A stretch of 48,183 nt of DNA. Origin: Candidatus Cryptobacteroides intestinipullorum (GTDB lineage Bacteria > Bacteroidota > Bacteroidia > Bacteroidales > UBA932). Shown in pieces: positions 1 through 48,183 of this stretch. A program made the position numbers and the translations under genes. Within the stretch, counting starts at the first letter, position 1; every line of letters begins with the position of its first letter. A model generated the notes under the pieces. That model was given only the letters and a program-made list of their open reading frames with translations. It ran no database searches and was not told where the DNA came from. The stretch covers positions 1 to 48,183 of the forward strand of contig DVIP01000185.1 of the NCBI GenBank assembly GCA_018711225.1. Reading direction: 5' to 3'.

Positions 1-157
1 CGCGAATAAATAATGTTCGACTAACCGCAAAAACCGCCGAAAATGCAGTTAGTCGCGCATAAAAATGTCAGACTAACCGCAAAAATCGCTGAAAATGCAG
101 TTAGTCGTGCAAACAAATGTCAGACTAACGACAAAAGTCGCGAAAATGCAGTTAGTC
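1..157 (-). repeat. 52-bp tandem hairpin repeat, about 3 units, truncated by the window edge
   Basis: Units of type GACTAACCGCAAAAATCGCTGAAAATGCAGTTAGTCGTGCAAACAAATGTCA; each has a GACTAACnGC/GCnGTTAGTC inverted repeat. Same family as 36635-37000 in opposite orientation. Confidence 0.9.
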
Positions 158-171
158 TCTTATATAAACAA

Positions 172-325
172 ACAACCGGATTACAAATCCGGTTGAACGA
201 TAGAGGTCGGCTGAACGAAAAGGGGACCTGTTGAACGAAAAGGGGACCTGTTGAACGATAAGGCTACCGGTTAAACGATAGAGGTCGGTTGAACAATAAC
301 AAATGCGATTGAACGATAACGGGGA
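172..325 (+). repeat. REP-like hairpin (CAACCGGATT-ACA-AATCCGGTTG) followed by about 7 degenerate GGTTGAACGATAA-type tail units
   Basis: Read directly; shares hairpin and TTGAACG tail with copies near 24.5, 31.8 and 41.25 kb. Confidence 0.8.
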
Positions 326-437
326 AAAACAAGGAAAAAGGGAACGACCCGAAATTGAAAGTCATTCCCTTTAAGATGTATCAGAATGAGGTGCCTGTTA
401 TGGCAACCGCCGATTCTCCGGAAAGTTACCCCCCAGG

Positions 438-2672
438 CTATGCAAGTTTGCGCGATGCCCTGGCGTAATGCTTGAGCGAAATGCACAGCTGTTCCGATTC
501 CTGTACCAGATTAAGGTACATATAAGCCACGGTCAGATTCAGGTTCTTTTCCTGGATATCCACCGTCAGGACTTTCCTCAGGTCGGAGAATTTGCCCTGG
601 AGCCTTGCCAAAGCCTCTTCCTGAGCCCTCATTTCCTCATAATTCCTGTCCTTGAAGTGCATGGCAAGACAGCTGACCGTAGATATGAGTTCGTCACGGA
701 CTGCCGTGAACGACTTGCAGTATTCATCCGGAATCGGGCTGAAATTGTTGTCCACGTGCTCGTATGCAGGTTCGCAGATACGGCGCAGGGAGTAATACAC
801 CTGTTCCATATAGTTGAATGCGGTATGGAACCATGCGCTCTTTTCCAGAGCCGTGGCAGGATCCACCATGCGCAGGCAGATAGTCTCTTTCTTCCGGAGA
901 TTCTTGAGCTTAATCTTGTAGTTCTTCAACTCCTTCATCGACCGTCTCAGCGTCTTGACATTTTCCTGCATCAGTCCGTCCGTGACAGCCGTGTATTGTG
1001 CGGTCATTTCATCCAGGAATGCCTTGTCGTTTTCCGCCACGTATTTCAGGAACGGTTTCCATACCTGGCTTCTGTCGGAAATCTTCAGTATTTCCTGGAA
1101 TTCCTTGTCGCCCCTGGTGTTGTCAGTCTTCTCCTTGTAAGTGATATTGCTGTGTATGAGGGCTGCCAGACCGGCTATGACTATGATGACTGTCACTACG
1201 GTGCCTCCGAAATACATCAGCAGGGCGACGAAGAACGAACAGATGAAGGCTATGGCAGCTGTCAGGAACCAACCGCCTATGACTGAAAGCACGCCGGTGA
1301 TTCTGAATACGGCACTCTCCCTGCTCCATGCCCTGTCGGCGAGGGAGGTACCCATGGCTACCATGAATGTCACATAAGTGGTGGAAAGCGGCAGCTTGAG
1401 CGATGTTCCGAGGGCTATCAGAAGTGATGCCACGACCAGGTTTACGGATGCCCTGACTACATCGTATGCCGCGTTGTCCTCTATATCCAGGTTTGATTTG
1501 TCGAAACGCTTGTCTATCCAGGCCTTGACTCTGTCCGGGGTGGCGTTCACCACGAATTGGGCCGTGGAATTACTACATCTCACGATACTCCTGGCCACTT
1601 TCGACGAGCCGAACATTTCATCGCCTTCGTCCTGTCTGGCCAGATTGATTTCCGTCTTGGTCACATTGTGAGCTTTCTTGGAAGTGGCGAGCGCGATGAC
1701 CATCACCACACCTGCCGCTATCAGGAATATGAGCGGAGTGGATGCCGATTCGTTCAGCACACCCATCATGTGGGATGACGGGTCTCCGCCGCCGGCAGCC
1801 ATATAGTCCTGGTACGAAGAGAATCCTGCGAGCGGAACTCCGATGAAGTTCACGAGGTCATTTCCGGCAAAAGCCATCGCGAGTGCGAACGTGCCTATAA
1901 GGACAATTACCTTGAAAACATTGACCTTCAGGAAGTAAAGAACCTGCATGAGAATCGTGAAGAATACCAGGCAGCCTCCGAGAAGCATCCATGTGTGGCT
2001 TTCTATCCACGCCTTGACATCGGAAGTCATGAAAGCCAGGTCCTTAGTACCTTTGAAAAGCATGAAATAGACAATGGCGGTGGTGGCGATACCTCCGTAT
2101 ATTCCGATTTTCCATTTCAGCCCTTTGTGGAAATCAAAAGTGAAAATCAGACGGGCAATATATTGGATAAGACTACCGCACACAAAAGCTATCGCGACGG
2201 AAACGAAAATCGCCATTATCACTGACAATGCCTTTTCCGTGTTCATGTAGTCCGCAAATCCCAGTCCCGAATCGTCGCCGGCCATTTTTATCATGGAAAT
2301 GGCGAATGTCGCACCGAGCAGCTCGAATACCATCGAGACAGTAGTGGATGTCGGCATTCCGAGAGAATTGAATACATCCAGAAGAATGATGTCCGTGACC
2401 ATCACGGCGAGGAAAATATACATTAATTCCTTGAATGCGAACTGTTCCGGACGGAAAATGCCGTGTCTGGCTATATCCATCATGCCGTTGCTCATGATGG
2501 CTCCGAGGAAGACTCCGGTAGCCGCGACCAGAATTATGGTCCTGAATCTGGCGACCTTGGCGCCTATTGCTGAATTAAGGAAGTTTACGGCATCGTTGCT
2601 GACTCCCACCCACAGGTCGGAAACCGCAAGGATGAACAGGAATATCACAAATCCCAGATAGATCCATTCCAT
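438..2672 (-). CDS. Inorganic phosphate transporter (PiT family) with C-terminal PhoU-like helical region
   Basis: 744 aa, multi-TM, starts MEWIYLGFVIFLFILAVSDLWVGVSNDAVNFLNSAIGAKVA; long helical C-terminus as in Bacteroidetes PiT proteins. Confidence 0.9.
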   Translation of the reverse strand: MEWIYLGFVIFLFILAVSDLWVGVSNDAVNFLNSAIGAKVARFRTIILVAATGVFLGAIMSNGMMDIARHGIFRPEQFAFKELMYIFLAVMVTDIILLDVFNSLGMPTSTTVSMVFELLGATFAISMIKMAGDDSGLGFADYMNTEKALSVIMAIFVSVAIAFVCGSLIQYIARLIFTFDFHKGLKWKIGIYGGIATTAIVYFMLFKGTKDLAFMTSDVKAWIESHTWMLLGGCLVFFTILMQVLYFLKVNVFKVIVLIGTFALAMAFAGNDLVNFIGVPLAGFSSYQDYMAAGGGDPSSHMMGVLNESASTPLIFLIAAGVVMVIALATSKKAHNVTKTEINLARQDEGDEMFGSSKVARSIVRCSNSTAQFVVNATPDRVKAWIDKRFDKSNLDIEDNAAYDVVRASVNLVVASLLIALGTSLKLPLSTTYVTFMVAMGTSLADRAWSRESAVFRITGVLSVIGGWFLTAAIAFICSFFVALLMYFGGTVVTVIIVIAGLAALIHSNITYKEKTDNTRGDKEFQEILKISDRSQVWKPFLKYVAENDKAFLDEMTAQYTAVTDGLMQENVKTLRRSMKELKNYKIKLKNLRKKETICLRMVDPATALEKSAWFHTAFNYMEQVYYSLRRICEPAYEHVDNNFSPIPDEYCKSFTAVRDELISTVSCLAMHFKDRNYEEMRAQEEALARLQGKFSDLRKVLTVDIQEKNLNLTVAYMYLNLVQESEQLCISLKHYARASRKLA

Positions 2673-2698
2673 GATTATGAGTTATAGTTGATTATCGG

Positions 2699-2706
2699 CA
2701 AAAATA
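2699..2706 (-). promoter_or_regulatory. Bacteroidetes -7 box (TATTTTTG) upstream of pit
   Basis: CAAAAATA on + strand = TAnnTTTG on - strand, 27 bp from the ATG. Confidence 0.45.
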
Positions 2707-2901
2707 GTCCTTCGATGTTGGCAATCTGTTACGGAAATGTTAAAATATTGTTACAATATTTCTTAACAAATATTTTACATTGACGAAATGCGACCGGAGA
2801 CGGAAATAATATAACTTTGCGATGTTTTCCGTTGATTATGACAGGGGAAGACAGGTGCCGGAGCGGGAGTCTTGTGCCGGCTTTATATTAAAAGAGTGCT
2901 T

Positions 2902-3591
2902 ATGGATAAAAAGAAAATAATGGTGGTCGACGACGAACCGGATATCCGGGAAATCCTTCAGTTCAATCTGGAGAATGCCGGTTATGCGGTAGAGTCCGTG
3001 GCTTCGGCGGAAATGGCGCTGGAGATCTGTGAACAGGATATTGACCTGATTCTTCTGGATGTGATGATGGAAGGCATGTCCGGGTTCAAGATGGCAGAAA
3101 TACTCAGGAAGGAGAAGAAGAGCCAGATACCTATAATATTCCTTACGGCCAGAAGCGCCGAAAACGACCTGCTGACTGGCTTTTCCGCAGGAGGGGACGA
3201 TTATATCGCCAAGCCGTTTTCCATAAACGAGGTCCTGGCCAGGGTCAAGGCCGTACTCAAAAGGAGCAATATGCCCAAACAGGAAAAGGAGCAGCAGCAG
3301 ATTGTGCTCGGCAAACTCAGGATAGACGTGGCCAGAAAGATGGTATATGTCGAAGACAATGCGGTGGTGCTTCCGAAAAAGGAACTGGAAATACTCACAC
3401 TTCTGGCTTCTCATCCTGGCAGGATATATTCGCGTGAAGAGATGATAAACGAACTTTGGGAGGATGCACCGTATGTCCTGGACAGGACTGTGGATGTGCA
3501 TATCGCCCGCATAAGAAGCAAGCTCGGCGTGTGCAAGGGTTATCTGACGAACAGGTCAGGGTACGGTTATTCCATGAATGCCGAAGAATGA
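2902..3591 (+). CDS. Response regulator, OmpR/PhoB-type
   Basis: MDKKKIMVVDDEPDIREIL receiver with phosphoacceptor region LILLDVMMEG and winged-helix output; start moved to internal ATG at 2902. Confidence 0.92.
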   Translation: MDKKKIMVVDDEPDIREILQFNLENAGYAVESVASAEMALEICEQDIDLILLDVMMEGMSGFKMAEILRKEKKSQIPIIFLTARSAENDLLTGFSAGGDDYIAKPFSINEVLARVKAVLKRSNMPKQEKEQQQIVLGKLRIDVARKMVYVEDNAVVLPKKELEILTLLASHPGRIYSREEMINELWEDAPYVLDRTVDVHIARIRSKLGVCKGYLTNRSGYGYSMNAEE

Positions 3592-3606
3592 CAGGAGACA
3601 GGAAAG

Positions 3607-5331
3607 ATGGTGAAGAACGAGAAAAGACGGTCTTATAAAAGGCAGCTGCTGGCGTATTTCGCGGCGGTTTTCGCCGTGTTTGCGACATTGCTGATCCTTT
3701 TCCAGTTCCGCAGCGACAAGAACAACAGGAAAATGATGCTGGAGAACCGTCTTTCATGCTATGCGGACATAATCGCGCAGACGGACGACTATGCCTCGAC
3801 GGTTTCCCTGTTCCCTCCGGAACTGAGAGTGACGGTCATCGACAAGGACGGCGTAGTGGTGTATGACTCTGTCGGTGATGAACAGCGCCTGGACAACCAT
3901 GCATCGCGCCCTGAAATACAGGAGGCCAGGAAGGAGAGGGAAGGGGATTCCATCAGGAAATCTGACACTGTGGGCATAAATTATTTCTATTATGCCAAGT
4001 CTTACGGAGGGTACGTCGTACGGATGGCCCTTCCGTTCGAATATGATGTCAAGAAAGCCCTCCGCCCGGACTCCGTATTCATATTGATAGTCGTGCTGGT
4101 ATTTCTGGTGGCGTTGTTTTTCATCATTTTCCTTTCGGACAAGTTCGGCGAAGGCGTATCAAGGCTGCACAGATTCGCTGAGGCTGCGGACAAGGGGCAG
4201 GTGGATTACGAGAACATGTCGTTCCCGGATTCCGAATTGGGCGATATCGGAAAACAGATGCTGGAGAGCTATCACAGACTGGAGCAGAGCAACAGGATTA
4301 TCGCTCTCGAGAAGGAAAGGCTTCTGCTGCACCTGCACTATTACGACGGCGGCATCGCCATTTTCTCGCAGGAAAAGAAAAAGGTTTATGCCAATGCCAG
4401 GTTCGTGCAGTTCGTGAACCTGATGCTGGACAGGCCTACTCCTGACCTCGATTCCCTGTGGGACAGCGAGATATTCAAGCCGGTTTCCGAGTTTGTTTCG
4501 CGCAATACCGATTCCAGGGTGGACAATGTCCCTGTGTTCCAGTACAATGTGAACAAGGGCGGGCGCGTATATACCCTTCAGGTGCTGGTTTACCCGGACA
4601 ACGGTTTCGAAATGTCCGTAAACGATGTTACCGGCATAGAGAAGAACAAGGTGGTAAAACAGCAGATGACCAACAATATAGCCCATGAACTCAGGACACC
4701 TGTCAGCAGTATCCGCGGATATCTGGAGACGCTTACAGTGTGCAGGGATATTTCCGCAGAGAAGCGGAACATGTTCCTGGAGAGGGCGTACGTGCAGGTG
4801 ATGAGGCTGTCTGACCTGATCCGCGACATAGGGATGATAACCAAGATAGAGGAGGCTCCGGAACAGCTGCATAAGGAGAAAGTGAATCTGAAGAATGTCG
4901 TGGACGAGGTGTCTGACGAACTGCGGCCGCGGCTGGAGGAAATGGGTATTCTGGTGGAGAATGCCCTGGAGGACGGCCTGTGCGTGAACGGGAATCCGAG
5001 TCTGATTTACGCCGTATTCCGGAACCTTATGGAGAACAGCCTGAAATACGGCGGACGGGAGATAAAGATACATGTGGAGTGTTATGCTAAGGGTGACGGC
5101 TATTTCCACTTCTCATATTATGATACCGGAAAGGGTGTTCCGGAGGAACATTTGTCTAAGATTTTCGAAAGATTCTACAGGGTTTCCGAAGGCCGTACCC
5201 GCGATGACGGTGGATCAGGGCTGGGACTTTCCATCGTGCGGAATGCCATTGCTTTCCATAAGGGAGACGTGCGTGCATTGAACAGAAAAGGCGGAGGCCT
5301 TGAATTCATTTTCTCTCTGAGCGAGAAATAG
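3607..5331 (+). CDS. Sensor histidine kinase (PhoR-like)
   Basis: Two TM segments, NNIAHELRTPVSSIRGYLETL H-box, N/G boxes (ENSLKYGG, DTGKGVPEEHLSKIFERFYR, GGSGLGLSIV). Confidence 0.92.
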   Translation: MVKNEKRRSYKRQLLAYFAAVFAVFATLLILFQFRSDKNNRKMMLENRLSCYADIIAQTDDYASTVSLFPPELRVTVIDKDGVVVYDSVGDEQRLDNHASRPEIQEARKEREGDSIRKSDTVGINYFYYAKSYGGYVVRMALPFEYDVKKALRPDSVFILIVVLVFLVALFFIIFLSDKFGEGVSRLHRFAEAADKGQVDYENMSFPDSELGDIGKQMLESYHRLEQSNRIIALEKERLLLHLHYYDGGIAIFSQEKKKVYANARFVQFVNLMLDRPTPDLDSLWDSEIFKPVSEFVSRNTDSRVDNVPVFQYNVNKGGRVYTLQVLVYPDNGFEMSVNDVTGIEKNKVVKQQMTNNIAHELRTPVSSIRGYLETLTVCRDISAEKRNMFLERAYVQVMRLSDLIRDIGMITKIEEAPEQLHKEKVNLKNVVDEVSDELRPRLEEMGILVENALEDGLCVNGNPSLIYAVFRNLMENSLKYGGREIKIHVECYAKGDGYFHFSYYDTGKGVPEEHLSKIFERFYRVSEGRTRDDGGSGLGLSIVRNAIAFHKGDVRALNRKGGGLEFIFSLSEK

Positions 5332-5540
5332 AAAGTTTTTCTTTTCAGGAATTGTGACGGCTGTTCATTTTCACATTTTTTATTAAATTGCCCGTGTTTC
5401 CTACAATATATAAGTAGATTTCCGATTGTGCTTGAAAAATGGGTTTTGTCGGGTGGTGTATCCTTATAAATCGTTATCGGAAAATCTTTTGCGGAAAACG
5501 GAATTTGATTTTGTGTTGGGTTTTTTTGGATTTATTTGTT

Positions 5541-5548
5541 TAAATTTG
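5541..5548 (+). promoter_or_regulatory. -7 box TAAATTTG upstream of the SusC locus
   Basis: TAnnTTTG match 46 bp upstream of ATG 5594. Confidence 0.45.
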
Positions 5549-5593
5549 CGGGATTTTTGACGACAACATAAATTTAATACCTATTAGTTCCAG

Positions 5594-8525
5594 ATGAACA
5601 CGAAACCAATTCTTTCGTTAATCTCTGCCCTTGTCTTGTCTATGGGGGGGGGGTACTCTATTAGCACAAGATAGGATAGTCTCAGGGGTTGTCAGCGATG
5701 CTGTCGGTCCGGTTTACGGGGTCGCAGTGCAGATTTCGGGTACGACAGACGGTACGACCACAGACGCTGACGGTAAATTCTCAATTTCTGTACCGGAAGG
5801 CAAAAGCCTTTATATTTCATGTCTCGGCTATGAGTCCCAGACTATCGAGGTCGGCACCAGAACCCAAATAGATATTGTCCTTGCCGAAGATTCGCAGATG
5901 CTGGAGATGGCGACTGTCATCGGCTACGGTTCCGGGAGTAAGATCGGCACGACGATAGGTTCTGCCGCCACGGTTTCCGAGCAGACGATAGAGAACAGGC
6001 CTACTGCCAATGTCGCCGATGCGCTGCAGGGAAAAGTCGCCGGTCTGCAGGTCTATACCGATTCCGGAGAGCCTTCGGCTTCTTCGTCGATAAGGCTGCA
6101 CAGCGCTGGTTCAATATCTGCGGACACGGCGCCTCTTATCGTGTTGGACGGCGTCCCGGTGTCCACATCTGTATTCACAACATTGAATTCGAACGATATC
6201 GAATCCATAACGACTCTGAAGGACGCTTCTGCAACATCCATTTACGGATCCCGTGCCGCTAACGGAGTGATATATATCGCTACCAAAAGAGGAAAACGCA
6301 ATGAAGAAATAAATGTTACGGCGAGGGCGCAGTATGGTATATCACAGCCTGCGACAAACAGGTACGAAGTGATGAATTCTTCCGAAGTCGCCATGTACCA
6401 GCTGCAGAACGGCCTGATAGACAAGCTCCGTTATGATCAGATCATCGCATCCGGAATCAATACGAACTGGAGGGACTATTATTACAAGTCTGCAGCCCCT
6501 GTCTTCCAGGCAGACCTTTCCATAACCGGCGGTTCGGAAAAGACGGCTTATTATATTTCAGGGTCTTATATGGACAAGGAGGGTACTGCGCCGGGGTCAT
6601 CCCTGACCAGATACTCGTTCAGAACGAATCTGGATATAAGCGCCAGGAACTGGCTGCGTTTCGGTGCAAATCTGGCCTTGAGTTTCGATGAGCGTTCTAC
6701 GGCACAGTCTACATCAAATTCTGTTTACAATGCCGCTTTCATGTCGCTTCTGTCTCTGCCGTACGATTCTCCGTATAATGAAGACGGTTCGGAGAAGGAG
6801 ATGATATCCGGATATTACAATCCGAACTACATGATTAAAAACCACCCTTCCAAGACCAAGAATCTTCAGATCAACGGAAGCGCGTATGTCCAGATCACTC
6901 CGATCAGGAATCTCAACATAAAGTCAGTGTTCGGTACATTTGCCTATGCGTCATGGAGCGAAGCTTATGAGCTTCCTACGTATGCCGGGTCCATAGGGAA
7001 CGGAACCGTGACCAGAGGACATCAGAATGGCGGGACCTTCACGATTACCAATACAATAGACTATAATTTCGATTTCAATGACCCTGATCACAAGCTTTAC
7101 CTGCTTGCCGGCCAGGAGGGGATAAGGGCTGATGAACTTTCATTTTCGGCACAGCGCAGCGGCCAGATCAGGAATGAGCTCATGACCTTGTCCACAGGTG
7201 TCGGCATACCTCAGGTTGCGGACAGCAAATCAAGCTATGTGTTCAATTCATGGTTTGCCAGAGCGGAATATTCATTCAAGAACAGATATGTTTTTGATGC
7301 ATCCGTACGAAGGGACGTATCTTCGCGTTTCGGAAAGAACAACAGGGCCGGCATATTCTACGCATTCGGTGCCATGTGGAATCTCAAGCAGGAGAACTGG
7401 CTGATATACAATAACGTCATTTCGGATCTCAGCCTGAAGGTTTCATACGGTACTCAGGGTAATGCCGCCATTTCCAATTATGCCCACCTTTCTCATCTTG
7501 CCACAACTCCGTACGGTGATGAGATCGGGCTTTACAATGCATCGGAGGGAAATGAGGATCTCGGATGGGAAACCCAGCGCCTGCTCACGGTAGCAGCAAG
7601 CATACAGTTCATAGACAGGATATCTGTCGATCTGGAATTCTACAACAGACTGTCCGATGACCTGCTGATGGATGTCCCTGTTTCTGCTACAACGGGATAC
7701 GTGACAGAAGCCAGAAATGTGGGTGCCATGCTCAACAGGGGTATAGACGTGACCGTCAATGCCGACCTGTACCGCGACAAGAACTGGTATGTAGGTGTGA
7801 ACGCCACGTTCAATTACAACAAGAACAAAATGACCAGGCTTTTCAACGGTCTGACCGAATATGCCCTTTCAGGAAGAGGTGCATGCTGGGCTGTAGGTCA
7901 TGATTTCTGCGAATTTTATCTTCCTGTCTATGCCGGTGTGAATCCGGAGACCGGAGCACCCCAGTGGGAGACAGTTGATCCTGAGACCGGAGAGAAGGGA
8001 ATAACGGAAGATTTCAATCAGGCGACAGAGCAGTTTACCGGCAAGACGTATATGGCTCCGTTTACAGGAGGTTTCGGTCTGAATGCAAGCTGGAAAGGTA
8101 TCTCACTTTCTGCCGATTTCTCGTGGAATGCCGGGAAGTCACTCGTGAACAATGCCCTGATATTCCTTGAGAATCCAGGTTACGCGTCTACATTCAACAG
8201 GTCCAAGAGACTTCTCAGGGCCTGGACCAAACCGGGAGACCAGACAGATATTCCTGCTTTCGGTTATATGACACAGATGGATACCAGCATTCTTGAGGAT
8301 GCATCCTTCATGAGACTCAAGAATCTGACGCTGTCATACGACTTCCCTTCGGAACTCATCCGCAAAAGCGGTTTCCTGAGTGGCGTAAGGATATATTTTG
8401 TGGGCAGGAACCTTCTGACTGTCACCAAGTTCACAGGATATGACCCTGAAGTGGATTCAAATGTGTCCTTAGGCGACTATCCTAATACAAGAGAGTTTGT
8501 GGGCGGAGTGCAGTTTACATTCTGA
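5594..8525 (+). CDS. SusC/RagA-type TonB-linked outer membrane protein; frame interrupted in the signal peptide by a G10 tract (5644-5653)
   Basis: CNA_B-like/plug/barrel signatures (VIGYGSGSKIGTTIGSAATVSEQTIENRPTANVADALQGKVAGLQV; LKDASATSIYGSRAANGVIYIATKRG). ATG 5594 encodes MNTKPILSLISALVLSMGGG then goes out of frame; the caller's ORF uses TTG 5631. Confidence 0.93.
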
Positions 8526-8572
8526 TGCGTCATCGCCTGATCTATTAGAAAAGCAATATCCATTATTTTACT

Positions 8573-10165
8573 ATGAACAAGTCAAGAATTGTCATATTGT
8601 CGGCCGTAATGGCTACTGTGGTTTCATGTAATATGGACAGGATGTCTCCTGACAGCGTTCCGTTGGACGAGGCTTTCCTGAACATGGAATCCGTTGAGTC
8701 TCTGGAACGTGGAGCTTATTCCCGTCTTAGGACAGCATACAGTCCGAGCAGCATGATTGCTCCTGATATCCAGGCAGACTATGTGAATGCCGTGGACGGA
8801 TTTACAAACACATACGGAGAACTGTATCAGTGGAACTTTACATACGATGACACGGATGTCGAGACCACATGGAATAATTTCTACGGTACTATCAGCCAGT
8901 GCAATTTTATTTTGGACGGAATCAAGTATAATCTCGGTTTCGAGCCGGATGCCGCCCAGCAGGCTACCCTGGATGAGATTTGCGGAAGGATGCATCTGAT
9001 AAGGGCCATCTCCTATAGCGTGCTTGCAGAAAGATTCTGCGCTGATTATGAATCGTCCACAGCGGGGAACCCGGCTACCGGACTTCCGCTTGTGATTTCC
9101 TATGATACTTCATACAAGCCGGACAGATCCACTCTGGCGAAAGTCTATGAGACTATACTGGAAGATCTGGATGAAGCCGGAAAGCTTCTCGCCGGGACAG
9201 AAACCGCATCCGACAGGGATGTACTCAATATGGACTGCGTGACGGCGATGGAGGCCAAGGTCTACCTTCAGATGGACAATTATACCGAGGCGCTTTCCAA
9301 AGCCAATTCCCTGATAAGTGACGGTAATTATCCTCTGTCGGAAAGCAAGGAGGAATTTGCTTCAATGTGGGTCAACGACAGTTCGGACGAAATTATTTTC
9401 AAGTTCTACGCAAGCGTGAACGAACTTGCTTACCAGTTCGGATATTATTTCTACAAGGATTACTTCAACGGTACCGGAGACTATCATACGATGACTCCTG
9501 ACTATATTCCGACTCAGGCTTGTGTGGATATGTACGACGATGCGGACTGGAGGAAGGATACATATATGAAGTATTGCGACATGCCGTCCGATTTCGGAAA
9601 CGCCACTGATCTTTCCGACGGGTATTACATGATGATAAAGGGCAATACGATGTTTGCTGACCAGGCCTATATCATCAGCAAGTTCCCAGGCAATCCTGAA
9701 CTTCAGACCACTACGTCGTTCAACTATTTCAATGCATGGAAGCCTTTCAGAATCGCGGAAATGTACCTTATCGCGGCCGAGGCCGCCGTGCAGAGTGAGG
9801 GTGACGCAGCCACGCCTCTGAACGAATTGCGCAAACACCGCGGACTTCCGGCCATAGAGGGAACGGTCACTATGGAGGATGTCCGGGAAGAGAGGTACCG
9901 TGAAATGATGATGGAGGGCACCAGACTGACTGACCTGAAGCGCTGGAAACTCGGTATCACAAGATCTGAAGATGATGTGCAGAGCGGAAATGTCGGTCCT
10001 ACCCAGATGGGCGGATGGAGTTCCTCATACGATTATGTCGCCAATGTCGGCCTGTCTCTTTCTGCAGGAGCGGATGATTACAGGTTTGTATGGCCTATAC
10101 CGGCTTCCGAAATATTTGCAAGCCCTCAGCTCGAATCTCAGCAGAATCCGGGCTGGAGAAGATAG
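8573..10165 (+). CDS. SusD/RagB-family lipoprotein
   Basis: Lipobox VVSCN, TTWNNFYGTISQCNFILDGI, RIAEMYLIAAEAAVQSE, LNELRKHRGLP, EERYREMMMEGTRLTDLKRWKLG. Confidence 0.93.
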   Translation: MNKSRIVILSAVMATVVSCNMDRMSPDSVPLDEAFLNMESVESLERGAYSRLRTAYSPSSMIAPDIQADYVNAVDGFTNTYGELYQWNFTYDDTDVETTWNNFYGTISQCNFILDGIKYNLGFEPDAAQQATLDEICGRMHLIRAISYSVLAERFCADYESSTAGNPATGLPLVISYDTSYKPDRSTLAKVYETILEDLDEAGKLLAGTETASDRDVLNMDCVTAMEAKVYLQMDNYTEALSKANSLISDGNYPLSESKEEFASMWVNDSSDEIIFKFYASVNELAYQFGYYFYKDYFNGTGDYHTMTPDYIPTQACVDMYDDADWRKDTYMKYCDMPSDFGNATDLSDGYYMMIKGNTMFADQAYIISKFPGNPELQTTTSFNYFNAWKPFRIAEMYLIAAEAAVQSEGDAATPLNELRKHRGLPAIEGTVTMEDVREERYREMMMEGTRLTDLKRWKLGITRSEDDVQSGNVGPTQMGGWSSSYDYVANVGLSLSAGADDYRFVWPIPASEIFASPQLESQQNPGWRR

Positions 10166-10194
10166 AAGTTCCCTTATTGAAAATTAAAATAGAT

Positions 10195-10695
10195 ATGACC
10201 ATGAAACGTTTCAAGTTATTGGCTATTGTTCCGGCATTCCTTTTTACTGTATTGTCGGCAAATGCCCAGATTCCGGCAGCTGATGTCGAAAATTCAAAGG
10301 GTGAGATTATTTCCACATCATCTCTTGTGGACGGAAAGACCCCTATGATTATTTCATTCTGGTCTACTACCTGCAAACCTTGCATACGTGAACTTGATGC
10401 CATAAACGAACTTCTTCCGGACTGGCTGGAAGAGGCCGATTTCCGTGTTGTGGCTGTCTCTACTGACGATGCCAGATTTTCCACCAAGGCCCGTTCTCTT
10501 GTACAGGGCCATGGATGGTATGACTTCACCGTCATCTACGACAAGAACCAGGCTTTCATGAGGGCCATGAATGTCACTTTGACACCGCAGGTTTTCATAG
10601 TCGATGCCAACGGTAAAATAGTCTATTCCCATACGGGTTATACTCCGGGAAGCGAAATCGAACTTTTCGAGAAGATAAAGGAAATATCTGAATAA
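10195..10695 (+). CDS. TlpA/ResA-like thioredoxin-family protein (exported)
   Basis: Signal peptide MTMKRFKLLAIVPAFLFTVLSANAQ; ISFWSTTCKPCIREL CxxC motif; TPQVFIVDANGKIVYSHTGY. Start moved to ATG 10195. Confidence 0.88.
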   Translation: MTMKRFKLLAIVPAFLFTVLSANAQIPAADVENSKGEIISTSSLVDGKTPMIISFWSTTCKPCIRELDAINELLPDWLEEADFRVVAVSTDDARFSTKARSLVQGHGWYDFTVIYDKNQAFMRAMNVTLTPQVFIVDANGKIVYSHTGYTPGSEIELFEKIKEISE

Positions 10696-10703
10696 CCGGT
10701 GAG

Positions 10704-12329
10704 ATGAGCAAGTGCAAGAACATACTTCTGACAGCGGCTGTTCTGGCCGGACCTGTTTACACCATGGCCCAGGATACGGACAAGGGTTACCTGACGGGAA
10801 GTTTCGAGACCAACAATATCCTGTATAGAGAAGATCCCAAGACAGGCGCTTTCCCTGGTGATGACAAGTTCGGTTCGAACAATTACCTGAAACTGGACTA
10901 TTATAGGGGCAAGTTCTCTGCAGGTCTTCAGCTTGAAGGCTATTTCCCTGTCCTTCAGGATTATCCTGTAGAACTCCAGAAAGCAAAGCTGACCAATTAT
11001 TTCGTAACCTGGACAGACAATGATTTCTCTGTAACGGCCGGGACTTTTTACGATCAGTTCGGGAGCGGCCTTCTGTTCAGATCATGGGAGGACAGGACTC
11101 TCGGTATGAACAATGCCGTCATGGGAGCAAGGTTTACATATAATTTCAAGAATATCCTGGCTCTTAAGGCGATATGGGGAATGCCGCGTATAGGGATGGA
11201 TTTCTCGGATACAAAGGTGCGCGGCCTTGATCTGAGTTTCGCCGTCTCCGAATTGTTCAATTGGAATGACGGTCCGTATTTCGCGATAGAAGGTTCTGTC
11301 CTCAGCCGTTATGAGGCTATTTCCACGGATCTTGAGGACGAGGGCGGCAAACCGAATTCGGAAGGCTATTCCGGAAGAATCAATTTCGAATACAACGGAT
11401 TTTTCCTTAAAGGTGAATATGTAGATGCCGGCATGAAATACTATACGAACCCGGATATAGGCCAGGGTACGGAAATGTATTTGAAAAAAAGAGGCAATGC
11501 CCAGCTCATCGAACTCGGATACAACAATCACGGGCTTGGAGTGAATCTGACTGCCAGACGTCTGGAATGGATGAAATCCCAGATAGTGTCAAGCGGGACA
11601 ATGGCGACTTCGACCGCAAACCTGCTTAATTATGTTCCGGCAATGTGCACACAGTACACATACCTTCTGACCAATTTCCATCCGTATACCCCGCAGATAG
11701 GCGAACCAGCCTACCGGAACAGCGGAGAAATGGGCGGACAGCTTGACGTTTATTACAATTTCCGCAGAGGAACGGCACTGGGCGGCAAGCGCGGGCTGAA
11801 GATACATGCGAATTTCTCGACATATTATACTCTTGCCGAAGAAGGTACGGCCAAGCCGGGAAATCTGCTTTACCGGGACTTGAGCGTGGATATAGAGAAG
11901 CAGTTCACGAAAAAGTTCAAGGCGCTGCTGCTCTATTCCCTGCAGGAGCAGAATACGCATTATGGTGTGGGCACGGCTACGAGACTGCAGAATATCGTAG
12001 TGGCCGATATGCAGTATCGTTTCACTCCGAAATTCTCTACCAGGCTAGAACTCCAGTATCTCGCCACTCATGAGGACGAGAAGGACTGGATGGCGGCTTT
12101 GCTCGAAGTGAATTTCGCCCCGTCATGGAGTATTTATGTCAGTGACATGTTCAATCACGGAAGTTCGAAACTGCATTACTATGCTGCAGGTGTCAGCTAT
12201 GTAAAATCCCGCACCAGAGTTTCTCTCAGTTACGGGCGGAACAAAGACGGATATGTGTGCTCCGGAGGCGTGTGCCGTGTGATATCGGCTTATACGGGAT
12301 TCAATCTTCAGATAACGACATCTTTCTGA
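10704..12329 (+). CDS. Outer membrane beta-barrel protein, DUF6029-like
   Basis: Signal peptide, alternating aromatic/hydrophobic strands, C-terminal ...GFNLQITTSF barrel end; CSGGVCR motif near C-terminus. Confidence 0.65.
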   Translation: MSKCKNILLTAAVLAGPVYTMAQDTDKGYLTGSFETNNILYREDPKTGAFPGDDKFGSNNYLKLDYYRGKFSAGLQLEGYFPVLQDYPVELQKAKLTNYFVTWTDNDFSVTAGTFYDQFGSGLLFRSWEDRTLGMNNAVMGARFTYNFKNILALKAIWGMPRIGMDFSDTKVRGLDLSFAVSELFNWNDGPYFAIEGSVLSRYEAISTDLEDEGGKPNSEGYSGRINFEYNGFFLKGEYVDAGMKYYTNPDIGQGTEMYLKKRGNAQLIELGYNNHGLGVNLTARRLEWMKSQIVSSGTMATSTANLLNYVPAMCTQYTYLLTNFHPYTPQIGEPAYRNSGEMGGQLDVYYNFRRGTALGGKRGLKIHANFSTYYTLAEEGTAKPGNLLYRDLSVDIEKQFTKKFKALLLYSLQEQNTHYGVGTATRLQNIVVADMQYRFTPKFSTRLELQYLATHEDEKDWMAALLEVNFAPSWSIYVSDMFNHGSSKLHYYAAGVSYVKSRTRVSLSYGRNKDGYVCSGGVCRVISAYTGFNLQITTSF

Positions 12330-12364
12330 TAATAAGAAGTTTAATACTATAGAAAAGATTCAAG

Positions 12365-13474
12365 ATGAAAAGAGTACTTTATGTTCTGATATGTGCCGTG
12401 ACGACTGCGGCCATGATTTCATGCGAGGGTACTGCCGGCAATGGTGAGAACACCAATCCTACCGGTGCCTATACTCTGGTGGCAGACAAGACTGTCATTG
12501 AAGCCGACGGCGAAGACATCGTGACTTTCCGTCTTTATAGTCCGGACGGAGAGGACCTTACAGCCAGCAGCCAGAGGAACTATATTACCATAGAAGAAAT
12601 AAACACAGGAGTAGAGCTTGGCAGTGACTTTACTTTCAATACGATAACGAACGGAACATTCCGTTTCAAGGCATATTACCGCAATTATGAAAGCGAGAAT
12701 GAAGTGGAAGTCCAGGGACAGAACAGGAGCAAGTATGAGAAATATGCAAAGAAAATAGCTGTCTATGACCTTACAAATGTAATGTGCGGCCCATGCGCCA
12801 TTCTTGCCTCTACTTTTGAATCTCTGTCGGATGACTGGCAGAACCGCTTCTGTGTAATGGGAATCCATACAAAAATGAGCGGCTGGGACGATTCGTTCGT
12901 GATTGATGCCGGCGCTTATCTTTTCCGTGAGTACGGTGCTACCGGAACACCTCATACCATATTCAGCCTTGCGGAGTCGAGAACAGGGACGATGGCCGCT
13001 TCCGATATCGTGGAAACTCTCGAAGCACAGCTTCGCAACTATCCGTCCACTTGCGGAGTCGCCGTCAAATCCGCCTCGTATGATGATGCGTCCAACAGCA
13101 TCACGATTTCTGCCGGCATCACATCTGTGACCGATGGAGAATATGATCTGATATACGCCCTTCTGTCAGATAACCGCGAGCACCTTATCTACGGCGATGA
13201 CTATCAGACTTTCAATGATGTGGTATATGCCCTTACTCCGAATTATTCCGGCATCCTGGATATCCCGGAATATCCTTCCGTTACCCTTGTCGCCGATCAG
13301 GAGCATACTGAAACGCACACTTTTGAATTCGGTTCCACCGCAGTTTCCGATGATGTGCTTGAAAATACAAGAGTAGCTGTACTTGCCATAAGGCCGAATG
13401 GGGATGACTATATCATAGACAATATGGCAGTATGCCCTCTCGGAGAAAGTATAGACTATGTCCTTAATGAATAA
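12365..13474 (+). CDS. Omp28-related lipoprotein with thioredoxin-like domain (MCGPC)
   Basis: Lipobox MISCE; Ig-like N-terminal domain (ADKTVIEADGEDIVTFRLY); KIAVYDLTNVMCGPCAILAS; GATGTPHTIF. Confidence 0.75.
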   Translation: MKRVLYVLICAVTTAAMISCEGTAGNGENTNPTGAYTLVADKTVIEADGEDIVTFRLYSPDGEDLTASSQRNYITIEEINTGVELGSDFTFNTITNGTFRFKAYYRNYESENEVEVQGQNRSKYEKYAKKIAVYDLTNVMCGPCAILASTFESLSDDWQNRFCVMGIHTKMSGWDDSFVIDAGAYLFREYGATGTPHTIFSLAESRTGTMAASDIVETLEAQLRNYPSTCGVAVKSASYDDASNSITISAGITSVTDGEYDLIYALLSDNREHLIYGDDYQTFNDVVYALTPNYSGILDIPEYPSVTLVADQEHTETHTFEFGSTAVSDDVLENTRVAVLAIRPNGDDYIIDNMAVCPLGESIDYVLNE

Positions 13475-13481
13475 TACCGGA

Positions 13482-14573
13482 ATGAAAAGGTTATTCCTAT
13501 TGACTGCTGCCGTCATCTGCGCTTTTCTGGCATCCTGTTCTGGAAACAGCGGAGATGAGGGCATGCTCGTGATAAGTGCGGACAAGACTGATATTCAGAC
13601 CGGAACCGGTGAGATAGTGACATTTACTGTCAGATACGGTTCGGAAGATGTCAGTACATCTGCCGATATGGTCATATCCTATACCTCTGCATCCGGAGAT
13701 GATATTTACTCGCTTGAACCGGGAGTGAATACATTTTCTTCCACTGTTCCCGGTTCATATTCCTTTACAGCTTCCTACAAGTCCGGCACTGCGGAAATTG
13801 TCAGCGAAAATTCGGTCGAGGTTACGGTTTCAGGTGAGCAGATATCTTATGCCAAGAAAGCGTATGTGATGCAGTTTACCGCGGTTGGATGCCCGAATTG
13901 CCCTATCATGAGCACGAATCTGTCTCTGATGGAAGAGGATCATCCAGATGATTTTGTGGTCGCGGCATATCATATTTCCTACAATGCTATCCAATATCCT
14001 GATCCTATGGTCACGTCCATAGGAGAAAAATACAGGCAGGAATTTGATGTTACCGGTATTCCGAGAGCTCATTTTGACATGCATGAAGATAGGATTCCTG
14101 CTGATCTGACATCGCTGGAAAATGCTTTGGAACAGTCCCTTTCGGAGAAGCCTTTCTGTGGCGTGGCCATAGAAAGCGAATATGACGGGACTGCCCGCCA
14201 TCTTTCTGTCACGGCAAAAGTGCGGGCAAACCGTTCCGAAGTGTGCCGCTATCTTATAGTGCTTGTCGAGGACAATATAGAATATGACCAGTTATCCGCT
14301 CCGGTTACTCCTTATTATCACAACAATGTGGTCCGGGAGGTTCTTGCAAACAACATATACGGAGAACGCTTCAATTCCGGCAGACCTCTGGTACCGGGGG
14401 TCGAGTACACATCTTCCAGAGCAGTGGATATACCGGCTTCCTGGAATGTTGAAAATATGAGGATAATTGTCGCTGTCCAATATGAGGGCAGTGACGGTGT
14501 CACATATTATACGGACAATGCCAATGTCTGCAGACTTGGGGAGTCCGCAGACTATAATGTAATAAGTGAATGA
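13482..14573 (+). CDS. Omp28-related lipoprotein paralogue (GCPNC)
   Basis: MKRLFLLTAAVICAFLASCSG lipobox; KAYVMQFTAVGCPNCPIMS; same domain order as neighbours. Start could also be 13467. Confidence 0.75.
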   Translation: MKRLFLLTAAVICAFLASCSGNSGDEGMLVISADKTDIQTGTGEIVTFTVRYGSEDVSTSADMVISYTSASGDDIYSLEPGVNTFSSTVPGSYSFTASYKSGTAEIVSENSVEVTVSGEQISYAKKAYVMQFTAVGCPNCPIMSTNLSLMEEDHPDDFVVAAYHISYNAIQYPDPMVTSIGEKYRQEFDVTGIPRAHFDMHEDRIPADLTSLENALEQSLSEKPFCGVAIESEYDGTARHLSVTAKVRANRSEVCRYLIVLVEDNIEYDQLSAPVTPYYHNNVVREVLANNIYGERFNSGRPLVPGVEYTSSRAVDIPASWNVENMRIIVAVQYEGSDGVTYYTDNANVCRLGESADYNVISE

Positions 14574-14580
14574 CAGAAAT

Positions 14581-15654
14581 ATGATGACAAGGGTATTCAA
14601 GGCGGCTGCGGCCGTAGCTGCAGGTGTCGTCCTCTTTTCATGTTCAGGAAATTCCGGTGAAGAAGACGGCCAGGTAATATTGGAAGCAGACAAGACTTCC
14701 ATTGTAGGAAACGGGACTGATGCTGTAACCTTTACGGTACGATACGGTTCTGCTGACGTCACCTCTGAGGCGGAAATAATCTGCGAGAACGACGGAAGCG
14801 TGCTGGATGAGCCGGTATTCGCTTCTGCGGCGGCAGGCCCTTATTCGTTCAAGGCCAGATATCAGGAGATGGAATCGGCATCTGTTCCGGTGACTGTAAT
14901 AGAAGATACGCAGGATGTTCCGGATGAGCCCGATGAACCTTCCCGGTTCGTGAAAAAAGTCTGCATTCTCGAATTTACAGGACAGTGGTGCCAGCAGTGT
15001 CCTGCAGGCATGCAGTACCTGAACTTCGTAATTCAGATGAATTATGAGGATATAGCACATGTCATAGCCATTCATAATGCTTCGGGCGGTTCGGACAATT
15101 ATGTGCTGCCTGAAGAGTCCAATCTGGGCATATCCGACCATTTCGGTCTTAACGGATATCCGGCGGCAGCCATCGACATGAGGGATGTCGTATACCTTAA
15201 CAGTGACGGAGGTCAGCTTCGCGGCCTGCTTGGGACTGCCGCCGATCGTCATCCGCGCTGCGGTATCGGGGTCCGCTCCTCATATTCCGGGCAGTCATCT
15301 TCAGCAGAAGTGACAGTCAGTCTTATGCCTGAGGTGGAGCAGCCGTACAAACTGGCTGTTTATGTCGTGGAAGACAATATCAAGGACCAGCAGGCGGGGG
15401 AAGGTCTGTATAATCACCGTCATGTAGCACGTCATGTTGTGTCCGAGTCTTTCTATGGAGACAACCTCGGCACCTTGTCTGACGGTCAGGAGACAGAACG
15501 GACCTATACTGTCAGTATAGACAGTGCCTGGAATCTCGACGAGACCTATATATATGCCGTTGCTCTCGATGAAAACGGCTATGCCTTGAACATGTCTTTC
15601 TGCCCGATAAAGGACGGCAATGCCCCGTACCTTTACGTTTCCGGGCAGGAATGA
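14581..15654 (+). CDS. Omp28-related lipoprotein paralogue (WCQQC)
   Basis: Lipobox LFSCSG; KVCILEFTGQWCQQCPAGMQYL; GLNGYPAAAIDMR. ATG 14581 preferred over GTG 14566. Confidence 0.75.
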   Translation: MMTRVFKAAAAVAAGVVLFSCSGNSGEEDGQVILEADKTSIVGNGTDAVTFTVRYGSADVTSEAEIICENDGSVLDEPVFASAAAGPYSFKARYQEMESASVPVTVIEDTQDVPDEPDEPSRFVKKVCILEFTGQWCQQCPAGMQYLNFVIQMNYEDIAHVIAIHNASGGSDNYVLPEESNLGISDHFGLNGYPAAAIDMRDVVYLNSDGGQLRGLLGTAADRHPRCGIGVRSSYSGQSSSAEVTVSLMPEVEQPYKLAVYVVEDNIKDQQAGEGLYNHRHVARHVVSESFYGDNLGTLSDGQETERTYTVSIDSAWNLDETYIYAVALDENGYALNMSFCPIKDGNAPYLYVSGQE

Positions 15655-15694
15655 TTTCCAATAATACCGATAAAATCCTAACACACATCTTATT

Positions 15695-17938
15695 ATGAAC
15701 CTTAAATTCAAAAGCTTGCTTTTGTCATCCATGGCAGCCGTAGCCGGGATGATGATGGTTTCATGCGAGACCAAAGAGCCTGATAATCCGTCTGACGGAA
15801 CGGATGTCGACCAGAACGGCAACACTTTCGTGACGACAGAGTGTATCACTCCTATCCGCTACTGCGAAGGCGGGTACGTGGGGACTGAAACAGGGGTTTC
15901 GGTCATTATTACGCAAAAAGCGTCCGACAATGTCAAATTTATTCTGGAACCCGGCTCTGACATAAACAGTTACCTGGTACAGATTTATCCGATGGCTTTC
16001 ATGTACAATACTCTTCTGGAGGAAATGCATCTTCAGGGCAAGGAATCTTTTACCGTCGATGAGACCACATCATTGCTTGCCTCTGCCGTAAGACTGACCG
16101 AAGAGACTTCCGGCGGTGAGTTGTTTACCAGAGAGAGTCTTGGAGAGGATTTCGGTTCATACGAATTCGATTTCAAGTCACTTGACTGGACAGGCATGGC
16201 TTCCATGACTGCCGGGACAGATTTCCTTATAGTAGTACAGGCATGTTTTGATGATGCGGCATCACGTTACGGTGATCTTGTTATCTGTCATTTCAAGTCT
16301 TCTGATGCCGAGATTACAGGAGAGCCATCCGTATCAATCACGGCCTCTCCTGGACTCACCTCCTACAGTTTCACGCTGACTCCTGGCAATGAAGCCTGCG
16401 CATCCGCATATTATCTGTCCGTAGACACACCTCAGCTTGACGAATATATCGACGCTTACGGTGAAGACATGCTTATGCAGTATATGCTTTATGCTGGAGC
16501 TCCGGTAGAGATTTCCACCAGTGCTCCATATTCTCACCCGTCTATCAGTGTCACTGATCTTGAGGCTACATACGCAGTATGTGCCATTCCTTGCGATCCG
16601 GCCGGAAATCCATATTTCGCCGGATTCGTCCGCAGGGATTTCTCTCTGCAGGAGATTCCTGATGACGCTGCTCCTGCGACGGCTACAGTATCATTCGGAG
16701 ACATGACTAAGGATGTGGCTGCCACTGTCGCCAAATTTACATGGAAACTTGGAACTGACTGCAAGGATGTCTACTATAATGTCTATACAAAGGAAGAGGC
16801 TAAAAGCTATATGAATGCCTCCGATGAAGAAAAACAGTCCGTAATAAATAAGATCGCGCTCGAAGGATTTTCAGTGCCGAGGCCGTCATCATCACAGCAG
16901 GGCAGTGAATATGAACTCCTGGATCTCGCTTCTGAACTGACACCGGATACCGAATACGCACTTCTGTTCGTCGGAAGGAACTTCTATAACCAGTTCACGG
17001 AACTTGATATGAGCGATGTCTTCAAGACAGACCCGCTCGTGAGGGACAGACCGGAGGACTGTATCGCACATTATGAAATGAAAGTGGAAACGTATTCAAG
17101 AACAGCGCTTGTACTTTCATTTACATACGACGAGAATACCGCACTGATTATGCACAGAAATGCCTTCCCTGTCATTCCTGACAACGGATATAATTTCCCT
17201 AAGGAAATCAGCGAGACGTACAGGTACGACCGTGACCCTGAAGCCGGTGACGGAGAAGGCTGGCTCTACTGGTTCCTTGATTTCCGTCATGATGACCCGT
17301 ATCATACACGTTGGCCGGACATGATCCAGGCTCTGACCATCCAGCCGTCATCTGCCCTCGGACCTATCAGAGTGTCAGGTTATGACTCGGGACAGACCTA
17401 TGATTTCGCATATATTGCGGAAGACATAAACGGAGTTCTCGGACCGGTTAAGACTGTTTCCGGCACTACTATGTCCATGGGCGGCGGAAACAATCCGGTA
17501 GTGACATCGGTAACGACTACGGATGGAATAGACGAAGGTCAATTCAATGTCGTCTTCAACGCCAATGAAGACACACGTGAGATGAGGTATATGGCTATCC
17601 AGCAAAGCAGCTCGCACGCCGGATCCATGTATCTTGAACGCCTCATCAACCGCCCTTCCGCATCTGACTATGACATGTATATGAGCGATTGGGCTACGTA
17701 TATCATGAATCCTGATTCAGGACTCTCCACTACGGGTCTGGAGGCTATAGTCGGTCCGCTTCCTAAGGGTAATTTCACTCTTGCCGTGGCCCTTCCTATA
17801 GGCGGAGCCGAAGGTGCGGATCCGGTTTACGGAGATCTGGCAGCTTACGTGATCGACGAGGAAGGCAATGTCATGACCGTAGAAGAGTATCTTGGCGTCC
17901 AGACGAGAACTGTCAGAATTACAATCCCGAGATACTGA
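15695..17938 (+). CDS. Large lipoprotein of unknown function with probable repeated Fn3/Ig-like modules
   Basis: Lipobox MMVSCETKEP; repeated beta-sandwich-like segments (LTPDTEYALLFVGRN, YDSGQTYDFAYIAEDINGV). Confidence 0.6.
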   Translation: MNLKFKSLLLSSMAAVAGMMMVSCETKEPDNPSDGTDVDQNGNTFVTTECITPIRYCEGGYVGTETGVSVIITQKASDNVKFILEPGSDINSYLVQIYPMAFMYNTLLEEMHLQGKESFTVDETTSLLASAVRLTEETSGGELFTRESLGEDFGSYEFDFKSLDWTGMASMTAGTDFLIVVQACFDDAASRYGDLVICHFKSSDAEITGEPSVSITASPGLTSYSFTLTPGNEACASAYYLSVDTPQLDEYIDAYGEDMLMQYMLYAGAPVEISTSAPYSHPSISVTDLEATYAVCAIPCDPAGNPYFAGFVRRDFSLQEIPDDAAPATATVSFGDMTKDVAATVAKFTWKLGTDCKDVYYNVYTKEEAKSYMNASDEEKQSVINKIALEGFSVPRPSSSQQGSEYELLDLASELTPDTEYALLFVGRNFYNQFTELDMSDVFKTDPLVRDRPEDCIAHYEMKVETYSRTALVLSFTYDENTALIMHRNAFPVIPDNGYNFPKEISETYRYDRDPEAGDGEGWLYWFLDFRHDDPYHTRWPDMIQALTIQPSSALGPIRVSGYDSGQTYDFAYIAEDINGVLGPVKTVSGTTMSMGGGNNPVVTSVTTTDGIDEGQFNVVFNANEDTREMRYMAIQQSSSHAGSMYLERLINRPSASDYDMYMSDWATYIMNPDSGLSTTGLEAIVGPLPKGNFTLAVALPIGGAEGADPVYGDLAAYVIDEEGNVMTVEEYLGVQTRTVRITIPRY

Positions 17939-17975
17939 TAAAAAAGACTATAACTAACCTTAACAACTTTTTGTC

Positions 17976-20654
17976 ATGAAGAAAAATTTTACTGATTTTT
18001 TTGCACGGACAGGAAGGGCGATTGCGGCAGCCGTGATTGCCCTCGCCCCCGTGGCTTTGTCATGTAGCCCGGACGAATTGACCGGAGACCTGGAAGACAG
18101 GGTCAACGATCTTGAAAACCGTGTTACTGAACTTGAATCCCAGATGGCAGAGCAGATTGAAGCTCTTCAGGGCCTTGCCGGAGGGACTACCGTGGTTTCA
18201 TGCACTCTCGATGAAGAGACAGGAATCTACACTGTGGCGTTTTCTGACGGGAAAGTCATAGAGGTGGCAAATGCCGGAGAGGGTTCGTCTATTATAGGCG
18301 TGACAGAGCAGGACGGCAAATACTACTGGACCATAGGCGGCGAACTTATGACGGATGCCGGGGAACCTGTTCCGGTGTCGGTTACTCCGGGTATCAGAGT
18401 CAATCCCGAAACCAATATATGGGAGGTCTCTCCTGACGGCGAAACATGGCTGTCTACCGGAATTACCGCCACGGAAGGCGCTTCGATTTTCGCCAAAGTG
18501 GAGGATGACGAGGATTTCGTCTATTTCACATTGGCTGACGGTTCCAGCCTCAAGGTGGCCAAGGAAAAAGACTTCATTTGCGAGCCTCTTTCCGGAAAAC
18601 AGTATTTCAATGCCGGAGAGACCAAGAACATCGACCTGAATATGAGCGATGTGAAGAAGTCTGTGGTTCTGGTGAAACCTGACGGGTGGAAAGCTTCTGT
18701 GGAAGGCGCGGAACTGGTCATTACAGCTCCGGCACAAACTGACGGAACTGCGGAAACGGAAGGCGTGATTACCGTTATGGCAATATCCGGTTCGAATGAG
18801 ATTACTTTGGCTGACCTCTTGGTGGAAGTCGGAACCGCTCCGCATGTAATCACTATAGATGCAGCGCAGAATGTCACTATTACGGTAGATCCTGATTATC
18901 AGCAAGACGCGGAGTATTGGGAAAACAATTGGACAGGATATTATTATGCCGGAGCATGCAAGCTCGACGAGTTCTCTCCTGAGGCAATCGTTGAGCAGAT
19001 AAATGCCAATACCCGTCCGGTGACATACAGTGAGACATTGAATACCACTCTTGCGGACCTTCTCGGCAGCGAGCCTGAAGAGACTAGTTATGTGGTATGG
19101 TGCATCGACAGGATGTATGTGGATGTGTGGTCAAGTGATGAGGAAGCACCTCTTGACCCAAATGACATGATTTTCGAAACACTTGTCAATGTGGAAGTGA
19201 ATTTCGAGGTTTCCGACCTCACTTTCGAAGACGCGCATATAGAAGTTTCCGTGAAGGGAGCGGATTCATATTATGCTACCGTTATCTCCAAAGCCGAGTA
19301 CAATATCCAGACAGTCCTGGAAAATCTTGCTTTCGGCGATGCCTACGAAGTCCTTTCCGGAAATTACAGTGGACTCCTTTCGGAATACGGAATGGTAAGC
19401 GACTGGATGGGGGATATGCCTAATGAAATCAATCCGGGAACCACGTATGTGGCACTTGCTGTCCCTGTCCTTACCGGTGTGAGTGAATATACCGAAGAAG
19501 ACGTGTATGTGCAGGAAATAGAAATCCCTGCTATCGCTTTCGGAGGCAGCATGACAGCTGCTGTAGGTGAGGTAACGGCTGACTACACTTCCGTAGAGGC
19601 TGAAATTTCCGCAAGCGACGGGACATACAAGGTGTTTGCAAATTATATTTCCGAAGAAAATCTCGGACAGTATGCCGATGATGATGCTCTCCTGGCGTTC
19701 TTGACCTCGGCTTCGGGGATAGAGAGTGCCGACCTCCCTTACACATACAGCAAGACCGGTCTCACTTCCGGTGCCAAAGGTTACATCATGGCGGTAGCAG
19801 TGGACAGAGCCGGAAAGGCCGGGACAATAGCCAGACAGGCTGCGAATACTGACGAACTTGTTTTCAGTGATGTGGCACTGACACTCGAAGTGGCGGAAAC
19901 TGGTATAATGGATGCCACCATATCTGTTTCAGGTGAAGGTATCGTATCATACCGTTATTTCAACCTTACTCCGGCTCAGAGCAGCATGTACCCTTACGGC
20001 GGTCCTTCTGGTGTGGACCTGGAAGGTATAGAAAACATGCTTGCCATAAACGAGTATTATGCGATAAAGAAAGCAGAAGCAGCGGATGTCGCGGCAGGTC
20101 TTGAACTTACGGACCTTACGCCGAATTCGACCTATCATCTCTATATCGTAGGTGTGGATGCTTCCGGAAATCCGACCAGAATGTTCGAGACAGACTATTA
20201 TGTCGGTATTCCAGAGGGCAAGTTCGTCGAGAAGGATTCTGAAAGATGGACGGCCATGGCTTCCGCGGCTCCAAAGATCTCGAATATCAGGATTAATGAT
20301 GTGGAAGTGTCACAGATGACTGCACTCCCTGATGACTATGGCCTTCCAGTGAAATATACTGTCGAGGCAGGGACGCAGTGCGCGAGATACTGGGTGGCTG
20401 TCTACAACGACTCGATGACCGAGGGCTCTTTCAATGATGAGATAACAACCAATATCATCAGTAATTACCGTACACGCGAGCTTTCCGCCACAGGGGAGAT
20501 AGACCATACGACAGATGAGAGCGGTGCTTCAACCTATCCGTATAACAGGGGCTATTCTTATATCTACCTTATCTGGCAGGATACCGAGGGCTATATCTAT
20601 GAATATCAGGTAATAGATATGACCACTCTGCTCAATACGGCTTCTGCACAGTAG
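17976..20654 (+). CDS. Large lipoprotein with DUF4988 / PL29-lyase-N-terminal-like coiled coil followed by Fn3-like repeats
   Basis: LSCSPDELTGDLEDRVNDLENRVTELESQMAEQIEALQ coiled coil; GVTEQDGKYYWTIGGELMTDAGEPVPV; NPGTTYVALAVPV and LTPNSTYHLYIVGVDASGN repeats. Confidence 0.65.
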   Translation: MKKNFTDFFARTGRAIAAAVIALAPVALSCSPDELTGDLEDRVNDLENRVTELESQMAEQIEALQGLAGGTTVVSCTLDEETGIYTVAFSDGKVIEVANAGEGSSIIGVTEQDGKYYWTIGGELMTDAGEPVPVSVTPGIRVNPETNIWEVSPDGETWLSTGITATEGASIFAKVEDDEDFVYFTLADGSSLKVAKEKDFICEPLSGKQYFNAGETKNIDLNMSDVKKSVVLVKPDGWKASVEGAELVITAPAQTDGTAETEGVITVMAISGSNEITLADLLVEVGTAPHVITIDAAQNVTITVDPDYQQDAEYWENNWTGYYYAGACKLDEFSPEAIVEQINANTRPVTYSETLNTTLADLLGSEPEETSYVVWCIDRMYVDVWSSDEEAPLDPNDMIFETLVNVEVNFEVSDLTFEDAHIEVSVKGADSYYATVISKAEYNIQTVLENLAFGDAYEVLSGNYSGLLSEYGMVSDWMGDMPNEINPGTTYVALAVPVLTGVSEYTEEDVYVQEIEIPAIAFGGSMTAAVGEVTADYTSVEAEISASDGTYKVFANYISEENLGQYADDDALLAFLTSASGIESADLPYTYSKTGLTSGAKGYIMAVAVDRAGKAGTIARQAANTDELVFSDVALTLEVAETGIMDATISVSGEGIVSYRYFNLTPAQSSMYPYGGPSGVDLEGIENMLAINEYYAIKKAEAADVAAGLELTDLTPNSTYHLYIVGVDASGNPTRMFETDYYVGIPEGKFVEKDSERWTAMASAAPKISNIRINDVEVSQMTALPDDYGLPVKYTVEAGTQCARYWVAVYNDSMTEGSFNDEITTNIISNYRTRELSATGEIDHTTDESGASTYPYNRGYSYIYLIWQDTEGYIYEYQVIDMTTLLNTASAQ

Positions 20655-20717
20655 CCGGTCCGTACCGGATATGGAGGAGTGGACCGGACGTGAGTTAAGC
20701 TCACTCCTCCATTTTTC
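20655..20717 (+). terminator. Intrinsic terminator/attenuator-like structure between the DUF4988-type and S41 genes
   Basis: ATGGAGGAGTG (20671-20681) pairs with CACTCCTCCAT (20702-20712) followed by TTTT; a competing CCGGTCC (20655-20661)/GGACCGG (20681-20687) helix is possible. Confidence 0.6.
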
Positions 20718-20772
20718 ATTCAACAATACTTGCCTGTGAGGAAAAGATTATTGAACGAATTTTAAAACAACG

Positions 20773-22671
20773 ATGAAAAGAATCTTTAATATTATTTTTA
20801 TTATAACTGCGGTCATATCCGCTGTGGCCGTATCTTCATGCACCAAGGAGGAAAAAACCGGTTCTGATGACGGAGGAATCAGCAATATCAGGAACCCGTG
20901 GGAGGGGGACAAGGTTTTGGGCACAGGCGAGACTGTCTCTATTTCATTTGATGCCGCATCTTCATGGGAAGCGGAAATCTCGACTTCCGACGGAGGGGAC
21001 TGGGCGCAGCTCGGTTCCCAGACCAACAATACTTCTGCCGGACGCGGGACCGTGAGGGTGTATATTGAAGAGAATCAGGGAGACGAACGTTCCGTGGATG
21101 TATATGTTACAGTCAGCGGCTATGAGAGAACGCTCCTTTGTACTCTTGTGCAGGCTCAGGGAGATTCGCAGTTCAGCCGCGGTCTTAATACTCAGATGGA
21201 CACCTATCTTCGCGCCAATTATCTGTGGAACAAGGAATATACTGAACTTTCGGAAAACGGTGACATTGATCTGAATGTGAACTGGTCGGAATTCCTTTCC
21301 ACTAATCTCGTGAAACTCGGCGATGTCAATATAGAGGACGGCGGTATTTACAGGGAACTTTATGGAAATGCCGGGGAACGTTATATCTATTCATATATAA
21401 ATGAAGTGACATCTACCAGGGCGCCGGGCGTACAGACCAGGGCATATTCCATGACGGGATTGGGCATCGGGCCTACGAATTCCATCAGATATTCCAACGA
21501 AAATGATATGATAGTTTTCGTCGTCGGTTATGTATATCCGGATTCTCCGGCATATAACGCCGGCCTGAGAAGGGGTGATATGATATATGCCGTTAACGGC
21601 ACGCAGCTGACTTCCACGAACTATTATGCTTTCCAGCAGGAACTTTATTATTCCACACAGGGAACGTATGATCTGAATTATCTCAGATTCGTGACCAACT
21701 TCGAAGACAGTACCCAGACGACGATTGACGGGAATGCTACGGTGACTGCAGGTTCGTTCGTCTATAACCCTGTCCTTTTCTTCGCTCTTCTCCAGAGTCC
21801 GGAGGATTATGAGGAGACTTTCAATATAGGGTATTTGGTGCTTGAAAGTTTCGATTTGGGAGCGCACGAATTTCTTGTGGATGCCCTTAACCAGTTCAAG
21901 AATGCAGGTATAGAAGATATGATTCTCGACTTGCGTTTCTGTCCTGGAGGCGCTCTTGACCAGAGCCGCTATCTGGCCTCGTCGATTGTCGGTACTGCAA
22001 ACCTGCAGAAAACTTTCGCGGATGTGAGGTTCAATGAAGACAGGACTGCGGAAAACCAGATATGGACATTCGAGTTCAGTGACGAGTCAAGTTCTGGAAA
22101 TCAGATCGGTGTCGGACCGGATCTCGGACTCTCGGAACTTCATGTGATATGTTCGGAGAATACTGCTTCTGCTGCGGAGGTGCTTATCAATTCGTTGAGA
22201 GGAATAAATTTCCCGGTATATCTTTACGGCAGCCGGACAGAAGGCAAGAATGTCGGAATGGAGGTACAGATTCTTTCCAACGGTTCCAGGACGTTCGAGT
22301 TTTCGCCTATAACATTCTATCCGTATAATGCCAAAGGTTTAATAGATTTTGCGGACGGTTTCGAAGCGGATTATGTGGTGAACGATCAGGATTCGGACAT
22401 GTCATCATCCGATGATATTGACTATAATTTCCCGTATGAGCCGAATGATTGGTCGAACTGGTCGATTGATCCTCCGGTATTCTGGGCATTTAACCGCATT
22501 GTATATGGTCAGAATCCGGACTGGGCTTCCGATGCAGTCGCTCCTGCTTCCAAGTCAGGAGGTCGGATCAAGATGGCTAATCAGCTGATTGACGGCAGTG
22601 TCAAGGTGCTGCATCAGACTCCGATCCGTTTGCAGCCTGGCAGATTCGGAAGTGTCATCTACAATGACTGA
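20773..22671 (+). CDS. Lipoprotein with BACON-like, PDZ and S41 peptidase domains
   Basis: Lipobox VSSCTK; VSYVYPDSPAYNAGLRRGDMIYAVNG-type PDZ (VGYVYPDSPAYNAGLRRGDMIYAVNGTQL); DMILDLRFCPGGAL; SENTASAAEVLINSL (Ser) and GSRTEGKNVGMEV (Lys). Confidence 0.82.
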   Translation: MKRIFNIIFIITAVISAVAVSSCTKEEKTGSDDGGISNIRNPWEGDKVLGTGETVSISFDAASSWEAEISTSDGGDWAQLGSQTNNTSAGRGTVRVYIEENQGDERSVDVYVTVSGYERTLLCTLVQAQGDSQFSRGLNTQMDTYLRANYLWNKEYTELSENGDIDLNVNWSEFLSTNLVKLGDVNIEDGGIYRELYGNAGERYIYSYINEVTSTRAPGVQTRAYSMTGLGIGPTNSIRYSNENDMIVFVVGYVYPDSPAYNAGLRRGDMIYAVNGTQLTSTNYYAFQQELYYSTQGTYDLNYLRFVTNFEDSTQTTIDGNATVTAGSFVYNPVLFFALLQSPEDYEETFNIGYLVLESFDLGAHEFLVDALNQFKNAGIEDMILDLRFCPGGALDQSRYLASSIVGTANLQKTFADVRFNEDRTAENQIWTFEFSDESSSGNQIGVGPDLGLSELHVICSENTASAAEVLINSLRGINFPVYLYGSRTEGKNVGMEVQILSNGSRTFEFSPITFYPYNAKGLIDFADGFEADYVVNDQDSDMSSSDDIDYNFPYEPNDWSNWSIDPPVFWAFNRIVYGQNPDWASDAVAPASKSGGRIKMANQLIDGSVKVLHQTPIRLQPGRFGSVIYND

Positions 22672-22750
22672 TTATTAATGAAAAAAACGGCGGCTTGCCT
22701 GTGAAGGTCGGATGACTGCCGATTCATAGTTCTTTATTTAAAATGCGTTT

Positions 22751-22778
22751 GAGGGTGAGAGTTTTCTCACCCTCTTTC
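22751..22778 (+). terminator. Intrinsic terminator after the S41 gene
   Basis: GAGGGTGAGA-GTTT-TCTCACCCTC followed by TTTC. Confidence 0.75.
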
Positions 22779-22837
22779 ATTTATTGCACGGAATTAATTC
22801 ATTATCTTTGTTCCACATTGACCGATGAAGAATAGTG

Positions 22838-23509
22838 ATGGAAGCGATTATTGAAGCAAAAGGAATAGAGAAGTCGTTCGGCAAACTGAAGGTCCTGAAG
22901 GGGATAGGACTGGAGGTGGGCAGGTCTGAGGTGCTGTCCATAATGGGGGCGTCGGGAGCCGGGAAGACGACGCTGCTGCAGATTCTCGGGACTCTTTCCA
23001 GGCCGGATGCCGGCACCCTTGTGATAGACGGTATAGATGTGTTGAGGCTCAACAGCCGGCTGCTCTCGCTTTTCCGCAATACGAAAATAGGTTTTGTCTT
23101 CCAGTTCCACCATCTCCTTCCGGAATTCACGGCCGAAGAAAATGTCATGATTCCTGCGCTTATTGCAGGGAAATCCGCCAGGGAGGCCAGACGCGAGACA
23201 GCGGCATTGCTGGAAGACCTGGGGTTGTCGGCAAGGGCATCGCACAAGCCTTCGGAACTTTCCGGCGGGGAACAGCAGAGGGTGGCTATCGCACGTGCGC
23301 TGATAAACCGTCCGGCAGTGATTTTCGCTGATGAGCCGTCGGGGAATCTGGACAGTGTGACCAAGAAGGAGCTGCACAGTCTTTTCTTCAGGCTCAGGGA
23401 CGAGCGCGGCCAGACATTCGTAATCGTGACCCATGATCCGGAACTGGCGGCACTGTGCGACCGCAGCCTGTATATGCGTGACGGCCTTTTCGTCGGCAAT
23501 CCGGACTGA
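22838..23509 (+). CDS. lolD: ABC transporter ATP-binding protein, LolD-like
   Basis: Walker [35 protein letters not shown]. Confidence 0.85.
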
Positions 23510-23542
23510 TACCTGCCTGGTCCCGCAGATTTGCAATCCATC

Positions 23543-23629
23543 CGTACCGGCAGATTTGCCTTGTATCGGCAGATTATTTCGTACTGGCAGATTTGCAATC
23601 TGCCGGAATATCCGGAAACAACCGGATTG
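23543..23629 (+). repeat. REP-like composite repeat, copy bounding one side of the DUF5674-like pair
   Basis: 87 bp, differs at about 4 positions from 24428-24514. Confidence 0.88.
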
Positions 23630-23636
23630 ATACCCT

Positions 23637-23978
23637 TCAGATTTTCCTTCTTCTTGCTGCGGCTACCGCAAATTGCATAAAATATTTGTCGAAAGATGTC
23701 AGGGCATTAGAATCAGGAGAAAGGTAATTCTTACAGAATTCTTCCCGCAGTCGGCACACTTCCTCCAGCATGGCATTTCTTCCCGGTTCGTTCAGCCGGC
23801 CATATTTGATAGTCAAATCTATAAGTTCCAAAGCTCTTTCGAAAGCCATTCTGGCACGTTCGGAATTGCCTTTCATTTTCCAGGAAGATGTCCGGTATAC
23901 TTCACTGCCGATGTTTGCCATCTGTTCAAGGAAAGGCATTTTAGCCCATCTTCCGTTTTCCAACGTTTTATGCTGCAT
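23637..23978 (-). CDS. Small helical protein of unknown function, partner of the DUF5674-like gene
   Basis: PFLEQMANIGSEVYRTSSWKMKGNSERARMAFERALELIDLTIKYGR; 11-bp overlap with the upstream gene. Confidence 0.7.
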   Translation of the reverse strand: MQHKTLENGRWAKMPFLEQMANIGSEVYRTSSWKMKGNSERARMAFERALELIDLTIKYGRLNEPGRNAMLEEVCRLREEFCKNYLSPDSNALTSFDKYFMQFAVAAARRRKI

Positions 23979-24318
23979 CTTTTTTAAAATATTTGCCGAC
24001 TATTTTTATTATCTGAGACCTTGTATTGTCATTTTCTACATAACGGCTTCTATTGTCCTGCCAGGGCCGTATATTTATTAGAGAGTCAAATTCGATGAAA
24101 TTATCTGTGCCGAAATACTCCGGGTATAAATTTATTCCCCACAGACTCTCCTGTCGGGATCCATCTTCCAATAAAATCCTTTCCAAATCAGAATGAAGCT
24201 CTGAGTTGATAGCAATAATTTGTCTGTCAATATCAACGACAGCTTTGACCATATCTTCAAAGTATTCGGATGCAATGTTTTTCAACATTTCGATACTTAT
24301 TGCACTTTCAAGAATCAT
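23968..24318 (-). CDS. DUF5674-like family protein
   Basis: EDMVKAVVDIDRQIIAINSELHSDLERILLEDGSRQESLWGINLYPE...IEFDSLINIRPWQDNRSRYVE, recognised from memory of the family. ATG 24318 preferred over TTG 24360. Confidence 0.75.
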   Translation of the reverse strand: MILESAISIEMLKNIASEYFEDMVKAVVDIDRQIIAINSELHSDLERILLEDGSRQESLWGINLYPEYFGTDNFIEFDSLINIRPWQDNRSRYVENDNTRSQIIKIVGKYFKKDAA

Positions 24319-24427
24319 ATTTCTGAATTTTATACGAAGATATGAATTTTTTGGTTTCAAATAAGAGTATTCCGTTTCCGGATAATATTTTTACCTTTGC
24401 TGCAACGGATGGATGATGCGGATTTTT

Positions 24428-24575
24428 CGTACCGGCAGTCTTGCCTTGTATCGGCAGATAATTTCGTACCGGCAGATTTGCAATCTGCCGGAATATCCGG
24501 AAACAACCGGATTGCAAATCCGGTTGAACGACAATGGGTCCGGTTGAACGACAATGGGTCCGGTTGAACGACAAT
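24428..24575 (+). repeat. REP-like composite repeat with tandem GGTTGAACGACAATGGGTCC tails
   Basis: CCGGCAGATT-TGC-AATCTGCCGG and CAACCGGATT-GCA-AATCCGGTTG hairpins, then 3 tail units. Confidence 0.9.
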
Positions 24576-24644
24576 ATATGAAATGCAGGCGGAGAGACAT
24601 GCGGCAGTCTTTCCTGTCCGGAAAATGAATATGATATAATCATA

Positions 24645-25409
24645 ATGAGTGTATTCCGCTTTCGGAAATTTTCCGTGGAAAATACAGAATCCGCCATGAA
24701 GGTCAATACCGACGGCGTGTTGTTGGGAGCCTTGATGACTGTGCGGGCTTCGGACAGAATGAGCCTTGATGTCGGTACCGGTACGGGGACAATCGCCCTC
24801 ATGGCTGCACAGCGCCTTTCCGGCCTGCTCCCGGATTCCGGTATTACGCCCGGTTCTCCTGATGACGGTGGAAACGGAGTGAGAATCCTGGCCATTGACA
24901 TTGACAAACCCTCCGCTGACGAGGCTGCGAGGAATTTCTCGGCCTCTCCGTGGCCCTCTATGCTGGAGTCTTTCCATGTTTCTCTTGGGGAGTTCGGGAC
25001 AATGCGGCAGTGTACAGGCTTCGACCATATTTTTTCGAATCCCCCGTATTACGACATGTCTCTGACTGCACCGGATCCGAGAAGAAATACGGCCAGGCAT
25101 ACGGACAGCCTGTCATACAGGGAACTTGTGGAATTTGCGTCCGCGCATCTTTCCCCGGACGGCATCCTTTCCGTGATTCTTCCGGCTGATTCCCTGCTCT
25201 GGCTGACCCGCTACGCCGGGATGTACGGTCTTTACCGGTACCGTACCGTGAAAATCAGGACTACGGCCCGGAAACAGCCTTCTCGTGCCGTAGTGGAATT
25301 TCGTATGGCACGTCCTGCGGATATTCCCCCGGAAGAATTGCTTACCATCCATGATGGCAACGGGTATTCCAGTGAATATATTGCATTGACTTCAGATTTT
25401 TATATTTAG
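24645..25409 (+). CDS. trmN6: tRNA1(Val) (adenine(37)-N6)-methyltransferase-like
   Basis: FRKFSVENTESAMKVNTDGVLLGAL, LDVGTGTGTIALMAAQR, FDHIFSNPPYY. Confidence 0.85.
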   Translation: MSVFRFRKFSVENTESAMKVNTDGVLLGALMTVRASDRMSLDVGTGTGTIALMAAQRLSGLLPDSGITPGSPDDGGNGVRILAIDIDKPSADEAARNFSASPWPSMLESFHVSLGEFGTMRQCTGFDHIFSNPPYYDMSLTAPDPRRNTARHTDSLSYRELVEFASAHLSPDGILSVILPADSLLWLTRYAGMYGLYRYRTVKIRTTARKQPSRAVVEFRMARPADIPPEELLTIHDGNGYSSEYIALTSDFYI

Positions 25410-25488
25410 CCAAAATCTTGCTATCTTTGCGGATTGCTGTTTGTAGAATATCCGGTACGGTTTGCCGGCGGATGAATTGGGAAATCAT

Positions 25489-27276
25489 ATGAAAAACATA
25501 AGGAATTTCTGTATAATCGCACACATCGACCATGGAAAGAGCACTCTTGCCGACAGGATGATAGAAATCACCAAGACTCTTGCCGAGAGGGATATGGAGG
25601 CTCAGGTCCTGGATTCGATGGATCTGGAGAAGGAGAAGGGAATCACCATCAAGAGCCACGCCATCCAGATGGATTATGTCCACGGCGGGGAAAAGTATGT
25701 GTTGAACCTTATCGACACTCCGGGCCATGTGGACTTTTCATACGAGGTGTCGAGAGCCATCGCTTCCTGTGAAGGAGCGCTTCTCGTGGTGGATGCGACC
25801 CAGGGTATTCAGGCCCAGACCATTTCTAATCTGTATCTGGCGATAGAACACAATCTGGAAATCATTCCTGTCCTGAACAAGATAGATGTGGATTCCGCAA
25901 TGGTGGATGTAGTGACCGATCAGGTGGTGGATCTTCTCGGCTGCGACCCTGGCGACGTGCTTTGCGCTTCGGGAAAGACAGGACAGGGCGTGCCGGAGAT
26001 ACTGGATGCCATAGTCGAGCGTATCCCTGCCCCTAAAGGTGATCCGGAAGCCCCGCTGCAGGCCCTCATTTTCGACTCCGTGTTCAATTCTTTCCGCGGT
26101 ATCATCGCGTACTTCAAGATAATGAACGGCACCATACATAAAGGCGACAAGGTCAAGTTCTTCAATACGGGAAAGGTCTATGACGCCGATGAGGTGGGTG
26201 TCCTCAAGATGAAACTCGACCCGCGTCCTGAAATCCCTTGCGGAAGCGTGGGGTATATCATATCCGGCATAAAGACCGCTTCCGAGGTGAAGGTCGGCGA
26301 TACCATAACGCATGTGGAGAATCCGTGCCGGGAAGCCATAGCCGGTTTCGAGGAAGTCAAGCCGATGCTTTTTGCCGGCGTTTATCCTGTGGAGACGGAC
26401 CAGTATGAAGAATTGAGGTCGTCTCTCGAAAAACTCCAGCTGAACGATGCATCCCTGGTGTTCGAGCCGGAGTCTTCTCTGGCCCTCGGTTTCGGATTCC
26501 GCTGCGGATTCCTCGGACTTCTGCATCTGGAGATTATCCAGGAGCGGCTTTACCGGGAATTTAACATGGATGTCATCACCACTGTCCCGAATGTCTCGTA
26601 TAAGGTATATACCACCCAGGGAGAGATGGTGGATGTGCATAATCCTTCGGGATTGCCTGCGCCTACGCTGATCGCGAAGATTGAAGAGCCGTATATCCGT
26701 GCGCAGGTGATTTCCCGTACGGAATTCTACGGACCCATAATGAAACTCTGCCTTGACAAGAGAGGTACTCTCGTCAACCAGCACTATATCACTTCCGACA
26801 GGCTGGAACTGACGTATGACATGCCTCTTTCGGAAATCGTCTTCGATTTTTATGACAAGCTCAAGTCCATTTCCAAGGGGTATGCCTCATTTGACTATCA
26901 TCTTATAGGCTATCGGGAAGCGAAACTGGTGAAACTGGACATATTGCTTAACGGAGATCCTGCCGACGCATTGTCGAGCCTCATACATGCTGACCACGCA
27001 TACGATTTCGGCAGGAAAATATGCGAGAAACTCAAGGAGCTTATACCGAGACAGCAGTTCGATGTGGCCATACAGGCTGCCATAGGTGCCAAGATAATAG
27101 CGAGGGAGACGGTCAAGGCTGTCCGCAAGGATGTGACGGCGAAGTGCTACGGCGGAGACATATCCCGTAAGCGCAAGCTGCTGGAGAAGCAGAAACAGGG
27201 CAAGAAGAGAATGCGCCAGATAGGTACGGTGGAAGTTCCGCAGAGCGCATTCATGGCAGTCCTGAAACTGGACTGA
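25489..27276 (+). CDS. lepA: Elongation factor 4 (LepA)
   Basis: [42 protein letters not shown]-terminal LepA domain. Confidence 0.97.
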
Positions 27277-27282
27277 AATGAC

Positions 27283-27316
27283 AAAACGGGTTGTCATCAC
27301 GACAACCCGTTTTATC
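27283..27316 (+). terminator. Intrinsic terminator downstream of lepA
   Basis: AAAACGGGTTGTC-ATCAC-GACAACCCGTTTT, 13-bp perfect stem. Confidence 0.85.
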
Positions 27317-27484
27317 TCTGTGGATTCCGGGATAAAATATTGCACACAATCCCGGCGTTGTGTCTCCACAGAAAGAGACGAATAAGATTCTTAACCGAGG
27401 ACAAAGATCGTTTTTTGACTTTTCCTGCAGGTTGTCTGTAGTGTTGTTTTAGCTGTTGTTTTAGTTGTTTTACGTTGTCTGGCT

Positions 27485-28396
27485 ATGAAAAGAATAAAAC
27501 CATATATTACTGCGATGCGGCTGCGGACCTTGCCGCAGTCTTTGGCAGGAGTTTCCCTCGGCCTTCTCCTGGCGACAGCCGATTACAGGGTGAATCCGTG
27601 GGTCGCGTTTTTCACCCTGCTTACTGCGGCCTTTCTGCAGATTCTTTCGAATACCGCCAATGAACTAGGCGATTTCCAGAAAGGTACAGACAGGCTGGAG
27701 GACAGGAAAGGTCCGGCCTATACCTTGTCACAGGGGCTGATATCGGAAAAGGGATACAAGGCTATGGTGATGGCATACGTCGTGTTGTCCGTAGCCAGCG
27801 GCCTGGCCATGGTGTGGTTTTCTTTCGGGACTTTTTTCAGTTACGGCGCCATTATCACACTCCTGCTGGGTTTTCTGGCTATTTCCGGTGCGGTAAAATA
27901 TACTTTGGGAAGGAATCCGTACGGGTACAAGGGGTACGGAGACCTGAATGTCTTCATTTATTTCGGAATCGTGGCGGTGCTCGGTTCGTATTTCGTGGCT
28001 GCGCATGAAATCCCCAACTGGTTTCTTCTTCTTCCGGCCGTGTCGGTCGGCTGCCTGAGTGCAGCGGTGTTGAACGTAAACAATATCAGGGATATGGAAT
28101 CGGATGCCCTTACCAGGAGGACGATTCCGGTGAGAATAGGGGAGAAAAAGGCCAAGATATACCACACGGCTCTGATTGCAATGGGATGGATTTCAATGAC
28201 AGCCTATACTTTTGTGAGGGCTTTCGACTGGTGGCATTATATGTTCGCAGTCACTCTGCCTCTTTTCCTGGTACATTTGGCGAAGGTCTGGAAAAATTCC
28301 GGCAAGGCACTTGATCCGCAGCTTCCGTTCCTGGTCATTTCGAACTTCCTGTTCTCCCTTCTGGCGGGGCTGGGTTTCGTGGTCTTCCTTATCTGA
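27485..28396 (+). CDS. menA: 1,4-dihydroxy-2-naphthoate polyprenyltransferase
   Basis: UbiA-type; AMRLRTLPQSLAGVSLG, NTANELGDFQKGTDRLEDRKGP, NNIRDMESDALTRRTIPVRIG. Confidence 0.93.
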   Translation: MKRIKPYITAMRLRTLPQSLAGVSLGLLLATADYRVNPWVAFFTLLTAAFLQILSNTANELGDFQKGTDRLEDRKGPAYTLSQGLISEKGYKAMVMAYVVLSVASGLAMVWFSFGTFFSYGAIITLLLGFLAISGAVKYTLGRNPYGYKGYGDLNVFIYFGIVAVLGSYFVAAHEIPNWFLLLPAVSVGCLSAAVLNVNNIRDMESDALTRRTIPVRIGEKKAKIYHTALIAMGWISMTAYTFVRAFDWWHYMFAVTLPLFLVHLAKVWKNSGKALDPQLPFLVISNFLFSLLAGLGFVVFLI

Positions 28397-28416
28397 CGTC
28401 CGCTTTTCCGGTATTT

Positions 28417-29115
28417 TTATCTGGTCCCGGTGTACATCCTGCAGATGCCGAATGTGAAGGCTCTGGAGCGTACCTCGGAAAAGCCGCATCTCCGCATTAT
28501 GTCCATGAAGTCTTTCGGCTTGGGAAATTTCAGGACAGATGCCGGAAGATACTTGTATGCGCCCTTTTCTCCTGACACTATACCTCCTATGGACGGCAGG
28601 ATGTGCAGGAAATAAAGCTTGTAGAGGGACCGCAATATCCTGTTTTCCGGTACTGAAAGTTCCAGAATCACCGCCTTGCCTCCAGGTTTGAGCACTCTGC
28701 GCATTTCGGAAAGGCCGAGTTCGAGGTGCTCGAAATTCCTGACGCCGAACGCCACTGACACCCTGTCGAACGTCCCGTCTCCGAACGCCAGTTTTTCGCA
28801 GTCTCCGCTTTCGGTTCTGACAATATTTCCAAGGCCTTCGCTCCTGATTTTTTCCCGGCAGACTGCCAGCATTCCTTCTGAAAGGTCAATGCCTGTGATT
28901 TTGCTGCCTTCCGCAGCTTTTCTGGCAATGGCAATGGCGAAGTCTCCGGTTCCGCAGGCTACGTCAAGTACTGTTACCGGTGAGGTTCCGGCTATTTCCC
29001 TTACTGCCTTTTTCCTCCAGCTTTTGTCTATGTCCAGGGACAGTATGTGGTTCAGCTTGTCATAGTCCGGAGCAATGCTGTCGAACATTTTCCTTACATT
29101 CTCTTTCTTTGCCAT
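28417..29115 (-). CDS. menG: Demethylmenaquinone methyltransferase (UbiE/MenG)
   Basis: MAKKENVRKMFDSIAPDYDKLNHILSLDIDKSWRKKAV; VLDVACGTGDFAIA. Confidence 0.93.
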   Translation of the reverse strand: MAKKENVRKMFDSIAPDYDKLNHILSLDIDKSWRKKAVREIAGTSPVTVLDVACGTGDFAIAIARKAAEGSKITGIDLSEGMLAVCREKIRSEGLGNIVRTESGDCEKLAFGDGTFDRVSVAFGVRNFEHLELGLSEMRRVLKPGGKAVILELSVPENRILRSLYKLYFLHILPSIGGIVSGEKGAYKYLPASVLKFPKPKDFMDIMRRCGFSEVRSRAFTFGICRMYTGTR

Positions 29116-29189
29116 ATCGGTTCCATTCAATAATTCCGGTGTCGTTTCTTTGGGTTAAGGTATGTCGTTTCCGACCCTGTGCCGTGAAA

Positions 29190-29450
29190 TCACGGTACAG
29201 GGTCAAAACCACTCCCTCCCCAGGGATGACACCTCATAAGTCTCCGGACGGTCAAGTACATTCCCTTGAACGGCCCGTGCTTCCGGAAAGCCTGCAATGC
29301 GTATTCCGAACATGTCGGTGTGAACCTGCAGGAAGCCGGCGTGAACGGTGAAATACATTTTCTGTAGAAAAGTATCAGAAACACGAACGGAAAAATTGCC
29401 GCTTTCTTCAATATTTCCTTAGTCCTTCCTGATTTCATTGCTGATGTCAT
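29190..29450 (-). CDS. yidD: Membrane protein insertion efficiency factor YidD
   Basis: [58 protein letters not shown]. Confidence 0.95.
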
Positions 29451-29796
29451 TCAATATCCGGCCGATGGCGGAGAAAATCGCGGCGCTTTCGGAAATTTCC
29501 TTGCTGCTGTATACGAACATGATGTCTGTACCGCATCCTTCTGGCAGCAGATGTTTCTGAAGCCTGTAGCTTTCCCTTATCCTCCTTTTCAGCGTGTTCC
29601 TTTTCACGGCCCGCTTGAAGAGCTTTTTGGGGACGGATACCATTATCCTGCTGAAAGGAAGGCCGTTGTCCCTGACAAAACAATACCTTATATTCATGCA
29701 GGTGCGGAATTTTCCGTTTGCAAGAAGGTTTGCGATGTCTTTCTTGCCGTGCAGCCTTTCGTCTTTAGGCAGGGAATACTGGGGTGACGGGGACAT
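29419..29796 (-). CDS. rnpA: Ribonuclease P protein component
   Basis: [38 protein letters not shown]. Confidence 0.93.
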
Positions 29797-30537
29797 CTAC
29801 CTGTTTTTTTCCAGATAGAGCTCGATCGCCTTGGCTACGGACGGGGCGGTGGAGGTCGGGGCGGAAATCTCAATTTCCAGACCAGCCTCTTTCATGGCCT
29901 TGACTACGGATTTCCCGTATGACACGAATTTGATATTCCCCTGTTTGAAATCAGGGAAATTCTCGTACAGAGACTTCACGTCGGAGGGATTGTAGAGGAC
30001 AATCATGTCATACGAATCCAGCGAAAGGCTTTTGAGATCCTGCGATACGGACTTTACGAATACCGCACTCTTGAAGTCCAGCCCGCTTTCCTCGAAAATC
30101 CTTGTGACATCGTTCCCTGTCGAATCTGAGGTGGCAATCAGGAATTTCTCCCCCTTGTGCTTGCTGCCTATCAGGGTGATGAGTGAAGGCGCAGTGCCGT
30201 CACCGAAGAATATTTTCCTCTTTCTGTAAACTATATGTTTCTGCAGATACATCGCCACGGCCTCTGTGGTGCAGAAGTATTTCATGGTCTCGGGAATCTT
30301 GACCCTGAGTTCGCCGCAGAGGTGGAAGAAGGCGTCTATGGTGGATCTTGCAGAGAATACGATAGCCGTATAGTCAAGGATGTTCACCCTCTGTGCCCTG
30401 AACTCCCTGGAAGAGAGCGGCTCTATAGTGAAGAAGGGGACGAAATCGAACTTGACTCCATATTTCGCAGTAATGTCCGAATACGGAGAATTAGCCTTCG
30501 GGGGCTGCTGTGAAATAAGAATGCTGCTTACTGTCAT
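29797..30537 (-). CDS. hemD: Uroporphyrinogen-III synthase
   Basis: HemD-like fold pattern and Bacteroidetes gene context (DUF4271-hemD-rnpA-yidD). Confidence 0.85.
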   Translation of the reverse strand: MTVSSILISQQPPKANSPYSDITAKYGVKFDFVPFFTIEPLSSREFRAQRVNILDYTAIVFSARSTIDAFFHLCGELRVKIPETMKYFCTTEAVAMYLQKHIVYRKRKIFFGDGTAPSLITLIGSKHKGEKFLIATSDSTGNDVTRIFEESGLDFKSAVFVKSVSQDLKSLSLDSYDMIVLYNPSDVKSLYENFPDFKQGNIKFVSYGKSVVKAMKEAGLEIEISAPTSTAPSVAKAIELYLEKNR

Positions 30538-30538
30538 A

Positions 30539-31162
30539 TCATAAAAGTACTGCCGATAGTATCAAAATTCCGGCCGGCAGAATTTCCAGGGCGCAAAGAT
30601 ACAAAATTGACGTTAAAAACGAGCAACAGTTGCGTAAAATTTGAAATTTTCTGATGACGGAAACTATGAACAATACCAGTATGGAGTACAGGATGAGTTG
30701 TCTTGTGAGATTTTCGGATATGTCTGAAAATGAACATATTCCGGCAACCGATAATATGACCGGAACCATGATGCAGAAAAAGCTGGCCGGACAGTTCCTG
30801 GCTGCGTCATAAATCTTTTCATTCCCTTTGGGCCTGCCGGCAGACCATGCCATTGCCGCACGGAACAGCAGATAGCCGAAGAATGCTCCGGCGGTTATGC
30901 CGAGATTGCCTTCCGGCGACAGACCTTCCGTAAATTCCGGACTGTAAAGATGATATCTGGCTGCGACCAGGCAGAAAGGTACAATCAGGAAGACCGCGAA
31001 GATGTTCCTTTCCCTGCGCAGTTTCATGCTGTTTTCGAGGTTCACGCATTCTTTCCATCTCGCGAGACATCCTATCAGAGACGGTATGGTGTTGACTATG
31101 GGTTTGAGCAGCAATATGCCTGCTATGACGCAGACTGCCGGGAGAATTTGTGAAAGTTCCAT
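30539..31162 (-). CDS. DUF4271 membrane protein
   Basis: Multi-TM protein directly upstream of hemD; start moved to ATG 31162 (MELSQILPAV). Confidence 0.8.
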   Translation of the reverse strand: MELSQILPAVCVIAGILLLKPIVNTIPSLIGCLARWKECVNLENSMKLRRERNIFAVFLIVPFCLVAARYHLYSPEFTEGLSPEGNLGITAGAFFGYLLFRAAMAWSAGRPKGNEKIYDAARNCPASFFCIMVPVILSVAGICSFSDISENLTRQLILYSILVLFIVSVIRKFQILRNCCSFLTSILYLCALEILPAGILILSAVLL

Positions 31163-31163
31163 G

Positions 31164-31511
31164 TCAGTTCCCGCGTTTGGCCTTGTAGCCCATCTTGATG
31201 AGCAGCTCGGTAACCTTGTCCCTGAAATCACCCTGTATGGTGATTTCGCCGTTTTTTGCACTTCCTCCGACTCCGCATTTCACTTTGAGCGTCCTGCCCA
31301 GTTCGGCCAGGTCGTCTTCTTTTCCTCTGAAACCTGTCACGAGGGTGACCTGTTTTCCTCCCCTGTTCCTTCTGTCTATAGAGACAATGAGTTTCTGGGC
31401 CGAAGGCTCCGGAGTTTCCGGCTCTTCAGCCTTTTCTTCTTCGTATTTGAAGTCAGGATCGGTGGAATATACTACACCGAGTCTCTTTTTCCAGTCGTTG
31501 TCTGCCATCAA
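31164..31511 (-). CDS. SUI1/YciH-like translation initiation factor
   Basis: RRNRGGKQVTLVTGF...LKVKCGVGGSAKNGEITIQGDFRDKVTELLIKMGYKAKRGN. Confidence 0.92.
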   Translation of the reverse strand: MMADNDWKKRLGVVYSTDPDFKYEEEKAEEPETPEPSAQKLIVSIDRRNRGGKQVTLVTGFRGKEDDLAELGRTLKVKCGVGGSAKNGEITIQGDFRDKVTELLIKMGYKAKRGN

Positions 31512-31552
31512 TTGTCACTGATTTCCAAAAATACACAACCCTTTCCGAATTT

Positions 31553-31585
31553 TTTGCAAATATATTCATTCTCTTTGTATCTTTG
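31553..31585 (+). promoter_or_regulatory. Promoter TTTG-N21-TATCTTTG reading toward the DUF2723 gene
   Basis: Match to Bacteroidetes TTTG/TAnnTTTG consensus. Confidence 0.5.
31557..31564 (-). promoter_or_regulatory. -7 box (TATATTTG) for the SUI1-like gene
   Basis: CAAATATA on + strand. Confidence 0.45.
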
Positions 31586-31707
31586 TCAATTTGAATGGAA
31601 ATTGTAGTATGAGGTGAATCCGATGAAATGAAAAGGATAAATTTCATGGAATTTCCTCTGTCGAGGACGGTGTCCGGCATAGACTTCGTGCGGCCGGGTC
31701 AAAAGTC

Positions 31708-31872
31708 CTCGTACCGGCAGATTTGTAATCTGCCGGAATATTAGGCACCCGGATTGCAAGTCCGGTTGAACGGTTCGCTTGAACGGTTGCAAATCCGGTT
31801 GAACGTTTTAGTCGGGCGTTTCGGTTGAACGGTCCGTTAAACGGTAAATGGTCCGTTGAACGATAACGATTT
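31708..31872 (+). repeat. REP-like composite repeat with TTGAACG tail units
   Basis: TACCGGCAGATTTGTAATCTGCCGGAATATTAGGCACCCGGATTGCAAGTCCGGTTGAACGG... plus several TTGAACG units. Confidence 0.88.
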
Positions 31873-31908
31873 TAGGTAAAATAATTAGTCGAACTGACAT
31901 TATATATA

Positions 31909-34900
31909 ATGGATAAAAGGAAATTCAATTTTTGGAACAGGATATCTGCCGCATTCGTGCTGGTAGTGTCAGCGGTTACCTATCTCCTTACGATAGAGCC
32001 GACAGCTTCCTTCTGGGATTGCGGCGAATTTATCGCTTCATCGTACAAACTGGAGGTGGGCCACCCTCCCGGAAACCCGGTTTTCCAGCTCATTGCCAGA
32101 TTCTTCACTATTTTCACGGATAACATGCATGCCGCAGTGGCAGTGAATGCCATGAGTGCGATATGTTCGGCTCTGACCATATTTTTCCTTTATCTGACCA
32201 TTGTCTTTCTGGCGAAAAGGGTCGTCAGACCGGGTGCTGACGGGAATTATACGACAGCCCGGGCCATTGCCGTCTACGGGGCAGGAATGGTCGGTGCGCT
32301 GGCTTATTGTTTTTCCGACACTTTCTGGTTCTCGGCAGTCGAGGGCGAAGTATATGCGATGTCCTCGCTTTTTACCGCGATAGTTTTCTGGGCCATGACC
32401 AAGTGGTACGAGCAGGCGGACACTCCTTATGCGAACAGGTGGATTGTCCTGATATCCTTCCTTATGGGTCTTTCCATCGGAGTCCATCTTCTGAATCTGC
32501 TGGCCATACCTGCTTTGGTGTTCATGTTCTATTACAAGAAACGTGAGTCCGGCCATTATTCTTTCTGGGAATATGTGAAGATTTTCGTGATATCGGCTGT
32601 CATTCTGGCCGTTATCCTGTTCGGTATCATTCCGTGGCTTCCGAAACTGGCCGCCTATACGGACCTGTTCTTCGTGAACGTCCTGGGGCTTCCGTTCAAT
32701 ACCGGGGCCGCTTTCTTCATGATCGTGCTCCTGGCCGCATGTTTCTGGGGCCTTTTCGCCACGTTGAAGAAAAAGGCGGTGGTGGCCAACACCATACTGC
32801 TCTGTTTCACTGTTATAGTCATAGGCTTTTCCGTTTTCAGCGTTGTGGTTATCAGGTCATGCGCCAAGACTCCTACCAATGAGTACCAGCCTGACAATCC
32901 TTTCACTCTGATCCGGTATCTCGGACGTGAACAGTATGGTTCCAATCCTATCCTCTACGGCCAGTATTTCGATGCTCCGTATGAGGTGGTGACTCCCAAA
33001 TACTGGGCTCCGGTCAATGGCAGATACGAGTATGTGGACAGTCCCGGCGAACTCAAATATTCCGCAGAGGGCAAGATGCTGTTCCCTCGTATGTGGGCCG
33101 GTGGAGACCAGCGCTATGTAGATTTCTACGAGTCTTATATGAACGGGAAGGGAAAGGTTGTTCCCGGCGCCGAGCATAAAAAGCCTACGTTCGGGACCAA
33201 TATCAGGTTCTTTCTGGACTATCAGCTGAACTGGATGTACTGGCGGTATTTCATGTGGAATTTCGCCGGAAGACAGAACGACATACACAGCCCGTCTCCA
33301 GGAGAGTTGTTTGCCGGAAACTGGGAGAGCGGTATCGGATTTGTCGACAAGGCGCGTCTCGGGGACCAGAGCAATGCTCCTGATTACCTGAAACACAACA
33401 AGGGGAAGAATCATTATTACATGCTGCCTCTGCTGCTGGGGCTTATAGGTCTGTTCTTCCAGTTCGCGCGCGACAAGAGGGGGACGTGGATTACATTCCT
33501 GCTTTTCTTCATGACTGGAATCGCTATCGTGGTATATCTGAACCAGCCTCCGTATCAGGTCAGGGAGAGGGATTATGCGTATGCAGGTTCTTTCTATGCC
33601 TTCTCGATCTGGATAGGTCTGGCCGTGCTTGCCATATATTCCTTCCTGGAAGACCTTCTCTCGAAGAAGCCGGGAGATGGGGTTCCGGGTGGAAAGGCGT
33701 GTGTCGCGGCGGCATCTGCCGTGTCCCTGCTCTGTCTTGGCGTGCCTGCACTGATGGCGCAGCAGAACTGGGATGACCATGACAGAAGCCACCGCTATAC
33801 GGCAGTGGAACTTGCCCGCAATTATCTGAATTCCGTAGGAGAGAACGGTATTCTCATCACTCACGGTGACAATGATACCTTCCCTCTATGGTATGCCCAG
33901 GAGGTGGAGAATGTCAGGACGGATGTCAGGATATGCAATACGTCGCTTCTCGGGACGGACTGGCATATAGACCAGATGAAATATGCCTGCAACGAATCTT
34001 CTCCGCTGCCTCTGACTGTGGGACTGGAACAATACCTTTATGGTACCAATGAGCTGGTTTTCATCTATGATGTGCGCGATACGGTCATTTCAATCTCTGA
34101 TGTGATGCGTGTCTTCAAGCATCCTAAGGCAAAGGTGGAGCTGACCAGCGGAAAACTTGTGGACTACATCATGTCCAGGAAGATAAGCGTGCCTGTAAAT
34201 AAGGAAAATGTATTGAAATACGGCATTCTGGACGAAAAATATGCGGACATGATTCCGGATGAGATTGTGCTGGAGATGCCTAAGAGCAAGACGTTCATTA
34301 CCAAGCCGGAGCTTTTCCTTCTGGATCTGTTGTCGAACTATAAATGGGACCGTCCTGTAAACATGCTGTCCATGGGCGGGGATCTGGATATCGGGCAGAA
34401 GAGTTATCTCATGTATGAGGGCTTCTCGTACAAGCTCGTGCCGATAAAGGGGCCTATGAGCAGTTCTGAAGTCGGGCTGACGGATACGGAAGACCTTTAT
34501 TATAAAATGAAGAACGTATTCAGCTGGGATGCCCTGAAGCGTGACGACTATTTCGTGGACTACCAGAATCTCTATACTTTCTGCGGCGTGATGTCCCAGC
34601 GCAACCTGTTCCTGAATGCTGCTGACAAGTTCCGCCAGGAGGGACAGGATGACCGGGCGCTCGAAATGCTGGATATGTGCGTGGAGAATGTGCCTGAGTG
34701 CAATTTCCCGCTGGATATGACTTTCCTGGGATTCAGCAATGAATATATGGTTCTCAGGATGATTGCCATGTATTATGACCTGGATCAGGGCGACAAGGCC
34801 AGGGATATCGCGGGACGTTTTGCCGATGAGCTTATGGCTTCCGCCGATTTCTTCCTGTCATTCTATGAATACAGGCCGGACGATTTCGACAATGTCTTTA

Positions 34901-35028
34901 CTTACCTGCAGAATCTGCAGTACCTGTACTCTGCAAACGGCGACAGCGCTTTGGCGGAGTCCCTGGAAAAAAGGCTCAAGGATCTGATAGACCCGACAGG
35001 AGAATTGTCGGCGGAGATTGGAAATTAA
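31909..35028 (+). CDS. DUF2723 (protein O-mannosyltransferase-like) membrane protein
   Basis: TYLLTIEPTASFWDCGEFIASSYKLEVGHPPGNPVFQLIARFF, multi-TM N-terminus, soluble C-terminus. Confidence 0.92.
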   Translation: MDKRKFNFWNRISAAFVLVVSAVTYLLTIEPTASFWDCGEFIASSYKLEVGHPPGNPVFQLIARFFTIFTDNMHAAVAVNAMSAICSALTIFFLYLTIVFLAKRVVRPGADGNYTTARAIAVYGAGMVGALAYCFSDTFWFSAVEGEVYAMSSLFTAIVFWAMTKWYEQADTPYANRWIVLISFLMGLSIGVHLLNLLAIPALVFMFYYKKRESGHYSFWEYVKIFVISAVILAVILFGIIPWLPKLAAYTDLFFVNVLGLPFNTGAAFFMIVLLAACFWGLFATLKKKAVVANTILLCFTVIVIGFSVFSVVVIRSCAKTPTNEYQPDNPFTLIRYLGREQYGSNPILYGQYFDAPYEVVTPKYWAPVNGRYEYVDSPGELKYSAEGKMLFPRMWAGGDQRYVDFYESYMNGKGKVVPGAEHKKPTFGTNIRFFLDYQLNWMYWRYFMWNFAGRQNDIHSPSPGELFAGNWESGIGFVDKARLGDQSNAPDYLKHNKGKNHYYMLPLLLGLIGLFFQFARDKRGTWITFLLFFMTGIAIVVYLNQPPYQVRERDYAYAGSFYAFSIWIGLAVLAIYSFLEDLLSKKPGDGVPGGKACVAAASAVSLLCLGVPALMAQQNWDDHDRSHRYTAVELARNYLNSVGENGILITHGDNDTFPLWYAQEVENVRTDVRICNTSLLGTDWHIDQMKYACNESSPLPLTVGLEQYLYGTNELVFIYDVRDTVISISDVMRVFKHPKAKVELTSGKLVDYIMSRKISVPVNKENVLKYGILDEKYADMIPDEIVLEMPKSKTFITKPELFLLDLLSNYKWDRPVNMLSMGGDLDIGQKSYLMYEGFSYKLVPIKGPMSSSEVGLTDTEDLYYKMKNVFSWDALKRDDYFVDYQNLYTFCGVMSQRNLFLNAADKFRQEGQDDRALEMLDMCVENVPECNFPLDMTFLGFSNEYMVLRMIAMYYDLDQGDKARDIAGRFADELMASADFFLSFYEYRPDDFDNVFTYLQNLQYLYSANGDSALAESLEKRLKDLIDPTGELSAEIGN

Positions 35029-35039
35029 AAGAAAAGCGT

Positions 35040-35047
35040 TATATTTG
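35040..35047 (+). promoter_or_regulatory. -7 box TATATTTG upstream of tRNA-Ala
   Basis: TAnnTTTG 29 bp upstream of the tRNA. Confidence 0.5.
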
Positions 35048-35076
35048 CACCCGGGATCAGGACAGGTCCCGGAAAT

Positions 35077-35150
<74 letters not shown>

Positions 35151-35179
35151 CAAAACGACCAAAAGTGACTTTTTATCGT

Positions 35180-35209
35180 ACAACCGGATTTGCAATCCGG
35201 TTGTTTGTT
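35180..35209 (+). terminator. Terminator-like hairpin downstream of tRNA-Ala built from the REP-like arm
   Basis: CAACCGGATT-TGC-AATCCGGTTG followed by TTTGTTT. Confidence 0.7.
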
Positions 35210-35214
35210 TATAT

Positions 35215-35300
35215 GAGGGTGACTCAAAAGGACTTTTGGTCACCCTCAAACGTCTTTCTTCGAAACCATTGACGAACAGAGTGCAATTGTGCTTGCACAA
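35215..35300 (+). repeat. 86-bp intergenic element, copy 1
   Basis: Reverse-complement near-match to 41925-42011; begins with GAGGGTGAC...GTCACCCTC hairpin. Confidence 0.88.
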
Positions 35301-35372
35301 ATTGCCGAAGTGAGGATAAGGAAAAACTTTTAGTTTAACCAGGACCCATCCTAACCCCCTCTGCTCGCTTTC

Positions 35373-35575
35373 GAATGTCCACAGGACATTCTCATAAACC
35401 GCTCTCGACCCCTATTAGGGGGATTAACCTTGACAGGTTTTCCTCCTTCGCACCTCAGGAATATCCAAATAAATTTGGTATTCCGTTCGGTTTGTCGTCG
35501 GTTGTGCGACTCCCAGTCGCGGTCCCTTCGGGACTTTTGACCCGCCTTTACGATCAAACCTCTACAGAGGCAGTT
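35373..35575. repeat. Hairpin-dense intergenic tract
   Basis: GAATGTCC-ACA-GGACATTC; CCCCTA-T-TAGGGG; AACCT-TGAC-AGGTT; GGAATAtCCAAAT-AA-ATTTGGTATTCC; GCGACT-CCC-AGTCGC; GTCCC-TTC-GGGAC; CCTCT-ACA-GAGG. Confidence 0.7.
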
Positions 35576-35617
35576 CCCTGAAATTCACTACGTTCTTTTT
35601 ATCGAACTCACGTTATT

Positions 35618-36550
35618 TTACCGCCGGAGCCTTACGAAAATACTCAGGGGCAGGTTTTTCCCGAAACGGTCTTTCAATACAAGTTCCCCGCATTCCAGTC
35701 CCGGACATTCTCCGGAAAGTCCGAATGCCTGTCTTACGACTGTCTCTCCGAGGACGGCGGAATAACCGTTTGAATACAGGTTGAGTACCATGAAACTGTT
35801 TTCCGGGGCAAGGATTGCAGCGACGCATTTCATTATTTCGAACAGACATTCGTCGAGTTTCCATTTTTCCCCGTCAGGGCCGTGTCCGTAAGCCGGAGGG
35901 TCCAGAATTATCCCCTGGTAGACATTTCCTCTTTTTGCTTCCCTTCTGGCGAATTTCAGCGCATCTTCGACTACCCATCTTATGTTTTCCAGATGGCTCA
36001 GTTCCATATTGTTCCTGGCCCATGTCACGACCTGGCGGACAGAATCCAGATGAGTCACATCGGCTCCGGCCGCCTTGGCTGCCAGAGAAGCGGCTCCGGT
36101 ATAGGCGAAGAGGTTCAGGACTTTCGGCCTGTCCAGACCTTCGGCTGCGGCCCTTTCCACCAGTTCCGAGGTGTTTCTGTAAATGTATTCCCAGTTCGGT
36201 GCCTGTTCGGGGAAGACTCCGACATGTTTGAAGGATGTCAGCCCAAGTCTGAGAGTGAGGTTCAGACCTTTTTGCCTGCTGCCGTATTTTATGGTCCACT
36301 GGTCTTCCATTCTTTTCCGTTTGTCCCAGGTGCCGCTGTCTTCTTTTCCGGCTTTCCCGAATCCTGCGCCGGGCTTGAATTTCACATTTATGGTGCTGTC
36401 CCATTCGGATGCGGGAAGGGTCTTGTCCCACAGGGCTTTGGGTTCGGGCCTTGACATATAGTATGCTCCGAACCGTTCGAGTTTCTCAAAATTGCCCGAA
36501 TCCACGAGCTCGTAGTCTTTCCAGAATTCGCCTGGGCTTTCGATAGTCAT
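35618..36550 (-). CDS. Class I SAM-dependent rRNA methyltransferase (RlmI-like)
   Basis: VLNLFAYTGAASLAAKAAGADVTHLDSVRQVVTWARNN, IILDPPAYGHGPDG. Confidence 0.88.
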   Translation of the reverse strand: MTIESPGEFWKDYELVDSGNFEKLERFGAYYMSRPEPKALWDKTLPASEWDSTINVKFKPGAGFGKAGKEDSGTWDKRKRMEDQWTIKYGSRQKGLNLTLRLGLTSFKHVGVFPEQAPNWEYIYRNTSELVERAAAEGLDRPKVLNLFAYTGAASLAAKAAGADVTHLDSVRQVVTWARNNMELSHLENIRWVVEDALKFARREAKRGNVYQGIILDPPAYGHGPDGEKWKLDECLFEIMKCVAAILAPENSFMVLNLYSNGYSAVLGETVVRQAFGLSGECPGLECGELVLKDRFGKNLPLSIFVRLRR

Positions 36551-36634
36551 ATTTTATATAGTATTTGTCAGGTTCAATGACAGGGTGAGTTCTGCAAAGA
36601 TACATGATATTTCGGAATAGACCTGCGTCCTGCG

Positions 36635-37000
36635 CGACTAACTGCATTTTCGCGGCTTTTCGCGGTTAGTCTGACATTTTTGTGCGCGACTAACTGCGTT
36701 TTCGAGGTTTTTTGCGGTTAGTCTGACGCTATTATGCTCGACTAACTGCATTTTCGGGGATTTTTGCGGTTAGTCTAACATCTTTTTGCTCGACTAACAG
36801 CGTTTTCGGCTGTTTTTGCGGTTAGTCTGACAATTTTATGCACGACTAACTGCATTTTCGTGGCTTTTCGTCGTTAGTCGGACACTTTTCTGCTCGACTA
36901 ACTGCGTTTTCGCGGCTTTTTGCGGTTAGTCTGACATTTTTGTGCTCGACTAACTGCGTTTTCGCGGTTTTTTGCGGTTAGTCGGACGTTAGTCGAGCGG
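36635..37000 (+). repeat. 52-bp tandem hairpin repeat array, 7 units
   Basis: CGACTAACTGCrTTTTCGCGGcTTTTtGCGGTTAGTCTGACaTTTTTgTGCT repeated at 52-bp period from 36635; the last unit begins at 36947. Confidence 0.95.
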
Positions 37001-37128
37001 TTGGCGGACTTGGTGAAATAGCCGTTAAAAACGGTTGTATTTTGACGAAATTTGTTATTTTTGCAAAGATGTATTGAATATTGCCGGATGGCAACAGAAA
37101 AGGATTTAATTCATAATCATTTTTTAAT

Positions 37129-38382
37129 ATGCAACAGAATATCGATACTTACGATTTTTCAGGCAAGAAAGCCATCGTAAGGGTGGATTTCAATGTTCCA
37201 CTTAATGAAAAGTTCGAGATCACGGATGATACCCGTATCAGGGCTGCCATCCCTACTTTGAAGAAAGTCCTTGAAAAAGGTGGCTCTGTAATCATAATGT
37301 CGCACCTGGGACGTCCGAAGGGTGTTACAGAGAAATTCTCTCTCAAACATATCCTCGGCCGTGTGGAGGAACTTCTCGGTGTACCTGTAAAATTCGCCGA
37401 TGACTGCATGTCTGCCGATGACAAGGTCGCTGCCCTCAAACCTGGTGAGGTTCTCGTACTTGAAAACCTGCGTTTCTATGCAGAGGAAGAAGGCAAGCCG
37501 AGAGGACTCGCAGAAGATGCCACCGATGAAGAGAAGAAGGCTGCCAAGGCTGCGCTGAAGGAAAGCCAGAAGAAATTCGTTGCCAAGCTCGCTTCGTATG
37601 CTGACTGCTATATCAACGATGCATTCGGTACGGCACACAGGGCACACGGGTCTACAGCCCTTATTGCCGACTACTTCCCGAATGACAAGATGTTCGGCTA
37701 TGTAATGGAAGGCGAGATCAAGGCTATCGACCGTGTCCTGAAGACTCCGGAACATCCTGTTACGGCTATCATAGGCGGTGCGAAGGTTTCATCCAAGATC
37801 GGAATCATCGAACATCTTTTCGATGTTGTGGACAATATGATTATCGGTGGAGGTATGGTTTATACATTCATCAAGGCGCAGGGCGGCAAGATCGGAAATT
37901 CCCTCTGCGAGGATGACCAGCAGCAGCTCGCTCTCGATACTATCAAGAAGGCCGAGGAAAAAGGCGTGAAACTTTATCTTTCAAAAGAGGTCGTTATCGC
38001 CGATGCCTTCTCAAACGATGCCAACACCAAAATCTGCCGCAATGACGAGATTCCTGACGGATGGGAAGGCGTCGATGCCGCTCCGAGCACTCTGGCTGCA
38101 TGGGAGGATGTAATCATGAAGTCAAAGACCATCCTTTGGAACGGCCCTGTCGGAGTATTCGAAATCCCGGCTTTCGCCAAGGGTACGAACAAAGTGGCTG
38201 AAATGCTTGCAAAGGCTACCGAGAACGGTGCGTTCACCCTCGTCGGCGGCGGTGATTCAGTCGCAGCTGTCACCCAGATGGGCTATGCGAACAAGGTAAG
38301 CTACGTTTCCACCGGCGGTGGCGCCATGCTTGAATACCTCGAAGGCAAGGAACTTCCAGGCATCGCAGCTATCCGCAAATAA
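37129..38382 (+). CDS. pgk: Phosphoglycerate kinase
   Basis: [53 protein letters not shown]. Confidence 0.97.
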
Positions 38383-38425
38383 TTCACTGAAATCAGATAA
38401 AGGCAGTTTTCTGCCGATTAACACT

Positions 38426-38456
38426 ACAGCCGGATTAATGTCCGGCTGTTTGCTTT
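38426..38456 (+). terminator. Intrinsic terminator downstream of pgk
   Basis: ACAGCCGGA-TTAATG-TCCGGCTGT then TTGCTTT. Confidence 0.75.
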
Positions 38457-38463
38457 AATGTCT

Positions 38464-38507
38464 TAACTCGCCAAAACTGTGTCAAAATACATAGCTTTGG
38501 CGAGTTA
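38464..38507. repeat. Long hairpin TAACTCGCCAAA...TTTGGCGAGTTA
   Basis: 12-bp perfect outer stem with a second inner helix CTGTGT/ACATAG. Confidence 0.7.
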
Positions 38508-38553
38508 GCGTATACACTATCGGACAAAAACCGTTGACTTTCGTTGCACTCGA

Positions 38554-38593
38554 AAGAAAAAACAGGACGGAACGTGAAAAGTTCCGGCCTGTT
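38554..38593 (-). terminator. Minus-strand terminator for the truncated CDS remnant
   Basis: AACAGGaCGGAAC-GTGAAAA-GTTCCGgCCTGTT; on the - strand followed by TTTTTT. Confidence 0.55.
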
Positions 38594-38620
38594 TACCTGT
38601 TATGAGTATTTTCGTTCAGA

Positions 38621-38746
38621 TCAGTTGGCTTCGACCAGTTCACATGTGTAAGTGATATTTTTAAGGTCGGTCGCATCAACGGTAATAGTATATGTGCCGT
38701 CTGTATCAACTGTGATTTCTTGTGCGGTGGAATTATATGTAATTTT
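38621..38746 (-). pseudogene. 3' remnant of a beta-rich secreted/lipoprotein-like gene
   Basis: Open - strand frame KITYNSTAQEITVDTDGTYTITVDATDLKNITYTCELVEAN*; no start, upstream in-frame TAA. Confidence 0.5.
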
Positions 38747-38851
38747 TTAAAATTTTAATACCTTTGCGGTCTGTTTGGACCGCAATTTTTTTTATCGTCC
38801 GGTGCGCGTAATCCAGATTTCTGCACGCCGGAATAATTTAACTTTCAAGAT

Positions 38852-39733
38852 ATGATGGATTTTCTTGAAATATACTGGCATGTGAATCCGGAGCTGTTCC
38901 ATATCGGTTCTCTTTCCATCCGCTGGTATTCGCTGCTGTTCGTCTCCGGCTTCGTGCTGGGGTGGTTCATTTTCAAATGGTTCTTCAAAAGGGAAGGGCT
39001 TCCTCTTACATTGCTGGACCCGCTCCTTTATACACTGCTCATCGGTACGATAGTCGGTGCCAGACTGGGGCATTGCATATTCTACCAGCCGGACTATTAT
39101 TTCGGCAGCTGGCAGGGATTCTGGGAAATATTCATGCCGTGGAAAGGCGGTCTTGCCAGCCACGGGGGTACAATAGCCCTGTTCATTGCGATGTGGTGGT
39201 ATGCAAGGCATTATGGCCGGAAGTATGATTTTGACCTGCTTTGGATATTGGACCGCCTCTGCATTGCCGTATGTTTCGCGGGAGCGCTGATCAGGATAGG
39301 GAACCTTTTCAATTCCGAAATATACGGAGATGTTACGGACTTGCCGTGGGGTTTCGTGTTCGAATTGAGAGGCGAGACCGAACCAAAACATCCTACACAG
39401 TTGTATGAGGCATTGAGCTATACGATATTGGGTATAATCCTTCTTTGTCTTTACCGGTTCCGGCTGGAAAAACTGAAAAGGGGTACCATAGTCGGGATAT
39501 TCTTCATCGTCCTGTTCGGAATGCGCTTCCTGATAGAATTTATCAAGGAACCGCAGGTCGGATTTGAGGAGAACATGCTGCTCAACATGGGGCAGATACT
39601 GAGCATACCATTCATTCTTATAGGTATAGGCATATTGGTATACAGCCTGAAATGGGGCAAGCCGGCCGCGATAGTGCATCCGCAGAAGCCGAAGGCCCAG
39701 CCGACACATTATGCGAAAAGTCTCGGGAAATAG
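38852..39733 (+). CDS. lgt: Prolipoprotein diacylglyceryl transferase
   Basis: GSLSIRWYSLLFVSGFVLGW, GTIVGARLGHCIFYQPDYY, GGLASHGGTIAL, GRIGN-type ALIRIGNLFNSEIYG, HPTQLYEAL. Confidence 0.97.
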   Translation: MMDFLEIYWHVNPELFHIGSLSIRWYSLLFVSGFVLGWFIFKWFFKREGLPLTLLDPLLYTLLIGTIVGARLGHCIFYQPDYYFGSWQGFWEIFMPWKGGLASHGGTIALFIAMWWYARHYGRKYDFDLLWILDRLCIAVCFAGALIRIGNLFNSEIYGDVTDLPWGFVFELRGETEPKHPTQLYEALSYTILGIILLCLYRFRLEKLKRGTIVGIFFIVLFGMRFLIEFIKEPQVGFEENMLLNMGQILSIPFILIGIGILVYSLKWGKPAAIVHPQKPKAQPTHYAKSLGK

Positions 39734-39787
39734 GGCGGATGCCGTAAAACAGATATGCCGGGCGGATGACGGTCACTTGAGCAGGTT

Positions 39788-40375
39788 ATGGACGGTTTGA
39801 ACGAGATGACAGGACGGATGACGGGGAACCCCGGGATAGACAGGGTGCTTTCATTCCTGGACGGACATGCCATACCTTACCGGCTGTACACCCATCCTCC
39901 GCTTCCTACGATAGAGGAAGCCCTCAGATACTGGAAGGATTTGGATTCGGTGCACTGCAAGAATCTGTTTTTCAGAAACCACAAGGGAAACCGGCACTAT
40001 CTTGCAGTATTCGAATGCCATAAGGACCTGGACATTCATTCGCTCGAGCACAGGCTCCGTCAGGGAAAACTGTCCTTTGCATCTCCTGAACGGATGAAAC
40101 GCTGTCTGGGACTGGCTCCGGGATCCGTTTCTCCGCTGGGCCTGATAAATGACATCGCCCCGGAAAACCCTGACCCGAAAGAACTTTTCGACAACGGACA
40201 CCGCGTCAAACTATTCCTGGACAAAGATCTTAAAACTGCGGAAAGACTCAGTTTCCACCCGTGCGACAATACCGCAAGCGTGATTCTCGACAATGCCGGG
40301 TTCATGCGTTTCCTCGAAATCTGGGGAGGGGAGTATGAATGGATAGCCGCGGACGAGGCTCAAGACAATGACTGA
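39788..40375 (+). CDS. ProX/YbaK-type prolyl-tRNA deacylase
   Basis: YTHPPLPTIEEALRYWKDLDSVHCKNLFFRNHKGNRHYLAVFE; GLAPGSVSPLGLIND. Confidence 0.9.
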   Translation: MDGLNEMTGRMTGNPGIDRVLSFLDGHAIPYRLYTHPPLPTIEEALRYWKDLDSVHCKNLFFRNHKGNRHYLAVFECHKDLDIHSLEHRLRQGKLSFASPERMKRCLGLAPGSVSPLGLINDIAPENPDPKELFDNGHRVKLFLDKDLKTAERLSFHPCDNTASVILDNAGFMRFLEIWGGEYEWIAADEAQDND

Positions 40376-40381
40376 ATTATT

Positions 40382-41155
40382 ATGATAAAGGCAATATTTT
40401 TCGATATAGACGGAACTCTGGTCAGCTTCAATACACATCGGATTTCGGAAACGACCCTGGATGTCCTGTACCGGCTGAAGGCCGGAGGCGTGAAGCTGTT
40501 CATCGCAAGCGGAAGACATCTCCTTATAATGGACAATCTCAGCGGCTTTCCTTTCGACGGTTATGTGTGCATGAACGGTTCTCTGGTTTTCGACAGGGGC
40601 GAAATGATATACATTCACCCTATGGATCGCGAAGATGCGGCCTCCGTGGTGGATCTGACGGAACGTGAGAACATACCTTGCGTGGCTTTTGCCGAAAAGG
40701 AAATCGTGCTGAACTGTCGCAATGAGCTTACTGACAGGGTGTTTGATATGATACATCTTCCTTCCCCCAAGCCTGTTTCATTCGCGCCGTTCAGGGAGAA
40801 GCCGGTATGTCAGTTCACCATCTTCGTCGACAAGGAAAAGGAAGAGAAATATCTGCTGCCTGTTCTGAAACATTCGGTGACGGCCCGCTGGCATCCCGAA
40901 TTTACGGATATTGATCCGGAAAACATCTCCAAGGCCGAAGGTATAGCCAGGATTATTGCCCGATACGGCATCCGGAGGGAGGAAGTGATGGCGTTCGGAG
41001 ACGGAGGAAACGATATCGAGATGATTGAATACGCCGGAATCGGTGTGGCAATGGGAAATGCGGTTCCGGAAGTGCAGAGTCATGCCGATTATGTGACTTC
41101 CACGGTCGACGACGAAGGCATTGCCGCGGCTGTAAGGCATTTCGGTCTGCTTTAA
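40382..41155 (+). CDS. Cof-type HAD-IIB family hydrolase
   Basis: FFDIDGTLVSFNTHRI; EVMAFGDGGNDIEMIEYAGIGVAMGNAVPEVQSHADYVTSTVDDEGIAAAV. Confidence 0.93.
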   Translation: MIKAIFFDIDGTLVSFNTHRISETTLDVLYRLKAGGVKLFIASGRHLLIMDNLSGFPFDGYVCMNGSLVFDRGEMIYIHPMDREDAASVVDLTERENIPCVAFAEKEIVLNCRNELTDRVFDMIHLPSPKPVSFAPFREKPVCQFTIFVDKEKEEKYLLPVLKHSVTARWHPEFTDIDPENISKAEGIARIIARYGIRREEVMAFGDGGNDIEMIEYAGIGVAMGNAVPEVQSHADYVTSTVDDEGIAAAVRHFGLL

Positions 41156-41179
41156 GGTCTGAAATTGTGCAATTCTGTT

Positions 41180-41295
41180 CCGTACCGGCAGATTCTCAGC
41201 TACGTACCGGCAGATTTGCAATCTGCCGGAATATCAGGAAACAACCGGATTGCAAATCCGGTTGAACTGTAACGGGGCCGGTTGAACGGATTGGC
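41180..41295 (+). repeat. REP-like composite repeat
   Basis: CCGGCAGATTTGCAATCTGCCGGAATATCAGGAAACAACCGGATTGCAAATCCGGTTGAACTG. Confidence 0.9.
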
Positions 41296-41324
41296 TCCGC
41301 CTCATATCCTGCAGCATCCCGGCA

Positions 41325-41530
41325 ACGTAAATCGAACAAGTTCGTTTGCATTACTCTCGGCTTCTGCGTATATTTGACTTCGTCATTTATACTGTAGCGC
41401 CTCGGCAATTACAAGTAAACTTGCATTGCTCTCGGCTTCTGCGTATATTTGCCTGACGGCATTTATACAGTGGCGCCTCGGCATAGCAAACAAGGCTTGC
41501 TCTGCTCTCGGCTTCTGCGTATATTTGTAT
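41325..41530 (+). repeat. Three ~75-bp repeats, each with (T/C)TTG-N20-TATATTTG
   Basis: CTCGGCTTCTGCGTATATTTG ends at 41376, 41451 and 41527; intervening ATTTATACtGTaGCGCCTCGGCA repeated. Confidence 0.88.
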
Positions 41531-41607
41531 TCCTCCATGGGAGGCGGCGGTTTGTCCGGGCTGTAACGCGGACTTGAGAATATTAACCTTAATAATTACG
41601 GATAATT

Positions 41608-41922
41608 ATGGAAAAAACAGTCACTGATGCTAATATCGTGGAAATACTGGCTTCAGACAAGCCGGTGATGATAGATTTCTGGGCTACATGGTGCGGACCG
41701 TGCAGGATGCTTGCACCTACGGTAGAGGAAATAGCGAAAGAATACGAAGGAAAAGCCGTAATCGGCAAATGCAATGTGGACGAGGCTTCCGAGACACCTA
41801 TGAAGTACGGAATCAGGAACATCCCTACACTGCTTTTCTTCAAGGGCGGACAGCTCGTTGACCGTCTTGTGGGCGCCGTTCCTAAAAACGAGATCACGGC
41901 CAAGCTCGACGCGCTTCTTTAG
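41608..41922 (+). CDS. trxA: Thioredoxin
   Basis: VMIDFWATWCGPCRMLAPTVEEIAKEY; RNIPTLLFFKGGQLVDRLVGA. Confidence 0.96.
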   Translation: MEKTVTDANIVEILASDKPVMIDFWATWCGPCRMLAPTVEEIAKEYEGKAVIGKCNVDEASETPMKYGIRNIPTLLFFKGGQLVDRLVGAVPKNEITAKLDALL

Positions 41923-41924
41923 GT

Positions 41925-42011
41925 TTGTGCGGACGCAATTGCACTCTGTTCGTCAATGGCTTCGAAGAAAGACGTTTGAGGGTAACCAAAAGTCACTTTT
42001 GAGTCACCCTC
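41925..42011 (-). repeat. 86-bp intergenic element, copy 2 (inverted relative to copy 1)
   Basis: Reverse complement GAGGGTGACTCAAAAGTGACTTTTGGTTACCCTCAAACGTCTTTCTTCGAAGCCATTGACGAACAGAGTGCAATTG. Confidence 0.88.
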
Positions 42012-42051
42012 CTTTGTTTTCAGTCCAACATTTAAAAACAGACCGGGAATT

Positions 42052-42699
42052 ATGAAAAAGTTTCTGACAGTGCTGGCTATAGTCCTCCCGCTCGCTTTTG
42101 CGGGTGCTGCTACTGCATCGGCCCAGGTGAGCTTCGGTGTCATAGGAGGTGCCACTTTCTCAAAACTGAGCAAAGAAGTTGTCAAGGGGGAAAACATGAC
42201 CCAATATCATGTCGGAGGGACAGTGCAGGTAAATCTTCCTCTGGGATTTTCTATCCAGCCTTCACTTATGTATAATGTGAAAGGTTCCAAATTCGGTACT
42301 CCGGATGTACCGGAGGCCGCTGCCGGAGATCTGACGGTAGGTTATCTGGAGCTCCCCGTTTCAGTGCAGTGGGGCCCTGATCTCCTTCTGTTCAGACCGT
42401 TTCTCGATGTCACTCCGTTTGTCGGCTATGGCCTGAACAACAAACTCAGTATGGTCGGGACGGACGTCATTAAAAATGCCTGGTCCGAAAACGGACTCAG
42501 CAGATGGGAATACGGAATAGGCGTGGGTATCGGTCTTGAAATATGGAAATTCCAGGTGATAGGCAGATACAACTGGAACTTCGGTTCCCTGATGGATTTC
42601 AAGTCGGATATAGACGGGGGAGTGGGATCCGCTCTGAAGAATACGTTTGAAAGAGGCAAGTTCGGAGGCTTCACCCTGACTGCCGCCATCCTGTTCTAG
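42052..42699 (+). CDS. Outer membrane beta-barrel (porin/PorT-like) protein
   Basis: Signal peptide ...ATASAQVSFGVIGGATFSKLS; GFSIQPSLMYNVKGSKF; terminal GGFTLTAAILF. Confidence 0.85.
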   Translation: MKKFLTVLAIVLPLAFAGAATASAQVSFGVIGGATFSKLSKEVVKGENMTQYHVGGTVQVNLPLGFSIQPSLMYNVKGSKFGTPDVPEAAAGDLTVGYLELPVSVQWGPDLLLFRPFLDVTPFVGYGLNNKLSMVGTDVIKNAWSENGLSRWEYGIGVGIGLEIWKFQVIGRYNWNFGSLMDFKSDIDGGVGSALKNTFERGKFGGFTLTAAILF

Positions 42700-42781
42700 G
42701 ACATTCCATCTCTGTATGACGGTATGCGGATAATACCATCGGAACTTTAGGAAACACAGCTGTAGGATATTATGTATCGTT

Positions 42782-43768
42782 ATGAATATAAGTAAATTGC
42801 GAAGTTTTTGCGGCAGTGATTGGGATAAGGTCAATGCGCGTATAGGCGAAGCCTTGAAAAGCGATATCGGCCTGCTCAACACCACCAATGAAATGATACT
42901 TTCCCATTCCGGGAAGCAGTTGCGCCCTCTTCTGGCCTTGCTGGTAGCCAAGGCCTGTTCGGGTGAGACTCCTTTGCCGGAGGACAGCATCAGGGTGGCT
43001 GCAGCATCCGAATTGCTTCACAATGCCACACTCCTGCATGATGATGTTGCGGACGAGAGTGATTGCAGGAGAGGAAATCCTACATTGTACAGTCTGATGG
43101 GCCCGGCCGTATCGGTACTGGTGGGGGATTACTGGCTGGTATCGGCCATGAACGAGATCCGGTCGGCCGAACATTTCGGAGCAAGATTCATATCGATTTT
43201 CTCCAGGACGCTTACTCATCTGGCGGAAGGTGAAATGCTCCAGCTCCAGAAAGCCCAGTCCGGTGATACGATGGAGGAAGATTATCTGAGGATAATTTTC
43301 AGCAAGACGGCCTCCCTGTTCGAGGCGGCGGCACTGGCTGCGGCGATATCTGTCAATGCTTCCCCTGAGATGGAAGAGGCAGTGAGGCAGTATGCCGTAT
43401 CTCTCGGCATCGCTTTCCAGATAAGGGATGACATCTTCGACTACTCCATGGACCGCGGTGTCGGCAAGCCTGTCGGCGTGGATATTCTGGAACAGAAGAT
43501 TACGATGCCTCTGCTGGGAGCATTCAAGAATTCAGATGCGGCGGAAGAAGCGGAGATAAGGGCCAAGGCAGGGCTTGTCCACGAGCATCCGGAATATGCC
43601 GGGGAGATTCTGGATTTCGTAAGAAGGAAGGACGGCATCAGCTATGCCGAGAAAAGGCTCAATGACTATATAGAAAGTGCCAAGAAGTCCGTTTCCAGGC
43701 TTCCGGCTTCACAGTCACGGGACTATCTGGAAGGGATGACTGAATATGTGGCCAAGCGGAGGATCTGA
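42782..43768 (+). CDS. Polyprenyl synthetase family protein
   Basis: GKQLRPLLALL, LLHNATLLHDDVADESDCRRGNPT, FQIRDDIFDY. Confidence 0.93.
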   Translation: MNISKLRSFCGSDWDKVNARIGEALKSDIGLLNTTNEMILSHSGKQLRPLLALLVAKACSGETPLPEDSIRVAAASELLHNATLLHDDVADESDCRRGNPTLYSLMGPAVSVLVGDYWLVSAMNEIRSAEHFGARFISIFSRTLTHLAEGEMLQLQKAQSGDTMEEDYLRIIFSKTASLFEAAALAAAISVNASPEMEEAVRQYAVSLGIAFQIRDDIFDYSMDRGVGKPVGVDILEQKITMPLLGAFKNSDAAEEAEIRAKAGLVHEHPEYAGEILDFVRRKDGISYAEKRLNDYIESAKKSVSRLPASQSRDYLEGMTEYVAKRRI

Positions 43769-43868
43769 CAGGCGTGACTGAAGCAGGCCGGGCCAAAAGT
43801 CCCGAAAGGACGGCGGCCGGGAACAGTCCGGACCACTCCGAATCCGCCGAACTGACGTTAATTGCGAT

Positions 43869-44996
43869 ATGCGTTTTGCTGATATACCGGGAAATGAAGA
43901 GCTGAAAAAGACTCTGGTATCCATGGCTGACTCCGGACGGGTCGGCCATGCGATGCTTTTGTATGAGAATGAAGGATGCGGGGCTCTCCCGCTGGCATTG
44001 GCGTTTGTCCAGTATCTTAACTGCAGCCATCGTCATGACGGAGACTCCTGCGGCGAATGCCGGTCATGCAGGCAGATGTCCGGGCTGGTGCATCCCGATA
44101 CCCATTTCGTATTCCCGACCAACAGCAGCCGGAAAGTAGATGTGCAGAAGCCTGTTTCCGAATCTTTCCTCAGTCTCTGGCGGGAACTTGTTCTGGAAAA
44201 ACCGTATTTTCTGGAATCGGAACTGTATGAGGCCCTTGGCATAGAAGGCAAGGCAGGGGTGATAGCGATAGCCGAGGCCCGTTCCATACTTGCGAAACTT
44301 TCCCTCGCCGCAGTGGAGGACGGTTACAAGTCGGTTCTGATGTGGCTCCCGGAAAAAATGAATGCGGAGACGGCCAACAAGCTTCTTAAGGTCGTGGAAG
44401 AGCCGCCGGCAAAGACTATTTTCATATTTGTCACCCATAATCCTGACAGGGTGCTTCAGACGATATTTTCAAGATGCCAGAATTACAGGGTGCTTCCTCT
44501 TCCCGGAGAGGAACTGGCATCCGCACTCGAAAAGATTACCGGAGAAGACAGGGCCACCGCCATGCAGCAGGCTGCCGTTTCGGGCGGAAGTATCGGAGTG
44601 GCCCTGAATGCCATGGGTGAAAGAGAGGAATATTCCCGCTTCATGCAGATTTTCAAGTCATTGATGACCGGACTTGCTTCCAGGGACCTTCAGACCGTGC
44701 TCGATTCTGCGGACATGATGTCGTCTCTGGATTCCCGCGAAAAACAGAAAGCTTTTTGTATATTTGCAGGAGAATGCTTGCGGAAAATATTTCTGTGCCA
44801 GCAGGATGTCCCTGATATGGCCGCTATTGCCCCTGATGAGAGGGAGTTTTTCGGCATGATGGCATCCAAAGCCTCAAGAACATTCTGCCGCAAGTCCCTG
44901 GACCTCCTGGACAGGTCCGCCATGCTGCTCGATCGTAACGTGAACCAGAAAATGGTGTTCTGTGACCTTGCCGGGCAGATGTTTTTAATTTTTTGA
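43869..44996 (+). CDS. holB: DNA polymerase III subunit delta prime-like
   Basis: IPGNEELKKTLVSMADSGRVGHAMLLYENEGCGALPLALAF, CGECRSCRQMSGLVHPDTHFVFP, ANKLLKVVEEPPAKTIFIFVTHNPDRVLQTIFSRCQ. Confidence 0.9.
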   Translation: MRFADIPGNEELKKTLVSMADSGRVGHAMLLYENEGCGALPLALAFVQYLNCSHRHDGDSCGECRSCRQMSGLVHPDTHFVFPTNSSRKVDVQKPVSESFLSLWRELVLEKPYFLESELYEALGIEGKAGVIAIAEARSILAKLSLAAVEDGYKSVLMWLPEKMNAETANKLLKVVEEPPAKTIFIFVTHNPDRVLQTIFSRCQNYRVLPLPGEELASALEKITGEDRATAMQQAAVSGGSIGVALNAMGEREEYSRFMQIFKSLMTGLASRDLQTVLDSADMMSSLDSREKQKAFCIFAGECLRKIFLCQQDVPDMAAIAPDEREFFGMMASKASRTFCRKSLDLLDRSAMLLDRNVNQKMVFCDLAGQMFLIF

Positions 44997-45000
44997 CATT

Positions 45001-46185
45001 ATGGAAGGTTTTGATACTAACGAGGCCAAACAGTTCGACTGCTCGAGAGGATGCATCGTCGAGAGGACAGACGAGGGCGAACTGAAATGCACATACAGGC
45101 CCGGATGCTGCAAGCTGGAAGTCTACGACTGGCTTCCGGGAGTATTGCAGGAAAAATACAAGAATTATTTCGAGGTTCGGTTCAAGAATACGCGAAAGGG
45201 AATCTATGTCAACGCCTCCGGACAGACGGTGAAGATGGGTGACCTTGTCATAGTCGAGGCCGTGAACGGACATGACCTCGGCATTGTCACTCTGGAAGGG
45301 CCTGTAGTGGCCAGACAGATGCTCTGCAAGAAAATCGACCCGGAGACCGCCACGCTGAAAAGGATTTATAGAAAAGCCAAGCTTTTCGATATAGAAAAGT
45401 GGCAGGAAGCCATTGCCAGGGAACATGAAACCATGATACGCGCCAGGCAGATAGCTGCGGAAATGGGGCTGGAAATGAAGATCGGGGACGTGGAGTTCCA
45501 GGGAGACGGCACCAAGGCCATTTTCTATTATATAGCGGACGGCAGGGTGGACTTCCGCCAGCTCATCAAGGTGTTTGCCGAGGAATTTCGCATAAGGATA
45601 GAGATGAAGCAGATAGGCGCACGCCAGGAAGCCGGGCTTATAGGCGGGCTGGGCGTGTGCGGAAGGGAATTGTGCTGTTCGAACTATATTTCGTCGTTCC
45701 AGTCCATAACCACGGCATCTGCCAAATGCCAGGACCTTTCCCTGAACCCTCAGAAACTCGCAGGACAATGCGGAAAGCTGAAATGCTGCCTGAATTATGA
45801 GACGGCGGCATATATTGACGCACAGTCCAGAATACCGAAGATCTCGAATCCTCTCGAATTTCAGGATGGGCTCGCATATCTGATGAAGACGGATATCCTG
45901 AGGGAGATCATGTATTTCTCGTATGACCCGAAAAGCTTTGCCAACCTTTATCCGCTGGCGGCTTCAGAAGCGGAGGAAATCATAAGGATGAACAGACGCG
46001 GGGAGAAACCGGAATCCCTCAAGACGGAGCCGGAACCGGCAGGGCTGGAATTTGTCACCGCGGTAGGCGACGACAGTATCACGCGTTTCGATGACAACAG
46101 GAAACGCAAGCGGAAAAACAGGACGAACAGGCAGGAACGGCAGAACCGCCCTCAGAAACCGAAGAAAAACGGACAGAACTCATGA
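45001..46185 (+). CDS. PSP1-domain protein (RicT-like)
   Basis: GDLVIVEAVNGHDLGIVTLEGPVV, ARQEAGLIGGLGVCGRELCCSNY, KLAGQCGKLKCCLNYE. Confidence 0.93.
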   Translation: MEGFDTNEAKQFDCSRGCIVERTDEGELKCTYRPGCCKLEVYDWLPGVLQEKYKNYFEVRFKNTRKGIYVNASGQTVKMGDLVIVEAVNGHDLGIVTLEGPVVARQMLCKKIDPETATLKRIYRKAKLFDIEKWQEAIAREHETMIRARQIAAEMGLEMKIGDVEFQGDGTKAIFYYIADGRVDFRQLIKVFAEEFRIRIEMKQIGARQEAGLIGGLGVCGRELCCSNYISSFQSITTASAKCQDLSLNPQKLAGQCGKLKCCLNYETAAYIDAQSRIPKISNPLEFQDGLAYLMKTDILREIMYFSYDPKSFANLYPLAASEAEEIIRMNRRGEKPESLKTEPEPAGLEFVTAVGDDSITRFDDNRKRKRKNRTNRQERQNRPQKPKKNGQNS

Positions 46186-46946
46186 GCGGAAAGGATAAAC
46201 TGCGCAAATTCAGGGAGAACGAGACTTTTTCATGTCTGGTGCAGCCGGCCACATCGGAAGTGCTGGGCTGCGACCATCCGTTGAAGGGAAACTGGAACAG
46301 GGACTTCTTCCGCAATGACAGGCCGCTGGTGGTGGAGCTCGGGTGCGGAAAAGGCGAATACACTGTAGATCTCGGGTTGAGGAATCCTTCTTTCAACTAT
46401 ATCGGTGTGGATATCAAGGGGGCAAGGCTCTGGAAAGGAGCCAAGTTCGCACATGAGAACCGTCTGCCGAATGTAGGTTTTCTGAGGACGAGAATAGAAT
46501 TTATAGAATCCCTTTTCGCCCCTGGAGAGGTTTCCGAAATCTGGATAACTTTCGCCGATCCACAGATAGGCAGGGAAAAGAAACGCCTTACATCGCCGCT
46601 TTTCCTGTCCCGGTACAGGTCTTTTCTGAAAAAGGGCGGCATAGTACACCTGAAGACAGACAGCAGATATCTTCATGAATACTCGAAAGCCATAGCGGAG
46701 CAGAACGGACTTGATGTGCTTGCCTGCGCTACCGATATTTACGGGAAAGACAGGGAGACCCTCTATTCCAGTCCCATTTCATCGGTGTGCGGGAAAGATG
46801 CCGTGGATGCACTGTTCCAGGTGCAGACATTCTACGAGAAACAGTATCTGTCCCAGGGGCTGCCTATCACATATCTGGCCTTTACCATAGACCATGAAGG
46901 CCCGTATGTCAGTCCCGAATGGGATCCGGATCTCTGGGAGAGATAG
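46182..46946 (+). CDS. trmB: tRNA (guanosine(46)-N7)-methyltransferase
   Basis: LVVELGCGKGEYTVDLGLRNPSFNYIGVDIKGARLWKGAK; WITFADPQ. Confidence 0.93.
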   Translation: MSGKDKLRKFRENETFSCLVQPATSEVLGCDHPLKGNWNRDFFRNDRPLVVELGCGKGEYTVDLGLRNPSFNYIGVDIKGARLWKGAKFAHENRLPNVGFLRTRIEFIESLFAPGEVSEIWITFADPQIGREKKRLTSPLFLSRYRSFLKKGGIVHLKTDSRYLHEYSKAIAEQNGLDVLACATDIYGKDRETLYSSPISSVCGKDAVDALFQVQTFYEKQYLSQGLPITYLAFTIDHEGPYVSPEWDPDLWER

Positions 46947-46985
46947 AGCAAGCCGCATTCATAGAGCAAGCCGCATCCCCCCCCC
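46943..46985. repeat. 16-bp direct duplication (ATAGAGCAAGCCGCAT x2) followed by a C9 tract
   Basis: Read directly at 46943-46958, 46961-46976 and C9 at 46977-46985. Confidence 0.95.
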
Positions 46986-46990
46986 TGTGT

Positions 46991-47983
46991 TCAGACTTCG
47001 GTCCAGTGAATCCTGACACCTTTCTTTTCCATTCCCCTGAACCAGGTCATCTGCCTTTTCGCGAACTGGTGGATAGCTGTGCCCAGCAGCCGTTTCATCT
47101 CACCGTATTCCAGCACTCCGGTCAGGTACAGTGTCACGAACTTGTATTCCAGCCCGTAATATATCAGATCTTCGGGTCTGAGACCGCTGTCCAGCAGTTT
47201 CCGCACTTCTCCGGCCATGCCTGCTTCCAGCCTGGACTCCAACCTTCTGTCGATACGTCTGTTTCGTTCCTCACGGCTGACGAGGGTCCCTATGAAATAT
47301 GTCTTCTTCGGCAGGACGGCAGTGCGGCTGACCGGATTATCCTTTTCGTACTCCGCTATCTCTATGGCTCTTATAAGCCGTTTCCGTGTATCGAAGTCCG
47401 TAGTGTTGTGGAGTTTTTTCAGAGAAGCAAGCCTGTTCATCAGAGTCTCTGTATCCTCTTTTTCGAGTTCTGCCCTCAGTTCCGGGTCGGCTGGTACGTC
47501 CGGCAATGAATATCCCATAGTCGCGGCTTCTATATACAGGCCGGATCCGCCGCACAGCACCGGTATGTTCCCCCGCCCGCGTATTTCGTTCCACGCCTTT
47601 TCGAAATCTTTCTGATACTGGTATATATTGTAATGACTGCCTGCTTCCGCAATGTCTATCAGATGGTATGGGACGTCTCCGTATTCTTCCAGATCCTTAC
47701 CTGTCCCGATATCCATACCCCTGTACACCTGTCTCGAATCGGCCGAAATGATTTCTCCCCTCGTGCCTGGGGCAATGATGCCGCCATCTGCCATCTCTTC
47801 GATTTTCCGGGCCAGCGACACCGCATATCCCGTCTTCCCGGAGGCTGTAGGGCCCAGGACGCATATAAGATCATATTCTCCGGCAACATATTGTCTGACA
47901 ATATCTTCCGTGTCCAATATCTCAGCCTGCGGCAATTCCGCCATGGGCGGTACTCCGACGGATTCAGTCCTTTTCCTTTTCAT
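46991..47983 (-). CDS. miaA: tRNA dimethylallyltransferase
   Basis: LICVLGPTASGKTGYAVSLARKI, IISADSRQVYRGMDIGTGK, PVLCGGSGLYIEA. Start moved to MKRKRTESVG at 47983. Confidence 0.93.
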   Translation of the reverse strand: MKRKRTESVGVPPMAELPQAEILDTEDIVRQYVAGEYDLICVLGPTASGKTGYAVSLARKIEEMADGGIIAPGTRGEIISADSRQVYRGMDIGTGKDLEEYGDVPYHLIDIAEAGSHYNIYQYQKDFEKAWNEIRGRGNIPVLCGGSGLYIEAATMGYSLPDVPADPELRAELEKEDTETLMNRLASLKKLHNTTDFDTRKRLIRAIEIAEYEKDNPVSRTAVLPKKTYFIGTLVSREERNRRIDRRLESRLEAGMAGEVRKLLDSGLRPEDLIYYGLEYKFVTLYLTGVLEYGEMKRLLGTAIHQFAKRQMTWFRGMEKKGVRIHWTEV

Positions 47984-48102
47984 AATAACCCGATTCCTTT
48001 GAAATACAATTATATAAATTTCCGGTATGCCGTGACGGCAAAAATACAAAAATACCGCGAAAAGCCGTAACTGCCGCGGATATGGTAACCGACAGTGTGT
48101 TT

Positions 48103-48183
48103 TGTACCGGCAGATTTGCAATCTTTTGTACCTGCAGCGTCCCATTTTCGTAGGGGCAGTTTTCGTACCGGCAGATTTGCAAT
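48103..48183 (+). repeat. REP-like repeat fragments running off the window edge
   Basis: Two TACCGGCAGATTTGCAAT half-elements. Confidence 0.85.

Follow-up and report, generated by a model that had tools for sequence, protein, structure and literature searches.

The haemoglobin receptors encoded by hmbR and hpuA in Neisseria meningitidis are phase-variable through poly-G tracts; for hmbR, 9 G is the commonest length and interrupted tracts occur (PMC3786947). For Campylobacter jejuni NCTC11168, PMC4965091 gives 29 poly-G/C loci of 7 or more. SusC/SusD importers of Bacteroides fragilis undergo phase variation by DNA inversion (Nakayama-Imaohji 2009, as cited in PMC11868660 and PMC12632263). The words "slipped" and "homopolymer" are both absent from a 2025 review on model Bacteroidales of the gut, and a search of the open-access literature turned up no account of SusC genes in this order that vary in phase through poly-G.

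Here we describe a G10 tract in a SusC gene of Candidatus Cryptobacteroides intestinipullorum, located in the window (the whole stretch of 48,183 nucleotides that was analysed). From sequence comparison, we consider it very likely that this tract is a slipped-strand contingency site and belongs to a multi-locus poly-G phase variation of SusC importers. As in hmbR and hpuA, a poly-G tract within the reading frame belongs to a TonB-dependent outer-membrane receptor system and the reading frame would set ON or OFF (PMC3786947). The two cases differ in phylum and ligand; the window tract, moreover, falls within the signal peptide that a SusC paralogue encodes, and a single genome has many SusC genes with tracts. 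Reversibility and phenotype were demonstrated in Neisseria and are predictions here. The inversion system of B. fragilis, as it is summarised in the citing papers, shares the protein family, the order and the outcome, a random choice of SusC/D importers, but it uses a site-specific invertase where the present loci would use homopolymer length and reading frame.

A G10 Tract Closes the Frame of a SusC Gene

Positions 5644-5653 (+) of the window are ten Gs inside the signal-peptide coding region of the SusC gene. In this allele, the frame from the ATG at 5594 reads MNTKPILSLISALVLSMGGGYSISTR and then meets a TAG stop at 5672-5674, so that the start codon and signal-peptide region (5594-5674, +) comprise 26 codons before the stop. 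With 9 G the frame continues as ...MGGGTLLAQDRIVSGVV... and is open into SusC, and with 11 G it ends as ...GVLY-stop. The 10 G and 11 G alleles both stop within a few codons after the tract, and 9 G alone of these lengths opens the frame. A TTG at 5631 shares the SusC frame and is preceded by an in-frame TAA at 5619-5621. The original prediction, of a SusC signal peptide whose frame is broken by a G10 tract and whose allele was captured OFF, was reproduced in all its frames, stops and codons.

The tract had also been called the only comparable G run on its strand, which is correct, as all other G runs of the (+) strand are 5 or shorter. Counted together, G and C runs of the window number 110 at length 4, 21 at length 5 and one each at lengths 6, 9 and 10, the last two being outliers. 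The run of 9, which that claim did not mention, is a C9 at 46977-46985 (G9 on the minus strand). It lies five bases past the stop of a minus-strand IPP-transferase (miaA-like) gene and adjoins a short direct repeat (GCGGCTTGCTCTATgaat GCGGCTTGCTCTATc).

The ORF at 5631-8525 (+) is SusC by Pfam (CarbopepD_reg_2, Plug and TonB beta-barrel domains), and its body is open from 5654 to 8525. These three domains and the adjoining susD identify it as a SusC/RagA TonB-dependent importer. The SusD partner (SusD_RagB, SusD-like_3) occupies 8573-10165 (+). Genes for a redoxin, a DUF6029 protein, one further ORF and two Omp28 proteins (10090-15654, +; Pfam) likely belong to the same operon, as judged from spacing and orientation. 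Upstream of SusC, at 2872-5331 (+), a domain scan found an OmpR-type response regulator and a sCache/HisKA histidine kinase, and the kinase end is conserved beside the SusC orthologue of a sister species (L073). No glycoside hydrolase was found among the scanned neighbours of SusC/D (8573-15654), which sets this locus apart from classical glycan loci.

Orthologues of the Window Gene Differ in Tract Length

A scan of genome contigs yielded one close orthologue (L073) and distant Chryseobacterium receptors, which were left out. Among 400 sampled genomes of the genus, only two more close orthologues came to light, L228 (G326) and L229 (G348). L073, on a contig labelled "uncultured Bacteroidales bacterium" (a MAG), has an N-terminus 87% identical to that of the window gene and is, by synteny and similarity, a sister-species orthologue. 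It uses the same ATG, and its start reads MKAKYLIPLISVLFSLGGGTLLAQDR. In its residues LGGGTLLAQDR the three glycines, encoded GGA GGG GGT, are conserved with respect to the window, the homopolymer is interrupted and the frame is open. L228 and L229 are both 79% identical to the window protein, with a start region reading MKAKHLLLLVSMLVLSMWG.... This conservation of the start in all three relatives supports ATG 5594 as the true start.

L228 reads ATG-T-G8 and L229 reads ATG-T-G6, where the SusC frame requires T-G7; the former is closed by +1 and the latter by -1. Over 5,878 aligned bp the two are 98.0% identical, with 115 mismatches and a single indel, which consists of two tract Gs. At the window locus, alleles of 10, 8 and 6 G are therefore all OFF (3 of 3 uninterrupted alleles) and the interrupted form of L073 is ON, with no ON allele with a long tract seen there; each tract length in this study is the consensus call of one assembly per species. 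The original prediction would have fallen if all relatives showed exactly 9 G, or if they lacked a homopolymer and started elsewhere. Neither is the case, as G8, G6 and interrupted forms were found and the three relatives share the start.

The locus of L228 and L229 is shared by G326 and G348 at 98% identity (SusC 99.8%), and some other loci shared by the two are only about 80% identical, which suggests that this locus was recently transferred between species.

Comparison of the SusC body of the window with that of L228 (952 codons) gave a dN of 0.159 and a dS of 1.81 (dN/dS 0.088), with no break besides the tract. This indicates purifying selection on the SusC protein although both assemblies show a closed frame.

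That independent assemblies differ at the same site (10, 8 and 6 G) also bears on the rival reading that the true length is 9 G and that a faulty draft sequence gives the appearance of an OFF frame. Homopolymers are error-prone, the window genome is a draft in 187 contigs, and the collection does include poly-G artefacts, one of them where a contig of G018 begins. However, the 2-base difference between L228 and L229 is the sole indel in 5.9 kb, a typical artefact would be longer than G6, the tracts are internal to contigs and matched in orthologues, and errors would not cluster at SusC 5' ends. We therefore regard an assembly or sequencing error as very unlikely.

Other SusC Genes Are Found in ON and OFF Forms

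In a second SusC gene (L001), a tract of 8-11 G is located at the same site, directly past the signal-peptide end, in eight species, four of them ON and four OFF. It is in frame with 9, 10, 9 and 10 G (L320, L321, L322 and L324) and out of frame with 8, 9, 11 and 8 G (L323, L325, L326 and L327). Between L321 and L325, the 41 bases 5' of the tract and the 20 bases after it are identical and the tracts are 10 and 9 G long, in loci that are 86% identical overall. A third gene (L010) is ON with G9 in the window genome and OFF with G10 in G181 (L335), at 96.9% identity over 3.2 kb and with no other indel in the gene; interrupted, in-frame forms of it occur in some species. A fourth SusC gene is ON with G7 in G326 and OFF with G10 plus T in G348, in sequence that is 98% identical. 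The comparison of all tracts between G326 and G348 used shared loci only, as 54 of the 68 tracts were without an orthologue in the pool and the two genomes have few highly identical regions in common. A further ten OFF SusC genes are readable at full length (L109, L198, L208, L214, L223, L262, L272, L293, L229 and L303), and in each of them the poly-G tract is the sole break.

Tract length thus differs among related genomes with conserved flanks, at L228/L229 and at further SusC loci. The tract itself is a homopolymer of unusual length within the reading frame, of which one length class opens the gene, and the remainder of the gene is intact and selected. The proposal of a slipped-strand switch is supported by the variable tract lengths of the orthologues, by selection on the SusC body and by the similar tracts at other SusC 5' ends. 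As far as the compared sequences go, the phenomenon is wider than the single-gene switch first proposed, since it extends to other SusC genes, in the genome and in its relatives, in both ON and OFF alleles.

Slippage during transcription or translation would instead yield some full-length SusC from every allele, so that the tract would tune rather than switch expression. Long G runs can promote slippage, and selection acts on the SusC body even with three of the four alleles OFF, both of which would fit. The shift required differs, however, being +1 for G10 and G8 and -1 for G6, and many tracts need no shift at all, whereas the geometry of a conserved recoding site should stay constant. This explanation also leaves the DNA length polymorphism unaccounted for, and we judge it highly improbable, although expression slippage could coexist with switching as leakiness. 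Finally, a recent pseudogene, that is, an importer being lost through an ordinary and permanent frame-breaking mutation, would fit the three of four orthologues (window included) that are out of frame, but it can be given hardly any credence when about 960 codons past the tract are stop-free in three species at a dN/dS of 0.088, ten other OFF genes are broken solely at poly-G and the L001 gene is ON in some species and OFF in others at one site.

Long G/C Tracts Accumulate at SusC 5' Ends

The window assembly (2.44 Mb in its 187 contigs, 86.8% complete) contains 11 separate G/C runs of at least 9. Six of the 11 lie in SusC genes, five of the 11 within the first 150 codons. Besides the window gene, these SusC sites are the signal-peptide end (L001), a position between the N-terminal STN-like and CarbopepD regions (L003), the CarbopepD region (L008 and L010) and about codon 300 (L006). 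The remaining tracts belong to a LacI-type regulator (L002), a propeller-type sensor (L004) and a LytS-like histidine kinase (L007), or are located upstream of a nucleotidyltransferase (L005) and just past the stop of an IPP-transferase (miaA-like) gene (L013).

Assuming a generous 60 SusC genes per genome, whose first 150 codons would make up 1.1% of the genome, 0.12 tracts would be expected in SusC 5' regions of the window genome, where 5 were seen (P = 7e-8). In the eight genomes searched, 33 to 38 SusC/RagA genes were scored per genome, 38 being close to the number scored by the search. Pooling G000 and G029 (runs of at least 9) with G326 and G348 (runs of at least 8) placed 21 of 92 tracts in the first 150 codons of SusC genes against 1.0 expected, a comparison whose P-value is inflated by orthology among some of the tracts.

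Run lengths in the sampled relatives also set these tracts apart, as the distribution of G runs has a distinct second maximum at 9 and that of A/T runs declines steadily. In the fetched parts of G326, G/C runs of 6, 7, 8, 9 and 10 number 8, 3, 7, 15 and 3; in those of G348, runs of 6 to 12 number 17, 0, 6, 17, 10, 4 and 1. The regions of both genomes were picked around tracts of at least 8, which biases the height of the peak but accounts neither for the scarcity of 7 nor for a mode that falls at 9 instead of 8.

Of 24 additional tract ORFs scanned in G326 and G348, seven encode full hybrid two-component regulators (propeller, kinase, receiver, HTH_18), and among the others are GH20, GH2, fimbrillin-like, Omp28 and peptidase genes. 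Each genome has 4 to 10 Y_Y_Y-domain regulators. In L264, L282, L283, L288, L297, L307 and L312 (G326 and G348), a hybrid two-component regulator has a long G/C tract within it or where it begins, and tracts in these regulators would switch whole loci.

With 27 tracts of at least 8 in G326 and 38 in G348, against 29 of at least 7 in NCTC11168 (PMC4965091), some genomes of the genus resemble C. jejuni in having a genome-wide G/C tract set of about that size. The two sets differ in their genes, with SusC importers and PUL-type regulators prominent here, and in mismatch repair, as MutS1 is present here. The targets in C. jejuni are mainly surface-glycan and modification genes.

In the fetched loci of the genus, a TA follows directly 3' of 84 of 210 deduplicated G tracts of at least 9 (40%), compared to about 5% of G4 and G5 runs, and A runs in these loci show no such excess. 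The fraction is 0.45 with G on the coding strand, 0.39 with C on the coding strand and 0.34 where there is no long ORF. A coding explanation was rejected, as the frequency is similar whichever strand codes or without a long ORF. The excess may reflect an easily melted TpA step beside the tract, or a sequence-specific process. The latter would allow a more far-reaching reading, in which nutrient sensing and import in the genus are served by a contingency system of their own that spans the genome. Its poly-G sites would be made or kept by a sequence-specific process (G9 then TA), and each would independently flip a SusC importer or a hybrid two-component regulator of such a locus. We mention this reading as an unlikely one.

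Proposed Switching of SusC Importers by DNA Slippage

Switching by slippage at the DNA level explains all observations, and assembly error, pseudogene decay and recoding each explain only part of them. We propose that single Gs are gained or lost in the signal-peptide coding region, moving the gene between one open frame (9 G in the window, 7 G by the geometry of L228/L229) and two frames that stop soon past the tract. A cell would then either make the outer-membrane SusC importer or not, and the window would be a +1 OFF allele. With several such sites in the genome and the genus, at SusC 5' ends and in regulators, the cells of one population would form a mosaic, differing in which importers are on. 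We infer slippage as the mutational route, its reversibility, variation within one strain and the lack of the importer in OFF cells from the compared alleles. The benefit would be nutrient bet-hedging, or escape from receptor-binding phages or antibodies.

It counts against switching that the tract is not conserved in L073, that all three uninterrupted alleles at the window locus are OFF and that long G runs occur across the order, usually a few per genome (at least one in 160 of 198 genomes). Absence of MutS1 was rejected as a cause of slippage, since MutS1 is present in 11 of 11 genomes tested; slippage would therefore need to be faster than mismatch repair, which is the case in Neisseria.

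Tract-length polymorphism needs no inverted repeats or site-specific recombinase. Switching by poly-G slippage would thus be a second route beside inversion, recombinase-free and acting on single importers and their regulators. If true, draft genomes would wrongly call such genes broken, and a single base could flip nutrient preference, phage sensitivity and surface antigens. Given the other run lengths in relatives, at this gene and at many similar ones, random ON and OFF switching of nutrient transporters through slippage of the DNA is probable in these Bacteroidales.
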